Assembly (NCBI RefSeq): GCF_900107395.1
Contig: NZ_FNPW01000014.1
Location: 53,216 to 117,215 of the forward strand
DNA from: Pseudomonas sp. NFIX28
Lineage (GTDB): Bacteria; Pseudomonadota; Gammaproteobacteria; Pseudomonadales; Pseudomonadaceae
Direction of reading: 5' to 3'
Length of the DNA stretch: 64,000 nucleotides
Position 1 is the first letter of the stretch, and every line of letters begins with the position of its first letter. The notes below the pieces were generated by a model. It worked only from the letters and a program-made list of their open reading frames with translations, did not search any database and was not told the origin of the DNA. Shown here one piece after another: positions 1-64,000 of this stretch. Made by a program: the position numbers and the translations under genes.

Positions 1-53
1 GCTGCGGTGAGGCAGGTGGAATGCGGTTGGCCGTTTTGCGGGCGCTGCGCGCC

Positions 54-140
54 CGATCGCAGCCTCGCGGGGCTCGGCAGCGGCTACGGGTTTTCCGTTT
101 TGCTTGCGCGTTTTTTGTAGCCGCTGGCGCCTTCGCGATC
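54..140. repeat. Degenerate REP-like inverted pair
   Basis: A GCAGCGGCTACGG arm (about 54-89) faces a TGTAGCCGCTGGCG arm (about 116-140). They are diverged relatives of the TGTAGCCGCTGCCGCAGG REP family seen elsewhere in the window, here in the opposite relative order. Bases 1-261 hold no convincing gene, only this repeat and the regulatory sites below. Confidence 0.55.
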
Positions 141-155
141 TCAAGCGTTAAAGCT

Positions 156-170
156 GTTCGCTGATCGGAC
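156..170. promoter_or_regulatory. IclR-type (PcaR-like) operator candidate, copy 1
   Basis: The 15-bp sequence GTTCGCTGATCGGAC fits GTTCG-N3-AT-CG-N-AC, shared with the leaders of quiC (5126-5140) and aroQ (12359-12373). It lies 92 bp upstream of the oxidoreductase start. The half-sites GTTCG / CGnAC are those expected of PcaR/PcaU/PobR-type IclR regulators. That this copy binds such a regulator is inferred from the match alone. Confidence 0.55.
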
Positions 171-199
171 ACTATTTTGTTTTGCTCTTGTGTGAAAGT

Positions 200-235
200 G
201 GAACCGAGTTCTAAATATTTTAAATTTCGTGTTCC
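200..235. promoter_or_regulatory. Inverted repeats in leader of the oxidoreductase gene
   Basis: GAAC-CGA-GTTC (201-211) is a compact perfect inverted repeat, and GGAAC (200-204) also pairs with GTTCC (231-235) across an AT-rich stretch. These lie 27-62 bp before the start codon, where an operator would be expected. No regulator can be assigned. Confidence 0.35.
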
Positions 236-261
236 GATAACAATCACACGAGGATCCCGCC

Positions 262-1317
262 TTGGACTCGCCTTTGCGCATTGCCCTGATCGGCGCCGGC
301 AATATGGGCCAGCAGCATTATCAACACCTCAAGACCCTCACCGAGGCCAGGCTCTGTGCCGTGGCCGATCCTGGGCCGCAAGCCGCGGGAATCGCCGATG
401 GCTGGCAGGTGCCGTATTACCCCGAGTATCGACGGATGCTCGAACAGGCCCGCCCCGATGCAGTGATCGTCGCCAACCCGAACAACCTGCACGTCAGCAC
501 CGCGCTGGATTGCCTGGCCGCCGGCGTGCCGGTGCTGCTGGAGAAACCGGTCGGCGTGCAACTGGAGGAGGCGCGCGAACTGGTCGCTGCGGTGAAAGCC
601 AGCGGCGTCCCGGTGCTGGTCGGGCATCATCGGCGCCATAACCCGCTGATCGCCCGCGCCCATGAGTTGCTGCGGGGCGGGGCGGTGGGCCGCTTGACCA
701 CGGTTACCGCGCTCTGGCAATTGCACAAGCCCGACAGCTATTTCGAGATTCCCTGGCGCCGCGAGCCCGGGGCCGGAATGCTGCTGACCAACCTGATTCA
801 CGACCTCGACCTGCTGCGTCACCTGTGTGGCGAAGTGCGGCAGGTGCAGGCTGTCACCAGCAATGCGGTGCGCGGTTTTGCCAATGAGGATTGCGCCGCC
901 GTCCTGTTGCAATTCGCCAACGGCGCCCTGGGCAGCCTGACCGCTTCCGACGCCGTGGCGGCGCCCTGGAGCTGGGAGCTCGATTCCGGCGAGAACCCGG
1001 TGTATCCGCGCCAGGCCGACCAGCCATGCTACCTGCTGGCCGGCACCGGTGGCGCCCTGAGCATTCCGCAGCTCAAGCGCTGGCAATACGCCGAGGCCGG
1101 GGCTGGCTGGCATCAGCCGTTGCTGGTGAGCGAGGAAAATGTCACCGCCGCCGAAGCCCTGCGCCTGCAATTGCAGCACTTCGTCAAAGTGGCGCGGCGC
1201 GAGGTCGAGCCGCTGGTCAGCGTGGCCGATGCGGCGCGGACCCTGGCGCTGATCGAGGCGATTCGCGAAGCGGCCGCGACCGGCCGGGCCTGCGCTCCGG
1301 CGCTGATCGAGGAATGA
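262..1317 (+). CDS. Gfo/Idh/MocA family NAD(P)-dependent oxidoreductase
   Basis: The 351-aa cytoplasmic protein has a Rossmann fold with GAGNMG at residues 11-16, the family EKP motif (94-96) and an IHD catalytic-region motif (180-181). Members oxidise or reduce sugars, cyclitols and related polyols; the substrate cannot be read from sequence. The TTG start is preceded by AGGAT with 6-base spacing. Its stop overlaps the next gene in an ATGA, so the two are translationally coupled. Given the neighbouring quinate/shikimate genes and the shared 15-bp box upstream, a cyclitol-like substrate is plausible but is inference. Confidence 0.9.
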   Translation: MDSPLRIALIGAGNMGQQHYQHLKTLTEARLCAVADPGPQAAGIADGWQVPYYPEYRRMLEQARPDAVIVANPNNLHVSTALDCLAAGVPVLLEKPVGVQLEEARELVAAVKASGVPVLVGHHRRHNPLIARAHELLRGGAVGRLTTVTALWQLHKPDSYFEIPWRREPGAGMLLTNLIHDLDLLRHLCGEVRQVQAVTSNAVRGFANEDCAAVLLQFANGALGSLTASDAVAAPWSWELDSGENPVYPRQADQPCYLLAGTGGALSIPQLKRWQYAEAGAGWHQPLLVSEENVTAAEALRLQLQHFVKVARREVEPLVSVADAARTLALIEAIREAAATGRACAPALIEE

Positions 1318-2135
1318 GCATGAACGAACGCATTCTTTCCCTGGCCAGCCTCACGGTGCTGGAGATTTCGCCGCCGCAGATGGTCGAGGTCGCCGCCCGT
1401 GCCGGTTACAGCCACGTCGGTTTGCGCCTGGTGCCGGCGACGCCGGAAGAACACCACTTTGCCCTGGTGGCCGACGCCGAGTTGCGCCGGCAGACCCTGA
1501 GCCGCCTGCGCGACACCGGCATTTGTGTGCTGGATGTGGAGATCCTGCGGCTCAAGCCGCAAACCCGGGTGGCGGACTTCGAAGCGGTGCTGGCGGTGGG
1601 CGCGGAGTTCGGCGCCAGCGAGCTGCTGGTGGCCGGCAACGACCCCGACGAAGGGCGCATGACCGAGCGCTTCGCCGAACTGTGCGACCTGGCGTCGATC
1701 TACGGCTTGCACCCGCACCTGGAGTTCATGCCGTGGACCGATGCACGCAACCTGGAACAGGCGCTGCGGGTGGTGGAGAACGCCGGCCGCGGCAATGCCG
1801 CGGTGCTGGTGGACGCGTTCCACTTCGATCGCTCGGCCTCGCGCCTGGAAGACCTGGCGCAGGTCGCGCCAGCGCGGTTGCGTTATGCCCAGCTGTGCGA
1901 CGTGGCCGGCCCGCGCCCGGACGATATGCAGGAGATTTTGCGTCAGGCCCGCAACGAGCGGCGTTTCCCCGGCGACGGCGATTGCGACCTGACGGGGCTC
2001 TTGCGCTGCTTGCCGGCCAACCTGCCGTTGAGCCTGGAAATCCCCACGGTGGCATTGCTCGAGCAGGGCGTTAGCGCCCTGGAACGGGCGCAGCTGGCGC
2101 TGGACAAGACTCGCGCGCTGCTCGCCCGGCTTTAG
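1314..2135 (+). CDS. Sugar phosphate isomerase/epimerase-like TIM-barrel protein
   Basis: The 273-aa protein belongs to the xylose-isomerase-like/AP-endonuclease-2 TIM-barrel family, which uses divalent metal to isomerise, epimerise or dehydrate sugars and cyclitols. Probable metal ligands sit in HLEFMPW, VLVDAFHF and LSLEIP. It starts within the stop of the upstream oxidoreductase (ATGA, 1314-1317); an ATG two codons later (1320) is possible. Oxidoreductase plus isomerase pairs are typical of inositol- or keto-sugar-type pathways. It is a shorter relative of the N-terminal domain of QuiC at 5350. Substrate unknown. Confidence 0.85.
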   Translation: MSMNERILSLASLTVLEISPPQMVEVAARAGYSHVGLRLVPATPEEHHFALVADAELRRQTLSRLRDTGICVLDVEILRLKPQTRVADFEAVLAVGAEFGASELLVAGNDPDEGRMTERFAELCDLASIYGLHPHLEFMPWTDARNLEQALRVVENAGRGNAAVLVDAFHFDRSASRLEDLAQVAPARLRYAQLCDVAGPRPDDMQEILRQARNERRFPGDGDCDLTGLLRCLPANLPLSLEIPTVALLEQGVSALERAQLALDKTRALLARL

Positions 2136-2158
2136 CGGGTAGCGGGTGCGACTTTTTT

Positions 2159-2214
2159 CGCGGGCAAGCCTCGCTCCTACGGACCCGGTTTCGTAGGAGC
2201 GAGGCTTGCCCGCG
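2159..2214. repeat. REP inverted pair (type GTAGGAGCGAGGCTTGCC)
   Basis: Two perfect 22-bp copies face each other (2159-2180 and 2193-2214) across 12 bp, giving a long hairpin. It sits between the isomerase-like gene and the DMT permease. Confidence 0.9.
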
Positions 2215-2258
2215 AAGCTGTTTTCTACACACAAACCCTATCTTGAGAGGCCCCGCGG

Positions 2259-3137
2259 ATGACCCTCAGCACACCCCTTTGCGGTGTCAACCAGCCCTTC
2301 AAGGGCATCCTGCTGGTCGTCGTGGCGACCTTCCTGTTCGCCAGCCACGACGCCTTGTCGAAGTACCTCTCGGGGTTCTACCCGGTGGTGATGGTGGTCT
2401 GGGCCCGCTACCTGATCCATACCCTGCTGATGGCCGGGATCTTCCTGCCGCAATCGGGCCTGCGAGTGCTGCGCACCAAGCGGCCGCTGTTGCAGTGTGT
2501 GCGGGCCTTGTGCCTGCTCAGCACCAGCCTGCTGTTCACCTCGGCGCTGCTGTTCATTCCGCTGGCCGAAGCCACCGCGGTCAACTTCCTCGCGCCGGTG
2601 CTGGTCACCGCGCTGTCGGTGCCGCTGCTCGGCGAGCGGGTCACGCGGGGCCAGTGGCTGGCGGTGATCTGCGGCTTTATCGGGGTGCTGATCATCGTTC
2701 ACCCGGGCGGCGACCTGTTCACTCCGGCGGTGTTGCTGCCTTTCTGCTCGGCGCTGTTTTTCTGCTTCTACCAACTGCTGACCCGCAAACTCGCCGAGCA
2801 CGACAGCCCGACCACCAGCAACTTCTTCGCCGGCCTGTGCAACACCCTGGCGATGAGCGCGCTGGTGCCGTTCTTCTGGCAGCTGCCGAGCTTTACCCAT
2901 GGCGTGCTGATGTTGGCGCTGGGGGCCTGCGGCATGACCGCCCACCTGTTCCTGACCCAGGCCTTCCGCCATGCAGCGCCGGCCTTGCTGGCGCCGTTCG
3001 GCTATTGCCAGATCGTCTTCGCCGGGTTGCTGGGCTGGCTGCTGTTCAGCCATACGCCGCTGCCAATCACCCAGCTGGGCATCGCCGTGATCTGCCTCAG
3101 CGGCCTGGCGGCTGCCTGGCAACAGCGTCGGCGCTGA
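2259..3137 (+). CDS. DMT-superfamily (EamA) permease
   Basis: The 292-aa integral membrane protein is predicted to have ten helices in two EamA repeats, the standard size for drug/metabolite transporters. Hydrophobic segments run from LLVVVATFLFASHDALSKY to the C-terminal ITQLGIAVICLSGLAAAW, with a short basic tail. A GAGAGG ribosome site lies 9 bases upstream of the start. Direction and substrate are unknown. Its place downstream of the oxidoreductase-isomerase pair suggests transport of that substrate or product, but a REP hairpin separates them. Confidence 0.88.
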   Translation: MTLSTPLCGVNQPFKGILLVVVATFLFASHDALSKYLSGFYPVVMVVWARYLIHTLLMAGIFLPQSGLRVLRTKRPLLQCVRALCLLSTSLLFTSALLFIPLAEATAVNFLAPVLVTALSVPLLGERVTRGQWLAVICGFIGVLIIVHPGGDLFTPAVLLPFCSALFFCFYQLLTRKLAEHDSPTTSNFFAGLCNTLAMSALVPFFWQLPSFTHGVLMLALGACGMTAHLFLTQAFRHAAPALLAPFGYCQIVFAGLLGWLLFSHTPLPITQLGIAVICLSGLAAAWQQRRR

Positions 3138-3229
3138 GTTGCGTTGGTAACAGGGGGACAGCCGGTATCGACTGAGAGAAGAAAAAAAGCAGGCCCGGAC
3201 TTACTGCCGATCAGCGAGGGCGATCCCCC

Positions 3230-3329
3230 GTAGGAGCGAAGCTTGCTCGCGAAAAACCTTAACGACAACGCGCACTATCTGGTTCAACGCGCTGTGCTGG
3301 AGGTCTTCGCGGGCAAGCCTCGCTCCTAC
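3230..3329. repeat. REP inverted pair
   Basis: GTAGGAGCGAAGCTTGCTCGCG (3230-3251) faces CGCGGGCAAGCCTCGCTCC... (3308-3329) across 56 bp, between the convergent DMT and MFS permease genes. It could act as a 3'-end stabiliser or terminator for both. Confidence 0.85.
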
Positions 3330-3364
3330 ATTAGGCCCGGAACCGGGCCTGCGAGAGGAAAGCG

Positions 3365-4711
3365 TCAGTCTTCTATTTTTGGAATCTTGCGTGGGGCCAT
3401 GAAGTACATCCAGGTCAAGGCAATGAAGTACATCGCCGGGATCAGGGTGAACAGCACGGTGTAGTTATTGTTGGTGACGGTCAGGATGTGGCCCACCAGC
3501 TGGGTCATGAACATGCCGCCGATGGCCGCGCACATGCCGCCGAAACCGAACACCGTGCTCATCATGTGCTTGGGCGTGTAGTCCATCACCAGGCTCCAGA
3601 TGTTGGCGGTCCAGGCCTGGTGCGCGCCGATGGCCAGGGAGATGGCGAACACCGCCAGCCACAGGTTGCTGGCGCCGGCCGCCATGACCACGCCGACGAT
3701 GCAGCAGGCGAACAGCAGCATGGACATCAGGCGCGCCTTGATCGGGTTGACTCCGCGGCCGATCAGGAACGACGAGAGGATGCCGCCGCCGACGCTGCCG
3801 AAGTCGGCGGTCAGGTAGATGATGATCAGCGGGATGCCCATCTGGGTCACGTTGATGCCCAGGTTGTACTGCTGGTTGAGGAAGGGTGGCAGCCAGTACA
3901 GGTAGAACCAGAACACTGGCGCGGTGATCGAGTAGGCGAGGGCGAAGGCCCAGGTGCCGCGCATGCGCAGGATGCGCGAGAAAGGCACGCGGGTCTGTTC
4001 CGGCTCGACTTCTTTCTGGATGTATTCAAGCTCGGACTGTTTGACCGTCGGATGGTCCTCCGGGTTGAAGTACTTCAGGCCCCAGAACAGCAGCCAGACG
4101 CCGCCCAGCGCGGCCATGCACAGGAACGCCGCCTGCCAGCCCCAGGCGTGCAGGATCAACGGCAGCAGCATGGGCGTGAACATCGCGCCGACGTTGGTCC
4201 CGGCGTTGAAGATGCCGGTGGCCACCGCGCGTTCGCCGGCCGGGAACCACAGGCGCGTGGTCTTCACGCAGGCCGGGTAGTTGGCGGCCTCGGTCAGCCC
4301 GAGGATGAAGCGGCAGACCATAAAGCCCGCGGCCGAAGTGGCCAGGCCGTGAGCGCCGGTGGCCAGGCTCCACAGCAGCACCGCGAAGAAGAACACGCGC
4401 TTGACGCCGACCCGGTCGATCAGCCGTCCCTGCAGGACGAAACCGACGGCGTAGCCGACCTGGAACCAGAAGTTGATGTTGGCGTAGTCCATCGCCGTCC
4501 AGCTCATTTCCTTGGCCAGGATCGGTTGCATGACCCCCAGGGCGGCGCGGTCGATGTAGTTCAGGGTGGTGGCGAAGAACACCAGGGCGAGCATGCCCCA
4601 GCGGGTCTTGCCGACCGCCATGGCACCGCGGATCTTGTCGCCGATGCCACCGGAGGCGGTGCCGAGGCTCGAGGCCATGCGGGAGCTTTGAGAAGGAATC
4701 ATGTGGGCCAT
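3365..4711 (-). CDS. MFS transporter, anion:cation symporter (ACS) family
   Basis: The 448-aa, 12-helix major facilitator protein has TLNYIDRAALG at its first helix, typical of ACS-family hexuronate/glucarate/aromatic-acid symporters. It diverges from quiC, an arrangement I recall for the P. aeruginosa quinate/shikimate genes, so uptake of quinate, shikimate or dehydroshikimate is the best guess. The start is uncertain: ATGs at 4711, 4702 and 4678 are all in frame and none has a strong ribosome site. The N-terminal 40 residues are polar and poorly conserved in such families. Confidence 0.85.
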   Translation of the reverse strand: MAHMIPSQSSRMASSLGTASGGIGDKIRGAMAVGKTRWGMLALVFFATTLNYIDRAALGVMQPILAKEMSWTAMDYANINFWFQVGYAVGFVLQGRLIDRVGVKRVFFFAVLLWSLATGAHGLATSAAGFMVCRFILGLTEAANYPACVKTTRLWFPAGERAVATGIFNAGTNVGAMFTPMLLPLILHAWGWQAAFLCMAALGGVWLLFWGLKYFNPEDHPTVKQSELEYIQKEVEPEQTRVPFSRILRMRGTWAFALAYSITAPVFWFYLYWLPPFLNQQYNLGINVTQMGIPLIIIYLTADFGSVGGGILSSFLIGRGVNPIKARLMSMLLFACCIVGVVMAAGASNLWLAVFAISLAIGAHQAWTANIWSLVMDYTPKHMMSTVFGFGGMCAAIGGMFMTQLVGHILTVTNNNYTVLFTLIPAMYFIALTWMYFMAPRKIPKIED

Positions 4712-5125
4712 CCGTTCAATGACTGACGAGGGACAACTCGTCGGGACTCAAGGGCGCGTGATCGATTGTCGACTGTGCGGACGGACCGCGGGGGAACTCG
4801 ATGATCGATCGGCTGAGTGCTTTGGTCGACGCGCGTCGGGCGCGGCGGTGGAAAGCGGGTTGGTCAGCGTGCGGGCATGGTCAGCCCAGGGGCCGTAGTG
4901 TGTCCGTCTGAAGGCGGCGGTGAGAGGCGTGGGCGGATGAGAGCTGCGGGAGCAGGCAAAGAAGTGTGGCGTTGAGTGCAAGCATGAGGGTGTACCCGAT
5001 TTTTGAAATTTTTATGGTGTGTTCTGGGTCTTTGGCGATTGAAGCCCGCAGGTTCGGTGCCGGCTCAATGTGCTGTCGATGGTGCGTAGTGGACGAAAAA
5101 TCGTCAATTCGCCAACGGGCATTTT

Positions 5126-5140
5126 GTTCGATAATCGCAC
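5126..5140 (+). promoter_or_regulatory. PcaR-type operator, copy 2 (quiC leader)
   Basis: GTTCGATAATCGCAC is, as I recall, identical to the 15-bp PcaR binding sequence of the P. putida pca promoters. PcaR is the IclR-family activator that responds to beta-ketoadipate. It sits about 210 bp upstream of quiC, whose product protocatechuate feeds that pathway. Confidence 0.7.
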
Positions 5141-5159
5141 GAAAAACTAACTGGTTCGT
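5139..5159. promoter_or_regulatory. ACGAA-N11-TTCGT palindrome containing ACTAACTGGTT
   Basis: ACGAA (5139-5143) and TTCGT (5155-5159) flank ACTAACTGGTT (5146-5156). The 11-mer recurs exactly at 12298-12308 upstream of aroQ. The TAAC-TG-GTT core is near-symmetric, which suits a TetR-type dimer such as the regulator encoded at 7347. Confidence 0.45.
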
Positions 5160-5224
5160 ACACTTTAAATTGCTGTCTGCAATGCCCGGCTCAATAATCC
5201 GCCCCATCCAATAACCAACGTACC

Positions 5225-5310
5225 TGTAGCCGCTGCCGCAGGCTGCGATGGCCCGCGAAGCGGGCGCGGGAGCTTCAGTGCGCTGGAGGACCTGCGGCAG
5301 CGGCCACAGG
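5225..5310. repeat. REP inverted pair (type TGTAGCCGCTGCCGCAGG)
   Basis: TGTAGCCGCTGCCGCAGGCTGCGAT-type arm at 5225-5249 faces a partly diverged CCTGCGGCAGCGGCCACAGG at 5291-5310. It lies in the quiC leader, between the putative operators and the gene. Confidence 0.85.
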
Positions 5311-5349
5311 CACGGCGCCCGATCTGTGGTCATTACCGGGAGTTGAAAC

Positions 5350-7260
5350 ATGCAGCGTTCCATTGCCACCGTCTCCTTGAGCGGTACCCTGCCGGAAAAA
5401 CTCGAAGCCATTGCCGCCGCCGGTTTTGACGGCGTGGAAATTTTCGAGAACGACCTGCTCTATTACGACGGCAGCCCCCGGGAGATCCGCCAGATGTGCG
5501 CGGACCTGGGCATCGCCATCACCTTGTTCCAGCCCTTTCGCGATTTCGAAGGCTGCCGCCGCGACCGCCTGCAGCGCAACCTGGAGCGCGCCGAGCGCAA
5601 GTTCGACCTGATGCAGGAACTGGGCACCGACCTGGTGCTGGTGTGCAGCAACGCCGCGGCCGACAGCGTCGGCTACCGGCAGATCCTCGTGGACGACCTG
5701 CGCCTGTTGGCCGAGCGCGCCGGCAGCCGTGGCCTGCGCATCGGCTACGAAGCCCTGGCCTGGGGCCGGCACGTCAATACTTATCAACAGGTGTGGGACA
5801 TCGTCCGCGAGGCCGACCACCCGAGCCTGGGCGTGCTGCTCGACAGCTTCCACACCTTGTCGCTCAAGGGCGACCCGGCGGCGATCGCCGAGATTCCCGG
5901 GGACAAGATTTTCTTCGTGCAGATGGCCGACGCGCCGATCCTGGCCATGGACGTGCTGGAGTGGAGCCGGCACTTTCGCTGCTTCCCGGGGCAGGGCGAT
6001 TTCGACTTGCCGGGGTTCCTCGCGCCGATCATCAAGAGCGGCTACACCGGGCCGTTGTCGCTGGAGATCTTCAATGACGGTTTCCGTGCCGCGCCCCCAC
6101 GCGCCAATGCCGCCGATGGCCTGCGTTCGCTGCTGTACCTGGAGGAGAAAACCCGCCAGCGCCTGGAACAGGAAGCCGCGCCGGTGGCCAATATCGATAC
6201 CCTGTTCGCGCCGCCGCCGGCCAGTGAGTATGGCGGCACCGAGTTCCTTGAGTTCGCCGTGGACGACGCGCTGGGCGCCAAGCTTGGCGGCTGGCTGGAA
6301 CGCCTGGGGTTCGCCAGGGCCGGCCTGCATCGCTCGAAGAACGTCAGCCTGATGCGCCAGGGCGATATCAACCTGATCCTCAACTCTGAGCCGTACTCCT
6401 TTGCCCACAGTTTCTTCGAAGCCCACGGCCCCTCGGTGTGCGCCACGGCGATCCGGGTCAAGGACAGCGCCAAGGCGCTGGAGCGCGCGGTGGCCTACAA
6501 GGGCCAGCCGTATCGCGGGCTGGTGGGGCCCAACGAGCTGGAACTGGCCGCGGTGCGCGAGCTGGATGGCAGCCTGATCTACCTGGTGGACCAGGAGCAG
6601 GGCGGCCAGCACCTGTACGACACCGATTTCAATATGTTCCCGGGCGTGGTGGCCAAGGGCGGCCTCAAGCGCATCGACCACATGGCCATGGCGCTGCCGG
6701 CCGAGAGCCTCGACAGCTGGGTGCTGTTCTACAAGAGTCTGCTGGATTTCACCGCCGACGACGAAGTGGTGCTGCCCGATCCCTACGGGCTGGTGAAGAG
6801 CCGGGCGCTGCGCAGCCGCTGCAGCAGCATTCGTCTGCCGCTGAACATTTCCGAAAACCGCAAGACCGCGATCTCCCATGCGCTGTCCAGCTATGGCGGC
6901 TCGGGCGTGCATCACATCGCCTTCGATTGCGACGATATCTTTACCGAAGTCAGCCGGGCCAAGGAAGCGGGCGTGCCGCTGCTGGACATCCCGCTCAACT
7001 ACTACGACGACCTGGCGGCACGCTTCGATTTCGACGACGAGTTCCTCAGCGAACTGGCCTATTACAACGTGCTCTACGACCGCGACGCCCAGGGCGGCGA
7101 GTTGTTCCACGTCTACACCGAGCCGTTCGAAGGGCGCTTCTTCTTCGAGATCATCCAGCGCAAGAATGGCTATGTCGGTTATGGCGCGGCGAACGTCGCG
7201 GTGCGCCTGGCGGCCATGGCCAAATCGCGCAGCGGCGGGGCGCGGCACGCCAAGTTGTAG
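5350..7260 (+). CDS. quiC: 3-dehydroshikimate dehydratase (fused to HPPD-like domain)
   Basis: The 636-aa enzyme converts 3-dehydroshikimate to protocatechuate, the entry to the beta-ketoadipate pathway. The N-terminal TIM barrel (about 1-275) has the metal ligands Glu134, Asp165, Gln191 and Glu239 known for this family. The C-terminal part (about 290-630) is two VOC modules resembling 4-hydroxyphenylpyruvate dioxygenase; its His444, His521 or His522, and Glu600 could still form a metal site. A GGGAG ribosome site lies 8 bases upstream. It is divergent from the MFS permease and co-directional with the TetR gene. The dehydratase role is well supported; any activity of the second domain is unknown. 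Confidence 0.93.
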   Translation: MQRSIATVSLSGTLPEKLEAIAAAGFDGVEIFENDLLYYDGSPREIRQMCADLGIAITLFQPFRDFEGCRRDRLQRNLERAERKFDLMQELGTDLVLVCSNAAADSVGYRQILVDDLRLLAERAGSRGLRIGYEALAWGRHVNTYQQVWDIVREADHPSLGVLLDSFHTLSLKGDPAAIAEIPGDKIFFVQMADAPILAMDVLEWSRHFRCFPGQGDFDLPGFLAPIIKSGYTGPLSLEIFNDGFRAAPPRANAADGLRSLLYLEEKTRQRLEQEAAPVANIDTLFAPPPASEYGGTEFLEFAVDDALGAKLGGWLERLGFARAGLHRSKNVSLMRQGDINLILNSEPYSFAHSFFEAHGPSVCATAIRVKDSAKALERAVAYKGQPYRGLVGPNELELAAVRELDGSLIYLVDQEQGGQHLYDTDFNMFPGVVAKGGLKRIDHMAMALPAESLDSWVLFYKSLLDFTADDEVVLPDPYGLVKSRALRSRCSSIRLPLNISENRKTAISHALSSYGGSGVHHIAFDCDDIFTEVSRAKEAGVPLLDIPLNYYDDLAARFDFDDEFLSELAYYNVLYDRDAQGGELFHVYTEPFEGRFFFEIIQRKNGYVGYGAANVAVRLAAMAKSRSGGARHAKL

Positions 7261-7346
7261 GAGTTTCGTAACGGCGGCGGCAAAGGGCCGCCATCCTGCT
7301 TTCCTTCGCTGCGCGAGGCGGCCCATAATCGGCCGGGTGTGTAGTG

Positions 7347-8042
7347 ATGGCCGTGAGCCCCAGAATGACAATGACCAGAGAACTCTCCGTAGCGCCCGAA
7401 CAGCCTGTGATCGAGTCGCGCAAGAGTCGCAAGAACAACCCGGAAAAGACCCGCGAGAACATTCTTCAAGAAGCCATTGTCGAGTTCGTGCAGCAGGGTC
7501 TGTCCGGTGCTCGGGTGGATGCCATCGCCGAGCGCATCCACACCTCCAAGCGCATGATCTATTACTACTTCGGCAGCAAGGAGCAGCTGTACGTCGAGGT
7601 GCTGGAGAAGCTCTACGGCGATATCCGCAACACCGAAAGCCGCCTGCACCTGGCGGAGCTGGCGCCGCGCGATGCGATTCGCCGGCTGGTGGAATTCACC
7701 TTCGACCACCACGACCGCAACGTCGATTTCGTGCGCATCGTCAGCATCGAAAACATCCATAACGCCGAGTACGTGAAGCGCTCCGAAGCGATCAAGGCGA
7801 TGAACAACACCATCCTCCATGCCCTGGGCGAGATCCTCCGGCGCGGTGTCGACGAGGGTGTGTTCCGCGCCGGCCTGGACCCGCTGGACGTGCATTTGCT
7901 GATCAGTTCGTTCTGCTTCTACCGCGTGTCCAACCGCCACACCTTCGGCGAGATCTTCCAGATCGACCTGCCCGACGAAGCGATCAAGCAGCGCCACCGC
8001 GAAATGATCTGCGAATCGGTGCTGCGTTACTTGCAGGCCTGA
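7347..8042 (+). CDS. TetR/AcrR family transcriptional regulator
   Basis: The 231-aa protein has a TetR helix-turn-helix at about 40-85 (RENILQEAIVEF... HTSKRMIYYYFGSKEQLY) and a C-terminal ligand-binding domain of about 130 residues. It lies 86 bp after quiC in the same direction. I recall a TetR gene next to quiC in P. aeruginosa, so local control of quinate/shikimate genes is likely. Start choice is uncertain: ATG at 7347 or 7365, or GTG at 7344. Its 3' end abuts the convergent MocR gene, 4 bp away. Confidence 0.85.
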   Translation: MAVSPRMTMTRELSVAPEQPVIESRKSRKNNPEKTRENILQEAIVEFVQQGLSGARVDAIAERIHTSKRMIYYYFGSKEQLYVEVLEKLYGDIRNTESRLHLAELAPRDAIRRLVEFTFDHHDRNVDFVRIVSIENIHNAEYVKRSEAIKAMNNTILHALGEILRRGVDEGVFRAGLDPLDVHLLISSFCFYRVSNRHTFGEIFQIDLPDEAIKQRHREMICESVLRYLQA

Positions 8043-8046
8043 TCGC

Positions 8047-9534
8047 CTAGGCGGTTGAGCCGCGCTGCCGATCGATCAGGCGGCACAGGGTTGCAACCGC
8101 ATCCGGCATCGACTCCGCCCGGGTATTGCCAAAGCCCATCAGCAAGCCAGGGCGTGATTCGCCCTGGGCTCCGACGAAAAAACCTGACAGCGGCGCGACC
8201 CCGATCTTGCGGGCATGGGCGGCGGCCGCGATCGCCTGGTCGTCGAGCCCATCGGGCAGTTCGGCGAGCAGGTGCAATCCGCTGGTGCTGCTGGCTACCC
8301 GCATGCGCTCGCTGCCGGCGTTGTGAATGGCCGCCAGCAAGGCGGCGCGACGCTGCGCATAAACCGCCTGGCTACGACGGATATGGCTGCCGAGGTGGCC
8401 ATTGCCGATGAACTCCGCCGCCGTCGCCTGGAGCGACACAGGCACGCGGTGGCCGCTGCCATTGCGCACGTTGCGCAATACCTCCACCACGGCCTCGGGG
8501 GCGACCAGGAATCCCAGGCGCAGGCCCGGCGCCAGCAGCTTGCTCAAGGTCCCGACATAAATGACCCGCCCCTGATTGCCGTCCAGCGCCTTGAGCGCCG
8601 GGGTTGGCGCGCCGCCGTAGCGAAACTCGCTGTCGTAATCGTCTTCGAGGATGAAGGCGTCGGCATCGTGGGCCCATTGCAGCAAGGCCAGGCGCCGCGC
8701 CAGGCTCATGCCGACCCCCAGGGGATACTGGTGCGAAGGCGATACCAGGGCGAGCCGGGCGTCGGGCGCGAGCCGGCGGCCGGCCTGCACATCCAGGCCT
8801 TCCGCATCCACCGGAACGCCCACCGCCTGCACACCGGCCAGCACCACGCTGCGGTAGGCCGCATCGTAGCCGGGGTTCTCGACCCAGACCCGTTCCCCCA
8901 GGTCGGTGAGCGCCAGGGTGGCAATCGACACCGCTGCTTGGGCACCGGGGGTAATCACGATGTGGCTGGCCTGGCATACCACCCCGCGCGCCGCGCCGAG
9001 GTAAGCCGCCAAGGCTTCGCGCAATGGCAGCAAGCCCTGCGGGTCGCCGTAGGACAGGTCGGGCAGTGGCCGGCGCCGCCAGAAGCGGCCTTCCAGGCGC
9101 CCCCACAACGCATAGGGAAAAGCATCCAGCGCCGGCAGGCCCGGGGTCAGCGGCCAGGCGGCCCGGGCCACGGACATCGAGTCGCTCCCGGTCAGCGCCC
9201 GCGCCCGGGTGGAGCCGACGGGGGCTGCTATCCGGGCGGGTGGCGGGGTCGTTTGCTCGGCGATCCGTGCCATGACGTAGGTACCCGAACCTGTCCGGGC
9301 CTCGAGGAACCCCTCGGCGATCAACTGCCCGTAGGCCTCGGTCACGGTCATGCGCGATAGCCCCAACTGTGTCGCCAGCACACGGGAAGCCGGCAGGCGG
9401 ATGCCGGCCTTGACGCTGCCGTCGGCGATGCCTTTGCGCAGGAACAGCAGCAACTGCTCGCGCAAGGACAAGTGGCCGTCCTTGGCCAGTTGCAGGCGGT
9501 TCCAGATGGGATAGGCGGTTTTGCGGGTTTTCAT
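8047..9534 (-). CDS. MocR/PdxR-type GntR regulator with aminotransferase-like domain
   Basis: The 495-aa protein has an N-terminal winged helix (about 22-90) with LPASRVLATQLGLSRMTV, then a fold-type-I aminotransferase-like domain with EDDYDSEFRY (about 297-306) and a predicted PLP lysine, Lys332, in GTLSKLLAPG. MocR regulators bind PLP with or without an amino compound and usually control a divergent gene, here the BenE-type permease. The start at 9534 (M-K-T-R-K) gives the standard length; the frame extends further upstream to 9732 but overlaps the putative operator and permease start. PdxR, GabR and TauR are relatives; the effector is unknown. Confidence 0.88.
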   Translation of the reverse strand: MKTRKTAYPIWNRLQLAKDGHLSLREQLLLFLRKGIADGSVKAGIRLPASRVLATQLGLSRMTVTEAYGQLIAEGFLEARTGSGTYVMARIAEQTTPPPARIAAPVGSTRARALTGSDSMSVARAAWPLTPGLPALDAFPYALWGRLEGRFWRRRPLPDLSYGDPQGLLPLREALAAYLGAARGVVCQASHIVITPGAQAAVSIATLALTDLGERVWVENPGYDAAYRSVVLAGVQAVGVPVDAEGLDVQAGRRLAPDARLALVSPSHQYPLGVGMSLARRLALLQWAHDADAFILEDDYDSEFRYGGAPTPALKALDGNQGRVIYVGTLSKLLAPGLRLGFLVAPEAVVEVLRNVRNGSGHRVPVSLQATAAEFIGNGHLGSHIRRSQAVYAQRRAALLAAIHNAGSERMRVASSTSGLHLLAELPDGLDDQAIAAAAHARKIGVAPLSGFFVGAQGESRPGLLMGFGNTRAESMPDAVATLCRLIDRQRGSTA

Positions 9535-9564
9535 CGGGGCCTGTGGATCGTCGGTGGCAGCTGG

Positions 9565-9611
9565 AAAGTGGTATGGGATATTGATCGAAAGTGGATATTT
9601 TATATAGACCA
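9565..9611. promoter_or_regulatory. MocR operator candidate: AAAGTGGTAT / AAAGTGGATA direct repeat
   Basis: AAAGTGGTAT (9565-9574) and AAAGTGGATA (9588-9597) are direct repeats with 23-bp periodicity, about two helical turns. TATAGACCA (9603-9611) is an inverted third half-site. MocR-family proteins typically bind direct repeats in the intergenic region with their target, and the repeat resembles the AAAGTGG-type PdxR site as I recall it. The whole array is between the two divergent starts (9534 and 9659). Confidence 0.6.
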
Positions 9612-9658
9612 TTGCCTGCGGATACTCCCTCGCCTCCAAACATCCAGAGGGCTCCCCG

Positions 9659-10858
9659 ATGAAAACCGCCAGCATCAGAATCGCTGACCTGCTGCATCCG
9701 AGCGTTGCCGCGCTGATTTCAGTCATCGTCAATTACGGCGGAACCTTCATTCTGGTTTTCCAGGGGGCCAAGGCGGCCGGCCTGAGCCCGGAGCAGACCG
9801 CCTCGTGGATCTGGTCGATCTCCATCGGCGTCGGCCTGACCGGCGCCTGGCTGAGTTATCGCTACCGCGAGCCGATCATTACCGCCTGGTCGACACCGGG
9901 CGCGGCCTTCCTGATCGCGGTATTGCCGAGCACGCCTTACCCGCAAATGATCGGCGCCTTCATGCTCTCGGCTGTCGGCTTCGTCGTGCTGGGCATGTCG
10001 GGCTATTTCGAGCGGGTGGTGAAGCTGATCCCACCGGGGATCGCGGCGGGCCTGCTGGCGGGCATTCTGTTGCGCTTCGGGATTGGCGCTTTCGACGGCG
10101 CGGGGGTCGATCCTTTGCTGGTGGGCGCGCTGCTGCTCAGCTATGTGGTGCTGCGCCGCTTTACCGCGCGTTATGCGATTGTCGGGGTATTGCTGATCGG
10201 CATCGTGCTGTTGCTCGGCTTGGGGCAGGTCAGTTTCGCCAGCCTCGAGCTCAAGCCGGCCCTGCCGGTGCTGACCTGGCCGGTGTTCTCGCTGAATGCG
10301 TTGCTGAGCGTGGCCCTGCCGTTGTTTCTGATCACCCTGACCGGCCAGTACATGCCCGGCATGCTGGTGCTGCGCAACGATGGGTTCAAGACCAGTGCCA
10401 ATCCGATTCTCACCGCCACCGGCCTGGGCTCGTTGTTGATGGCGCCGTTCGGTTCCCATGCGTTCAACGTCGCGGCCATTACCGCCGCGATCTGTACGGG
10501 CAAAGAGGCGCATGAGGAACCGGCCAAACGTTACCTGGCCGGCCTGGCGTGTGGGGTGTTGTATCTATTGGTGGGGATCTTCGGCAGCACCCTGGCGGCG
10601 CTGTTCGTGGTCCTGCCGGCGGCCTTTATCACCACCCTGGCGGGCCTGGCCCTGCTGGGGGCGATCGGTGGCAGCCTCGCCACCGCGCTGGTCGAGCCCA
10701 ACGGCCGGGAAACCGCCTTGATCACCTTCCTGGCGACCGCCGCCAATATCACCTTGTTCGGTTTGGGCGGCGCATTCTGGGGCTTGCTGGCGGGGCTGCT
10801 GGCGCATGGCGTGATACACGGTCGACTGCGGCCCGCCGGTCGTCATGAACGCGCCTAG
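9659..10858 (+). CDS. BenE-family permease (benzoate/H+ symporter-like)
   Basis: The 399-aa membrane protein belongs to the BenE family, with about 12 helices. The N-terminal ASIRIADLLHPSVAALISVIV and the AWSTPGAAFL element are characteristic. The classical role is proton-coupled benzoate uptake, but no benzoate catabolic genes are adjacent. It is transcribed divergently from the MocR gene, which probably controls it. The pair sits between quiC-tetR and aroE-aroQ, so it may be an insertion into an ancestral quinate/shikimate cluster. Confidence 0.85.
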   Translation: MKTASIRIADLLHPSVAALISVIVNYGGTFILVFQGAKAAGLSPEQTASWIWSISIGVGLTGAWLSYRYREPIITAWSTPGAAFLIAVLPSTPYPQMIGAFMLSAVGFVVLGMSGYFERVVKLIPPGIAAGLLAGILLRFGIGAFDGAGVDPLLVGALLLSYVVLRRFTARYAIVGVLLIGIVLLLGLGQVSFASLELKPALPVLTWPVFSLNALLSVALPLFLITLTGQYMPGMLVLRNDGFKTSANPILTATGLGSLLMAPFGSHAFNVAAITAAICTGKEAHEEPAKRYLAGLACGVLYLLVGIFGSTLAALFVVLPAAFITTLAGLALLGAIGGSLATALVEPNGRETALITFLATAANITLFGLGGAFWGLLAGLLAHGVIHGRLRPAGRHERA

Positions 10859-10933
10859 TCGCCATGCATGGCCGCGGGGAGTGTGCCGAGAGCGGAGCCG
10901 ATCACAGCCCCGCACTGATCCGGTCAGGCACTG

Positions 10934-11788
10934 TCAGCCATTCATGCTCTGGAAATGCGCGAGCATGCGCTGGGCATCCGGTGTCACGCCGCTGAACAGT
11001 TCGAACGCCTTCACCGCCTGGAACACCGCCATGTTGCCGCCGTCGAGGGTGCGGCAGCCGAGGGCGCGGGCGTTGCGCAGCAGCTCGGTTTCCAGCGGGA
11101 AGTAGACGATCTCCGCGACCCACAATTCAGAGCGCAGCAACTCGACCGGTACCGGCATGCCCGGCAGCTTGGCCATGCCCATCGGCGTGGTGTTCACCAG
11201 GCCGTCGGCGGCAGCCAGGGTGGCGGGCAGGTCGAGGCCGGCCTTGGCCCGGCCGGCGCCGAAATGCTGGTTGAGGTTGTCCGCCAGGCTCTGGGCGCGG
11301 GCGCTTTCGACATCGAAGATATGCAACTGCCGCACGCCTTCGCTGAGCAGCGCATGGGCCACCGCGGCACCGGCACCGCCGGCGCCCATCTGCACCACAC
11401 GCTCCAGGGCCACGCCCTGCAAGCCGCGACGGAAACCCTCGGCAAAACCCAGGCAATCGGTGTTGTGACCGATGCGCTTGCCATCCTTGAGTGCCACGGT
11501 ATTCACCGCGCCGATGCCACGGGCCTCGGGCGACAACTCGTCGAGCAGCGGGATGATGCTTTGCTTGCATGGAAAAGTGATGTTCAGCCCGGTGAAACTC
11601 ATGCGCTCGGCGGCCAGCAGCAAATCGGGCAGGGCGCTGCTGTCCAGTTGCAATGCGTCCAGGTCGATCAGCCGGTACAGGTAGCGCAGGCCCTGGGCGT
11701 CGCCTTCATGTTCATGCAGCGCCGGGGTGCGCGAAGCCTGGATGCCGGCGCCGATCAGCCCGGCCAGTACTGTGTGCTGCTGGGTCAT
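10934..11788 (-). CDS. Quinate/shikimate dehydrogenase (AroE family, catabolic type)
   Basis: The 284-aa enzyme has the SRTPALHE substrate motif (19-26), catalytic Lys75 and Asp111, and a GAGGAG nucleotide loop (135-140). The Ser-x-Thr-Pro form and an acidic residue after strand 2 (HIFDVES, Asp159), where biosynthetic AroE has an NRT...R/K NADP clamp, match the NAD-dependent quinate/shikimate dehydrogenase class. The start at 11788 overlaps the aroQ stop in ATGA, so the two are coupled. A separate biosynthetic aroE would be expected elsewhere in the genome. Confidence 0.9.
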
Positions 11789-12234
11789 GCCCGGGCTCCT
11801 TGAAAATGCTGGCCGAAATGCGCCAATGCCAGGCGATAGCCGTGGCTGCCGAACCCGCACATTACCGCCAGGGCGATGCCCGAGACAAAGGAATGATGGC
11901 GGAACGGCTCGCGGGCGTGGACGTTCGACAGGTGCACTTCGATCACCGGCAACTCGCTGGCCACCAGGGCATCGCGGATCGCCACCGAGGTGTGGGTCCA
12001 GGCCGCCGGGTTGATCACGATCCCGGCGCAACGGCCACGGGCACCGTGAATCCAGTCCAGCAGCTCGCCTTCATGGTTGGTCTGGCGAAACTCGACGCCC
12101 AGGCCGAATTCCTCGGCGGCACGCCCGCACAGCGCGGAAATGTCGGCCAGGGTCTCGTGACCATAAGTGGCGGGTTCGCGGGTGCCGAGCAGGTTCAGGT
12201 TCGGGCCGTTGAGCACCAGAACGATAGGGCGCAT
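11785..12234 (-). CDS. aroQ: Type II 3-dehydroquinate dehydratase
   Basis: The 149-aa protein interconverts 3-dehydroquinate and 3-dehydroshikimate. All type II active-site residues are present at canonical positions: Asn12, Arg19, Tyr24, Asn75, His101 and Arg112. It is first in an aroQ-aroE pair with a 4-bp overlap, consistent with a catabolic copy supplying QuiC. Its leader carries the shared operator motifs at 12298-12308 and 12359-12373. Confidence 0.95.
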
Positions 12235-12297
12235 GAGGTGTTTCTCCGTTGTTATTGTGGGCGCGGCTCGAGCGGCCGGCGGCTGGGGATAAATTGT

Positions 12298-12308
12298 ACT
12301 AACTGGTT
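12298..12308. promoter_or_regulatory. ACTAACTGGTT motif, second copy
   Basis: Exact copy of the 11-mer at 5146-5156, here 64 bp upstream of aroQ. It may be the TetR site or part of a promoter recognition element. Confidence 0.45.
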
Positions 12309-12358
12309 AATTTGGTCAATTGCACCGGGACGACGAAACGCTGGCGCTGGCATTAAGT

Positions 12359-12373
12359 GTTCGGTGATCGAAC
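12359..12373. promoter_or_regulatory. IclR-type (PcaR-like) operator candidate, copy 3 (aroQ leader)
   Basis: GTTCGGTGATCGAAC has perfect 5-bp inverted arms (GTTCG / CGAAC) with the same spacing as 5126-5140 and 156-170. It lies about 125 bp upstream of aroQ. Confidence 0.6.
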
Positions 12374-12482
12374 GTATCCCTGTTGCGTGTGGTATTCGCC
12401 AACCCACTTCAGGCGGGGCTGCAACGGCCGCACAGCCGGTTGGCGGGCAAGGTGCAGAGGCTGCCATGAAAGGCTCGGGCAC

Positions 12483-12510
12483 AAAAAAGCCGTCGCGGGG
12501 ACGGCCTTTT
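12483..12510. terminator. Bidirectional rho-independent terminator (trmA)
   Basis: AAAAAAGCCGTC-gcggg-GACGGCCTTTTT hairpin with a T-tract on both strands, just past the 3' end of trmA on the minus strand. Confidence 0.85.
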
Positions 12511-12529
12511 TGTGGCGGGCGACAGGCAA

Positions 12530-13609
12530 TTAACGCCGGGTCAGCAAGACCCCGGATTCCATGTGGTGGGTCCACGGGAACTGGTCGAACATCGCGCAGC
12601 GGGTGATGCGGTGGGTGTCGTGCAATTGGGCGATGTTGGCCGCCAGGGTCTCTGGGTTGCACGAGATGTACAGGATGTTGTCGAAGCGCCGGGTCAGCTC
12701 GCAGGTGTCCGGGTCCATGCCGGCGCGCGGCGGGTCGACGAACACGCTGCCGAACTCGTAGCTTTTCAGGTCCACGCCCTGCAGGCGGCGGAACGGACGC
12801 ACTTCGTTCAGCGCCTCGGTCAGCTCTTCGGCGGACAAACGCACCAGGGTGACGTTCTCCACCGCGTTTTCGCTGAGGTTGCTCAGGGCCGCGTTGACCG
12901 AGGTCTTGCTGATTTCGGTGGCCAGTACCTTGCGCACCCGGGTGGCCAGCGGCAGGGTGAAGTTGCCGTTGCCGCAGTACAGCTCCAGCAGGTCGTCGGG
13001 GCGATCGCCCAGGGCGTCGTAGGCCCAGTTGAGCATCTTCTGGTTGACCGTGCCGTTGGGCTGGGTGAAGGCGCCTTCGGGCTGGCGGTAGCTGAAGGTG
13101 CGCCCGCCGACTTCGAGTTTCTCCACCACGTAATCGTGGCCGATCACTTCGCGCTTGCCCTTGGAACGGCCGATCACGCTGACGTTCAGGTCGGCTGCCA
13201 GCTGGCTCGCCGCGGCGTGCCAGTGCTCGTCCAGCGGGCGGTGATAACACAGGGTGATCATCGCGTCGCCGGCCAGGGTGGTGAGGAACTCGACCTGGAA
13301 CAGCTTGTGGCTCAAGGCGCTGCTGGCTTGCCAGGCGGCCTTGAGTTGCGGCATCAGCTGATTGATGCGCTGGCTGGCGATCGGGAATTCCTCGATCAGG
13401 ATCGGCGTGCGTTTGTCTTCCTGGGAAAACATCGCGTAATGACGCTCGCCGGCTTCGCGCCACAGGCGGAACTCCGCGCGCAGGCGGAAGTTCTGCAGCG
13501 GCGAGTCGAACACGGTCGGCTCTGGCGCATCGAACGGCGCCAGCAGTTCACGCAGGCGCGCGACCTTGTCGGCGAGCTGGGTGGCGTAAGCCTGGGAATC
13601 GAAAGTCAT
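12530..13609 (-). CDS. trmA: tRNA (uracil-5-)-methyltransferase TrmA
   Basis: The 359-aa SAM-dependent enzyme methylates U54 of the tRNA T-loop. Visible motifs are [12 protein letters not shown] (SAM site), [10 protein letters not shown] and the catalytic cysteine in ISCNPETLA near the C-terminus. Length fits the family (about 366). The start (M-T-F-D) lies in the stop of the purine permease gene (ATGA), so trmA is coupled to it. The upstream in-frame TTG is unnecessary. Confidence 0.95.
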
Positions 13610-14901
13610 GCGTTGAACCAACCCAACTTGATCACAAACAGTATCGACAGGATCACCAGCGGCGCGTTCAGCTCACGGCCACGGCCGGACAGCAGTTTGA
13701 TCGCGGTCCAGGCAATGAAACCGAAGGCGATGCCGTTGGCGATGGAGTAAGTGAATGGCATGGCCAGGGCAGTGACCACGACTGGCGCGGCGACGGTGAT
13801 GTCTTCCCAGTCTATTTCCGCCAGGCCCGATGTCATCAGCACCGCGACGAACAGCAGGGCCGGGGCGGTGGCGAAGGCCGGGACGCTGGCCGCCAGCGGC
13901 GAGAAGAACAGCGCCAGCAGGAACAGGATCGCCACGACGATGGCGGTCAGGCCGGTGCGGCCACCGGCGCTGACGCCCGCGGCGGATTCGATGTAGCTGG
14001 TGGTGGTCGAGGTGCCCAGCAGGGAGCCGGCCATGGCCGCGGTGCTGTCGGCGATCAGGGCCCGGCCCATTTTCGGCATGTGGCCGTCCTTGCCCATCAG
14101 GCCGGCGCGCTTGGCGACGCCGATCAGGGTGCCGGAGTTGTCGAACAGGTCGACGAACAGGAAGGCGAAGATCACGCTGACCAGGCCGATGTCCAGCGCG
14201 CCCTTGATGTCCAGTTGCAGGAAGGTCGGGGCCAGCGAAGGCGGCATCGAGGTCACGCCGCCGAACGGGGTGAAGCCCAGGGCGATGGAGACGATGGTCA
14301 CCGAGAGGATGCCGATCAGCACCGCGCCGCGGACTTTCAGGGCTTCCAGGGCGACGATCAGGGCAAAGCCCAGGGTCGCGAGGATCGGCGCCGGCTGCTT
14401 GAGGTCGCCGAGGCCGACCATGGTCGCCGGGTTGCCGACCACGATGCCGGCGTTGTGCAGGGCGATCAGCGCCAGGAACAGGCCGATGCCGGCGGCGATC
14501 GCCGAGCGCAGCGGCAGCGGGATGCTGTTGATGATCCATTCGCGGATCTTGAAGATCGACAGCAGGAAGAACAGCACCGCCGAGATGAACACCGCGCCCA
14601 GCGCCACTTGCCAGGTATGGCCCATGTGCAGGACCACGGTGTAGGTGAAGAAGGCGTTCAGGCCCATGCCCGGCGCGAGGGCGATCGGGTAGTTGGCGAT
14701 CAGGCCCATCACGGTCGAGCCGATGGCGGCGGCCAGGCAGGTGGCGACGAACACCGCGCCCTTGTCCATGCCGGTCTCGCCGAGGATGCTCGGGTTGACG
14801 AAGAGAATGTAGGCCATGGCCAGGAAGGTGGTGAGGCCCGCGAGAATCTCGGTCCGCACGTTGGTGTTGTGTGCCTTGAGTTGAAACAGCCTTTCCAGCA
14901 T
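13606..14901 (-). CDS. NCS2-family purine permease (AzgA/GhxP type)
   Basis: The 431-aa membrane protein of the AzgA-like NCS2 group begins [22 protein letters not shown] and has the [12 protein letters not shown] and [15 protein letters not shown] motifs typical of adenine/guanine/hypoxanthine permeases. It should import purine bases by proton symport. It is followed by trmA with a 4-bp overlap. The frame extends upstream, but M at 14901 matches family length. Confidence 0.92.
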
Positions 14902-15108
14902 GTCTGCTCCCCGTGGCGCGCAGGGCGCCGTGAATGTATCGACCCAGACAGCAAAGCACAGACCATAAAAAAGCGTCCGGGGATTTTGTGCTGGTCGGAA
15001 AAAGCCGCGCATCATACCAGCAGCGTAAGGCTATGGCTGCGATCGTCGGCGATGTTTTGCCAAGGTGGCGACTGGGGCATACTGCGCCGACGTTTTTAGG
15101 GGGAACTT

Positions 15109-15558
15109 ATGCACGGCACGATCAAAACGCTGGCCCTGGCGGCAGCGGCGAGCACCTTGTGGTGGGGCGCACCGGCGGCCATGGCCCGTTCCGCGCCGCC
15201 CTTGAGCCAGGTGGAGATCCTCAAGGTCGAGTCGCCTTCGTGCGGCCTGGAAGATGTGTCGGACGGGCGCGACAAGACCTCCTGCGATCACCAGGGCCCG
15301 AATATCAAGGTGTATGTGCTGGAAATCGGCTACGGCCGCCAGCCCCGCGTGGCGCTGGATGGCTTCGAGGTCAACGGCACGCGCGCGGCGGTCTGCGAGG
15401 AAGGCTCCAGCCTGGTGCCGTGCGGTAACGCCGGGATCACCGTCGGCTACATCTATACCTTCGACCTGGCCGGCAAGCAGGAAGGCACCTTCACCTTCAG
15501 CAACACTTCGCTCAATGCGCCGGGCAACAGCATGAGCGCGCAGATCCAGATCAAGTGA
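15109..15558 (+). CDS. Secreted protein of unknown function
   Basis: The 149-aa precursor has a signal peptide (about 1-26, ending AAMA-R) and a mature all-beta-looking domain with four cysteines (SPSCGLED, KTSCDHQ, AAVCEEG and VPCGNAG), suggesting two disulfides in the periplasm. A GGGGGAA ribosome site precedes the ATG. I do not recognise the family confidently. It stands alone between the purine permease and the DJ-1-like gene. Confidence 0.75.
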   Translation: MHGTIKTLALAAAASTLWWGAPAAMARSAPPLSQVEILKVESPSCGLEDVSDGRDKTSCDHQGPNIKVYVLEIGYGRQPRVALDGFEVNGTRAAVCEEGSSLVPCGNAGITVGYIYTFDLAGKQEGTFTFSNTSLNAPGNSMSAQIQIK

Positions 15559-15627
15559 CGCCTGTGCCCGAACGCGGGGGCAAGGAAAGCTGACTAAGCT
15601 TTAAAGACCTTATCGCGGACACAGCCC

Positions 15628-16179
15628 ATGACCTTTAGAGCCCTGATTCCCCTCGCCGAGGGTGTCGACGACCTGCAAAGCGTGACCCTGATCGATGTGC
15701 TGCGCCGCGCTCAAGTCGAAGTGCTGGTGGCCAGCATCGAAGGGCGGCGCATGCTCACCTGCGCCCGCGGCACCCGCATGACCGCCGACGGCATGCTGGT
15801 GGATGTGCTGGCGCAGAACTTCGACCTTGTCGTGCTGCCCGGTGGCGCCGTGGGCGCGCAGCACCTGGCGGCGCATCAACCGCTGATGCAATTGGTCAAG
15901 GACCAGGCCGCCGCCGGACGCCTGTTCGCCGGCATCGGCGAAGCGCCGGCCGTGGCCTTGCAGAGTTACGGGGTGCTGCGCCAGCGGCGCATGACCTGCC
16001 TGCCCAGCGCCAGCCATCAGCTGTCGGGCTGTAACTTCGTCGACCAGCCGGTGGTGGTGGATGGCAACTGCATCACCGCGCAAGGCTCGGGCGCGGCCCT
16101 GAGTTTCGCCCTGACCCTGGTGGAACAGTTGTGCGGCCGGGGCCGGCGGACGGTGGTGGAGGGGGAGTTGCTGGTTTAG
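15628..16179 (+). CDS. DJ-1/PfpI superfamily protein lacking the nucleophile cysteine
   Basis: The 183-aa flavodoxin-like protein aligns with DJ-1/ThiJ proteins: Glu11 in the position of the conserved active-site Glu, VVLPGGAVGA (68-77), and the elbow AGIGEAPAVAL (101-111). In DJ-1 the elbow is A-I-C-A; here the Cys position is Gly104, followed by Glu105. Hydrolase, deglycase or redox-sensing activity through that cysteine is therefore unlikely, and a divergent or non-catalytic role is possible. Cysteines elsewhere (45, 117 and 134) are not at the elbow. Confidence 0.85.
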   Translation: MTFRALIPLAEGVDDLQSVTLIDVLRRAQVEVLVASIEGRRMLTCARGTRMTADGMLVDVLAQNFDLVVLPGGAVGAQHLAAHQPLMQLVKDQAAAGRLFAGIGEAPAVALQSYGVLRQRRMTCLPSASHQLSGCNFVDQPVVVDGNCITAQGSGAALSFALTLVEQLCGRGRRTVVEGELLV

Positions 16180-16182
16180 CGA

Positions 16183-16473
16183 TCAGCAGACATGAGCGGC
16201 AATAGGCTCGATGCGCGGTAACAAGTCTTGCTCGGTATGCCAGATATCGTAGTCAGCCTGTACCGCCAGCCAGACCTTGGCTTTACCTATTCCGGCGCGT
16301 TCCAGCCTTACCGCCAGTTCCGGCCGGATCGGCGCATGGCCATTCAGCACTTTGGACAGATGGGGGCGGGCGTAGCCAAGACGCCTGGCCAGTTCCGTCA
16401 CGCTGATTCCCAGCTCGGGCAATACATCCACACGTAGTGTTTCACCGGGGTGTGGCGGGTTGTGCATGGGCAT
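16183..16473 (-). CDS. higA: HigA-family antitoxin
   Basis: The 96-aa protein is a HigA-type antitoxin with a helix-turn-helix (VTELARRLGYARPHLSKVLNG, about 25-45) following the family N-terminal HPGETLR motif. It neutralises HigB and represses the operon. A GGAGG site lies 7 bases before the start, and the gene begins 15 bp after higB. Confidence 0.93.
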   Translation of the reverse strand: MPMHNPPHPGETLRVDVLPELGISVTELARRLGYARPHLSKVLNGHAPIRPELAVRLERAGIGKAKVWLAVQADYDIWHTEQDLLPRIEPIAAHVC

Positions 16474-16488
16474 GATCCTGCCTCCTGT

Positions 16489-16767
16489 TCAGTGGTAATC
16501 CAGATAGTCGACCAGCTCGATATCCGAACCCGTAAAACGAAAAATCACTCGCCAATTGCCCGATACGGTCAGGGACCAGTATCCGCGACGCTCGCCCTTG
16601 AGCGGATGCAACCGCCATCCCGGAAGGTCGAGATCGTCAGGCTCTGTCGCGTGATCCATGAAAGGCAGCATGCGCGCCAGGCGCCTCGCATGATCGGCCC
16701 GGATCCCTCGAGTCGATCCCGTTTCATAGAAGGCCTTGAGGCCTTTGTGCTGAAAGGATTTGATCAT
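16489..16767 (-). CDS. higB: HigB-family RelE-like toxin
   Basis: The 92-aa ribosome-dependent mRNA endoribonuclease of the HigB/RelE fold has the characteristic LHPLKGERRGYWSLTVSGNW and VIFRF motifs. The toxin gene precedes the antitoxin, the usual higBA order. An inverted repeat directly upstream (16774-16796) is a likely autoregulatory operator. Confidence 0.93.
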   Translation of the reverse strand: MIKSFQHKGLKAFYETGSTRGIRADHARRLARMLPFMDHATEPDDLDLPGWRLHPLKGERRGYWSLTVSGNWRVIFRFTGSDIELVDYLDYH

Positions 16768-16773
16768 GCGGCG

Positions 16774-16796
16774 AGTGTAAGGCGATACATTACACT
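16774..16796. promoter_or_regulatory. higBA operator: AGTGTAA-N9-TTACACT
   Basis: A perfect 7-bp inverted repeat, 16774-16780 and 16790-16796, ends 7 bp upstream of the higB start and overlaps a TAATGTAT-like -10 region on the minus strand. HigA dimers characteristically bind such sites. Confidence 0.75.
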
Positions 16797-16874
16797 CTTC
16801 ACAGCGGATATGTATTGCAGCGCGTGAACCGGACGATCAATGGCCATCTCCCGCGCGGCTCATATCACCCTGAA

Positions 16875-18113
16875 TCAGGCCTTCGCTTCTTCCACCGGCT
16901 CATGCATGCGATCGCGACGGGCCAGGGTCGGGAACAGTTTTATCCACACCCCGGTCACCAGCAGGGTGCTGACTCCGCCCAGGACCACCGCCGGCACGGT
17001 GCCGAACCAGTGGGCGGTGAGCCCGGACTCGAATTCGCCAAGCTGGTTGGAGGCGCCGATGAACAGGCCGTTGACGGCGCTGACCCGGCCACGCATTTCG
17101 TCCGGGGTTTCCAGCTGCACGAAGGAGGCGCGGATCACCATGCTGATCATGTCCGCCGCGCCCAGCACCACCAGCACCGCAAGCGAGAACCAGAACGAGG
17201 TCGACAGGCCGAAGGCGATGGTGGCGACACCGAACACGCCGACGGCGGTGAACATCACCCGGCCGACATGGCGGTCGACGGCAAAGCGCGCCAGCCACAG
17301 CGACATCAGCAGCGCCCCCACCGCCGGCGCCGAACGCAGCAGGCCCAGGCCCCAGGCGCCGGTGAGCAAAATGTCCTTGGCGAACACCGGCAGCAGCGCG
17401 GTGGCGCCGCCCAGCAATACGGCAAACAAGTCCAGGGAGATGGCGCCGAGAATGTCCGGCCGGCTGCGTATGAAGCGCACCCCGGCGAGCAACGAATCGA
17501 GGGTGGCCTTGCCCTTGTTCAGCGGCGTCTGCCGCGCGGGCAGGTTGAGCATCAGGCAGCAGGCAATCACATACAGCAGCACGGTCGGGCCATAGACCCA
17601 CACGCTGCCGAAGGCGTAGAGCAACCCGCCCAGGGCCGGCGCGACGATGGTCGCCGATTGCTGGGCCGACTGGGCGGCCGCCACGGCGCGCGGGAACAGC
17701 GCGCTGGGCACGATGCTCGGCAGCAGTGCCTGGGTGGTCGGCATTTCGAAGGAGCGGGCGGCGCCCAGCAGGAAGGCGAGGATGAAGATCATCTCGCGAG
17801 TGACGTTATGGGTCGCGCTGCCGATGGCCAGGGACAGGGCAATCAGTGCCTGCAGCGTCTGGCAGATGGCCGCCACCTTGCGCCGGTCATAGCGGTCGGC
17901 CACATGCCCGGTGTGCAGCATGAACAGCACCCGCGGCGCGAACTCCACCAGCCCGACCAGGCCCAGGTCGAGCACGTTGCCGGTCAGTTGGTAGAGGTTC
18001 CAGCCAATGGCCACGGTGAGCATCTGGAAGCCGCTGGCGGTGAAGATCCGCGCCAGCCAGAAAGCAATGAACGGACGGTGATGGCGAAGCAGCAGAGGGT
18101 CTTGGCTAGGCAT
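16875..18113 (-). CDS. MFS transporter, EntS/DHA3-like
   Basis: The 412-aa, 12-helix permease has N-terminal FWLARIFTASGFQMLTVAIGW and the loop motif GHVADRYDRRKV, typical of the DHA3/EntS group that exports siderophores, macrolides or other small molecules. There are no biosynthetic or resistance genes beside it, so the substrate is unknown. It diverges from cioA across a 502-bp region containing a REP pair and an ANR box. Confidence 0.87.
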   Translation of the reverse strand: MPSQDPLLLRHHRPFIAFWLARIFTASGFQMLTVAIGWNLYQLTGNVLDLGLVGLVEFAPRVLFMLHTGHVADRYDRRKVAAICQTLQALIALSLAIGSATHNVTREMIFILAFLLGAARSFEMPTTQALLPSIVPSALFPRAVAAAQSAQQSATIVAPALGGLLYAFGSVWVYGPTVLLYVIACCLMLNLPARQTPLNKGKATLDSLLAGVRFIRSRPDILGAISLDLFAVLLGGATALLPVFAKDILLTGAWGLGLLRSAPAVGALLMSLWLARFAVDRHVGRVMFTAVGVFGVATIAFGLSTSFWFSLAVLVVLGAADMISMVIRASFVQLETPDEMRGRVSAVNGLFIGASNQLGEFESGLTAHWFGTVPAVVLGGVSTLLVTGVWIKLFPTLARRDRMHEPVEEAKA

Positions 18114-18227
18114 CTCAAAGGCAGGTCTTGGGCGTGGAGTGAGGCGAGGTTATCACCAAGATGTAACCAATAGTTGCAGAAACGTTAGCCTCGCATCTAT
18201 CCCGTTTATTCGAAATAACCCAATCCC

Positions 18228-18329
18228 TGTAGCCGCTGCCGCAGGCTGCGATAAGGGCCGAAGGACCTTCGACGGTGCAGAAATCGCCACGACCGTTCCG
18301 GTCGATCGCAGCCTGCGGCAGCGGCTACA
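18228..18329. repeat. REP inverted pair (type TGTAGCCGCTGCCGCAGG)
   Basis: Near-perfect facing 25-bp copies at 18228-18252 and 18305-18329 lie in the divergent region between the MFS exporter and cioA. The rest of 18114-18615 holds the ANR box and AT-rich leader but no gene. Confidence 0.9.
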
Positions 18330-18441
18330 GGGAGAGCAAAACTTCGGGAAAACCCCGTGCTTGACGTGGCGAGGCAACCTGTCACGCGACAAAAGACCAC
18401 ACAAACCGATGATGAAAATGCGACTACTCTTTCAACGTTGA

Positions 18442-18455
18442 TTGATCCAGATCAA
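18442..18455. promoter_or_regulatory. ANR/FNR box, perfect TTGAT-N4-ATCAA
   Basis: TTGATCCAGATCAA matches the FNR/ANR consensus at every defined base. It lies 160 bp upstream of cioA. In P. aeruginosa, ANR represses cioAB when oxygen is low, so the same control is likely here. Confidence 0.85.
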
Positions 18456-18615
18456 AACCTTTTCCAAGGTTGGGTCTGGCGGCCACATGGCCAGACTCCC
18501 TGCGTTGCGATGGGTTTAAAAAGAACGAATTCGAATTCGCCACACTCCATATCCGTGGGGACAGTGGGTGCAGGCCTCCAGCCGGCAGCCGGTATTACCT
18601 GACAGAGGAAAGCTT

Positions 18616-20052
18616 ATGTTCGGTTTGGAGGCACTTGATCTCGCCCGAATTCAGTTCGCGTTCACCATCTCATTCCACATCCTGTTCCCCGCCATCACCA
18701 TCGGTTTGGCGAGCTACCTCGCGGTGCTCGAAGGGTTGTGGCTCAAGACTCGCGACGATACCTACCGTGACCTGTACCACTTCTGGTCGAAGATCTTCGC
18801 CGTCAACTTCGGCATGGGAGTGGTCTCGGGCCTGGTCATGGCCTACCAGTTCGGTACCAACTGGAGCCGTTTTTCCGATTTTGCCGGTGCCGTCACCGGG
18901 CCGCTGCTGACTTATGAAGTGCTCACCGCATTCTTCCTCGAGGCCGGTTTCCTCGGGGTCATGCTGTTCGGCTGGAACCGCGTGGGGCGCGGCCTGCACT
19001 TCTTTTCCACGGTCATGGTGGCCGTCGGCACGCTGATTTCGACCTTCTGGATTCTCTCGTCCAACAGTTGGATGCAGACCCCGCAAGGCTACGAAATCAT
19101 CGATGGCCGGGTGATTCCGGTGGACTGGCTGGCGGTGGTGTTCAACCCTTCGTTCCCGTACCGCCTGGCGCACATGGCCACGGCCGCGTTTGTCGCCACG
19201 GCGTTCTTCGTCGGTTCGTCCGCGGCCTGGCACCTGCTGCGTGGGCGCGACAACCCGGCGATTCGCCGCATGCTGTCGATGGCCATGTGGATGGCCCTGA
19301 TCGTGGCGCCGATCCAGGCCGTGATCGGCGACTTCCATGGCCTCAATACCCTCAAGCACCAGCCGGCGAAAATCGCCGCGATCGAAGGCCATTGGGAAAA
19401 CGTCGGTGACGAGCCGACCCCGCTGATCCTGTTCGGCTGGCCGGACATGAAGGAAGAGAAGACCAAGTTCGCCGTCGAGATCCCGTATCTGGGCAGCATC
19501 ATCCTCACCCACTCGCTGGACAAGCAGGTGCCGGCGCTCAAGGAATTCCCGCCGCAAGACCGACCGAATTCGACCATCGTGTTCTGGTCGTTCCGGATCA
19601 TGGTCGGCCTGGGCATGCTGATGATCCTCACCGGCCTGTGGAGCCTGTGGCTGCGCAAGCGCGACCGCATCTACCACAACCGTGCGTTCCTGTACCTGGC
19701 GCTGTGGATGGGCCCGTCCGGCCTGATCGCGATTCTCGCCGGCTGGTTCACCACCGAGATCGGCCGCCAGCCGTGGGTGGTCTATGGGCTGATGCGCACC
19801 GCGGATGCGTCTTCCGGGCATAGCCTGACGCAGATGAGCATTACCCTCGCGCTTTTTGTCGTGGTGTATTTCGCGCTGTTCGGGGCAGGCCTGGGCTACA
19901 TGATGCGCCTGGTGCGCAAAGGGCCGAAGACCAACGAAGGCAAGGAAGTCGCCCACGGCGGCCCTGGCCAGAAACGCACGCCGGCCCGTCCGCTGTCGGC
20001 CGCCGACGACGATGCCGAAGACAACGGCACCAGCCTGAACAAGGGGAATTGA
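18616..20052 (+). CDS. cioA: Cyanide-insensitive ubiquinol oxidase subunit I
   Basis: The 478-aa bd-type oxidase subunit has predicted heme ligands His21 and His186 and the conserved acidic pair in YEVLTAFFLEA (Glu101 and Glu109). A short Q-loop identifies the CIO class rather than E. coli CydA. It oxidises ubiquinol and reduces oxygen at the inner membrane and tolerates cyanide, which fluorescent pseudomonads can make. GAGGAAAG precedes the ATG. It is followed after 3 bp by cioB. The C-terminal tail (about 435-478) is polar and likely cytoplasmic. Confidence 0.96.
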   Translation: MFGLEALDLARIQFAFTISFHILFPAITIGLASYLAVLEGLWLKTRDDTYRDLYHFWSKIFAVNFGMGVVSGLVMAYQFGTNWSRFSDFAGAVTGPLLTYEVLTAFFLEAGFLGVMLFGWNRVGRGLHFFSTVMVAVGTLISTFWILSSNSWMQTPQGYEIIDGRVIPVDWLAVVFNPSFPYRLAHMATAAFVATAFFVGSSAAWHLLRGRDNPAIRRMLSMAMWMALIVAPIQAVIGDFHGLNTLKHQPAKIAAIEGHWENVGDEPTPLILFGWPDMKEEKTKFAVEIPYLGSIILTHSLDKQVPALKEFPPQDRPNSTIVFWSFRIMVGLGMLMILTGLWSLWLRKRDRIYHNRAFLYLALWMGPSGLIAILAGWFTTEIGRQPWVVYGLMRTADASSGHSLTQMSITLALFVVVYFALFGAGLGYMMRLVRKGPKTNEGKEVAHGGPGQKRTPARPLSAADDDAEDNGTSLNKGN

Positions 20053-20055
20053 GTC

Positions 20056-21063
20056 ATGGGTATCGATCTTCCGCTGATCTGGGCCGTGATTATCATCTTC
20101 GGCATCATGATGTATGTGGTCATGGACGGTTTCGACCTGGGCATCGGGATTCTCTTCCCGTTCGTCAAGGACTCACGCGACCGTGACGTGATGATGAACA
20201 CCGTCGCCCCGGTCTGGGACGGCAACGAAACCTGGCTGGTGCTGGGTGGTGCCGCGCTGTTCGGCGCCTTCCCGCTGGCTTATTCGGTGGTGCTCTCGGC
20301 GCTGTACATGCCGCTGATCCTGATGCTTATCGGCCTGATCTTCCGTGGCGTGGCCTTCGAGTTCCGCTTCAAGGCCAAGGAAGCCAAGCGCCATATCTGG
20401 GACAAGGCGTTCATCGGTGGTTCGGTGGCGGCGACCTTCTTCCAGGGCCTGGCGCTGGGTGCTTTCATCGACGGCCTGCCGGTGGTCAACCGCCAGTACG
20501 CCGGCGGATCGCTGGACTGGTTCACGCCGTTCACGCTGTTTTGCGGCGTCGCGCTGGTGGTGGCCTATGCCTTGCTCGGCTGCACCTGGCTGATCATGAA
20601 GACCGAAGGCAAGTTGCAGGAGCAGATGCACGACCTGGCGCGGCCTTTGGCCTTCGTGCTGCTAGGCGTGATCGGCATCGTCAGTATCTGGACGCCGCTG
20701 GCCCATCCGGAAATCGCCTCGCGCTGGTTCACCCTGCCGAACCTGTTCTGGTTCCTGCCGGTGCCGATCCTGGTGCTGGTGACCATGTACGGCCTGCTGC
20801 GCGCGGTGGCCCGCAATGCTCACTACACGCCGTTTTTGCTGACCCTGGTGCTGATCTTCCTCGGCTACAGCGGCCTGGGCATCAGCCTGTGGCCGAACAT
20901 CGTGCCGCCGTCGATCTCGATCTGGGACGCCGCCGCGCCGCCGCAAAGCCAGGGCTTCATGCTGGTGGGCACGCTGTTCATCATCCCGTTCATCCTGGGT
21001 TACACCTTCTGGAGCTACTACGTGTTCCGCGGCAAGGTCACCCACGAAGATGGCTACCACTAG
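20056..21063 (+). CDS. cioB: Cyanide-insensitive ubiquinol oxidase subunit II
   Basis: The 335-aa membrane protein of the CydB family has the signature MDGFDLGIGILFP near the N-terminus and ends in KVTHEDGYH. It pairs with CioA to form the oxidase core. It starts 3 bp after cioA. Confidence 0.96.
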   Translation: MGIDLPLIWAVIIIFGIMMYVVMDGFDLGIGILFPFVKDSRDRDVMMNTVAPVWDGNETWLVLGGAALFGAFPLAYSVVLSALYMPLILMLIGLIFRGVAFEFRFKAKEAKRHIWDKAFIGGSVAATFFQGLALGAFIDGLPVVNRQYAGGSLDWFTPFTLFCGVALVVAYALLGCTWLIMKTEGKLQEQMHDLARPLAFVLLGVIGIVSIWTPLAHPEIASRWFTLPNLFWFLPVPILVLVTMYGLLRAVARNAHYTPFLLTLVLIFLGYSGLGISLWPNIVPPSISIWDAAAPPQSQGFMLVGTLFIIPFILGYTFWSYYVFRGKVTHEDGYH

Positions 21064-21082
21064 CCAATGCATCGCTCCCTTG

Positions 21083-21104
21083 CAGGAGCGAAGCTTGCTC
21101 GCGA
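21083..21104. repeat. Single REP element inside the cio operon
   Basis: A lone GCAGGAGCGAAGCTTGCTCG-type copy sits in the 89-bp gap between cioB and the small third gene. It could form a hairpin that lowers downstream expression. Confidence 0.8.
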
Positions 21105-21152
21105 TGGCGTCCTTACCGGCGCCATCCCCACGAAATAAGAGGAGTCACGCCC

Positions 21153-21320
21153 ATGTCCGGTAAACCCTCGTTGCAGGAAATCGAAGAAGCCGAGAAGAAG
21201 CCGCTCTGGCAGCGCCTGGGCTGGCTCGCCGGGATCTGGGCCGGCAGCGTGCTGGCGCTGTTTATCGTCGCCAGCCTGATGCGCATGTTCATGAACGCCG
21301 CGGGCCTGACCACGCACTGA
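21153..21320 (+). CDS. DUF2474-type small membrane protein (probable third CIO subunit)
   Basis: The 55-aa protein has one transmembrane helix (about 24-46) preceded by an acidic/basic N-terminus with KKPLWQRLGW. It resembles the DUF2474 proteins encoded after cydB-like genes and is analogous to CydX, which stabilises heme binding in bd oxidases. An AAGAGGAG ribosome site precedes the ATG, and it is followed by a strong terminator. Confidence 0.85.
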   Translation: MSGKPSLQEIEEAEKKPLWQRLGWLAGIWAGSVLALFIVASLMRMFMNAAGLTTH

Positions 21321-21368
21321 TTTTCACCACCGCTCATCCCATCCCGTTGCCTCGCGGCACGGTTTTAT

Positions 21369-21393
21369 AACCCTCCTCTGGAGGGTTTTTTTT
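21369..21393 (+). terminator. Rho-independent terminator of the cio operon
   Basis: AACCCTCC-tct-GGAGGGTT followed by a T8 run, 49 bp after the small cio gene. Confidence 0.92.
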
Positions 21394-21420
21394 GGTCTGG
21401 GGTTGCCACGTTTTTCTTCC

Positions 21421-21520
21421 GTAGGAGCAGCCGGTCGACGCTCGATTGCTCGCGATGAACGATAACGCAGTGCTTCAGGCAGTCCGCGTGACACGTATCG
21501 CGAGCAAGCTTCGCTCCTAT
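21421..21520. repeat. REP inverted pair, left copy altered
   Basis: The left arm (about 21421-21456) is GTAGGAGC interrupted by about 13 extra bases before GATTGCTCGCGAT. The right arm (21497-21520) is an intact CGCGAGCAAGCTTCGCTCC copy. It lies between the cio terminator and the 3' end of rlmG. Confidence 0.75.
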
Positions 21521-21530
21521 GGAGAGGGGG

Positions 21531-22655
21531 TTATTTGCGGGCCTTGAGGATCACGAACTTGGGCGTGGCGGCCACTTGCTCGACGCCGCGGAACAGCCGC
21601 GCCAGCTTGCTGTGATAGCCCAGGTGACGGTTGCCGACGATGTACAGCGCGCCGCCCACCACCAGGGCTTCGCGGGCCTGCTGGAACATGCGCCAGGCGA
21701 GGAAATCGCCGACCACCTGCTGCTGGTGGAAGGGCGGGTTGCACAGCACCACGTCCAGCGACTGCGGTTCCTGCCCGGCCAGGCCGTCGCCGGCGCGCAC
21801 GATCACCTCGCGCTGGCCCAGGGTCGCGCGCCAGTTTTCCAGGGCCGATTGCACGGCCATGAAGGATTCGTCCACCAGCGTGTAGTGGGCCTCTGGGTTC
21901 TGCAGGGCGCTGGCGATGGCCAGTACGCCGTTGCCGCAACCGAGGTCCGCGACCCGGGCCTTGCCGAGGTTTTTCGGTAGGTGCGGGAGGAAGGCGCGGG
22001 TGCCGATGTCCAGGCCTTCGCGGCAGAACACGTTGGCGTGGTTGAGCAGCTCGATGGCCGGCTCGTCGAGCTTGTAGCGGGTCGGGTAGGGCGAAACCGC
22101 CGGGGTTTTCGCCTCCGGGGTGGCGATCAGCAAGCGGGCCTTTTTCACCGCCAGCGAGGCCTGCACCGGGCCAATGTAGCGTTCCAGCAGGTCGCCGGCG
22201 GCCCGTGGCAGGTGCTTGACCATCGCCGCGGCCACCACCTGGGCGCCCGGGGCCAGTTGGCCTTGCAGGCGAATCAGCTGTTCTTCCAGCAGGGCCAGGG
22301 TCTTGGGCACGCGGATCAGCACGCGGTCGAACGGCCCGCTCAGCGGCTCGCTGGCGGGCAGCACGGTGACGGCGTCGAACGGCAGGCCATTGCGCACCAG
22401 GTTTTTCTCCAGCGCCAGCGCGCCGAGGAACGAATCGCCGCTGCTGCGCACCTGCACGCGCCCGACCAGGCTGGCCGCCAGCGCGCCGAAGCTGTCGTTG
22501 AGCACCAGCACCCGGGTCTCGGCCGTCGGCTGCTGTTCGGCGAGGTGATTGAGCAAATACTCGTCGGCCGCGTCGAAAGCTTGCAGGGGCTCGTTCTGTT
22601 GTTCGGGCTGGCGGATCAGGTCGAGCTGGGCGAAGGGGCTGTCGAGCAGGGGCAT
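21531..22655 (-). CDS. rlmG: 23S rRNA (guanine(1835)-N2)-methyltransferase
   Basis: The 374-aa protein has an N-terminal RlmG/RsmC-like domain (about 1-185) and a C-terminal SAM-binding domain with VADLGCGNGVLAIAS and the catalytic NPPF motif (VVLCNPPFHQQ), typical of N2-guanine methyltransferases. Size matches RlmG (about 378); RsmC is the closest alternative. It diverges from fpr. Confidence 0.92.
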   Translation of the reverse strand: MPLLDSPFAQLDLIRQPEQQNEPLQAFDAADEYLLNHLAEQQPTAETRVLVLNDSFGALAASLVGRVQVRSSGDSFLGALALEKNLVRNGLPFDAVTVLPASEPLSGPFDRVLIRVPKTLALLEEQLIRLQGQLAPGAQVVAAAMVKHLPRAAGDLLERYIGPVQASLAVKKARLLIATPEAKTPAVSPYPTRYKLDEPAIELLNHANVFCREGLDIGTRAFLPHLPKNLGKARVADLGCGNGVLAIASALQNPEAHYTLVDESFMAVQSALENWRATLGQREVIVRAGDGLAGQEPQSLDVVLCNPPFHQQQVVGDFLAWRMFQQAREALVVGGALYIVGNRHLGYHSKLARLFRGVEQVAATPKFVILKARK

Positions 22656-22882
22656 GGGACGGACTCTTGGTAATCGGTGAATGTCCTGCCGGCGGGAGGG
22701 GCGCGAGGCGGGCGGGACCGTTCGGGCAGATGGCGCGCAGGCCGCGGGACATCGGCTCGAAGAGGCGGCAATGGTACGTTTTTTTGCGCCTGATTGCCCG
22801 TGCTCTATGCCATTACAAACCGCCGGTGTTTCTGCCGCGCGCTTTGCGGGACACTAAGGGCATTCGCTTATTGGAGCCTGCC

Positions 22883-23659
22883 ATGACTGCCAGTGCAGAA
22901 AAATACACGCGCCAGACCTTGCTCGACGTCCAACCCTTGACGCCCAGCCTGTTTACCCTGCGTACCACGCGGGATGCGGGTTTTCGTTTTCGCGCCGGGC
23001 AATTCGCCCGCCTGGGGGTGACCAAGGCCGATGGCAGCACGGTGTGGCGCGCGTATTCCATGGTGTCTTCGCCCTTCGACGAGTTTCTCGAGTTCTTCTC
23101 CATCGTCGTGCCCGGCGGCGAATTCACCAGCGAGCTGAGCCGGCTGGGGGAGGGCGACACCTTGCTGGTGGACCGGCAAGCGTTCGGTTACCTGACCCTG
23201 GACCGTTTCGTCGATGGCCACGACCTGTGGCTGCTGGCCACCGGAACCGGGCTCGCGCCTTTTGTCTCGATCCTGCAGGACTTCGAGGTCTGGGAGAAAT
23301 TCGAGCGGATCATCCTGGTCTACAGCGTGCGCGAGGCCAAGGAGCTGGCTTATCAGCAATTGCTGGCCGAGCTGAGGGAGCGCGATTATCTGGCGGAAGT
23401 TGCGCACAAGCTGCAAGTCATCACCACCGTGACCCGCGAGCAGCATCCGGGCAGCCTCAATGGGCGGATTACCCATTTGCTCGAAAGCGGCGAACTGGAG
23501 CGGGCGGCGGGGATAGAACTGAGCGCCGAGCACTCGCGCGTGATGCTCTGCGGCAACCCGCAGATGATCGACGACACCCGCGCCTTGCTCAAGCAACGGG
23601 ACATGCACCTGAGCCTGACCCGACGGCCCGGCCAGGTGGCGGTGGAAAACTACTGGTAA
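22883..23659 (+). CDS. fpr: Ferredoxin/flavodoxin-NADP+ reductase
   Basis: The 258-aa FAD enzyme has the FAD motif WRAYSMVSSP, the NADPH motif ATGTGLAPFVSIL and the C-terminal VENYW typical of bacterial Fpr. It shuttles electrons between NADPH and ferredoxin in oxidative-stress and iron metabolism. The ATG at 22883 follows TTGGAG; the longer frame upstream runs into the rlmG leader. It lies next to mscL and katB, as I recall for P. aeruginosa. Confidence 0.94.
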   Translation: MTASAEKYTRQTLLDVQPLTPSLFTLRTTRDAGFRFRAGQFARLGVTKADGSTVWRAYSMVSSPFDEFLEFFSIVVPGGEFTSELSRLGEGDTLLVDRQAFGYLTLDRFVDGHDLWLLATGTGLAPFVSILQDFEVWEKFERIILVYSVREAKELAYQQLLAELRERDYLAEVAHKLQVITTVTREQHPGSLNGRITHLLESGELERAAGIELSAEHSRVMLCGNPQMIDDTRALLKQRDMHLSLTRRPGQVAVENYW

Positions 23660-23660
23660 A

Positions 23661-23698
23661 AAAAACGGCGCCGCCTTGTAGCAAGGGGCGCCGTCTTT
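23661..23698. terminator. Terminator between convergent fpr and mscL
   Basis: ACGGCGCC (23665-23672) pairs with GGCGCCGT (23687-23694), with A-rich left and CTTTCTT right flanks. It serves fpr and probably mscL. Confidence 0.85.
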
Positions 23699-23713
23699 CT
23701 TGTAACAACAGCC

Positions 23714-24127
23714 TCAGGGCTTGTTGTTCTGTGCCTTGAGCAGGTCGCGGATCTCGCCCAGCAGCTCTTCTTCCTTGGTTGGAACCGGCGGCAGGGTTGG
23801 CGCCACGGCTTCTTCGCGCTTCAGGCGGTTGATCGCCTTCACGCCCATGAAAATGGCAAAAGCAACGATGATGAAGTCGATCAGGCTCTGGATGAATTTG
23901 CCGTAGGCCAGCACCACGGCTGGCGTCTCGCCGACACCCTCCTTGAGCGTGATCGCCAGGTCACTGAAGTCCACCCCACCGATCAGCAAGCCAATTGGCG
24001 GCATCACCACATCGCCGACAAACGACGAAACGATCTTGCCGAAAGCGGCGCCGATGATAATACCGACGGCCATGTCGACCACATTACCTTTGACCGCGAA
24101 GGCCTTGAACTCACTTAGCACGCCCAT
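23714..24127 (-). CDS. mscL: Large-conductance mechanosensitive channel
   Basis: The 137-aa protein starts [23 protein letters not shown] and contains the pore-lining first helix with [10 protein letters not shown], a periplasmic loop, a second helix at about 80-100 and a charged cytoplasmic bundle ([13 protein letters not shown]). It releases osmolytes on hypo-osmotic shock. AAGGAAT precedes the start. Confidence 0.97.
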
Positions 24128-24412
24128 AGGTTATTCCTTGTTACAGATGAGGTTGGTGAACGCAGTGTAATTCAGCGAAAGGCATCTTGCTGAAGCAACT
24201 GCCTATTGCGTTCGCAGTTATCGACCGGGTTAACGGCAAATAGTTTACAAAGTGCCATCAATCGCGCGCGAAATACCTGTGCCGGTTCTTTCATACCAGA
24301 ATATTTTCTCAATCGGACTGTTGCGACCTTTCTATTTAGAGTTCGACTCATTGGTCACTAGCCTCTGACAGGCGCACCTGGATGCGTTTGATTAAAACCA
24401 GAGGAATAAAAC

Positions 24413-25954
24413 ATGACCATGATCATTGGCCTTGGGACTCTTTCCCAGCGACGCGTATTGGGCGCACTCGCCGCCAGTATGCTTTCTCTTTCCGTACAGG
24501 CCGCTACATTGACCCGCGATAACGGGGCAGCGGTGGGCGATAACCAGAACTCGCAGACCGCGGGTGCTACCGGGCCGGTCTTGCTGCAGGACGTGCAGTT
24601 GATCCAGAAGCTCCAGCGTTTCGATCGCGAGCGCATTCCAGAGCGGGTGGTGCATGCCCGCGGCACCGGTGCCCATGGCTCTTTCACCGTGACCGACAGC
24701 CTGAGCGACCTGACCAAGGCCAAGGTTTTCGCCGCCGGCCAGGTGACCCCGGTATTTGTGCGTTTTTCCGCGGTAGTGCACGGCAATCATTCGCCGGAAA
24801 CCCTGCGTGACCCACGCGGTTTCGCCACCAAGTTCTATACCGCCGAGGGTAATTGGGACTTGGTCGGCAACAACTTCCCGACTTTCTTTATTCGGGATGC
24901 GATCAAGTTCCCGGACATGGTTCATGCATTCAAGCCCGATCCACGTACCAACCTGGACGATGATTCGCGTCGCTTCGATTTCTTCTCCCATGTTCCAGAA
25001 GCGACCCGGACCCTGACCGAGCTGTATTCCAATTCCGGCACTCCGGCCAGTTACCGGGAAATGGACGGTAATGGCGTGCACGCCTACAAGTTGGTCAATG
25101 CCAAGGGCGAAGTGCACTACGTGAAGTTTCATTGGAAAAGTTTGCAGGGCATCAACAACCTCGACCCTAAACAAGTGGTCCAGGTGCAGGGCCGTGATTA
25201 CAGCCATATGACCCATGACCTGGTAACGCATATCAACAAGGGCGACTTCCCGAAATGGGACCTGTATGTCCAGGTGCTGAAGCCGGAAGACTTGGCCAAG
25301 TTCGATTTCGACCCGCTGGATGCCACCAAGATCTGGCCGGGCGTGCCTGAGCGCAAAGTCGGGCAGATGGTGCTCAACCGCAACCCGGCCAACGTGTTCC
25401 AGGAAACCGAGCAGGTAGCCATGGCCCCGGCCAACCTGGTGCCGGGCATCGAGCCATCGGAAGACCGCCTGCTGCAAGGCCGGGTGTTCTCCTATGCCGA
25501 TACCCAGCTCTATCGCCTGGGCGCCAACGTCCTGCAATTGCCGATCAACGCACCGAAAGTCGCGGTGAACAATGGCAACCAGGACGGCGCGATGAACATC
25601 GGCAGCACCAGCACCGGGGTGAACTACCAGCCGAGCCGACTGATGCCGCGCGAAGAACCGCAAGGCGCGCGCTACAGCCAACTGGCGCTGAGTGGCAGCA
25701 CCCAGCAGGCGAAGATCCAGCGCGAGCAGAACTTCAAGCAGGCCGGCGATCTGTATCGCTCGTTCAGCCAGAAGGAGCGCCAGGACCTGATCGAGAGTTT
25801 TGGCGGTTCGCTGGCGACCACCGATGACGAAAGCAAGCACATCATCCTGTCGTTCCTCTACAAGGCCGACCCCGAGTACGGCACCGGCGTGACCAAGGTG
25901 GCCAAGGGCGACCTGGCTCGCGTCAAGGCGCTGGCCGCCAAGCTGTCGGATTGA
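24413..25954 (+). CDS. katB: Catalase KatB (exported monofunctional heme catalase)
   Basis: The 513-aa precursor has a signal peptide (about 1-30, ending SVQA). Active-site His81 lies in RVVHARGTGAHG, Asn154 in GNNFPTFFIRD, and the heme-binding Tyr is in RVFSYADTQLYRLG. It breaks down hydrogen peroxide, probably in the periplasm. Length equals that recalled for P. aeruginosa KatB, and ankB follows as expected. The 285-bp upstream region (24128-24412) is AT-rich but shows no convincing OxyR tetrad by eye. Confidence 0.95.
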   Translation: MTMIIGLGTLSQRRVLGALAASMLSLSVQAATLTRDNGAAVGDNQNSQTAGATGPVLLQDVQLIQKLQRFDRERIPERVVHARGTGAHGSFTVTDSLSDLTKAKVFAAGQVTPVFVRFSAVVHGNHSPETLRDPRGFATKFYTAEGNWDLVGNNFPTFFIRDAIKFPDMVHAFKPDPRTNLDDDSRRFDFFSHVPEATRTLTELYSNSGTPASYREMDGNGVHAYKLVNAKGEVHYVKFHWKSLQGINNLDPKQVVQVQGRDYSHMTHDLVTHINKGDFPKWDLYVQVLKPEDLAKFDFDPLDATKIWPGVPERKVGQMVLNRNPANVFQETEQVAMAPANLVPGIEPSEDRLLQGRVFSYADTQLYRLGANVLQLPINAPKVAVNNGNQDGAMNIGSTSTGVNYQPSRLMPREEPQGARYSQLALSGSTQQAKIQREQNFKQAGDLYRSFSQKERQDLIESFGGSLATTDDESKHIILSFLYKADPEYGTGVTKVAKGDLARVKALAAKLSD

Positions 25955-25994
25955 TCCAACCCGCGTCACGCCCCGGCGTGACGCATCTTCTTTA

Positions 25995-26106
25995 TGTAGG
26001 CGCGAGGCTTGCCCGCGAACGGCCGCAAAGCGGCCCCAACACCGATGACCGCGTTCTAGCTGACGAACGTCGGGCCGAAGTCATCGCGGGCAAGCCTCGC
26101 TCCTAC
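25995..26106. repeat. REP inverted pair between katB and ankB
   Basis: A GTAGGCGCGAGGCTTGCCCG copy (25995-26018) faces CGCGGGCAAGCCTCGCTCC (26085-26106) across about 66 bp. This separates two genes that are adjacent and cotranscribed in P. aeruginosa. Confidence 0.88.
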
Positions 26107-26136
26107 ACAGAATCTTTGAGACAAGGGAGTCGCACC

Positions 26137-26685
26137 ATGCGCCTGTTCATTTCGCTGCTGCTGGCCGCCTGCTCGCTGGGCGCTTATGCAAAACAACCGG
26201 CCCCCGCGGACCCGGTGGCGGTCAAGGTCCAGCTTGAGAATTACTACTTCGATGCGGCCCGTCGCGGCGACCTCGAGATACTCAACACCTTTATCGAGGC
26301 CGGTTATTCCCTCGATACCCAGGACGAGAAGGGCTACACCGCCCTGATCCTTGCGGCGTATCACGGCCAGGGGCTGGCGGTGGAGCGTTTGCTGGCCGCC
26401 GGTGCCGACGCCTGCGTGCAGGATAAAAGAGGCAACACGGCGCTGATGGGCGCCATTTTCAAGGGTGAAGTGAGCATCGCCCGACGCCTGCTGGCCACCG
26501 ATTGCAACCCCGACCAGCGCAACGGTGCCGGCCAGACCGCGGCGATGTATGCCGGGCTGTTCCGGCGGGTGGAATTGCTCGACGCCCTGGCGACCAAGGG
26601 CGCCGACCTCAATGCCGAGGACTCGCTGGGTAACAGCGCCACGCGTCTGGCCGAGGGTGAAATCCGCATGGCGGCGCCGCGCTGA
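26137..26685 (+). CDS. ankB: Periplasmic ankyrin-repeat protein AnkB
   Basis: The 182-aa precursor has a signal peptide (about 1-18, LLAACSLGAYA) and about four ankyrin repeats (DAARRGDLEILNTFIEAGY, GYTALILAAYHGQ, GNTALMGAIFKGE and GQTAAMYAGLFRR). In P. aeruginosa AnkB is needed for full KatB activity. It lies 182 bp after katB with a REP between. The Cys in LAACS could suggest a lipobox, but the Ala-Tyr-Ala cleavage site is more typical. Confidence 0.92.
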   Translation: MRLFISLLLAACSLGAYAKQPAPADPVAVKVQLENYYFDAARRGDLEILNTFIEAGYSLDTQDEKGYTALILAAYHGQGLAVERLLAAGADACVQDKRGNTALMGAIFKGEVSIARRLLATDCNPDQRNGAGQTAAMYAGLFRRVELLDALATKGADLNAEDSLGNSATRLAEGEIRMAAPR

Positions 26686-26731
26686 TCCGCTCCAGCTGAG
26701 CTATCATCGCGGTTTTTGCCCGGGGGATCAG

Positions 26732-28099
26732 ATGGCCAAGGCCAAGCGCATGTACGGCTGCACCGAGTGCGGCGCAACCTTTCCCAAATGGGCCGGCCAG
26801 TGCGGCGAATGCGGGGCCTGGAACACCCTGACCGAAACCATGGTGGAAAGCGGCGGCGCCGCGGCCCCCAGCGGTCGTACCGGCTGGGCCGGGCAGCAGG
26901 CGCAGATCAAGACCCTGGCCGAAGTCAGCGTCGAAGAGATCCCGCGTTTTTCCACGGCCTCCGGCGAACTGGACCGGGTACTGGGCGGCGGCCTGGTCGA
27001 CGGTTCGGTGGTGCTGATCGGCGGCGACCCGGGCATCGGCAAGTCGACCATTCTGTTGCAAACCTTGTGCAACATCGCCACGCGCATGCCGGCGCTCTAT
27101 GTCACCGGCGAAGAATCGCAGCAACAGGTGGCGATGCGCGCCCGGCGCCTGGGCCTGCCCCAGGACCAACTGCGGGTGATGACCGAAACCTGTATCGAAA
27201 CCATCATCGCCACGGCCCGGGTGGAGAAACCCAAGGTCATGGTGATCGACTCGATCCAGACCATTTTCACCGAGCAACTGCAATCGGCCCCAGGCGGGGT
27301 TTCCCAGGTGCGCGAAAGCGCGGCGCTGCTGGTGCGCTACGCCAAGCAGAGCGGCACGGCGATCTTCCTGGTCGGCCACGTGACCAAGGAGGGCGCGCTG
27401 GCCGGGCCACGGGTCCTGGAGCACATGGTCGATACCGTGCTGTATTTCGAGGGTGAGTCCGACGGCCGCCTGCGTTTGTTGCGGGCGGTGAAGAACCGCT
27501 TCGGCGCGGTCAACGAGCTGGGCGTGTTCGGCATGACCGATCGCGGCCTGAAGGAAGTGTCCAACCCTTCGGCGATTTTCCTCACGCGTGCCCAGGAAGA
27601 AGTCCCAGGCAGTGTGGTCATGGCCACCTGGGAAGGCACTCGGCCGATGCTGGTGGAAGTCCAGGCGCTGGTGGATGACAGCCACCTGGCCAACCCGCGC
27701 CGGGTCACCCTGGGCCTGGACCAGAACCGCCTGGCGATGCTATTGGCGGTGCTGCATCGCCACGGCGGCATTCCGACCCACGATCAGGACGTGTTCCTCA
27801 ACGTGGTCGGCGGGGTCAAGGTACTGGAAACCGCGTCCGACCTGGCGTTGATGGCGGCGGTGATGTCCAGCCTGCGCAACCGGCCCTTGCCTCACGACTT
27901 GCTGGTGTTCGGCGAAGTCGGCCTGTCCGGCGAAGTGCGCCCGGTGCCGAGCGGCCAGGAGCGCCTCAAGGAAGCGGCCAAGCACGGCTTCAAACGGGCC
28001 ATCGTGCCCAAGGGCAATGCTCCGAAGGAGGCGCCGCAGGGCCTGCGGATCATTGCGGTAACCCGTCTGGAACAGGCGCTGGATGCGCTGTTCGAATGA
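26732..28099 (+). CDS. radA: DNA repair protein RadA (Sms)
   Basis: The 455-aa protein has an N-terminal C4 zinc finger (CTECGATF...CGECGAW), Walker A GGDPGIGKST (about 98-107), the RadA-specific KNRFG motif and a C-terminal Lon-like fold. It drives branch migration in recombinational repair. GGGGGATC precedes the ATG. Confidence 0.97.
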   Translation: MAKAKRMYGCTECGATFPKWAGQCGECGAWNTLTETMVESGGAAAPSGRTGWAGQQAQIKTLAEVSVEEIPRFSTASGELDRVLGGGLVDGSVVLIGGDPGIGKSTILLQTLCNIATRMPALYVTGEESQQQVAMRARRLGLPQDQLRVMTETCIETIIATARVEKPKVMVIDSIQTIFTEQLQSAPGGVSQVRESAALLVRYAKQSGTAIFLVGHVTKEGALAGPRVLEHMVDTVLYFEGESDGRLRLLRAVKNRFGAVNELGVFGMTDRGLKEVSNPSAIFLTRAQEEVPGSVVMATWEGTRPMLVEVQALVDDSHLANPRRVTLGLDQNRLAMLLAVLHRHGGIPTHDQDVFLNVVGGVKVLETASDLALMAAVMSSLRNRPLPHDLLVFGEVGLSGEVRPVPSGQERLKEAAKHGFKRAIVPKGNAPKEAPQGLRIIAVTRLEQALDALFE

Positions 28100-28123
28100 T
28101 CCCTTACTGAAAGGAAGCAGTTG

Positions 28124-28852
28124 ATGCGGAAGACAGGAGCGGGCCTCGGAGCCCTTGGTTTTACGCTGTTATGGGCCGGCGGCCTGGCTGCTGCCAGCCA
28201 GGAGGATGCGCCGCACGGCTACCGGATCGCCCAGGAGCTGCTGGTTGGCGACGGCACGGTGCTCGAGGTGCTGGAAGACCGGCGCATCACCGCGCAGTTG
28301 CACGCGCAGAGTTGGGGCAGCGGCCTGGACGAAGAAACCTTCGACGAATCGACGGACAGCGAGCACCAGCCGCAGCTGGAAGCCCGGGTTCGGCTGGTGT
28401 CGGATTTCGGTGAGGTGCTTGCCGAGCAGGCCCTGGGCTATCCGCTGGCGAAGGTGGAAAAGGCTCCGCTCAGCGGCCTGCCATACCCGGCGTTTTTCCT
28501 CACCGTCGATCAGACGGCGCCGCTGGGCACCTACAGCGGCCCGGCCACGCAGATCCTGCTGCCCACGCAAAGCCGGCTGGAGCCGGTCCGGTATCGGGCC
28601 GAAGACGGCAAGCAGCATCCGTTGGTGATGGCCCAGACCGGCAAGGCGGCCTGGCAGATTCTTCCATCGGCGTCGGGCGCCACCGAGTCGATTGCCCAGG
28701 TGTCGTCGGCGCCTGCCAGCGAGGGTGACGATTTTGTCATCACCTACCGTATCTATCGCTGGGTGGACGGGCAATGGATCGCCAGCAGTCGGCAACAGCC
28801 CGGCTATTGGGACATGGAAAGCGAATTCCCCGCGCCCTCGGCATTCCCTTGA
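28124..28852 (+). CDS. Secreted protein of unknown function downstream of radA
   Basis: The 242-aa precursor has a signal peptide (about 1-24, ending LAAAS) and a mature domain without cysteine or recognised motifs. AAGGAAG precedes the ATG with 6-base spacing; a TTG one codon earlier is possible. It follows radA by 24 bp, so it is probably cotranscribed, and is convergent with mapZ. I recall an uncharacterised gene at the same place in P. aeruginosa. Periplasmic location is inferred. Confidence 0.75.
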   Translation: MRKTGAGLGALGFTLLWAGGLAAASQEDAPHGYRIAQELLVGDGTVLEVLEDRRITAQLHAQSWGSGLDEETFDESTDSEHQPQLEARVRLVSDFGEVLAEQALGYPLAKVEKAPLSGLPYPAFFLTVDQTAPLGTYSGPATQILLPTQSRLEPVRYRAEDGKQHPLVMAQTGKAAWQILPSASGATESIAQVSSAPASEGDDFVITYRIYRWVDGQWIASSRQQPGYWDMESEFPAPSAFP

Positions 28853-28877
28853 ACGGCTGGCGGGAAGGGGCGGGCGC

Positions 28878-29246
28878 TCAGGTCTCGAGCAGCGCCCCCA
28901 GCTCGCGCTCCAATTGCTGCGGATCGGCGAGGTTCAGTTCGATCAGCCGGCGCAGGTGCTCGATCGATTCCAGGTCGATGTGCAGGCAGACGAAGCCCAA
29001 CTGGCCGTGATCGTCATGGGCCAGTTGCACGTCCATGCGCACCTGGACGTCATCGCTCAAATGAATATCGGCCTCGAACGGCTGGCTTTCCTCCCCCCGC
29101 CAGGGTTCGGGGCGCTGGATCAGCATGCCCTTGAGCGAGAGGTCGAGCAGTTGCACGGACCAGCGATAAGGGCCCTGGCTCAACTCGGTACGGGCATCGA
29201 AGGCGATGCGTTGGAAACGGCGGCGATCGCTATGGTGTTCGCTCAT
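28878..29246 (-). CDS. mapZ: PilZ-domain c-di-GMP receptor, MapZ-like
   Basis: The 122-aa single PilZ domain has the c-di-GMP motif RRRFQR (about 8-13) and DLSLKG (about 42-47). C-terminal helix HLRRLIELNLADPQQLEREL matches MapZ, which on binding c-di-GMP inhibits the chemotaxis methyltransferase CheR1. It lies next to radA, as in P. aeruginosa, supporting orthology. The start M-S-E-H-H is preferred over an upstream frame extension. Confidence 0.85.
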   Translation of the reverse strand: MSEHHSDRRRFQRIAFDARTELSQGPYRWSVQLLDLSLKGMLIQRPEPWRGEESQPFEADIHLSDDVQVRMDVQLAHDDHGQLGFVCLHIDLESIEHLRRLIELNLADPQQLERELGALLET

Positions 29247-29306
29247 GGGCAGCCCCTCTGCATGGTGCAATGACTATAGTCCAGGCCCCGGCGCGCTCCA
29301 CCGCGA

Positions 29307-29768
29307 CTACAGCCAGCGACGCACCTTGCGGCAATAGTCGCGGTAGTTGTCGCCGAACAGCGCCAGCAGATGAGCCTCGTCCGGACGGATCACCGTCCGG
29401 TTCATCAAGTAAAGCAGCAGCGGCAACAACAGCCACGGCCAGAGGCTGCCGAGCAACAGGGCAATGGCGCAGTAACCCAGGGTGTCGCCGAGATTGATGG
29501 GGTTGCGCGAGATCGCAAACGGGCCGTCGCACAGCAGGCGCCGGGGCTCGCCGGCATTGCTGGTGGTGGTGTGCTGTTGCCTGAGCCGCCACATCGCCCA
29601 GAACGACAGGCTCTGGCCGCCGATGATCAATAGCACGGCCAGGGTGCGCAGCCAGGCGTTGACCGGGAGCGGCAGGGGCAGGCTATCGGCGAGCAACAGC
29701 GCCGCCACCAGGAACAACTGATACAGCAGCGGCGGTGACAGCGGCGGTCTATCGTGCGGCGCGGCCAT
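29307..29768 (-). CDS. ICMT/PEMT-like membrane methyltransferase
   Basis: The 153-aa protein has about four hydrophobic helices and the C-terminal isoprenylcysteine-carboxyl-methyltransferase-like motif DGPFAISRNPINLGD followed by RPDEAHLLALFGDNYRDYCRKV. These membrane proteins use SAM; the substrate in bacteria is usually unknown. The start M-A-A-P-H gives a compact protein; the frame continues upstream but without membrane character. It sits between mapZ and cstA. Confidence 0.8.
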   Translation of the reverse strand: MAAPHDRPPLSPPLLYQLFLVAALLLADSLPLPLPVNAWLRTLAVLLIIGGQSLSFWAMWRLRQQHTTTSNAGEPRRLLCDGPFAISRNPINLGDTLGYCAIALLLGSLWPWLLLPLLLYLMNRTVIRPDEAHLLALFGDNYRDYCRKVRRWL

Positions 29769-29967
29769 GGGCGCTCCAGGCAACGAGTCGTTAAAGGTGC
29801 GACCGCTGTTTTGCCCAGCAGGTTCAGTGCCTCCAGGAACCGTTGCACCGGGGCGGTGCACACCTGAGTCAATTCTCAAAAGACGGCTCTAGACCAACGT
29901 GGGGGTGGTCTTTGAGGCCAGTAGCGCTAAACTCCCGGTGGCTGTCTTTCTTGTCCACCCTGGCTGG

Positions 29968-29991
29968 AATAAAAAAATGAAAAATAATAAT
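29968..29991 (+). promoter_or_regulatory. Hfq/Crc-type A-rich motifs on the cstA start codon
   Basis: AATAAAAA (29968-29975) and AAAAATAATAA (29980-29990) both fit AAnAAnAA and flank the ATG at 29977. There is no good Shine-Dalgarno. In Pseudomonas, Hfq with Crc binds such CA motifs to block translation in carbon catabolite repression. Confidence 0.75.
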
Positions 29992-32043
29992 AGCCCGCTA
30001 CGCCACTTACCCTGGCTGGTGCTGGCAATCGTAGGAGCGTGCGCCCTGGGCGTAGTGGCATTGCGCCGCGGCGAGGCGATCAACGCCTTGTGGATCGTGG
30101 TCGCTGCCGTGGCCATCTATCTTGTCGCATACCGCTACTACAGCCTGTTCATCGCTAACAACGTGATGCAGCTCGATGCGCGCCGGGCCACCCCCGCCGT
30201 GCTCAACAACGACGGTCTGGACTACGTTCCGACCAACAAGCACATTCTCTTCGGTCACCACTTCGCGGCCATTGCCGGCGCGGGGCCTCTAGTAGGACCG
30301 GTGCTGGCGGCGCAAATGGGCTACCTGCCCGGCACGCTGTGGCTGATCGCCGGGGTGGTGCTGGCGGGCGCGGTGCAGGACTTCATGGTCCTGTTCATGT
30401 CCACCCGGCGCAACGGCCGTTCCCTGGGCGACATGGTCCGTGAGGAAATGGGCCGCATCCCGGGGACCATCGCCCTGTTCGGCTGCTTCCTGATCATGAT
30501 CATCATCCTCGCGGTGCTGGCGCTGATCGTGGTCAAGGCCCTGGCCGAGAGCCCGTGGGGCATCTTCACGGTGATGGCGACCATCCCGATCGCGATGTTC
30601 ATGGGCATCTACATGCGCTACATCCGCCCGGGCCGCATCGGTGAAATCTCCATTGTCGGCGTGCTCCTGCTGCTGGGTTCGATCTGGCTGGGGGGCCAGA
30701 TTGCCGCGGATCCTGTGTGGTCCAAGGCCTTCACCTTCACCGGCGTACAGATCACCTGGATGCTGATCGGCTACGGTTTCGTCGCCGCGGTGCTGCCGGT
30801 ATGGCTGATCCTGGCGCCTCGCGACTACCTGTCGACCTTCCTCAAGATCGGTACCATCGTCGCCCTGGCGATCGGCATCCTGATCACCATGCCCGAGCTG
30901 AAAATGCCGGCGCTGACCCAGTTCACCGACGGCACCGGCCCGGTCTGGAAAGGCGGCCTGTTCCCGTTCCTGTTCATCACCATCGCCTGTGGCGCGGTGT
31001 CCGGCTTCCACGCGCTGATCTCTTCCGGGACCACGCCGAAGCTGCTGGATAACGAAACCAACGCCCGTTACATCGGTTACGGCGGCATGCTGATGGAGTC
31101 CTTCGTGGCCATCATGGCGATGGTTGCCGCTTCGGTGATCGAGCCAGGCGTGTACTTCGCCATGAACAGCCCGGCGGCCATCGTCGGCGGCGACGTGGTG
31201 ACTGTGGCGCAGACCGTCAGCAACTGGGGTTTCGCCATTACCCCGGATCAACTGCAGGCAGTGGCCAAGGACATCGGTGAAACCACCATCCTGGCCCGTG
31301 CCGGCGGTGCGCCGACCCTGGCGGTCGGTATCGCGCAGATCCTGCACACGGTGCTGCCGGGCGAGAACACCATGGCGTTCTGGTACCACTTCGCAATCCT
31401 GTTCGAGGCGCTGTTCATCCTGACCGCGGTGGACGCCGGTACCCGTGCCGGCCGTTTCATGCTGCAGGACCTGCTGGGTTCCTTCGTGCCAGCCCTGAAG
31501 CGCACCGAGTCCTGGACCGCCAACCTGATTGCTACCGCCGGCTGCGTGGCCCTCTGGGGTTACCTGCTGTATCAGGGCGTGATCGATCCACTGGGCGGCA
31601 TCAACACCTTGTGGCCGCTGTTCGGCATCTCCAACCAGATGCTGGCGGGTATCGCGCTGATGCTCGGCACTGTCGTGCTGATCAAGATGAAGCGCCAACG
31701 CTACATCTGGGTGACCCTGCTGCCAGCCACCTGGCTGCTGATCTGCACCACCACAGCGGGCCTCATCAAGCTGTTCGACGCCAACCCGGCCGTCGGTTTC
31801 CTGGCCCTGGCCAAGAAGTACAGCGATGCCCTGGCCAATGGTCAGATCCTGGCTCCGGCCAAGGACATCACGCAGATGCAGCACGTGATCTTCAACGCCT
31901 ACACCAACGCCACGCTGACGGTGCTGTTCCTGGTGGTGGTCTTCAGCATCCTGTTCTATGCACTCAAGGTGGGTATTTCTGCCTGGGGTAAAAAAGAGCG
32001 CACGGATAAAGAATCGCCATTCCATGCACTGCCGGATGCTTGA
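29977..32043 (+). CDS. cstA: CstA/BtsT-family pyruvate (carbon-starvation) transporter
   Basis: The 688-aa membrane protein with about 16-18 helices belongs to the CstA family. The conserved core HHFAAIAGAGPLVGPVLAAQMGY and AVSGFHALISSGTTPK are present. Members import pyruvate and possibly peptides under carbon limitation. It is followed by a YbdD/YjiX gene and a YjiA GTPase, the order of the E. coli btsT-yjiX-yjiA operon. The start codon lies within Crc-type motifs, implying catabolite repression. Confidence 0.94.
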   Translation: MKNNNSPLRHLPWLVLAIVGACALGVVALRRGEAINALWIVVAAVAIYLVAYRYYSLFIANNVMQLDARRATPAVLNNDGLDYVPTNKHILFGHHFAAIAGAGPLVGPVLAAQMGYLPGTLWLIAGVVLAGAVQDFMVLFMSTRRNGRSLGDMVREEMGRIPGTIALFGCFLIMIIILAVLALIVVKALAESPWGIFTVMATIPIAMFMGIYMRYIRPGRIGEISIVGVLLLLGSIWLGGQIAADPVWSKAFTFTGVQITWMLIGYGFVAAVLPVWLILAPRDYLSTFLKIGTIVALAIGILITMPELKMPALTQFTDGTGPVWKGGLFPFLFITIACGAVSGFHALISSGTTPKLLDNETNARYIGYGGMLMESFVAIMAMVAASVIEPGVYFAMNSPAAIVGGDVVTVAQTVSNWGFAITPDQLQAVAKDIGETTILARAGGAPTLAVGIAQILHTVLPGENTMAFWYHFAILFEALFILTAVDAGTRAGRFMLQDLLGSFVPALKRTESWTANLIATAGCVALWGYLLYQGVIDPLGGINTLWPLFGISNQMLAGIALMLGTVVLIKMKRQRYIWVTLLPATWLLICTTTAGLIKLFDANPAVGFLALAKKYSDALANGQILAPAKDITQMQHVIFNAYTNATLTVLFLVVVFSILFYALKVGISAWGKKERTDKESPFHALPDA

Positions 32044-32058
32044 TCGAGGATTGCAATC

Positions 32059-32256
32059 GTGTTCAATGACCTGAGTCGCCTCGGTAAATACCTCGGTCAG
32101 GCCGCGCGCCTGATGGTCGGCATGCCCGACTACGACAATTATGTCGAGCATATGCAGACCAAGCACCCGGACAAGCCGGTGATGTCGTACGAGGCGTTCT
32201 TCCGGGAACGCCAGGAAGCGCGGTACGGCGGCAAAGCCGGGCCGAAATGCTGTTGA
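32059..32256 (+). CDS. YbdD/YjiX family small protein
   Basis: The 65-aa soluble protein carries the DUF466 core [12 protein letters not shown] and [15 protein letters not shown], and ends in CC. It is encoded directly after cstA/btsT genes in many bacteria and is thought to support the transporter. It starts 15 bp after cstA. Confidence 0.92.
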
Positions 32257-32282
32257 CGCACGACCATTGAGCGACACCCCAC

Positions 32283-32350
32283 TGTAGGAGCCCGGCTTGC
32301 CGGCGGTAGCGATCTTCAGGACGCCATCGCCGCCAAGCCCGGCTCCTACA
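32283..32350. repeat. REP-like inverted pair, third subtype (TGTAGGAGCCCGGCTTGCC)
   Basis: Facing copies at about 32283-32305 and 32329-32350 form a hairpin between the YbdD and YjiA genes. The subtype has CCGGCTTGCCGGCG where the main family has GAGGCTTGCCCGCG. Confidence 0.85.
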
Positions 32351-32378
32351 GTCTTTTCTGCCCATGGGAGATTCCGTT

Positions 32379-33350
32379 TTGTTAGCCCCAATCCCCGTCA
32401 CCGTTCTCAGCGGCTTCCTCGGCGCCGGCAAGACCACCTTGCTGCGCCATCTGCTCAAGGCCGAGCACGGCCTGAAAATCGCTGTGATCGAAAACGAATT
32501 CAGCGACGCCGGTATCGACAGCCAATTGCTGGGCGACGAGCCGGTACAAGTGATGACGCTGTCCAATGGCTGCGTCTGTTGCACCATCCACACCGACCTG
32601 ACCAAGGCGCTGTTCTTGCTGCTCGAACGCCTGGACAGCGGCGAAATCGCCTTCGACCGGCTGGTGATCGAATGCACCGGGCTGGCCGACCCCGCGCCGG
32701 TGGCGCAAACCTTCTTTATCGATGAAGAGCTGCGCGAGCGTTACATCCTCGACGGCATCATCACCCTGGTGGATGCCAAACACGCCGAGCACCACCTGAC
32801 CCAGACCATCGCCCAGGCCCAGATCGGCTTCGCCGACCGGCTGCTGGTGAGCAAGCGCGACCTGGTGGACGAGCCGGCTTTCAACGCCTTGAGCGAGCGC
32901 CTGACGCGCATCAATCGCCGTGCGCCGATCCGCGTGGTCGAGCACGGCCGCATCGACCTGGCCGAGCTGCTGGATGTGCGAGGGTTCAACCTGAATGCCG
33001 ACCTGGGCGGCGGAATCAGCTTGCGGCCGGTGAGCAAGGCGCCTTCCATCGATCGTATTTCCAGCCTGGTGCTGCGCACCGACGCGCCGCTGGATATCGA
33101 CCGGCTCAGCGAGTTCATGAACGAGCTGCTGGAAGAACACGGCAAGCAATTGCTGCGTTACAAGGGCGTGCTGAATATTGCCGGCGAGCCGCGGCGCCTG
33201 GTGTTCCAGGGCGTGCTCAAGCTGTACGGTTTCGACTGGGACAGCGAATGGGCCGAAGGCGAGACGCGGGAAAGTGTGATTGTGTTCATTGCCGACGATC
33301 TGCCGGAAGAGAAGATCCGCGCGGGGTTTGCCCGCATGGCCGGGGCGTGA
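32379..33350 (+). CDS. yjiA: YjiA-like CobW/G3E-family GTPase
   Basis: The 323-aa P-loop GTPase has Walker A GFLGAGKTTLL near the N-terminus, the metal-binding NGCVCCT motif, ECTGLADPAP (Walker B region) and a C-terminal CobW_C domain. G3E proteins act in metal handling; YjiA binds zinc, cobalt or nickel. The TTG at 32379 gives M-L-A-P-I-P-V-T and has GGGAG 8 bases upstream. An ATG at 32364 is in frame but has no ribosome site. It is third in the cstA group. Confidence 0.9.
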   Translation: MLAPIPVTVLSGFLGAGKTTLLRHLLKAEHGLKIAVIENEFSDAGIDSQLLGDEPVQVMTLSNGCVCCTIHTDLTKALFLLLERLDSGEIAFDRLVIECTGLADPAPVAQTFFIDEELRERYILDGIITLVDAKHAEHHLTQTIAQAQIGFADRLLVSKRDLVDEPAFNALSERLTRINRRAPIRVVEHGRIDLAELLDVRGFNLNADLGGGISLRPVSKAPSIDRISSLVLRTDAPLDIDRLSEFMNELLEEHGKQLLRYKGVLNIAGEPRRLVFQGVLKLYGFDWDSEWAEGETRESVIVFIADDLPEEKIRAGFARMAGA

Positions 33351-33374
33351 ATCAGTTAGCGCCGGTGTGCGGTG

Positions 33375-33438
33375 TTCGCGAGCGCGTTCGCGCCTCCAGG
33401 GAAAAGTAGCAGCCTGCGGGCGCGAGCTTGCTCGCGAG
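33375..33438. repeat. Partial REP-like sequences
   Basis: TTCGCGAGCGCGTTCGCG (about 33375-33392) and GCGCGAGCTTGCTCGCG (about 33420-33436) are degenerate palindromes in the 99-bp gap between the convergent yjiA and GntR genes. Confidence 0.5.
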
Positions 33439-33449
33439 AGCTCAGCGCA

Positions 33450-34160
33450 TCATTTCGCCCCCGCGCTGGCCTTGAGCAACCGTTCTTCCAGGTGATCCAG
33501 GTGACTGGTCATCAATGCGACGGCGCTCTTGACGTCAGCGTCTTCGATGGCATCGACAATCGCCGCGTGTTCCTGCCAGGCGCAATGGCTGCAGGCACGG
33601 GTTTCATGATGGGCAATCGCCAGTGACGTCAGCGGCACCAGGCTGCCGAGGAAATGCGCCAGTGGCGCGTTGCCGGCCACCTCGGCCAATTGCAGGTGGA
33701 ACTCGCCGGACAGGCGGATCGCCGGGCCACGCAGGCCACGGTCGATGCAATCGCGTTCTGCGGCGATCAACTCCCGTAGGCGCTTCAGGTTACGCGGTGC
33801 CGGTTGCTGGCAGGCGAGCCTGACCAGGGTGATTTCCGTCAGGCGTCGGGCATGCAGGATCTGCCGTGTTTGCTCGTGGTCCGGCGCCGCCACCTGGGGC
33901 CGATGGTTGGGCCGCAAGATAATCACCTGCTGGTGCGACAAGCGTGCCAGGACCTGGCGAATGATGCTGCGGCTGACCCCGAACACTTCGCCGAGGCTGT
34001 CCTCGGTGAAACGGCTGGCGGGGGCGATGCGTTGTTCGAGGATGGCATCGAAAATCTGCGGATAGACGTCGTCGACCAGCAGTTTTTTCTCGCCGCTGCG
34101 GCGCCGTGGCAGGGCAGCGGGGAGGGGGAATGCAAGTTTGTTCAAGGCGTAGCTGGCCAT
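33450..34160 (-). CDS. GntR/FadR (FCD) transcriptional regulator 1
   Basis: The 236-aa protein has a GntR winged helix (about 30-92; FTEDSLGEVFGVSRSIIRQVLARL) and an all-helical FCD ligand domain with metal-site histidines (EFHLQLAEV, and HHETRACSH...EHAAI). Such regulators sense carboxylic acids. It lies 45 bp after a second FCD-GntR gene, so the two are probably cotranscribed. FCD regulators of nucleobase or short acid catabolism are the closest guess. Confidence 0.87.
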   Translation of the reverse strand: MASYALNKLAFPLPAALPRRRSGEKKLLVDDVYPQIFDAILEQRIAPASRFTEDSLGEVFGVSRSIIRQVLARLSHQQVIILRPNHRPQVAAPDHEQTRQILHARRLTEITLVRLACQQPAPRNLKRLRELIAAERDCIDRGLRGPAIRLSGEFHLQLAEVAGNAPLAHFLGSLVPLTSLAIAHHETRACSHCAWQEHAAIVDAIEDADVKSAVALMTSHLDHLEERLLKASAGAK

Positions 34161-34205
34161 GGCCTGTCTCCAGTCCGGTTACCGATACGAAAATGTTGGT
34201 GCGGC

Positions 34206-34910
34206 TTAGTTGCCCAGATGGTCGTCCGGGATGTTCAGCTCGATGCCCATGCGCTGGCCTTCCTTGAGGATGTGCCGGCGCATTTCGGCACTGGCCAGCG
34301 CGCTGTTCTTGTTGCGGATGGCGCGGACCACCGCTTCGTTTTCTTCCAGGCGTTCGGCCAGGTGCTCCGGCGAGTTGCGCAGGATCTCCGCGCTCTGCTT
34401 GAGGGCGTTGCTGGTCTGCTGCACCACGTTCTGGAAGATCGGGTTGGAGGTCAGGGTGAACAGCTCTTCGTGGAAGGCGATGTAGGCGTTCATTCCGGCT
34501 TCGCTGTCATTGGCGTCCAGGGCTTCGCGCATGTCCATCAGGGTCAGCCGCAGCTGGCCCACTTCCTTGCTGCTGATGGACTGCGCCACCAGGCCGACGA
34601 TAAACGGCTCGAGGGTGTAGCGCAGTTGCAGCACGTCCTCGAGGCTGGCCCCCGCCACACCGCTGTCGCTGGCCGGTTGCTCGTTGAGGCTGGCTTCAAG
34701 CACCACTACGCCCTTGCCGGGCATGGAGCGCACCAGGCCGAGGGTTTCCAGGACCGTCACCGCTTCGCGCAGGCTTGGGCGGCTGATGCCCAACTGCTCG
34801 GCCAATTCACGTTGCCCCGGCAGCATGTCGCCGGAGCGCCATTGGCCACGGGCCAAGGCCGCCCGCAGCTTTTCTACCACTGAATTTACAACCGTTGACG
34901 AGGTGATCAC
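34206..34910 (-). CDS. GntR/FadR (FCD) transcriptional regulator 2
   Basis: The 234-aa protein is a classical FadR-type regulator: LPGQRELAEQLGISRPSLREAVTVLETLGLV wing-helix at about 30-60 and an FCD domain with FHEELFTLTSNP and histidine near the C-terminus (MRRHILKEG). It resembles LldR/PdhR-type regulators of organic-acid genes. It is 83 bp downstream of a DctA-type transporter whose leader contains a TGGT-N3-ACC site, so it probably regulates that gene. Confidence 0.88.
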   Translation of the reverse strand: MITSSTVVNSVVEKLRAALARGQWRSGDMLPGQRELAEQLGISRPSLREAVTVLETLGLVRSMPGKGVVVLEASLNEQPASDSGVAGASLEDVLQLRYTLEPFIVGLVAQSISSKEVGQLRLTLMDMREALDANDSEAGMNAYIAFHEELFTLTSNPIFQNVVQQTSNALKQSAEILRNSPEHLAERLEENEAVVRAIRNKNSALASAEMRRHILKEGQRMGIELNIPDDHLGN

Positions 34911-34993
34911 TGTTCACTCCCTGGAATATGGCGAATGAGGCTCATGGCAGGCGCTGATTGTTGTGCCTGCCGGCAACAGGCACAAGGCATGGC

Positions 34994-36307
34994 TCAGAAC
35001 TCCTGCTGCTGCGCACCGGGCAGCGGTTTGCGCGGTTGGAAACCATAGCCCTGCTGGCCGCTCAGGACTTTGTTGGCCCGTTGAATGTCGATGTCTTTTT
35101 CCCAGCGGGCGATGGCCACGGTGGCGACGCAGTTGCCGATCAGGTTGGTCAGCGCCCGGCCGATGCCCATGAACCAGTCCACCGCCAGCACCAGCACCAG
35201 GCCCACCACCGGGATGGCGGGAATCGCGGTCAGGGTCGCGGCCAGGATTACCAGCGCCGAACCGGGTATCCCGTGGGCGCCTTTGGAGGTGATCAGCGAG
35301 ACCAGCAGAATGGTCAGCAGGTCGGACGTCGACAGCGGTGTGCCGGTGGCATTGGCGATGAAGACGATGGCCAGGGTCAGGTAGATCGAAAAACCGTCGA
35401 GGTTGAACGAATAGCCCGTGGGAATGACCAGGCCGACCGTGGAGCTGCCGATGCCCAAGTGTTCCAGTTTGCGCATGATTTGTGGCAGTACGGCGTCGGA
35501 GGAGGCGGTGCCGAGGACGATCAGCAACTCTTCGCGCAGGTATTTGAGGAAAGGCAGCATGCGCAGGCCGGAACAGCGCATGACCACCCCGAGGATGATG
35601 GACACGAAGGCAAAGCAGGTCAGGTAGAACAAACCCACCAGGCTGCCCAGGTGCTGCAGCGACTCCAGGCCATATTTACTGGTGGTGAAGGCGATGGCGC
35701 CGAACACGCCGATCGGCGCCAGGCGCACGATCATGCCCATGATGCGGAAAATGATGTGGCTGAGCTCGTTGATCAGCCGCGAGATGCCGGAAGCGGCTTC
35801 GCCCACCAGGTTCAGCGCGCTGCCGAACAACACGGAGAACAGCAGCACCTGCAGGATGTTGTTTTCGGCGAAGGCGCCGAGGACCGAGTTGGGGATCAGC
35901 CCCATCAGGAACTCGGAAGTGCCGTGCATGTGCTGGCTGCGCTGGGCGATGTCGCCCATGTCGGCGGTGGACAGCTGCTCCAGATGGATATTGGCGCCGC
36001 TGCCGATGCCGGTGGTGAACGCGAAGACCAGGCCGATCACCAGGGCGATGGTGGTCAGGATTTCGAAGTAGATGACCGATTTGAGCCCGATGCGTCCGAC
36101 CTTCTTCAGGTCGCCGGCGCCGGAGATGCCACTGACCACCACACAGAAGACGATCAGGCCGATCAGCATCTTGATCAGCTTGATAAAGGCATCGCCCAGT
36201 GGCTTGAGTTGCGAGGAGTATTCGGGGAGTGTCAGTCCGCACACGATGCCGAGCATCAGTCCGAGGACTACCTGGAGGAAAATCGAACGCGAGCACCATC
36301 TGAGCAT
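34994..36307 (-). CDS. DctA-type dicarboxylate/amino acid:cation symporter
   Basis: The 437-aa membrane protein of the DAACS family has LGTASSDAVLPQIMRKLEHLG in place of the DctA GTSSSES hairpin, and the substrate-site PTGYSFNLDGFSIYLT. It imports C4-dicarboxylates or related acids with protons or sodium. The variant serine-rich hairpin suggests a paralogue of the main DctA. It is encoded upstream of, and in the same direction as, the two GntR genes. Confidence 0.92.
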   Translation of the reverse strand: MLRWCSRSIFLQVVLGLMLGIVCGLTLPEYSSQLKPLGDAFIKLIKMLIGLIVFCVVVSGISGAGDLKKVGRIGLKSVIYFEILTTIALVIGLVFAFTTGIGSGANIHLEQLSTADMGDIAQRSQHMHGTSEFLMGLIPNSVLGAFAENNILQVLLFSVLFGSALNLVGEAASGISRLINELSHIIFRIMGMIVRLAPIGVFGAIAFTTSKYGLESLQHLGSLVGLFYLTCFAFVSIILGVVMRCSGLRMLPFLKYLREELLIVLGTASSDAVLPQIMRKLEHLGIGSSTVGLVIPTGYSFNLDGFSIYLTLAIVFIANATGTPLSTSDLLTILLVSLITSKGAHGIPGSALVILAATLTAIPAIPVVGLVLVLAVDWFMGIGRALTNLIGNCVATVAIARWEKDIDIQRANKVLSGQQGYGFQPRKPLPGAQQQEF

Positions 36308-36376
36308 GAGGAGGAATCCTGGTCGGTGTCCCGGCTGCCGTGCGCGGAGCGCATCAGATTCGGGACTTAATTATTG

Positions 36377-36387
36377 TGGTCTTACCG
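36377..36387. promoter_or_regulatory. FadR/GntR-type operator TGGT-CTT-ACCG
   Basis: TGGTCTTACCG closely fits the TGGTnnnACCA operator of FCD-GntR proteins (FadR, PdhR, LldR, GlcC). It lies 70 bp upstream of the dicarboxylate transporter start, near the expected promoter. Confidence 0.65.
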
Positions 36388-36485
36388 GTATGTCCAGTGC
36401 AGGCGCAGTCTATGCCCGATATTCCTACAAATACAAGGGTTGATCCGAAAATTGGCATGACCGGTCTGACCAGTGGTGCTGGTCC

Positions 36486-36586
36486 TGTAGCCGCTGCCGC
36501 AGGCTGCGATAAGTCCGAAGGACTTCCTGCGATCTTCAGAGTGTCGCGGCCGTGCCGGCCGATCGCAGCCTGCGGCAGCGGCTACA
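36486..36586. repeat. REP inverted pair (type TGTAGCCGCTGCCGCAGG)
   Basis: Two perfectly complementary 25-bp copies (36486-36510 and 36562-36586) face each other across about 51 bp that contains its own short hairpin (GTCCGAAGGAC). Confidence 0.92.
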
Positions 36587-36612
36587 GGTCCCGGGCCAGA
36601 CAATTCACGGGC

Positions 36613-36645
36613 AAAAAAAAGCCCGGCGCGAAGGCCGGGCTTTTC
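36613..36645 (-). terminator. glyA rho-independent terminator
   Basis: GCCCGGC (36621-36627) pairs with GCCGGGC (36634-36640), flanked by A8 on the plus strand (U-tract for the minus-strand transcript), 18 bp after the glyA stop. Confidence 0.92.
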
Positions 36646-36662
36646 ATGCAGCGTTCTGCTTA

Positions 36663-37916
36663 TCAGGCGCCGTATACCGGCAGCTTCTTGCAGATGGCTT
36701 TGACTTTCTCACGAACGGCGTCGATCACCGCTTCGTTGTTCAGGTCGGCCAGGATGTCGCAGATCCAGCCAGCCAGTTCCTTGCACTCGGCTTCCTTGAA
36801 ACCGCGAGTGGTCACGGCCGGAGTACCGAAGCGCAGGCCGGAAGTGACGAACGGGGAGCGTGGGTCGTTTGGCACGGAGTTCTTGTTCACGGTGATGAAC
36901 GCTTTGCCCAGGGCGGCATCGGCGTCTTTACCGGAGATTTCCTGCTTGATCAGCGACAGCAGGAACAGGTGGTTCTGAGTACCGCCGGAAACCACGTCGA
37001 AACCGCGCTCGATGAACACGCCGGCCATGGCCTGGGCGTTCTTCACCACTTGTTGCTGGTAGGCCTTGAACTCAGGCTGCAGCGCTTCCTTGAAGCAGAT
37101 GGCCTTGGCGGCGATCACGTGCTCCAGCGGGCCGCCCTGGGCACCCGGGAATACCGCGGAGTTCAGCTTCTTCTCGATGTCGGCGTTGGCGCGAGCCAGG
37201 ATCAGGCCGCCACGTGGACCGCGCAGGGTCTTGTGGGTGGTGGTGGTCACGACGTCGGCGAAAGGCACCGGGTTCGGGTAGACGCCAGCGGCGACCAGTC
37301 CCGCAACGTGAGCCATATCAACAAAGAGATAGGCACCGACCTTGTCGGCGATTTCGCGGAAGCGTGGGAAGTCCAGGACCTGCGAGTAGGCAGAGAAACC
37401 GGCCACGATCATCTTCGGCTTGTGCTCGACCGCCAGGCGCTCGACTTCGTCGTAGTCGATCAGGCCGTTGGCATCGATGCCGTACTGGACGGCGTTGTAC
37501 AGCTTGCCGGAGGAGGAAACGCTGGCGCCGTGGGTCAGGTGACCGCCATGGGCCAGGCTCATGCCCAGGATGGTGTCGCCAGCCGACAGCAGCGCCAGGT
37601 AGACGGCGGCGTTGGCTTGCGAGCCGGCGTGCGGCTGAACGTTGGCGTAGTCGGCGCCGAACAGCTCCTTGGCTCGGTCGATGGCCAGTTGCTCAACCAC
37701 GTCGACGTATTCGCAGCCGCCGTAGTAACGCTTGCCTGGGTAACCTTCGGCGTATTTGTTGGTCAGCACCGAGCCTTGAGCTTCCATCACCGCAGGGCTG
37801 GTGTAGTTTTCCGAAGCGATCAGCTCAATGTGCTCTTCCTGGCGCTGAGCTTCTTGCTCCATGGCGGCAAAGAGATCGGCGTCGTACTTGGCAATAGTCA
37901 AATCACGGCTGAACAT
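36663..37916 (-). CDS. glyA: Serine hydroxymethyltransferase
   Basis: The 417-aa PLP enzyme interconverts serine and glycine with tetrahydrofolate. The PLP lysine lies in [15 protein letters not shown], with the upstream [13 protein letters not shown] and HGGHLTHG motifs. Length is exact for the family with the start M-F-S-R-D; an upstream in-frame codon is not needed. It shares the morA neighbourhood recalled for P. aeruginosa glyA3; another glyA copy may exist. Confidence 0.97.
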
Positions 37917-38037
37917 GGCGGTCCTCAAGGATCGGGGCAGAAAAGGGGGGCATTCTAACCCAACGGCTTTTAGATGGCATATGAAAGGACATCATGTCGC
38001 AGACAAGTGGTGTTCATGAGCTGCCCAGGCTGAGTCC

Positions 38038-38136
38038 TGTAGCCGCTGCCGTAGGCTGCGATCGACCACACAGTGGTCGTGCTCTTGAGGCCACTGAAGG
38101 CCTTCGGCCTTATCGCAGCCTGCGGCAGCGGCTACA
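38038..38136. repeat. REP inverted pair (type TGTAGCCGCTGCCGCAGG)
   Basis: Facing copies at 38038-38062 and 38112-38136 differ by one base (GTAGG for GCAGG in the left arm). They lie between the 3' end of morA and the glyA promoter. Confidence 0.92.
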
Positions 38137-38151
38137 GGGAGGCGAGGTTGA

Positions 38152-41100
38152 TCAATCGAACATGAACAGCGCGTCGTTGCTGAACTGCCCTTCGAAGCTG
38201 TTGGCCGGCATCGGCCGGCCGAACAGGTAGCCCTGGACTTCGTCGCAGCCGTGCTCGCGCAGGAAGTCCAGCTGTTCGTGGGTTTCCACGCCCTCGGCGA
38301 TCACCGCCAGGTTCAGGCTGTGGGCCATGGCGATAATGGCGCGGGCGATCTGCGCGTCCTGTTCGCCAGAGGGCAGGCCGTCGACGAAGGTGCGGTCGAT
38401 CTTCAAGACATCGATGGGGAATTGCTTGAGGTAGTTCAGCGATGAATAGCCGGTGCCGAAGTCGTCGACCGCGATGCTCAGGCCGAGGTTCTTCAGCCCG
38501 TCGAGGATCTGCATCGCTTCGCTGACTTCGCGCATCAGGATGCTCTCGGTCAGTTCCAGCTCCAGGCAGGCCGGCGGCAGGCCGGTGTCCTTGAGGATGT
38601 TGGCGATCCGCATGCCCAGTTGGCCATCGGAGAACTGGCGGGCCGAGATGTTCACCGAGACCTTCGGCACGCGGACCTTGGCCTGGTGCCAGGCCTTGAG
38701 CTGGCGGCAGGCTTCGCTGATCACCCAGTCGCCGACATCCACCACCAGCCCCAATTCTTCGAGCACCGGGATGAAATCCCCCGGCGGTACCAGCCCGCGC
38801 CGCGGATGGCGCCAGCGCAGCAGCGCCTCGGCGCCGGTCAGGCGCTTGCCGTCGCCGCTGAATTGCGGCTGGTAGTAAAGGATGAATTCCTGCTGTTCCA
38901 GGGCATGGCGCAGGTCGCTTTCCAGCTCCAGGCGTTCCAGGGCGCTGGCGTTCATGTCGGCCTGGTAGAACTGGAAATTGTTCTTGCCGCGCTCCTTGGC
39001 GTGATACATCGCGGTGTCGGCGTTTTTCATCAGCTGGCTCAGCTCGTTGCCGTCCTGCGGGCTGAGAGCGATGCCGATACTGGCAGTGACGAAGAACTCG
39101 CGGCCTTCGAGCACGAACGGCTTCACCAGGCTGGCGAGAATCTGCTCGGCAACGTGAATCGCCCGGTTCAGGGCGATCTCGCGGCTGGCTCGCGGTTGCA
39201 GGAGCAGGGTGAACTCATCGCCGCCCATGCGCGCCACGGTGTCGTCATCGTCGACGCAATCGAGCAGGCGAGTGGCCATTTCCTTGAGCATGCGATCGCC
39301 CGCGGCATGGCCCAGGGAGTCGTTGATCGGCTTGAAGCGGTCCAGGTCGAGGAACATCAGCACCACCCAGGATTTCTGCCGCTCCGCCGATTGCAGGGCG
39401 GTGTGCAGGCGGTCCTGGAACAGCGTGCGGTTGGGCAGGTGGGTCAGGGCGTCGTAGTAGGCCAGGCGGTGGATGCGTTGCTCGCTGGCCTTGCGCTCGC
39501 TGATGTCGGTGAAGAAGCACACGTAGCTGGCCAGGTCGCCTTCGTCATCGAGTACCGCGGTGATGCCGACCCAGGCCGGATAGTGCTCGCCGTTGCGCCG
39601 CTTGAGCCAGACCTCGCCTTCCCAGGTGCTGTGCTGGTGCAGCTGCTTGAGCACATAGCGCAGGTGGGCCTCCTGCTGTTCGTCGACGGTGAGCATGTTC
39701 GGCAACTGGTCGAGCACCTGGGACACCGCGTACCCGCTGACCCGGCTGAATGCTTCGTTGGCCTGGACGATGTAGCCCGCCGGGTCGGTGATCAGGATCG
39801 CCGAGGTCGAATGCTCGAATACCGTGGCCGCCATGCGCAGGTCTTTTTCCGCGCGACGCTGCTGGCTGATATCGCGTCCGACCCCGAGCACGCCTTCGAA
39901 GGCGCCGTGTTCGTCCCACACCAGCACCAGCCGCAATTCGATGGGGATCTTGCGTCCGTCGGCCCGCAGGCAGTCGAACAGGAACAACTGGGTTTGCACC
40001 TGATTACGCAGGCGCGCCAGTTGCTCGGGCTTGTCCAGGGCCTTGCTGACCCGCTCCATCAGGGCGTAGATGCCGGTCAGCTGTTGCGGATTGGCGATGG
40101 TCGATTGCCAGCCGTTCTGGAAGATCCATTCCACGTCATAACCCAGCACCGACTGCACCGAGGGGCTGACATAGTTGAGCGCCATCTGGCTGTTGGTGGA
40201 GAAAATCACGTCGCTGATACTTTCGGCGAGCATGCGATAGCGCCGTTCGCTGTCGCGCAGCGATTCGCTGGCCTCGATCTGGTCGGTGATGTCCTTGGCC
40301 ACGCCGATGATGCGCGTGACCTGGTCGTACTTGTCGCGCGCCAGGGCTTGTTCGCGAATGTCGAAGCAGCGCCACTGGCCGCTGCGGTGGCGAAAGCGCA
40401 AATGGCACTGCAGCAACTGCAGGTAGCCGGCATGCCGTTGTTCCTGGCGCAGGCGGTGATAAAGGTCGGCGTCTTCCGGGTGCAGGAGGATTTCCCAGAA
40501 GTACTCGCCCATCTGGTGCAGTTCGGTCTTGTTGTAGCCCAGGGTCTGGCCCAGGTGATGGTTGCTGAAGATCATCCGCTGGCTGATGACGTCCTGCACA
40601 TACAGGTGGTCCGGTACGGTGCGCACCACGTCTGACCAGAAACCCTCGCGCTCCAGCAGCGACAGTTCGATGAGCTTGCGGCTGGTGATGTCGCTGATGC
40701 TGAGAATCACCGCCCGATAGTCGGCCGGGTCTTCCGGCAGGCGCAGCACCAGCCACAGGTGCTGGTCGTGGCCCTGGGCGTCGCTGAGGCGGATCTCCAG
40801 CTCCAGCTGTTTATGCTGGTTGACCACGGTCTCCAGCAGCTGGTTGCCGATGGCGCTGCTGTTGAGCGGGCTGCCGTCGATCAACAGTTTCCAGGCCTGT
40901 TCGCAGGACTCGACATTGAGCAGCCGCAGGGCTACCTGATTGACCTCGGTGATGCGCAGTTCTTCAAGCAGCAGCTGGCGCTGTTGTGGGTTGTGCTCCA
41001 GCCAGGTCTTGAGCTGTTCGCTGTCGTGCAGTTGCGCCTTGTCGAGAAACGCCGGCAGCCCGGAGATGTCCAGCACACAGAGGGCGACCCCGGTTCCTTC

Positions 41101-41988
41101 GAAAATATCCTGGTAGCGGCGACGCCCTTCGTGCAGCTGCCGTTGGCGCCGCCGCATGTTCAGCAGGGCAATCACCGGCAACAGGGAGAACGCCAGCCCG
41201 AGCAGGCATTTGGCGATGAACGCTGGCAACAATCGCTCGATCAGCGCGCTGTCGTCGAACAGGCCGCGCAATTGCCAGTCGCTGTTGCCCAAGGGGGCGA
41301 CCAGCACGCTGTTGGCTATGTCGTCGCTGGTCACCGGGGTGTCGCTGCCATCGTCGCGGCTGAGGGCTTTCTGGTTCAGGCGGTTTTCAATGACCCAGGT
41401 CGGATGAAAACCCTGGTCGGGGCCGAGCTCCAGGGACTGCACGAAGGTCGGTGCCAGGCGCAGCACCCAGTAACTCTTGAGCGCGCCGCTGGGCTGGTGC
41501 AGCAGTTGCACCGGCGTGCCGTCGACGGCATTGCTGTAGTAATAGCGCTGGCCGCGGCTGCGGCTGGTCAGTTCGGCAAGCCAGGCGGTGTCCTGGTTGT
41601 CGGCGTCGCTGTCGCTGATGAGCTGGCCCTTGGCATCGAGCAGCGCGATGCCTTGCAGGTCGGGCAGGGAGCGCTGGAGCTTTTTCAGCAGCTGTTGCTG
41701 CTGTTCGGCATTCTGTGGCGGTTCGACGATCGGCAGCAGGTTGAGGGCGATCTGCGCATTGAGCGCCAGGTTGAGGCTGATGTGTTCGGCCAGGTCGGCG
41801 TTGTAGTCGATCGCGTGTTGGCGCTGGTCTTTACGGGTCTGTTGCAGTTGGTCGAGCAGTTGCCAGAACAGCAGGGCGAGCAGCAGCAGGACCAACGTCG
41901 CCAGCACGCCTTTCAGGGTGCCGCGCAGGGGCGAGCCGGACGCAGGCGCAGAGGCGCGCAGGGAAGAGGGCGGAGTGGCATTGGACAA
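38152..41988 (-). CDS. morA: MorA-like GGDEF-EAL c-di-GMP regulator with PAS domains
   Basis: The 1278-aa inner-membrane protein has a first helix at about 28-46, a periplasmic sensor region (about 47-255), a second helix (about 257-277), several PAS/PAC modules (about 290-820), a GGDEF domain with canonical RMGGDEF, and an EAL domain with [30 protein letters not shown] and EGVET. Both catalytic sites look intact, so it could make and degrade c-di-GMP. Position next to glyA and overall architecture match MorA, which controls flagellar timing and biofilm in pseudomonads. Confidence 0.88.
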
Positions 41989-42273
41989 ACTGTGATCCTG
42001 CGGTTTGGCTGGACTGGCGCGACGTGCACTATAAGCCGGACGCCCGAAGGGCGGCTAGCATGCCTTGAGTTGTGGCAAAGTGCCAGCCCTGGCTGGCTGG
42101 ACCTTGCCCGGCCATTGAGGTAGCTTTGCCGGTTACGCGGGAGCGCTCCAGCTCCAGACAATCAGGCTTTTTCGGTACGCAGGCATTGATCGCTATCAAA
42201 TGCCGGCGCCGCGCATGGCCTGGCCCGGGCTTCGCCCGCTCTCTATTCATCAGTCACTGACGCTAGGTTCATC

Positions 42274-43938
<1,665 letters not shown>

Positions 43939-43960
43939 TCCGGGTCGCTAGCTTGTAGAA

Positions 43961-43990
43961 AAACGGAGCCTTCGGGCTCCGTTTTTTTTG
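43961..43990 (+). terminator. ettA rho-independent terminator
   Basis: ACGGAGCC-ttcg-GGCTCCGT stem followed by T8, about 25 bp after the ettA stop. Confidence 0.95.
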
Positions 43991-44181
43991 CGCCATTTCC
44001 AGCCTGGCCAACATGGGGCGTTGGCCGTAGGACTTATCCCTTGAATGGTGCGTGAAATACCTGAAAAGGCCGCTGATTTATATCCAGTGCACCATTTAAA
44101 TTCATGGATGCGACATTTTGCGCTGTCACGGTGCTGTTCGAGTTGCTAAAGTCCCGGGCAAATCTGCGTTAACGACAATAA

Positions 44182-46028
<1,847 letters not shown>

Positions 46029-46099
46029 GGTGGTTCTTCCATTATGGAGTTTGGGCCATGGTCGCAGCCTTTTGGGTTCGGGCCATGTCTGAAAGCGAC

Positions 46100-46456
46100 T
46101 TATTGCGAGCGATAGGCTCGCGCGGCATCGCGGTCTTTTTCTTCTTCCCAGGCGCGTTCGCGTTCGTCCCAGTGACGCTCCCGGTAGTCATTGCGTTCCT
46201 GGTTTTCCAGCATGGCCTGGCACTGGCGAAAACCGTCGCCCCAGCCTTCGGCGTATTGCGGGTCCTTGAGGTAGCGCGGCACGTCCTTGCGAAATTCGCC
46301 GCTGATCGCCCCGGCAGCCTGGCGTCCGCTGACGCAGCCATCATCGAAGCCTTCGGCGAAGGCCGGTGGATAACCCTGTTTCAGCAAATGCTCGTGGGTC
46401 GTCTCGCAACCGGCGATCGATGCGAGCAATGCCGCTACTACCGCATACCGCCACAT
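46100..46456 (-). CDS. Small outer-membrane-type lipoprotein of unknown function
   Basis: The 118-aa precursor has a signal peptide with lipobox ASIAGC (Cys at about 16), then a region with EGFDDGCVSGRQ and EGWGDGFRQC, a repeated EG-x-DG-x pattern with two cysteines, and a highly charged C-terminus (RERHWDERERAWEEEKDRD). GGGAA precedes the ATG at 46456. I do not know the function; lipid anchoring is read from the lipobox. Confidence 0.82.
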   Translation of the reverse strand: MWRYAVVAALLASIAGCETTHEHLLKQGYPPAFAEGFDDGCVSGRQAAGAISGEFRKDVPRYLKDPQYAEGWGDGFRQCQAMLENQERNDYRERHWDERERAWEEEKDRDAARAYRSQ

Positions 46457-46539
46457 CTTGGTTCCCACGCCGTTCAACGGCTCATAAGGGAAGTCTAGAA
46501 GGGGATTCGTCAGTGGTGGGGAAAGCCTGGCGAGAAAGC

Positions 46540-46610
46540 TGTAGTCGCTGCCGCCGGTCGCTCTGTTGAAGGCTTTCAGGCCTTTTCCCAGCGCGCGGCA
46601 GCGGCTACAG
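46540..46610. repeat. Diverged REP inverted pair
   Basis: TGTAGTCGCTGCCGCCGG (about 46540-46557) faces CGCGGCAGCGGCTACAG (about 46594-46610). It is a worn member of the TGTAGCCGCTGCCGC family, between the lipoprotein and the 3' end of the DUF4105 gene. Confidence 0.75.
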
Positions 46611-46618
46611 GGGCGGAG

Positions 46619-48472
46619 TCAGTAGTGATACCACTTGAGTTCGAGCATGACCTCGTTCTCCGCCGTGGCCAGGTGGCTGAATTCGCGCTGGGCGCTCAGG
46701 CGCAGGCCCAGGTTGCGCGACAGCTCCCATTGCTGGTTGAGGCTCAGGCTGCGGCGTACCTCGCCGTTGGTGAAATAGTCGCCCTTGGCTTCGACGCTGA
46801 AGTTGCCCAGCGGGTTTTTCCACAGCAGGCCGGTGTTGAAGCCGGCCGCCGGGGTGATGAAGCCGGCGAAGTCGGCATTGTGCTCGACGCGCATGGTGCC
46901 CAGGGCGAAGCCGAGCATGTTTTCGGCAAGTTGCCAGGTGGCGCCACCGCCGCCGTTGACATGGCTGACCAGGGTTTCATCGTCGTGTTTGCCCGGCACC
47001 CGCTCCAGGCCCCCGGTGACCTGCCATGACCAGGGTTGCAGCAGGTCGTTGCGTGGGGTCAGCGAACGAATGGTCGCCAGGTCCAGTTGTTGCAGCTGCC
47101 AGTTATTGCCTTCGTACTGGCGCAGCTTCATCTGCAGGATTTCGATCTGTGCGCCCAGGGGGAAGCCTTCGGCGTTGTCGTTGAGGTCGTGATAGGCCAT
47201 GCGCAGCCCGTATTCGCCAAAGGCCTGGTCGCCGCGAGTGCCCACGCCGACCTGCCAGGTGCGCGACTCATGGCCGTCTTCGGGCAGGCCTGGGCGCTCG
47301 ATGGACAGCTCGGGCGGCGGGTTGCGGTTGATCGCCCGCAACAGCTCGAAGCTGCGCTGCGCCCGTTGCGGATCGCGCTCCTGGCCGTTGGCCCGGTAGC
47401 GTTCGAGGCGATAAGCCGCATCGATGACCAGCGCCTGGCGCTCCCGTGGCAAGGCCTTGAAGGCCGGGTCCTGCAACTGTTTCTGGTCGGCGCTGACCTT
47501 CAGCACCCATTGCTGTTCGTCGTTGCTCAGCGGTTTGGCGCGCTCGAGCAGCTCACGTTCGCGAGACGGGCGATATTCGATTTTCTCCACCAGCCCGGCG
47601 TCCTTGACCGCCTTGACGGTGTCGGTAGGAATCGCCGTCAACGGGAATTGCCCGGTCAGGCGCAGGCTCGGACGGGCGACTTGCAACAGCTCCAGCAAGC
47701 GGTAGGAACAGTTCTCGTCAAAGAAGAAATAGTCGAATTTGATCTGTTTCAATTCCCAGACGTGCTCGACCATGCGTTCGGTCTCGGCCTGGGTCAGGTT
47801 CAGCCGGTATTCCCACAGGTCGCGGTTTTCCAGGCTGCGGTACTCCGAGAGTTTTTCCTGGTAGGGCACCAGCGCGAACAGGCCGGGGTAGCCGCCCATC
47901 AGGCCTTTCCAGGCATAGAGGATGCTGTTGTCCGAGCCTTCGATGTAGGCGCCGAAATTGATCGCATAGCTGAGCAGGGCGGTGTGGTTGCTTTGCACGT
48001 CGGCCTGGTCGATGCGCAGCAGGGTATGGCCGAACATCGACGACGGGCTGTTCAGGTAGGCCGCCGGAAAAATCATCACCGTGCTGTGGGGCGAGACGTC
48101 CTTGAACCACTGGTTGAATTCATTGCAGTCCACCGTCGGCAGATCGCTCAGGTTCAGTTGCGCCTTGAGCCAGCGGGTGCGGGCGGGGTACACGCATTGG
48201 GCATGCTGGTTGCCGCTGCTGGCGGGGGCGTAGATCGCCTCCAGGGTGGCCTTGAGCTCGGCGTCGGGGTGTTCGGCGCCGTCGCTGGCAAGGAAAAACT
48301 TCGAATCGCTGACGTAACTGCGCCAGCCCCCAAGCTTCGCGCTTTCGTAATGGCCAAGGGAAATCCAGAAGGGATCGGTGGCCAGTTGCTGCAAACGTGA
48401 AGGGTCGATATGTGGCGCGGCGGACAGCGGGGCGCAGACACAGAGCGCCAGGGAGGCAAGGCGTTTGAGCAT
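46619..48472 (-). CDS. DUF4105 (Lnb-like) envelope protein
   Basis: The 617-aa precursor has a signal peptide (about 1-19), a DUF4105 domain (about 100-270) with conserved SSMFGHTLLRID, LLSYAINFGAY and FFFDENCSYRLLELL, and a C-terminal region (about 390-617) with alternating polar/hydrophobic strands ending in an aromatic residue (LKWYHY), as in an outer-membrane beta barrel. The Asn-Cys-Ser-Tyr and His motifs look like an NlpC/P60-type cysteine-hydrolase site. It lies just downstream of a DUF3015 gene in the same direction. The biochemical role is unknown. Confidence 0.85.
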   Translation of the reverse strand: MLKRLASLALCVCAPLSAAPHIDPSRLQQLATDPFWISLGHYESAKLGGWRSYVSDSKFFLASDGAEHPDAELKATLEAIYAPASSGNQHAQCVYPARTRWLKAQLNLSDLPTVDCNEFNQWFKDVSPHSTVMIFPAAYLNSPSSMFGHTLLRIDQADVQSNHTALLSYAINFGAYIEGSDNSILYAWKGLMGGYPGLFALVPYQEKLSEYRSLENRDLWEYRLNLTQAETERMVEHVWELKQIKFDYFFFDENCSYRLLELLQVARPSLRLTGQFPLTAIPTDTVKAVKDAGLVEKIEYRPSRERELLERAKPLSNDEQQWVLKVSADQKQLQDPAFKALPRERQALVIDAAYRLERYRANGQERDPQRAQRSFELLRAINRNPPPELSIERPGLPEDGHESRTWQVGVGTRGDQAFGEYGLRMAYHDLNDNAEGFPLGAQIEILQMKLRQYEGNNWQLQQLDLATIRSLTPRNDLLQPWSWQVTGGLERVPGKHDDETLVSHVNGGGGATWQLAENMLGFALGTMRVEHNADFAGFITPAAGFNTGLLWKNPLGNFSVEAKGDYFTNGEVRRSLSLNQQWELSRNLGLRLSAQREFSHLATAENEVMLELKWYHY

Positions 48473-48527
48473 GGTGGGCAACTTGAGTCGGAAAAAACAA
48501 AGACCCGGGAGGGATCATGTCCGAAAA

Positions 48528-48557
48528 ACAAAAGCCCGCTCTTCGGGAAGAGCGGGC
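48528..48557 (-). terminator. Terminator after the DUF3015 gene
   Basis: GCCCGCTCTTC pairs with GAAGAGCGGGC (48534-48557), with an A-rich plus-strand left flank giving a U-tract for the minus transcript. It separates the DUF3015 and DUF4105 genes. Confidence 0.85.
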
Positions 48558-48566
48558 GGGTCGAGA

Positions 48567-49055
48567 TTAAGCCGGGGTGGCGTATTTGGCCAGGCGTGCA
48601 TCGTTTTTCAGCACGGCCAGAGTGTTGCTGTGCACATCTTCCGCGGTCACGTCGGCTTTGCTGAAAATCTGCTGGAAATGTTCGTGGGTGACGGCAGCGA
48701 AGTGCGCGCGATCTTCAGGCGCGACGCCCAGAACCACGGCGTAGGTGGTCAGCGCTTCGCCTTCACCTTTGGCCATGTCTTCGGAGAGCTCGTTCATCAT
48801 GCCATTCATGGCAAACCAGGATTTGCCGCCGTAAGTCAGCGCACTGTTGGTCGAGCAACCGTTGGTGCCGGAAGTCATACCGAAGGTCGCGTTACCGGAG
48901 GTGCCGTTGGTGGTGGAGGCCAGGAAGTGAGCCGGAGTGCCGCGCTGCCCTTCGAACAGCATGTTGCCCCACCCACAATCCGGACCGCCTGGCGCTTGGG
49001 CCATTGCATTGATGGAAACAGCGGTGAAGAGAGTACCGAGAAGAATCCGTTTCAT
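48567..49055 (-). CDS. DUF3015-family periplasmic protein
   Basis: The 162-aa precursor has a signal peptide (about 1-19, ending AMA). The mature part begins with PDCGWGNMLFEGQRG and contains TSGTNGCSTN, the DUF3015 hallmarks, with two cysteines likely forming a disulfide. It is upstream of the DUF4105 gene with a terminator between. Function unknown. AGAGAAC-rich sequence precedes the start. Confidence 0.87.
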   Translation of the reverse strand: MKRILLGTLFTAVSINAMAQAPGGPDCGWGNMLFEGQRGTPAHFLASTTNGTSGNATFGMTSGTNGCSTNSALTYGGKSWFAMNGMMNELSEDMAKGEGEALTTYAVVLGVAPEDRAHFAAVTHEHFQQIFSKADVTAEDVHSNTLAVLKNDARLAKYATPA

Positions 49056-49328
49056 AGCTTTGTTCTCTTAGTGTGCAAACCAATGGACAAGGGTTCTGGC
49101 CCATGTCGGCGCCAGGGGGCCGGTTATTAGTCCAGCCGCGCAGGTTGGAGTTTAGGCAGATTCCAAGGGTTCCGTGCTTTTTTGCAAAACATTCCTTGAA
49201 ATAGACGGTTTTTGTGCTGTCTGCACAACGCCTGGAATCTGTCGCTGCTTTCGCTTTCTCGCGCCTTGCCAGCCGGTGGACCCGGCGCCAGAATGCCCCA
49301 TCTGCCCCGCCTGATGTAAGGAAGCCCG

Positions 49329-51767
49329 ATGCCTGATCCTGTTGCTGCCAGCTTGCGTCTAGCGCCCGAAGCGCTGACCCGTCCGTTTTCCGCTGAACAG
49401 TTCAGCTTCTCGACCACCAATGATTTGGAGCCTTTTCGCGGTGTGCTTGGCCAGGAACGTGCGGTCGAAGCCTTGCAGTTCGGTGTGGCCATGCCACGCC
49501 CCGGTTACAACGTCTTTGTCATGGGCGAGCCTGGCACTGGCCGCTTCTCTTTCGTCAAACGCTACCTGAAGGCCGAAGGCAAGCGCCTGCAGACCCCGGC
49601 CGACTGGGTCTATGTCAACAATTTCGATGAGCCGCGCGAGCCCCGCGCGCTGGAGCTGCCTTCGGGAGCTGCGGGGGCGTTCATCAGCGACATCAACGCG
49701 CTGATCGACAACCTGCTGGCGACCTTTCCGGCGGTTTTCGAGCATCCGTCCTATCAACAGAAGAAAAGCGCGATCGACCGCGCGTTCAACCAGCGTTATG
49801 ACCGCGCCCTTGATGTCATCGAGCGCCTGGCGCTGGAGAAGGACGTCGCGCTGTATCGCGACAGCAGCAATATCGCCTTCACGCCGATGCTCGAGGGCAA
49901 GGCGCTGGACGAGGCGGAGTTCGCGCAGTTGCCCGAAGCCGAGCGCGAGCGTTTTCATGAGGACATTTCCGCCCTGGAAGAGCGCCTCAATGAAGAGCTG
50001 GCGAGCCTGCCGCAGTGGAAGCGCGAGTCGAGCAACCAGCTGCGTCAGCTCAATGAAGAAACCATCACCCTGGCCTTGCAGCCGCTGCTGGCGCCGCTGT
50101 CGGAAAAGTATGCGGAAAACGCCGGCGTGTGCGGCTACCTGCAAGCCATGCAGGTGTATCTGCTCAAGACCGTGGTCGAGCAACTGGTGGACGACAGCAA
50201 GACCGACGCCGTGGCCCGCAAGCTGCTGGAAGAGCAGTACGGCCCGAGCCTGGTGGTCGGCCACCCGGCCAGTGGTGGCGCGCCAGTGGTGTTCGAGCCG
50301 CACCCGACCTACGACAACCTGTTTGGCCGTATCGAATACAGCACCGACCAGGGCGCGCTGTACACCACTTACCGGCAGCTGCGTCCGGGCGCCTTGCACC
50401 GGGCCAACGGCGGCTTCCTGATTCTCGAAGCCGAGAAAATGCTCGGTGAACCCTTTGTCTGGGATGCCCTCAAGCGGGCCCTGCAATCGCGCAAGCTGAA
50501 GATGGAATCGCCCTTGGGCGAGCTGGGGCGCCTGGCCACCGTGACTCTGACGCCGCAGCACATCCCGCTGCAGGTCAAGGTCGTCATCATTGGCGCCCGT
50601 CAGTTGTATTACACGCTGCAGGACCTGGATCCGGACTTCCAGGAAATGTTCCGTGTGCTGGTAGATTTCGACGAAGACATCCCGATGGTGGACGAGAGCC
50701 TCGAACAGTTCGCCCAACTGCTGAAAACCCGTACTTCCGAAGAGGGCATGGCGCCGTTGACCGCAGACGCAGTAGCGCGCCTGGCGACCTACAGCGCACG
50801 CCTGGCGGAGCACCAGGGGCGCTTGTCGGCGCGTATCGGCGATCTGTTCCAACTGGTCAGCGAGGCGGATTTCATCCGCAACCTGGCCTCGGACGAAATG
50901 ACCGATGCCGGGCACATCGAGCGGGCGCTCAAGGCCAAGGCCACGCGTACCGGGCGGGTCTCGGCGCGGATTCTCGACGACATGCTGGCCGGGATCATCC
51001 TGATCGACACCGATGGCGCTGCCGTGGGCAAGTGCAACGGGCTGACAGTGCTGGAAGTGGGCGACTCGGCCTTCGGCATACCGGCGCGGATTTCCGCCAC
51101 GGTTTATCCGGGCGGCAGCGGGATCGTCGACATCGAGCGCGAGGTCAATCTCGGCCAGCCGATTCACTCCAAGGGCGTGATGATTCTCACCGGCTACCTG
51201 GGCAGTCGTTACGCCCAGGAATTCCCCTTGGCGATTTCGGCGAGCATCGCGCTGGAACAATCCTACGGTTACGTCGATGGCGACAGTGCGTCGCTGGGCG
51301 AGGCGTGCACGCTGATTTCGGCCCTGTCGAAAACCCCGCTCAAGCAGTGTTTTGCCATTACCGGATCGATCAACCAGTTTGGCGAAGTGCAGGCGGTTGG
51401 CGGCGTCAACGAGAAGATCGAAGGCTTCTTCCGTCTGTGCGAAGCACGCGGGCTGACGGGCGAACAAGGCGCCATCATTCCCCAGGCCAACGTCGCCACC
51501 CTGATGCTCGATGAGAAGGTGCTGGCGGCGGTGCGTGCCGGGCAGTTCCATGTGTACGCCGTGCGCCAGGCCGACGAGGCCCTGAGCCTGCTGGTCGGCG
51601 AGCCTGCGGGCGAACCGGATGCGGATGGCCAGTTCCCTGAAGGCAGCGTCAACGCGCGGGTGGTGGAGCGTCTGCGAGTCATCGCTGAAATGATCAGCGA
51701 GGACGATCTCAAGGACGCCGAAAAAGAGCTGGCACAAGAGGCGTTGGCGCAAACCAAGCCCGCATGA
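49329..51767 (+). CDS. Lon-like ATP-dependent protease (AAA_32/LonB type)
   Basis: The 812-aa soluble protein has an AAA+ region (about 30-540) with a long helical insertion (about 150-300) and a C-terminal Lon protease domain (about 560-770). The Ser/Lys dyad is Ser655 in GDSASLGEA and Lys696 in GGVNEKIEGF, with the usual spacing of about 41. The Walker A is GEPGTGRFS (66-74): Arg72 replaces the normal Lys and Phe73 replaces Ser/Thr. I believe Arg is common in this subfamily, but ATP use should not be assumed. Substrates unknown. Confidence 0.9.
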   Translation: MPDPVAASLRLAPEALTRPFSAEQFSFSTTNDLEPFRGVLGQERAVEALQFGVAMPRPGYNVFVMGEPGTGRFSFVKRYLKAEGKRLQTPADWVYVNNFDEPREPRALELPSGAAGAFISDINALIDNLLATFPAVFEHPSYQQKKSAIDRAFNQRYDRALDVIERLALEKDVALYRDSSNIAFTPMLEGKALDEAEFAQLPEAERERFHEDISALEERLNEELASLPQWKRESSNQLRQLNEETITLALQPLLAPLSEKYAENAGVCGYLQAMQVYLLKTVVEQLVDDSKTDAVARKLLEEQYGPSLVVGHPASGGAPVVFEPHPTYDNLFGRIEYSTDQGALYTTYRQLRPGALHRANGGFLILEAEKMLGEPFVWDALKRALQSRKLKMESPLGELGRLATVTLTPQHIPLQVKVVIIGARQLYYTLQDLDPDFQEMFRVLVDFDEDIPMVDESLEQFAQLLKTRTSEEGMAPLTADAVARLATYSARLAEHQGRLSARIGDLFQLVSEADFIRNLASDEMTDAGHIERALKAKATRTGRVSARILDDMLAGIILIDTDGAAVGKCNGLTVLEVGDSAFGIPARISATVYPGGSGIVDIEREVNLGQPIHSKGVMILTGYLGSRYAQEFPLAISASIALEQSYGYVDGDSASLGEACTLISALSKTPLKQCFAITGSINQFGEVQAVGGVNEKIEGFFRLCEARGLTGEQGAIIPQANVATLMLDEKVLAAVRAGQFHVYAVRQADEALSLLVGEPAGEPDADGQFPEGSVNARVVERLRVIAEMISEDDLKDAEKELAQEALAQTKPA

Positions 51768-51773
51768 GCCAGG

Positions 51774-51804
51774 GCCGCGGCGAGGGCTCTACCCTCGCTG
51801 CGGC
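51774..51804 (+). terminator. Long GC-rich hairpin after the Lon-like gene
   Basis: GCCGCGGCGAGGG pairs with CCCTCGCTGCGGC across CTCTA with one mismatch. No clear U-tract follows, so it may stabilise or terminate the mRNA. Confidence 0.55.
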
Positions 51805-51977
51805 GCCGGTTCGCTGACGTCAAATTTCGCAAGAGGACCATTCGGCGCCATTCAGCCGGTCAACTTTGCTTATCGGACTTTTCTTCCTATTCTCAGGCAA
51901 GGAGAACGACAGTCGTCACTGGATCGAAACAGTCTTCACATGAGGGCTGAATACCGGATCTACCGAGGGTCGCCGCC

Positions 51978-52289
51978 ATGTCGCGCAACCTCTGCCTTAC
52001 CCGCCAGTGTCTTGGCCTGGTCACCCGTATCGAGTGCAGTATCCGCCCGCTGGCGGGAGATAACGGAATGTGGACCCTGCTGTTCGCGGCCGGAATGGCC
52101 GGCGAACAACCTTCGGCCATCAAGTCCCAGGGACCTTTCTGCGGTCCCAGCGTGGCCGAATCCATCCTTGATTCCATCGTCGAAAGCCTGACCACCCATG
52201 GCTATGAGCTGGCCGACGATCCACAGATCTGGTGCCTGCACCTTCAGGCGCAACTACGGCAGATCAATGGCGAGCGCTGCCGCCATTGA
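51978..52289 (+). CDS. Small protein of unknown function
   Basis: The 103-aa predicted cytoplasmic protein begins M-S-R-N-L-C and has four cysteines (6, 11, 20 and 55) plus two later ones, near a conserved-looking CGPSVAESILDSIVESL helix. GAGGG lies about 9 bases upstream. Codon use is typical of the chromosome. It stands alone between the Lon-like gene and a convergent lipoprotein gene. No family recognised. Confidence 0.65.
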   Translation: MSRNLCLTRQCLGLVTRIECSIRPLAGDNGMWTLLFAAGMAGEQPSAIKSQGPFCGPSVAESILDSIVESLTTHGYELADDPQIWCLHLQAQLRQINGERCRH

Positions 52290-52322
52290 GCGGGTTTGCC
52301 GTCCTGTGCCCTCCGCTGAGCC

Positions 52323-54155
52323 CTACTCGGCGGAGGGTGGGTTTTCCAGCTTGTCGAGCTTGATCTCAAAGCCATATTCGACGGTGTCGAGTTCGCTGCG
52401 CTGGTAGGTTTCCAGTTCGCTGGGCAGTCCATAGAAATAATGCACGTCGAATAATGCCGGGCCGTTCGCTGGCGCCTCATGGCTGACCGCAAGAATTTCC
52501 TTCAGGTACTGGCCGCTGCCGTCCTTGGCGTAGAAACGCCAGGCTTCGCTGGGGAATAGTCGCTGGTCGACGATCAGCGCATTGCCCCGCAACTCCATCC
52601 CCTTGGGTAACTGGCCGACGGGCAGGGCTTTCTTCTCGATGCGGGCCAGGAACAACGGGATCGAGCCGACGATGTAAGCCGGGGTTTCCGGGAACAGCGT
52701 CAGGTCGTAGGTGATTGAGCTGCGCATCGGATCGACCTCGACGGCCTCCGATGGCAGTTCGATGGGCTCGCCGCGTTTGCCGTTTTCGTTCTGGGTGAAG
52801 AAGGTCACGGGGCTGTCGCCGGTGGAGAAGGACGTGCCCAGCAACTCGTCGTTGAAGGTTCTCGGCCGGTCGAACTCGATCCGCGCCGCGCTGGCGTCCT
52901 CGGTGGACTGATGGACGACCACGCTTTTCTTCAAGGTCTCCTGGTCGAGATTGGCGCCCTTGAGGTAGTTCGCTGCCTGATCGTCATACACCACGACCGG
53001 CATTGGCAGCGGCTGGATCTTGCTGTCGGTGGTCAGAGGGTCGAAGCGTTGCACCGGCAGGTCGAGGTCTTTGCGGGTAACGCTGGCACTGGAGAAATCC
53101 AGCACGCTGACTTCGAGTTTGTCGATCAAGCCATTGAAATACACCTTGGTGTAATGACTGCGTTGCTCGCGCTCGAAGGTTTTGCGCTGCTCTTCAAGCT
53201 GCTGTTCGAATGCTTCGCTCCAGGCTTTCTGCTTCTGCATTTCGGCAAGTTGCTTGGCATAGAAAGCGATCTGTTGGCTGTTCTCATTGATCGACCCGGA
53301 GCGCGAAAGGACCTGCCCGCTAGCGTCGCGTGCCTGCACCAGCAGTGGGTTGATCGGCATGTCGCCGAGTTCAGGGGCCAGCGGGGCGCTGTTGATCAAC
53401 TCGACTTCGGCGCTGTTCTGGTCCAGGGACAACAGTTTCACGCTGACATTCTGGTCGTTGCGCGGCTTGCCGATATCGGCCTTGCCCAGTTCGAAAGTGA
53501 GGACCTGGCGGGGAGCGATCACCTCGGCCTTGCCTTGCAGTGTCACGGGTTGGGGCTGGTTCTTGTTTTCGACTTCCAGGCCTTCGATGAACGGGTAGGC
53601 CACCGTCAGGTCATCTGGATTGGTCAGGTTGGAACTGGAAGGGCTCAGTTGGATGCCGGGATCGCTTTCCGACCATTCGGGCTGGAAGGCGATGACCTTG
53701 CCGTTGCTCAGCGTCACGGACCGCCATTGCAGGCCGTGAGGGAAGGGGAACTGCGCCGGGATCTCGAAGCTGAAGGGGAACACCGGCTGCAGGTCGGTCA
53801 GGTAGTCGGAGTTGGAGTGCTTGCGCAGCACGAACAGGCCGTTGAGGTAGGTATCGACCAAGGCCTGGGGGCTGCGGTAGTGCCTGAACAGGGCAAAGGC
53901 ATCCTCGCCGTATTCGGTCTCGATGGGCTTGTTCTGGAGACGCAGTTGCGCACGTTCGAGCAGTAACAGCGAACCGCCCAGGTCGGCGACGGCTTCCTTG
54001 AGCTTGGGGTCCTGGATAGCGTCCAGGGACTGTTCGAATTGTGCGGTCTTCTGTTCAAGGTTGGCTTGTTGTTTCTCCTCGCTGGGCGAGCAGCCGCTGC
54101 TGAGCAGTACCGCGATACACAAGCCGGTCCTCGCCAAAGGCAATCGCAAATCCAT
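52323..54155 (-). CDS. Large lipoprotein of unknown function
   Basis: The 610-aa precursor has a signal peptide with lipobox LLSSGC (Cys22), then an acidic helical segment with heptad-like Glu/Gln pattern (about 24-75), a long beta-rich middle, a short coiled coil around EMQKQKAWSEAFEQQLEEQ (about 310-345) and a C-terminal domain with few cysteines. GGAGA lies just before the ATG. The frame extends upstream, but M-D-L-R-L starts the signal sequence. No family recognised; lipid anchoring is by motif. Confidence 0.8.
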   Translation of the reverse strand: MDLRLPLARTGLCIAVLLSSGCSPSEEKQQANLEQKTAQFEQSLDAIQDPKLKEAVADLGGSLLLLERAQLRLQNKPIETEYGEDAFALFRHYRSPQALVDTYLNGLFVLRKHSNSDYLTDLQPVFPFSFEIPAQFPFPHGLQWRSVTLSNGKVIAFQPEWSESDPGIQLSPSSSNLTNPDDLTVAYPFIEGLEVENKNQPQPVTLQGKAEVIAPRQVLTFELGKADIGKPRNDQNVSVKLLSLDQNSAEVELINSAPLAPELGDMPINPLLVQARDASGQVLSRSGSINENSQQIAFYAKQLAEMQKQKAWSEAFEQQLEEQRKTFEREQRSHYTKVYFNGLIDKLEVSVLDFSSASVTRKDLDLPVQRFDPLTTDSKIQPLPMPVVVYDDQAANYLKGANLDQETLKKSVVVHQSTEDASAARIEFDRPRTFNDELLGTSFSTGDSPVTFFTQNENGKRGEPIELPSEAVEVDPMRSSITYDLTLFPETPAYIVGSIPLFLARIEKKALPVGQLPKGMELRGNALIVDQRLFPSEAWRFYAKDGSGQYLKEILAVSHEAPANGPALFDVHYFYGLPSELETYQRSELDTVEYGFEIKLDKLENPPSAE

Positions 54156-54315
54156 TCTCCAGGCTTCCTGTCCGTTGTCGTTGAGCTGTTCGAGTGATTT
54201 CGACACTAGCAGAAAAACGCTTTGGCAGACGTGCAGGTAATGGATTTGCTTGCGGTTTATGGGCTTTTGGACGGCTGATATACTCGCCGCCATTTCTAGA
54301 CCTGTGTGAGATTCA

Positions 54316-54804
54316 ATGGAACGCTTAATCGAGAATGCAATGTACGCCTCGCGCTGGCTGCTGGCGCCGATCTATTTTGGTTTGTCCCTGGGGCTGCTTG
54401 CCTTGGCGCTGAAATTTTTCCAGGAAGTCTTCCACGTCATTCCCAACGTGTTCAGCATGGCCGAGGCCGATCTGATCCTGGTATTGCTGTCGTTGATCGA
54501 CATGGCGCTGGTCGGCGGCTTGCTGGTGATGGTGATGATCTCCGGCTACGAGAACTTCGTGTCCCAGCTGGATATCGACGAAGACAAGGAAAAGCTCAGC
54601 TGGCTGGGCAAGATGGACTCCTCCTCGCTGAAGATGAAAGTGGCTGCGTCCATCGTGGCGATTTCCTCGATCCATCTGCTGCGGGTGTTCATGGACGCGA
54701 AGAATATCGAGCCGCAGTACCTGATGTGGTACGTGATCATTCACATGACGTTCGTGATTTCGGCCTTCGCCATGGGCTACCTGGACAAGCTGACCAAGCA
54801 CTGA
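54316..54804 (+). CDS. UPF0114/YqhA-family inner-membrane protein
   Basis: The 162-aa protein has about four hydrophobic helices: [56 protein letters not shown] and [29 protein letters not shown] is diagnostic of the YqhA family. Function is poorly known. It diverges from the large lipoprotein gene. Confidence 0.93.
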
Positions 54805-54826
54805 TGGCCTGGTCACTGCTGTAGAC

Positions 54827-54862
54827 ACGCCGCCCGGCCGTTGCGAAACGGACGGGCGGCGT
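54827..54862 (+). terminator. Hairpin/terminator after the YqhA gene
   Basis: ACGCCGCCCG (54827-54836) pairs with CGGGCGGCGT (54853-54862), with an internal CCGTT...AACGG hairpin and a short T-rich tail. Confidence 0.7.
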
Positions 54863-54939
54863 CGTTTGTGGCTTGTGCTTTTATCGGCCGAGGCATATCC
54901 CTGTAAGGGTCACGGGCTCGAACTGCGCGAGGTGCACCG

Positions 54940-55242
54940 ATGAACCTGCACGAGTTGAATGCTTATGCCGTCGCCGGAAAAATCGACGAACTGAACCTGA
55001 TCTCGCTCGAGGGCGGCATCTACCTGCTCGAGGCACGGATGCATGGGGCGGCCTATCCGTTGAGCGACGCCCACGGCCAGATGCTGCACCTGCGTTCGGT
55101 GGAGCATGCCCGGGAAGTGCTGCATGCCTTTCCCAAGTTGCCCTTCAACCTGATCCATGCCTCGGTGCACGACGAGATGTGCGGCTTGTCGGCGGGTACC
55201 GATGACAGCCTGCGGGTGCCTCTCGCCCTCCGCTCGGTCTGA
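54940..55242 (+). CDS. DUF6482-like small protein
   Basis: The 100-aa soluble protein MNLHELNAYAVAGKIDELNL... contains SLEGGIYLLEAR and HASVHDEMCGL, which I associate with an uncharacterised Pseudomonas family (DUF6482). It lies between the YqhA gene and fklB. Function unknown. Confidence 0.72.
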   Translation: MNLHELNAYAVAGKIDELNLISLEGGIYLLEARMHGAAYPLSDAHGQMLHLRSVEHAREVLHAFPKLPFNLIHASVHDEMCGLSAGTDDSLRVPLALRSV

Positions 55243-55373
55243 CGGGCGGGACGCACGTTCTTCATCGCCGTGGCAACTGTGCTAGTCTGCTCGCCCTTTT
55301 GGTTCCGGGCGTCCCGGGATGCGCTGTGTACGCACGGCGGATTTCCGAGCCGTCCGCACAGCGGAGCAGTGTC

Positions 55374-55991
55374 ATGTCCGAAGTAAATCTGTCCACCGAC
55401 GAAACTCGCGTCAGCTACGGTATCGGCCGCCAGCTGGGCGACCAGCTGCGTGACAACCCGCCACCAGGTGTGAGCCTGGACGCCATCCTGGCCGGCCTGA
55501 CCGACGCGTTCGCCGGCAAGCCTAGCCGTGTTGGCCAGGAAGAAATGTCCGCCAGCTTCAAGGTGATCCGCGAAATCATGCAAGCCGAAGCAGCTGCCAA
55601 GGCTGAAGCCGCCGCTGGCGCGGGCCTGGCTTTCCTGGCTGAAAACGCCAAGCGCGAAGGCATCACCACGCTGGCGTCCGGCCTGCAGTTCGAAGTGCTG
55701 ACCCAGGGTGAAGGCGCCAAGCCATCCCGTGAAGACAGCGTGCGCACTCACTACCACGGCACGCTGATCGACGGCACTGTGTTCGACAGCTCCTACGAGC
55801 GCGGCCAGCCTGCGGAATTCCCGGTCGGCGGCGTGATCGCTGGCTGGACCGAGGCCCTGCAACTGATGAATGCCGGTAGCAAATGGCGTCTGTACGTGCC
55901 GAGCGAGCTGGCTTACGGCGCGCAAGGCGTTGGCAGCATTCCGCCGCACAGCGTTCTGGTGTTTGACGTCGAGCTGCTCGACGTTCTGTAA
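55374..55991 (+). CDS. fklB: FKBP-type peptidyl-prolyl isomerase
   Basis: The 205-aa protein has an N-terminal dimerisation helix bundle (about 8-85, Ala-rich) and a C-terminal FKBP domain with YHGTLIDGTVFDSSYERG and the catalytic-pocket GWTEALQLM...YGAQGVGSIPPHSVLVFDVELL. It isomerises Xaa-Pro bonds. There is no signal peptide, so it is cytoplasmic FklB rather than FkpA. GGAG precedes the ATG. Confidence 0.94.
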   Translation: MSEVNLSTDETRVSYGIGRQLGDQLRDNPPPGVSLDAILAGLTDAFAGKPSRVGQEEMSASFKVIREIMQAEAAAKAEAAAGAGLAFLAENAKREGITTLASGLQFEVLTQGEGAKPSREDSVRTHYHGTLIDGTVFDSSYERGQPAEFPVGGVIAGWTEALQLMNAGSKWRLYVPSELAYGAQGVGSIPPHSVLVFDVELLDVL

Positions 55992-56005
55992 GCCTCAACT
56001 GCTGG

Positions 56006-56066
56006 GCTAGCTTGCTCGCGATCCGGGCGCCGTATCTGCGGTGCACAGATCGCGAGCAAGCTTGCC
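56006..56066. repeat. REP-like inverted pair
   Basis: AGCTTGCTCGCGATC (about 56009-56023) faces GATCGCGAGCAAGCTTGCC (about 56048-56066), between convergent fklB and the Fur-box gene. It lacks the GTAGGAGC end. Confidence 0.8.
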
Positions 56067-56086
56067 TTGGCAGGGGGTAGGTGGGG

Positions 56087-56359
56087 TCATAGACGTATTT
56101 TTGCGCTCTGGCCTTGCCCTTCGGCTGTTCCGGCAGGGCGCAAGGCCCGTGCATAGCAGAACAGAAACAGGTTGCGCACCAGTTCTTTGAGCACCACCGG
56201 CTCGCTGGAACTCAGGCCGTTGAGGTCCAGGTCGCCCTGATCCTGCAGTTCATTTAAGGCTTCTTCTTCCAATACCGCACAGACTTCCCCGGTTTCCCGA
56301 TGCAGGATTCGCAGGTAAGGGTGTGGGCGGTCCAGCCATGCGTCGATCAAATAAGTCAT
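56087..56359 (-). CDS. Small iron-regulated protein, PA4570-like
   Basis: The 90-aa protein (M-T-Y-L-I-D-A-W) contains HPYLRILHRETGEVCAVLEEEALNEL-type sequence and no membrane segments. AAGGAGA lies 8 bases upstream. Position between fklB and ispB matches P. aeruginosa PA4570, which I recall as strongly iron-starvation induced. The Fur box 27 bp upstream supports this. In-frame starts at 56368 and 56386 lie upstream. Function unknown. Confidence 0.8.
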   Translation of the reverse strand: MTYLIDAWLDRPHPYLRILHRETGEVCAVLEEEALNELQDQGDLDLNGLSSSEPVVLKELVRNLFLFCYARALRPAGTAEGQGQSAKIRL

Positions 56360-56385
56360 GAGTTTCATCTCCTTGATGGGGTTCA

Positions 56386-56404
56386 ATGAGAATAATTCTT
56401 ATTC
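56386..56404. promoter_or_regulatory. Fur box
   Basis: TGAGAAT-A-ATTCTTA (56387-56401) matches the 7-1-7 Fur consensus TGATAAT-N-ATTATCA at 11 of 14 positions. GAATAA-TTC-TTATTC is a perfect inverted repeat at 56390-56404. It lies just upstream of the PA4570-like gene. Confidence 0.8.
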
Positions 56405-56566
56405 AATGAATAGCAAGTGCCTATTGGCGGTTTCTGCTGTTTTCTGTGTGGAAATTGTTGTGCGTCAAAAGGGCTGGCCTTTTGATATTTGGCAGGAGGG
56501 GCTTGGAGTCGAGGGGGAGTGAGAAGGGCTTCACCCCGCGCCTGGCGCGGGGCGATAACCGGAATA

Positions 56567-56908
56567 TCAGACCTTGCGGACGAACTCGGACTTGAGCTTC
56601 ATCGGGCCGATACCGTCGATCTTGCAGTCGATGTCGTGGTCGCCATCGCACAGGCGGATGTTCTTGACCTTGGTGCCGACCTTGACCACCAGCGAGGTGC
56701 CCTTGACCTTGAGGTCCTTGATCACGGTGATGGTGTCGCCGTCTTGCAGGACATTGCCGACTGAGTCCTTTTTCACGGTTTCATCGGATGTGGCCTCGGC
56801 TTCACCGTTGGCGGACCATTCGTGGGCGCATTCGGGGCAGACCAGCTGGGCGCCGTCTTCGTAGGTGTATTCGGAATTGCATTTAGGGCAGGGTGGCAAC
56901 GTGCTCAC
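56567..56908 (-). CDS. yjdM: YjdM/PhnA zinc-ribbon protein
   Basis: The 113-aa protein has an N-terminal zinc ribbon ([25 protein letters not shown]) and the conserved YjdM C-terminal domain ([19 protein letters not shown]...KLKSEFVRK). It was historically called PhnA but is not a phosphonatase. The biological role is unclear. Confidence 0.93.
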
Positions 56909-56990
56909 TAAGACTCCTCGAGTTCAGGAAGGCTAAAAAGCGCACATTATATAGGGTTTTGCGTGGGGAGGGGCGTCGCGGGGAAAGTGC

Positions 56991-57036
56991 TGCGAGCAAG
57001 CCCGCTCCTGCGAAGGGCAGGAGCAAGCTCGTTCGT
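56991..57036. repeat. Compact REP-like pair
   Basis: TGCGAGCAAGCCCGCTCCTGC and GCAGGAGCAAGCTCGTTCG face each other across about 6 bp, next to the 3' end of ispB. Confidence 0.7.
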
Positions 57037-57043
57037 GGTCGGA

Positions 57044-58012
57044 TCAGTGCGTGCGGGCTACCGCGAATTCGCTCAGTTCCACCAGCGCGTCGCGGTACTC
57101 GCTTGGCGGCAGGGCTTCCAGGCAAGCGATGGCGCGAGCGACATAGTCGCGTGCCAGCTGCGCGGTGTAATCCAGGGAGCCGGAGGCTTCCACGGCGGCG
57201 CGAATGCTTTCCAGATCTTCGATACCGCCTTTCTGGATTGCCTGGCGCACCAGGGCCGCCTGTTCCGGCGTGCCTTCGCGCATGGTGTAGATCAGCGGCA
57301 GGGTCGGCTTGCCTTCAGCCAGGTCGTCGCCGACGTTCTTGCCCAGGGTTTCAGCGTCGCCACGGTAGTCGAGCAGGTCGTCCACCAGCTGGAAGGCTAC
57401 GCCCAGGTGATCGCCGAAGGTGCGCAGGGCTTCGCTCTGCGCTTCGGTAGCGCCGGCCAGGGCGGCGGCGCTGTGGGTCGACGCCTCGAAGAGCATTGCG
57501 GTCTTGCCGCGAATGACTTCCATGTAGGTTTCTTCGGTGGTGCTGGCGTCGCGGACTTTCGACAGTTGCAGCACTTCGCCTTCAGCAATGATGCGAGTGG
57601 CTTGCGAAAGGATCTTCATCACCGGCATCGAGCCCAGCTCGACCATCATCTCGAACGAGCGCGAGTACAGGAAATCGCCCACCAGCACGCTCGGGGCGTT
57701 GCCCCACATGGCGTTGGCGGTCGAGCGGCCACGGCGCATGCCGGACATGTCGACCACGTCGTCATGCAGCAAGGTGGCGGTGTGCAGGAATTCGATGGTG
57801 GCAGCCAGCAGGCGCATGTCATCGCCTTCGCGACCCAGGGCCTTGCCACACAGCAGCACCAATAAAGGACGCAGGCGTTTACCGCCGGCCGAGGTAATGT
57901 AGTCGCCGATTTTCGATACCAGCGGCACTCGGGAGGTCAGCTGCTTCTTGATGATGCCGTCGACGGCGCTAAAATCGTCCGCCACCGCGCGGTAGAAAGC
58001 TTGGGGTTGCAT
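57044..58012 (-). CDS. ispB: Octaprenyl diphosphate synthase
   Basis: The 322-aa trans-prenyltransferase makes the ubiquinone side chain. First Asp-rich motif [10 protein letters not shown] and second [11 protein letters not shown] are intact, as is [12 protein letters not shown]. The start M-Q-P-Q-A gives the usual length. It diverges from rplU, the conserved arrangement in gammaproteobacteria. Confidence 0.96.
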
Positions 58013-58091
58013 CAGCGACAGGTGCTCCAGAAGGGTTGCGCGGCATGCTAGGACCCACATCCGGGGCTGTCAAGGCGCGATGGGCGGCCAC

Positions 58092-58120
58092 TTGCATCGC
58101 CAGGACAGCTTGCGTACAAT
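58092..58120 (+). promoter_or_regulatory. Sigma-70 promoter for rplU-rpmA
   Basis: TTGCAT (58092-58097) and TACAAT (58115-58120) are separated by the optimal 17 bp. The transcript would begin about 125 bp before rplU, leaving a leader. Confidence 0.75.
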
Positions 58121-58253
58121 CGCGCACCCTGAACTTCCTGGGCAGCACCTGCCTTACGCAATTGCACTTGGGCCGTTCCAGCCCCATGCAGCCATGCCAG
58201 CCAATACTTCTTCTTATAAAGAGCTGGGTGAGCAGGATTATCGGAGAAATACC

Positions 58254-58565
58254 ATGTACGCAGTAATCGTTACCGGCGGTAAGCAATACAAGGTCGCTGA
58301 AGGTGAATACCTGAAGATCGAAAAACTGGAAATCGCCACTGGCGAATCCGTGACTTTTGACCGCGTTCTGTTGGTTGCCAATGGCGACGACGTGAACATC
58401 GGCGCACCTGTTGTTGCTGGCGCAACCGTCAAGGCTGAAGTGATCTCCCAAGGTCGTCACGATAAAGTCCGCATCATCAAGTTCCGTCGCCGTAAGCACC
58501 ACATGAAGCGTATGGGCCACCGCCAGTGGTTCACCGAGATCAAAATCACCGGTATTCAGGCTTAA
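58254..58565 (+). CDS. rplU: Ribosomal protein bL21
   Basis: The 103-aa 50S protein starts [14 protein letters not shown] and has the basic rRNA-binding [14 protein letters not shown] segment. CGGAGAA precedes the ATG. It is followed after 35 bp by rpmA. Confidence 0.99.
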
Positions 58566-58600
58566 TTTCAGCCTAATTCCTCACTAGGAGAATTGAACTC

Positions 58601-58858
58601 ATGGCACACAAAAAAGCTGGTGGTAGTACCCGTAACGGTCGCGACTCAGAAGCCAAACGCCTTGGCGTGAAGATGTATGGCGGCCAGGTCATCAAGGCCG
58701 GCAACATCATCGTGCGTCAGCGCGGCACCCAATTCCACGCTGGCTACGGCGTTGGCATGGGTAAAGATCACACCCTCTTCGCGAAAATCGAAGGCGTGAT
58801 CAAGTTTGAAGTAAAAGGCGCCTTCGGTCGTCGTTACGTGAGCGTCGTCGCAGCTTAA
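58601..58858 (+). CDS. rpmA: Ribosomal protein bL27
   Basis: The 85-aa 50S protein starts [16 protein letters not shown]. The N-terminal tail reaches the peptidyl-transferase centre. TAGGAGAA precedes the start. Confidence 0.99.
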
Positions 58859-58872
58859 TTGTGCGATCGCTG

Positions 58873-58905
58873 GAAAAGCCCTGTCTCGCGACGGGGCTTT
58901 TTCGT
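58873..58905 (+). terminator. rpmA terminator
   Basis: AAAAGCCCTGTC-tcgc-GACGGGGCTTTTT hairpin about 15 bp after rpmA. Confidence 0.9.
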
Positions 58906-59014
58906 TTGTGGGGTGAGTCTCTTGCAAAACTGTTTGTATGGGCTGCCAGCGCTGGATGTTACGGCCGTTGATCGGGTTCGCTGCGCTCATTTTTGCAAGA
59001 GTCTTATATCTTAG

Positions 59015-60277
<1,263 letters not shown>

Positions 60278-60298
60278 TTCGTTGCAGTAAACTACAAG

Positions 60299-60322
60299 CG
60301 CCGCTCACTGAGCGGCGTTTTA
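60299..60322 (+). terminator. Hairpin between obgE and proB
   Basis: CGCCGCTCA-c-TGAGCGGCG followed by TTTT, 22 bp after obgE. Partial termination is likely. Confidence 0.8.
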
Positions 60323-60398
60323 GTATCCGGGAAACGTAGCCAAGAATAACTTTATGGGCGCGCTCGGTCGCGTGGCTCTCAAGCTAAGGTTGAAGAAG

Positions 60399-61517
60399 AT
60401 GCGGAGTAAGGTGACAGGTGCGCAGCGCTGGGTCGTGAAGATCGGCAGCGCGTTGCTGACGGCGGACGGCAAAGGGCTGGATCGCGCGGCAATGGGTGTT
60501 TGGGTCGAGCAGATGGTGGCCTTGCATGAGGCTGGCGTCGAGCTGGTATTGGTCTCCTCCGGCGCGGTTGCGGCCGGCATGAGTCGCCTGGGCTGGACCG
60601 CACGACCGAGTGCGATGCATGAGCTGCAGGCGGCGGCGGCCATCGGCCAGATGGGGCTGGTGCAGGCTTGGGAGTCGAGCTTTGCCGAACATGGCTTGCA
60701 CACTGCGCAGATTCTGCTGACCCATGACGACCTGTCCGACCGCAAGCGTTACCTGAATGCTCGCAGCACCTTGCGCGCGCTGGTCGAGCTCAAGGTGATC
60801 CCGGTTATCAATGAAAACGACACCGTGGTCACCGATGAAATCCGCTTTGGTGACAACGACACGCTGGCTGCCTTGGTGGCCAACCTGGTCGAGGCCGATC
60901 TGCTGGTAATCCTCACTGACCGCGACGGCATGTTCGATGCGGACCCGCGCAGCAATCCCGATGCCCAGCTCATCTATGAGGCGCGCGCCGACGATCCGGC
61001 GCTGGACGCGGTCGCGGGTGGCACGGGTGGTGCGCTGGGGCGCGGCGGCATGCAGACCAAGCTGCGTGCGGCGCGTCTGGCGGCACGTTCCGGGGCGCAC
61101 ACCATCATTGTTGGTGGGCGCCTGGAGCGTGTACTGGATCGTCTCAAGGCGGGCGAGCGGCTGGGAACCTTGCTGTCGCCTGAGCGCGGCATGCTGGCGG
61201 CGCGCAAGCAATGGTTGGCGGGGCACCTGCAAACCCGTGGCACTCTGGTGCTGGACGATGGCGCGGTATCGGCCTTGTCCCAGGGCAACAAAAGCCTGCT
61301 GCCGGTGGGCGTCAAGCTGGTCCAGGGCAGTTTCCGTCGCGGCGAAATGGTGGTGTGCGTGGCGCCGGACGGGCGTGAAATCGCGCGCGGCCTGGCCAAC
61401 TACAGCGCTCTGGAAGCACAAAAAATCATCGGTCAGCCTTCTGATGCAATTGTCGGCTTGTTGGGGTACATGGCTGAGCCTGAGTTGGTTCACCGTGACA
61501 ATCTGATTCTGGTCTAA
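60399..61517 (+). CDS. proB: Glutamate 5-kinase
   Basis: The 372-aa enzyme catalyses the first step of proline synthesis, phosphorylating glutamate. The AAK kinase domain (about 1-255) contains [20 protein letters not shown] and INENDTVV, followed by a PUA domain (about 280-372). The start M-R-S-K-V gives exact family length; the frame extends 15 codons upstream to 60354. Confidence 0.97.
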
Positions 61518-61527
61518 GGAAAAACCA

Positions 61528-61992
61528 ATGCGCGTAGCAAAAGGATTGTTGGGCTTGCTGTTGGCAATGCCGCTGCTGGCCTCCGCTGAAGAGATCGGCC
61601 AGGTGTCCACGGTATTCAAGTTTGTCGGGCCTAACGATCGCATCGTGGTCGAAGCCTTCGATGATCCGAAGGTGGAAGGTGTGACCTGCTACCTGTCGCG
61701 AGCCAAGACTGGTGGCGTGAAGGGTGGCTTGGGTTTGGCGGAAGACCGTGCCGAGGCTTCCATTGCTTGTCGCCAGGTTGGGCCGATCAGTTTCAAGGGT
61801 GAGCTCAAGGATGGCGACGAGGTGTTCAAGGAGCGCACTTCCTTGGTGTTCAAAACCATGCAGGTGGTGCGCTTTCTCGATAAGAAGCGCAACACCTTGG
61901 TGTACCTGGTCTATAGCGATCGGTTGATCGAGGGCAGTCCGCAGAATGCGGTGACGGCGATTCCGATTCTGCCTTGGGCGCAAAATCCGTAA
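61528..61992 (+). CDS. creA: CreA-family periplasmic protein
   Basis: The 154-aa precursor has a signal peptide (about 1-21, LLASA-EE) and the CreA signature [35 protein letters not shown]. Function unclear. It starts 10 bp after proB with AAGGA ahead, and is convergent with rpsT. Confidence 0.95.
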
Positions 61993-61996
61993 CGGT

Positions 61997-62022
61997 CATC
62001 GCGAGCGCGCTCGCTCCTGCAG
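61997..62022. repeat. Single REP-like palindrome
   Basis: TCATCGCGAGCGCGCTCGCTCC is a lone degenerate copy after creA. Confidence 0.6.
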
Positions 62023-62087
62023 GTTTGTGCTGTGTAGGGGTGAGTTTCGCGATGGCGGTCTATGGGGTGGGGCATAAATCGCAGGCA

Positions 62088-62118
62088 ATAAAAAACCGAC
62101 CCTGAGGTCGGTTTTTTA
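62088..62118. terminator. Bidirectional terminator between creA and rpsT
   Basis: A6-CCGACC-ctga-GGTCGG-T6 is a symmetric hairpin with U-tracts in both directions. Confidence 0.95.
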
Positions 62119-62131
62119 ACAAGCGTGTCGC

Positions 62132-62410
62132 TTAGGCTGCAGCAGCAAGGTTCAGAGCCTTGATGTGGCCATTCAGACGACCTTTATGGCGAGCAGCTTT
62201 GTTCTTGTGGATGATGCCTTTATCGGCCATACGGTCGATAACTGGCACGGCCAGAACATAAGCAGCTTGCGCTTTTTCAGCGTCTTTTGCGTCGATGGCT
62301 TTAACTACATTCTTGATGTAGGTACGAACCATGGAACGCAGGCTGGCGTTGTGGCTGCGACGCTTCTCAGCCTGTTTTGCACGTTTTTTGGCGGAAGGTG
62401 AGTTGGCCAC
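62132..62410 (-). CDS. rpsT: Ribosomal protein bS20
   Basis: The 92-aa basic 30S protein starts [11 protein letters not shown] and has the conserved helical [16 protein letters not shown] and [16 protein letters not shown] segments. It is divergent from murJ, as usual in pseudomonads. Confidence 0.99.
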
Positions 62411-62660
62411 CGTCGAGCTCCTCGAAAGACTTGGGAAATAGCTAACAAAATAGGCCGCGAATCATGCCGATGACGGAAAGACTTGTCAAGGGTAAGTGAG
62501 ACGTTCCGCTGAGTGGTGGGATCTGAAGAGGCGGGATATTTATTTCCGGCGCTTGACCTGTAAACTCGCGAGCTTTGGCTCTGTGCTGTTGCGGCGCGGA
62601 GTATCGCATAAGTAGGCGCATTGTTCGCCTGCTGTTTATCTACAGGCAAAAAACCTTTTC

Positions 62661-64000
62661 ATGAACCTGCTCAAGTCGTTGGCTGCTGTCAGCTCTATCA
62701 CCATGCTTTCCCGGGTTTTGGGTTTCGTGCGCGATACCATCATTGCGCGCACATTTGGCGCCGGCATGGCGACGGACGCCTTTTTCATTGCCTTCAAGCT
62801 GCCCAACCTGCTGCGCCGTATCTTTGCCGAAGGGGCTTTTTCCCAGGCTTTTGTGCCGATCCTGGCGGAATACAAAAGCCAGCAGGGTGACGAGGCGACC
62901 CGCACCTTTATTGCCTATGTCTCAGGCCTGCTGACCCTGGTACTGGCGCTGGTGACGGCGCTGGGGATCATTGCCGCGCCCTGGGTGATCTGGGCGACGG
63001 CCCCGGGTTTTGCCGACACCCCGGAAAAATTCACCCTGACCACCGATCTGTTGCGGGTGACCTTTCCTTATATATTGCTGATCTCGCTGTCTTCCCTGGC
63101 CGGCGCAATCCTCAATACCTGGAACCGCTTTTCGGTCCCGGCGTTCGTGCCGACGCTGCTGAACGTCGCCATGATCATCTTTGCGGTTTTCCTGACGCCA
63201 TATTTCGATCCTCCGGTCATGGCCCTGGGCTGGGCGGTCCTGGCGGGTGGCCTGGCGCAATTGCTGTACCAGCTGCCGCACCTGAAAAAAATCGGCATGC
63301 TCGTGCTGCCGCGCCTGAACCTGCGCGATACCGGGGTGTGGCGGGTGCTGAAGCAGATGCTGCCGGCCATTCTCGGGGTCTCGGTGAGCCAGATTTCGCT
63401 GATCATCAACACCATCTTCGCCTCGTTCCTGGTGGCTGGCTCGGTGTCCTGGATGTATTACGCCGATCGCCTGATGGAGCTGCCTTCGGGAGTTCTGGGC
63501 GTGGCCCTGGGCACAATCCTGCTGCCGACGCTGGCCAAGACTTACGCCAACAAGGATCGGCATGAATATTCGCGGATTCTCGATTGGGGCCTGCGCCTGT
63601 GTTTCATGCTGGTGCTGCCTTGTGCGCTGGCGCTGGGAATCCTGGCCGAGCCGTTGACGGTGTCGCTGTTCCAGTACGGCCAGTTCAGCGCCTTCGATGC
63701 TTCGATGACCCAGCGTGCGCTGGTCGCATATTCGGTCGGCCTGCTCGCAATCATTGTGGTCAAGGTCCTGGCGCCGGGCTTCTATGCCCAGCAGAACATC
63801 CGCACGCCGGTGAAAATCGCGATCTTTACCCTGATCGTCACGCAACTGCTGAACCTGGCATTTATCGGCCCGCTGAAACATGCGGGCCTGGCGCTGGCGA
63901 TCAGTGCCGGGGCCTGCATCAACGCCGGTCTGCTGTTCTATCAGCTGCGCAAGCAGCAAATGTTCCTGCCGCAGCCTGGTTGGGGCAAGTTTGCCCTCAA
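62661..64000 (+). CDS. murJ: Lipid II flippase MurJ (MviN), 3' end beyond window
   Basis: The first 446 codons are present and open to the window edge. The N-terminus [22 protein letters not shown] and [32 protein letters not shown] are MurJ hallmarks, with the conserved Asp/Arg residues of the central cavity. The part seen holds about 12 of the expected 14 helices. It flips lipid-linked peptidoglycan precursor across the inner membrane. Confidence 0.97.

Follow-up and report, generated by a model that had tools for sequence, protein, structure and literature searches.

A dehydrogenase–TIM-barrel gene pair beside quiC in Pseudomonas as a probable part of an accessory hydroaromatic-acid module

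What is a Gfo/Idh/MocA dehydrogenase gene, followed almost immediately by a gene for a TIM-barrel protein, doing among the quinate and shikimate genes of a pseudomonad? The pair lies at one end of the 64,000-nucleotide stretch of Pseudomonas sp. NFIX28 DNA that was analysed here (the window). The original prediction joined it to a DMT permease gene as an oxidoreductase–isomerase–permease unit, a short route for a cyclitol or keto-sugar. The gfo–TIM pair probably belongs to an accessory module that catabolises a quinate/shikimate-type hydroaromatic acid, ending at protocatechuate. The locus comprises the following features inside the window.

262–1317, forward strand: gfo, Gfo/Idh/MocA dehydrogenase, TTG start, 351 aa; proposed hydroaromatic-acid dehydrogenase
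1320–2135, forward strand: tim, TIM-barrel (xylose-isomerase-like) protein, ATG start, 271 aa; proposed metal-dependent dehydratase
2157–2216: REP-like inverted repeat between the TIM and permease genes, 30+30 nt, 93% complementary
2259–3137, forward strand: EamA/DMT permease (PF00892), a variable cluster member
3365–4711, reverse strand: MFS transporter, a relative of which remains next to tim at many quiC-distant loci
5350–7260, forward strand: quiC, two-domain 3-dehydroshikimate dehydratase (NF042435, 1293.8 bits; cut-off 1200)
7344–8042, forward strand: TetR-family regulator, next after quiC
10943–11770, reverse strand: aroE-like shikimate/quinate dehydrogenase (aligned part), 80% identity to the L038 protein, which itself scores 460 bits against PRK12549 (cut-off 235)
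11785–12234, reverse strand: aroQ, type II 3-dehydroquinate dehydratase, 87% identity to the L043 protein (PF01220)

All three predicted genes are real, with Pfam matches over the cut-offs for Gfo and TIM, and the nearby quiC was confirmed by its curated model. Translational coupling of gfo and tim is plausible because the TIM ATG begins 2 bases past the gfo stop codon. The permease belongs less clearly to the same transcript, its reading frame starting 123 bases beyond the TIM gene and behind the inverted repeat. It was recorded at only 43 of the 80 named loci (6 kb on each side where the contig allows) and was rejected as a fixed part of the module. The three-gene unit was therefore not supported. 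The closer partners of gfo–TIM are an IclR-family regulator and a divergent FAD flavoprotein, which lie just outside the window together with an upstream second pcaHG pair.

The FAD flavoprotein resembles ChcC2/KstD desaturases. Its best-scoring model naming a substrate is that of ChcC2 (4-oxocyclohex-2-ene-1-carboxylate 5-dehydrogenase; NF053677), from which it differs in scoring 522 bits, below the cut-off of 900, and in travelling with the TIM protein. It meets the subfamily model PRK06134 (980 bits; cut-off 747) and is also similar to 3-ketosteroid dehydrogenases (PDB 7p18, 270 bits). Both pcaHG neighbours exceed the protocatechuate dioxygenase cut-offs, and the source genome (G000) encodes PcaR (TIGR02431, 350; cut-off 284.75).

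Among 199 genomes of the genus, TIM orthologs were found in 55, flavoprotein orthologs in 54 and both in 53 (Fisher 1e-44); these counts and the Fisher value take no account of shared ancestry, and the multi-genome searches scored the best 5, 6, 10 or 12 candidates per genome, depending on the search. The two genes also coincide in ten genomes that carry them on separate contigs or at a distance of over 10 kb. Two TIM genomes (G146 and G183) had no flavoprotein at E 1e-60 with every candidate scored, and the flavoprotein match of G167 contains four stop codons. Gfo or a diverged form, Gfo2, accompanies TIM in 53/55 genomes, G161 and G167 having neither, and no genome carries Gfo or Gfo2 without TIM. 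Specifically, gfo is missing from 11 TIM genomes, nine of which carry Gfo2 (43–46% identity), a protein confined to these nine among the 199 at E 1e-70 (best 10 candidates per genome). One Gfo2 gene is beside TIM and eight are elsewhere. Of these eight, five adjoin aroQ (L093, L094, L095, L096 and L098), three of the five also adjoining a shiA-like transporter gene; neither neighbour is beside Gfo2 at L092, L097 and L099. One soil laboratory strain, P. fluorescens FW300-N2E3 (L177), has the module complete.

The proposed link to quiC was supported. quiC is present in all 55 TIM genomes, compared with 164/199 genomes overall, and the refuting pattern of a pair mostly lacking quiC did not appear in the 199 genomes. 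The P. putida-like lineage does, however, carry gfo–TIM at a chromosomal site apart from quiC. The link with quiC is carried by gene content, by the shared operator described below and by genomic context far outside Pseudomonas. In a phylum-wide sample, quiC, aroQ or aroE-like genes were present within about 6 kb for 23 of the 31 Gfo relatives but for none of 20 IolG controls (p 4e-8), where several of the 31 regions come from one genus, the best 5 candidates per genome were scored and the control comprises 20 of 29 matches. When weak aroE-like matches are set aside, aroQ or a quiC match reaching the dehydratase domain is found in 21/31 Gfo-relative regions. The Gfo relative is next to TIM in only three of the 31 regions outside Pseudomonadaceae. 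Of 20 regions around distant relatives of TIM, 11 contain a homolog of the flavoprotein and 14 contain quiC, aroE-like or aroQ genes, counts made without a control; these 20 regions represent 21 of the 26 non-own matches, with five matches left out. At one of the TIM loci (L251), the gene run is quiC, tannase/feruloyl esterase, flavoprotein and tim. Some regions end early at contig ends.

An upstream operator had been predicted to link gfo with the quiC regulon. Candidate sites in the window are as follows.

156–170, forward strand: PcaR-type box upstream of gfo, three mismatches to GTTCGATAATCGCAC, kept in relatives
199–213: palindrome TGGAACNNNGTTCTA, exact match; candidate operator for the local IclR regulator
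5126–5140, forward strand: exact PcaR operator GTTCGATAATCGCAC upstream of quiC
12359–12373: PcaR-like box upstream of aroQ, three mismatches on each strand

The sequence GTTCGATAATCGCAC corresponds to the published PcaR operator of P. putida (PMC12455658, accessible text). A three-mismatch match to it is expected by chance at a mean of 1.31 per 64 kb, and a single copy is weak evidence. Operator counts were restricted to distinct sequences because the 80 named loci overlap the genus genomes. On this basis, a PcaR-type box with up to three mismatches is found in 64/90 distinct gfo upstream regions versus 2/450 dinucleotide shuffles, and the operator type is conserved before gfo, iclR and quiC. 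At loci lacking gfo, few tim upstream regions have the box (3/17 at the same threshold). The predicted operator link to quiC is upheld by a box conserved at gfo and exact at quiC. The gfo upstream region also contains the palindrome, which is absent from quiC promoters. With up to two mismatches, it occurs in 88/90 distinct gfo upstreams and 0/67 quiC upstreams, a count that is partly circular, as the motif was derived from an alignment including some of the same upstreams, with the absence at quiC and the shuffles as controls. A second exact copy is located elsewhere in the genome (C42), where inspection of its surroundings showed no link, the neighbours appearing efflux-like by their first residues only. 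We infer which regulator binds where: the local IclR regulator would switch the module via TGGAAC-N3-GTTCTA sites, while PcaR or a relative would tie the module to quiC.

The TIM protein matches PF01261 (58 bits; cut-off 31). Its nearest solved folds are Lmo2234 (Z 30.5), IolI (Z 30.1) and the barrel of QuiC1 (Z 29.6), which are tied, the next row being at 26.8; AsbF ranks below these three (Z 23.8), which is no evidence of a difference. The predicted label of isomerase was not supported, as the protein is most closely related to Lmo2234, IolI and the QuiC1 dehydratase domain. Residues E135, D165, H168, Q191, R211, R214 and E240 are kept as in the QuiC N-domain. Of these, E135, D165, Q191 and E240 align with the QuiC1 metal ligands E, D, Q and E, in line with the ligand pattern of dehydroshikimate dehydratases (E, D, Q/H, E). 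Position 191 is H instead of Q in 7/26 distant TIM relatives. The residues E142, D172 and E253 are named for AsbF (PMC9324987, accessible text). The TIM protein shares with QuiC1 (PDB 5hmq) the TIM-barrel fold, the metal ligands, the H and both R positions, and the gene cluster, but it is without the C-terminal HPPD-like domain. Assignment as a two-domain QuiC-type enzyme was rejected, given 271 aa and an NF042435 score of 30.9 bits against the cut-off of 1200. Identity to the QuiC of the window is 31% over about 120 residues. The best sequence match is Lmo2234 (PDB 2g0w; E 9e-15, profile E 6e-22), which is about 25% identical, has Leu in place of R211 and is presumably the Listeria dehydratase QuiC2. 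In the accessible text of PMC5736727, lmo2234 is called only a sugar phosphate isomerase.

Gfo exceeds the family cut-offs of PF01408 (92.3; cut-off 24), PF22725 (80.8; 27) and PF02894 (69.4; 22.9). Its K95 and H180, which we take to be the EKP-motif lysine and the later active-site histidine of the Gfo/Idh/MocA family, are invariant across all 16 aligned proteins. Sugar and inositol dehydrogenases make up most of the folds closest to its structure model, which also include a dihydrodiol phthalate dehydrogenase; many dehydrogenases tie, and the model is uninformative on the substrate. Known quinate/shikimate dehydrogenases include the AroE type and the PQQ type. Gfo would perform the same oxidation but belongs to an unrelated family, and an AroE-like gene sits in the same window.

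What the computation shows is which genes are present, how they co-occur, where they lie and which operator-like sites accompany them; all of the chemical steps, their order and the substrate are inferred. Gfo would use NAD(P) to turn one of the acid's ring hydroxyls into a ketone, and TIM, as a relative of dehydroshikimate dehydratases, would then dehydrate adjacent to the ketone. The divergent flavoprotein, a relative of cyclohexanecarboxylate and 3-ketosteroid desaturases, would strip two hydrogens to yield an aromatic ring. The product would be protocatechuate, cleavable by the upstream pcaHG pair. Dihydroshikimate is a candidate substrate with an exact atom balance (C7H12O5 − 2H − H2O − 2H = C7H6O4). 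It counts against the module that TIM and the flavoprotein miss the curated cut-offs of named enzymes.

The same genes could instead duplicate the known route from quinate or shikimate to protocatechuate, with TIM as a QuiC2-like second isozyme of 3-dehydroshikimate dehydratase and Gfo as an NAD-dependent shikimate/quinate dehydrogenase. TIM could be such a spare dehydratase because all TIM genomes also have quiC, and Gfo may serve ordinary quinate because its relatives outside Pseudomonadaceae are mostly not beside TIM. The tied nearest folds and the QuiC1-like metal-ligand pattern point the same way. Three 3-dehydroshikimate dehydratase genes, quiC, quiC1 and quiC2, are described for P. taiwanensis VLB120 (PMC6581684, accessible text), and quiC2 could possibly be the TIM gene; the type strain of that species (L136) has this TIM gene, and the 6 kb on either side of it contain no quiC. 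However, an isozyme would be added to genomes that already have quiC in every case and would leave no role for the desaturase-like flavoprotein so closely tied to TIM; this reading is unlikely.

Gallate is a further conceivable end product, if the flavoprotein and TIM convert 3-dehydroquinate or 3-dehydroshikimate to it rather than to protocatechuate. The atoms balance (quinate C7H12O6 − 2H − H2O − 2H = gallate C7H6O5), and at L251 the tannase/feruloyl esterase gene separates the flavoprotein gene from quiC, but the adjacent ring-cleavage genes are pcaHG, over their protocatechuate dioxygenase cut-offs, and the boxes are PcaR boxes; this outcome is very improbable. Pairs of Gfo and TIM-barrel genes often encode sugar- or inositol-type routes, and the keto-sugar route of the original prediction accords with both folds being typical of such enzymes, with IolI among the nearest folds of TIM and with the dehydrogenases closest to Gfo. 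It is nevertheless the least probable reading: Gfo fails the IolG equivalog TIGR04380 (152.3 bits; cut-off 355), the hydroaromatic marker genes found near 23/31 Gfo relatives are shared by none of the 20 IolG neighbourhoods, and PcaR-type boxes are present at the locus.

The preferred reading remains the accessory module ending at protocatechuate. More tentatively, Gfo may represent a quinate/shikimate-type dehydrogenase class of its own across Proteobacteria, the third besides the PQQ and AroE types and unrelated to them. Gfo, TIM and the flavoprotein would together form an undescribed route by which saturated hydroaromatic acids, dihydroshikimate for instance, are aromatised straight to protocatechuate without passing through dehydroquinate or dehydroshikimate. 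In the literature as accessible in part, no report on the substrate or activity of the module proteins was found. Among the titles and abstract openings covered, which include few subscription journals, none described the module, and no paper joined Gfo/Idh/MocA with dehydroshikimate, or quinate with RB-TnSeq.

The TIM gene occurs in roughly one in four of the species sampled from the genus (55/199), in many of them beside a well-studied aromatic catabolic regulon. If correct, the proposal would add a dehydrogenase family to hydroaromatic metabolism, explain an orphan regulator and its operator, and suggest a class of substrates to test in these bacteria. Engineers who delete quiC to protect shikimate-pathway intermediates would also be warned of a possible second drain.

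All three genes that had been named in the original prediction were found where it had placed them:

262-1317, gfo, a Gfo/Idh/MocA dehydrogenase gene ending 2 bases before the TIM-barrel gene
1320-2135, tim, the TIM-barrel gene
2259-3137, an EamA permease gene starting 123 bases past the TIM-barrel gene

The 123-base gap between tim and the permease gene contains a 60-base REP-like hairpin. Downstream of the permease are an opposite-strand MFS transporter gene, then quiC (1294 bits with the curated QuiC model), a TetR regulator and a MocR-like regulator, while an aroE-like dehydrogenase gene and a type II aroQ are found further downstream within the window. The window is part of a single Pseudomonas contig. 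Just outside it, gfo is preceded on its own strand by an IclR-family regulator gene, with an FAD_binding_2 flavoprotein gene divergent from the latter. Beyond these genes is a pcaHG pair that scores above protocatechuate dioxygenase cut-offs. It is a second copy, the other being part of the main pca cluster, alongside pcaF, pcaK and pcaR, and the beta subunits of the two copies (L003:9650-10987 and L320:879-2148) are 51% identical. With 980 bits (cut-off 747), the flavoprotein is a PRK06134 subfamily member. The nearest substrate-named models to it are ChcC2 (4-oxocyclohex-2-ene-1-carboxylate 5-dehydrogenase) and 3-ketosteroid dehydrogenases (PDB 7p18 by sequence), although its ChcC2 score of 522 bits is below the cut-off of 900.

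The supposed gfo-tim-permease unit does not hold. Among 80 named loci (flanks up to 6 kb each side), matches of more than 60% identity were found for gfo in 72, IclR in 71, the flavoprotein and MFS in 54 each, quiC in 46 and the permease in only 43. In a P. putida-like lineage that includes P. taiwanensis DSM 21245, the flavoprotein, IclR, gfo, tim and usually MFS genes are grouped away from quiC. The fetched stretch contained quiC in 25 of the 39 larger genus TIM loci and lacked it in 14, two of them on short contigs. By genome, the predicted link to quiC is well founded, with quiC in 55/55 TIM genomes versus 164/199 overall (Fisher 5e-6, common descent left in the counts).

TIM orthologs (at least 60% identity) occur in 55 of the 199 genus genomes, flavoprotein orthologs (at least 67%) in 54 and both in 53, again with common descent left in the counts. 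Linkage alone is insufficient to explain this tie, because the two genes are more than 10 kb apart or on separate contigs in ten genomes. The flavoprotein is absent from TIM genomes G146 and G183 even with every candidate scored, and G139, which has the flavoprotein but no TIM ortholog, carries a 44% TIM at the same locus. All 44 genomes with gfo orthologs have TIM. A diverged Gfo (Gfo2, 43-46% identity) is found in 9 of the 11 TIM genomes that lack gfo and in no other genome at the same threshold; neither form was found in TIM genomes G161 and G167. A flavoprotein match in G167, likewise without gfo, has four in-frame stop codons (C90:26021-27907), which may mean that the module is decaying in this genome or that the match extends beyond the gene's true start. 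Elsewhere in the family, TIM matches at E 1e-15 occur in 40/148 genomes, spread over 9/19 genera.

The Gfo2 gene adjoins tim in one of its nine genomes (G023). At five of the eight remaining loci it has aroQ alongside, three of these five also having a shiA-like transporter:

L094:147-5321; also L093, L095, L096 and L098, Gfo2 beside type II aroQ

Neither aroQ nor a shiA-like transporter gene was alongside at L092, L097 and L099. The order in L094 is a LysR-like ORF (judged by eye), gfo2, the shiA-like gene, aroQ and another Gfo-like ORF, an arrangement resembling a small quinate operon whose dehydrogenase is of the Gfo type.

A second module, in which a small NIPSNAP protein has an FAD_binding_2 flavoprotein on either side, recurs near the TIM module. 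At several loci it is accompanied by an AroE-like gene and a further IclR-like gene, and it may perform two desaturation steps on another hydroaromatic acid:

L036:13900-17733, L047:11670-16280, L071, L112 and L136, NIPSNAP/two-flavoprotein module near the MFS or TetR gene

The permease and MFS genes are separated in several species by the gene of a methyl-accepting chemotaxis protein, perhaps a receptor for the module's acid (L058:10950-12572 and relatives). A TctABC-type tripartite tricarboxylate transporter occupies the place that the flavoprotein has at other loci in L051, L052, L055, L056, L072, L146 and L148. In L102-L108, a 40-44% TIM paralog is found near a distant MFS transporter relative, and flavoprotein and Gfo marker matches were not found in the fetched stretches.

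The operator predicted upstream of gfo was recovered. The motif GTTCGATAATCGCAC, given in PMC12455658 as the P. putida PcaR operator, has an exact copy upstream of quiC. The whole genome has three single-mismatch copies, of which the pca cluster holds two; the third falls between the start of IclR and the flavoprotein's conserved portion. Among distinct upstream sequences, it is present at up to three mismatches in 64/67 for quiC, 64/90 for gfo and 62/95 for iclR (dinucleotide shuffles 0/335, 2/450 and 6/475), and in only 3/17 tim upstreams without gfo, which counts against the PcaR-link reading. A second motif, TGGAACNNNGTTCTA, is found at up to two mismatches in 88/90 gfo, 16/17 gfo-less tim and 55/95 iclR upstreams and in 0/67 quiC upstreams (shuffles 8/450, 1/85, 4/475 and 2/335). 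It would mark a small separate regulon, for which the local IclR protein is the simplest candidate regulator.

The TIM-family profile matched 22 of 398 phylum genomes, the window's own counted. In uncontrolled counts from 20 TIM-relative regions, 11 have a flavoprotein homolog (37-71%) and 14 have quiC, aroE-like or aroQ genes. Consecutive genes on one strand are aroQ, gfo and tim in L258, and quiC, a tannase/feruloyl esterase, the flavoprotein and tim in L251, where the esterase would fit quinate esters as a source. A catechol-type intradiol dioxygenase gene is upstream of tim in L264, and a pcaH-like match adjoins it in L267. The Gfo-family profile matched 31/398 genomes, own counted, and all 31 non-own matches were examined. 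Several come from one genus and are therefore non-independent. Of these, 23/31 regions (up to ~13 kb) have quiC (14), aroE-like (12) or aroQ (10) genes, versus 0/20 phylum regions of the control family IolG (p 4e-8); 21/31 remain when only aroQ, and quiC matches extending to the dehydratase domain, are admitted. TIM is nearby in only 3/31 regions, so the role of this Gfo family in hydroaromatic acid metabolism seems to extend beyond the TIM module.

The TIM structure model (pLDDT 93.6) has three tied nearest solved folds, Lmo2234, IolI and the QuiC1 barrel, the next being 2.8 Z below the third. QuiC1 has the same residues aligned with E135, D165, Q191 and E240, and likewise with H168, R211 and R214. 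IolI carries H where TIM has Q191, and Lmo2234 carries L where TIM has R211. In 26 phylum relatives, E135, D165, R214 and E240 are invariant, position 168 is H in 21, position 211 is R in 24, and position 191 is Q in 18, H in 7 and E in 1. Residues and fold fit, rather than prove, a predicted metal-dependent dehydratase. The QuiC1 likeness would also suit a dehydroshikimate dehydratase isozyme, which, set beside the shared occurrence of TIM and the flavoprotein, is considered the less likely reading.

In the preferred three-step module, Gfo, whose EKP lysine and active-site histidine are kept in 16/16 aligned proteins, would oxidise a ring hydroxyl, TIM would remove water beside the new ketone, and the flavoprotein would then desaturate the ring, for a net loss of 2H, H2O and 2H. 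By atom balance, this loss from dihydroshikimate gives exactly protocatechuate; from quinate it would give gallate, and from a dihydroxycyclohexanecarboxylate, a hydroxybenzoate. The extra pcaHG pair, the PcaR-type boxes and quiC make protocatechuate the favoured product; the step order and the substrate are putative. The function can be stated more sharply than in the original prediction: the module would add an accessory route to hydroaromatic catabolism and may bring in a dehydrogenase class new to it.
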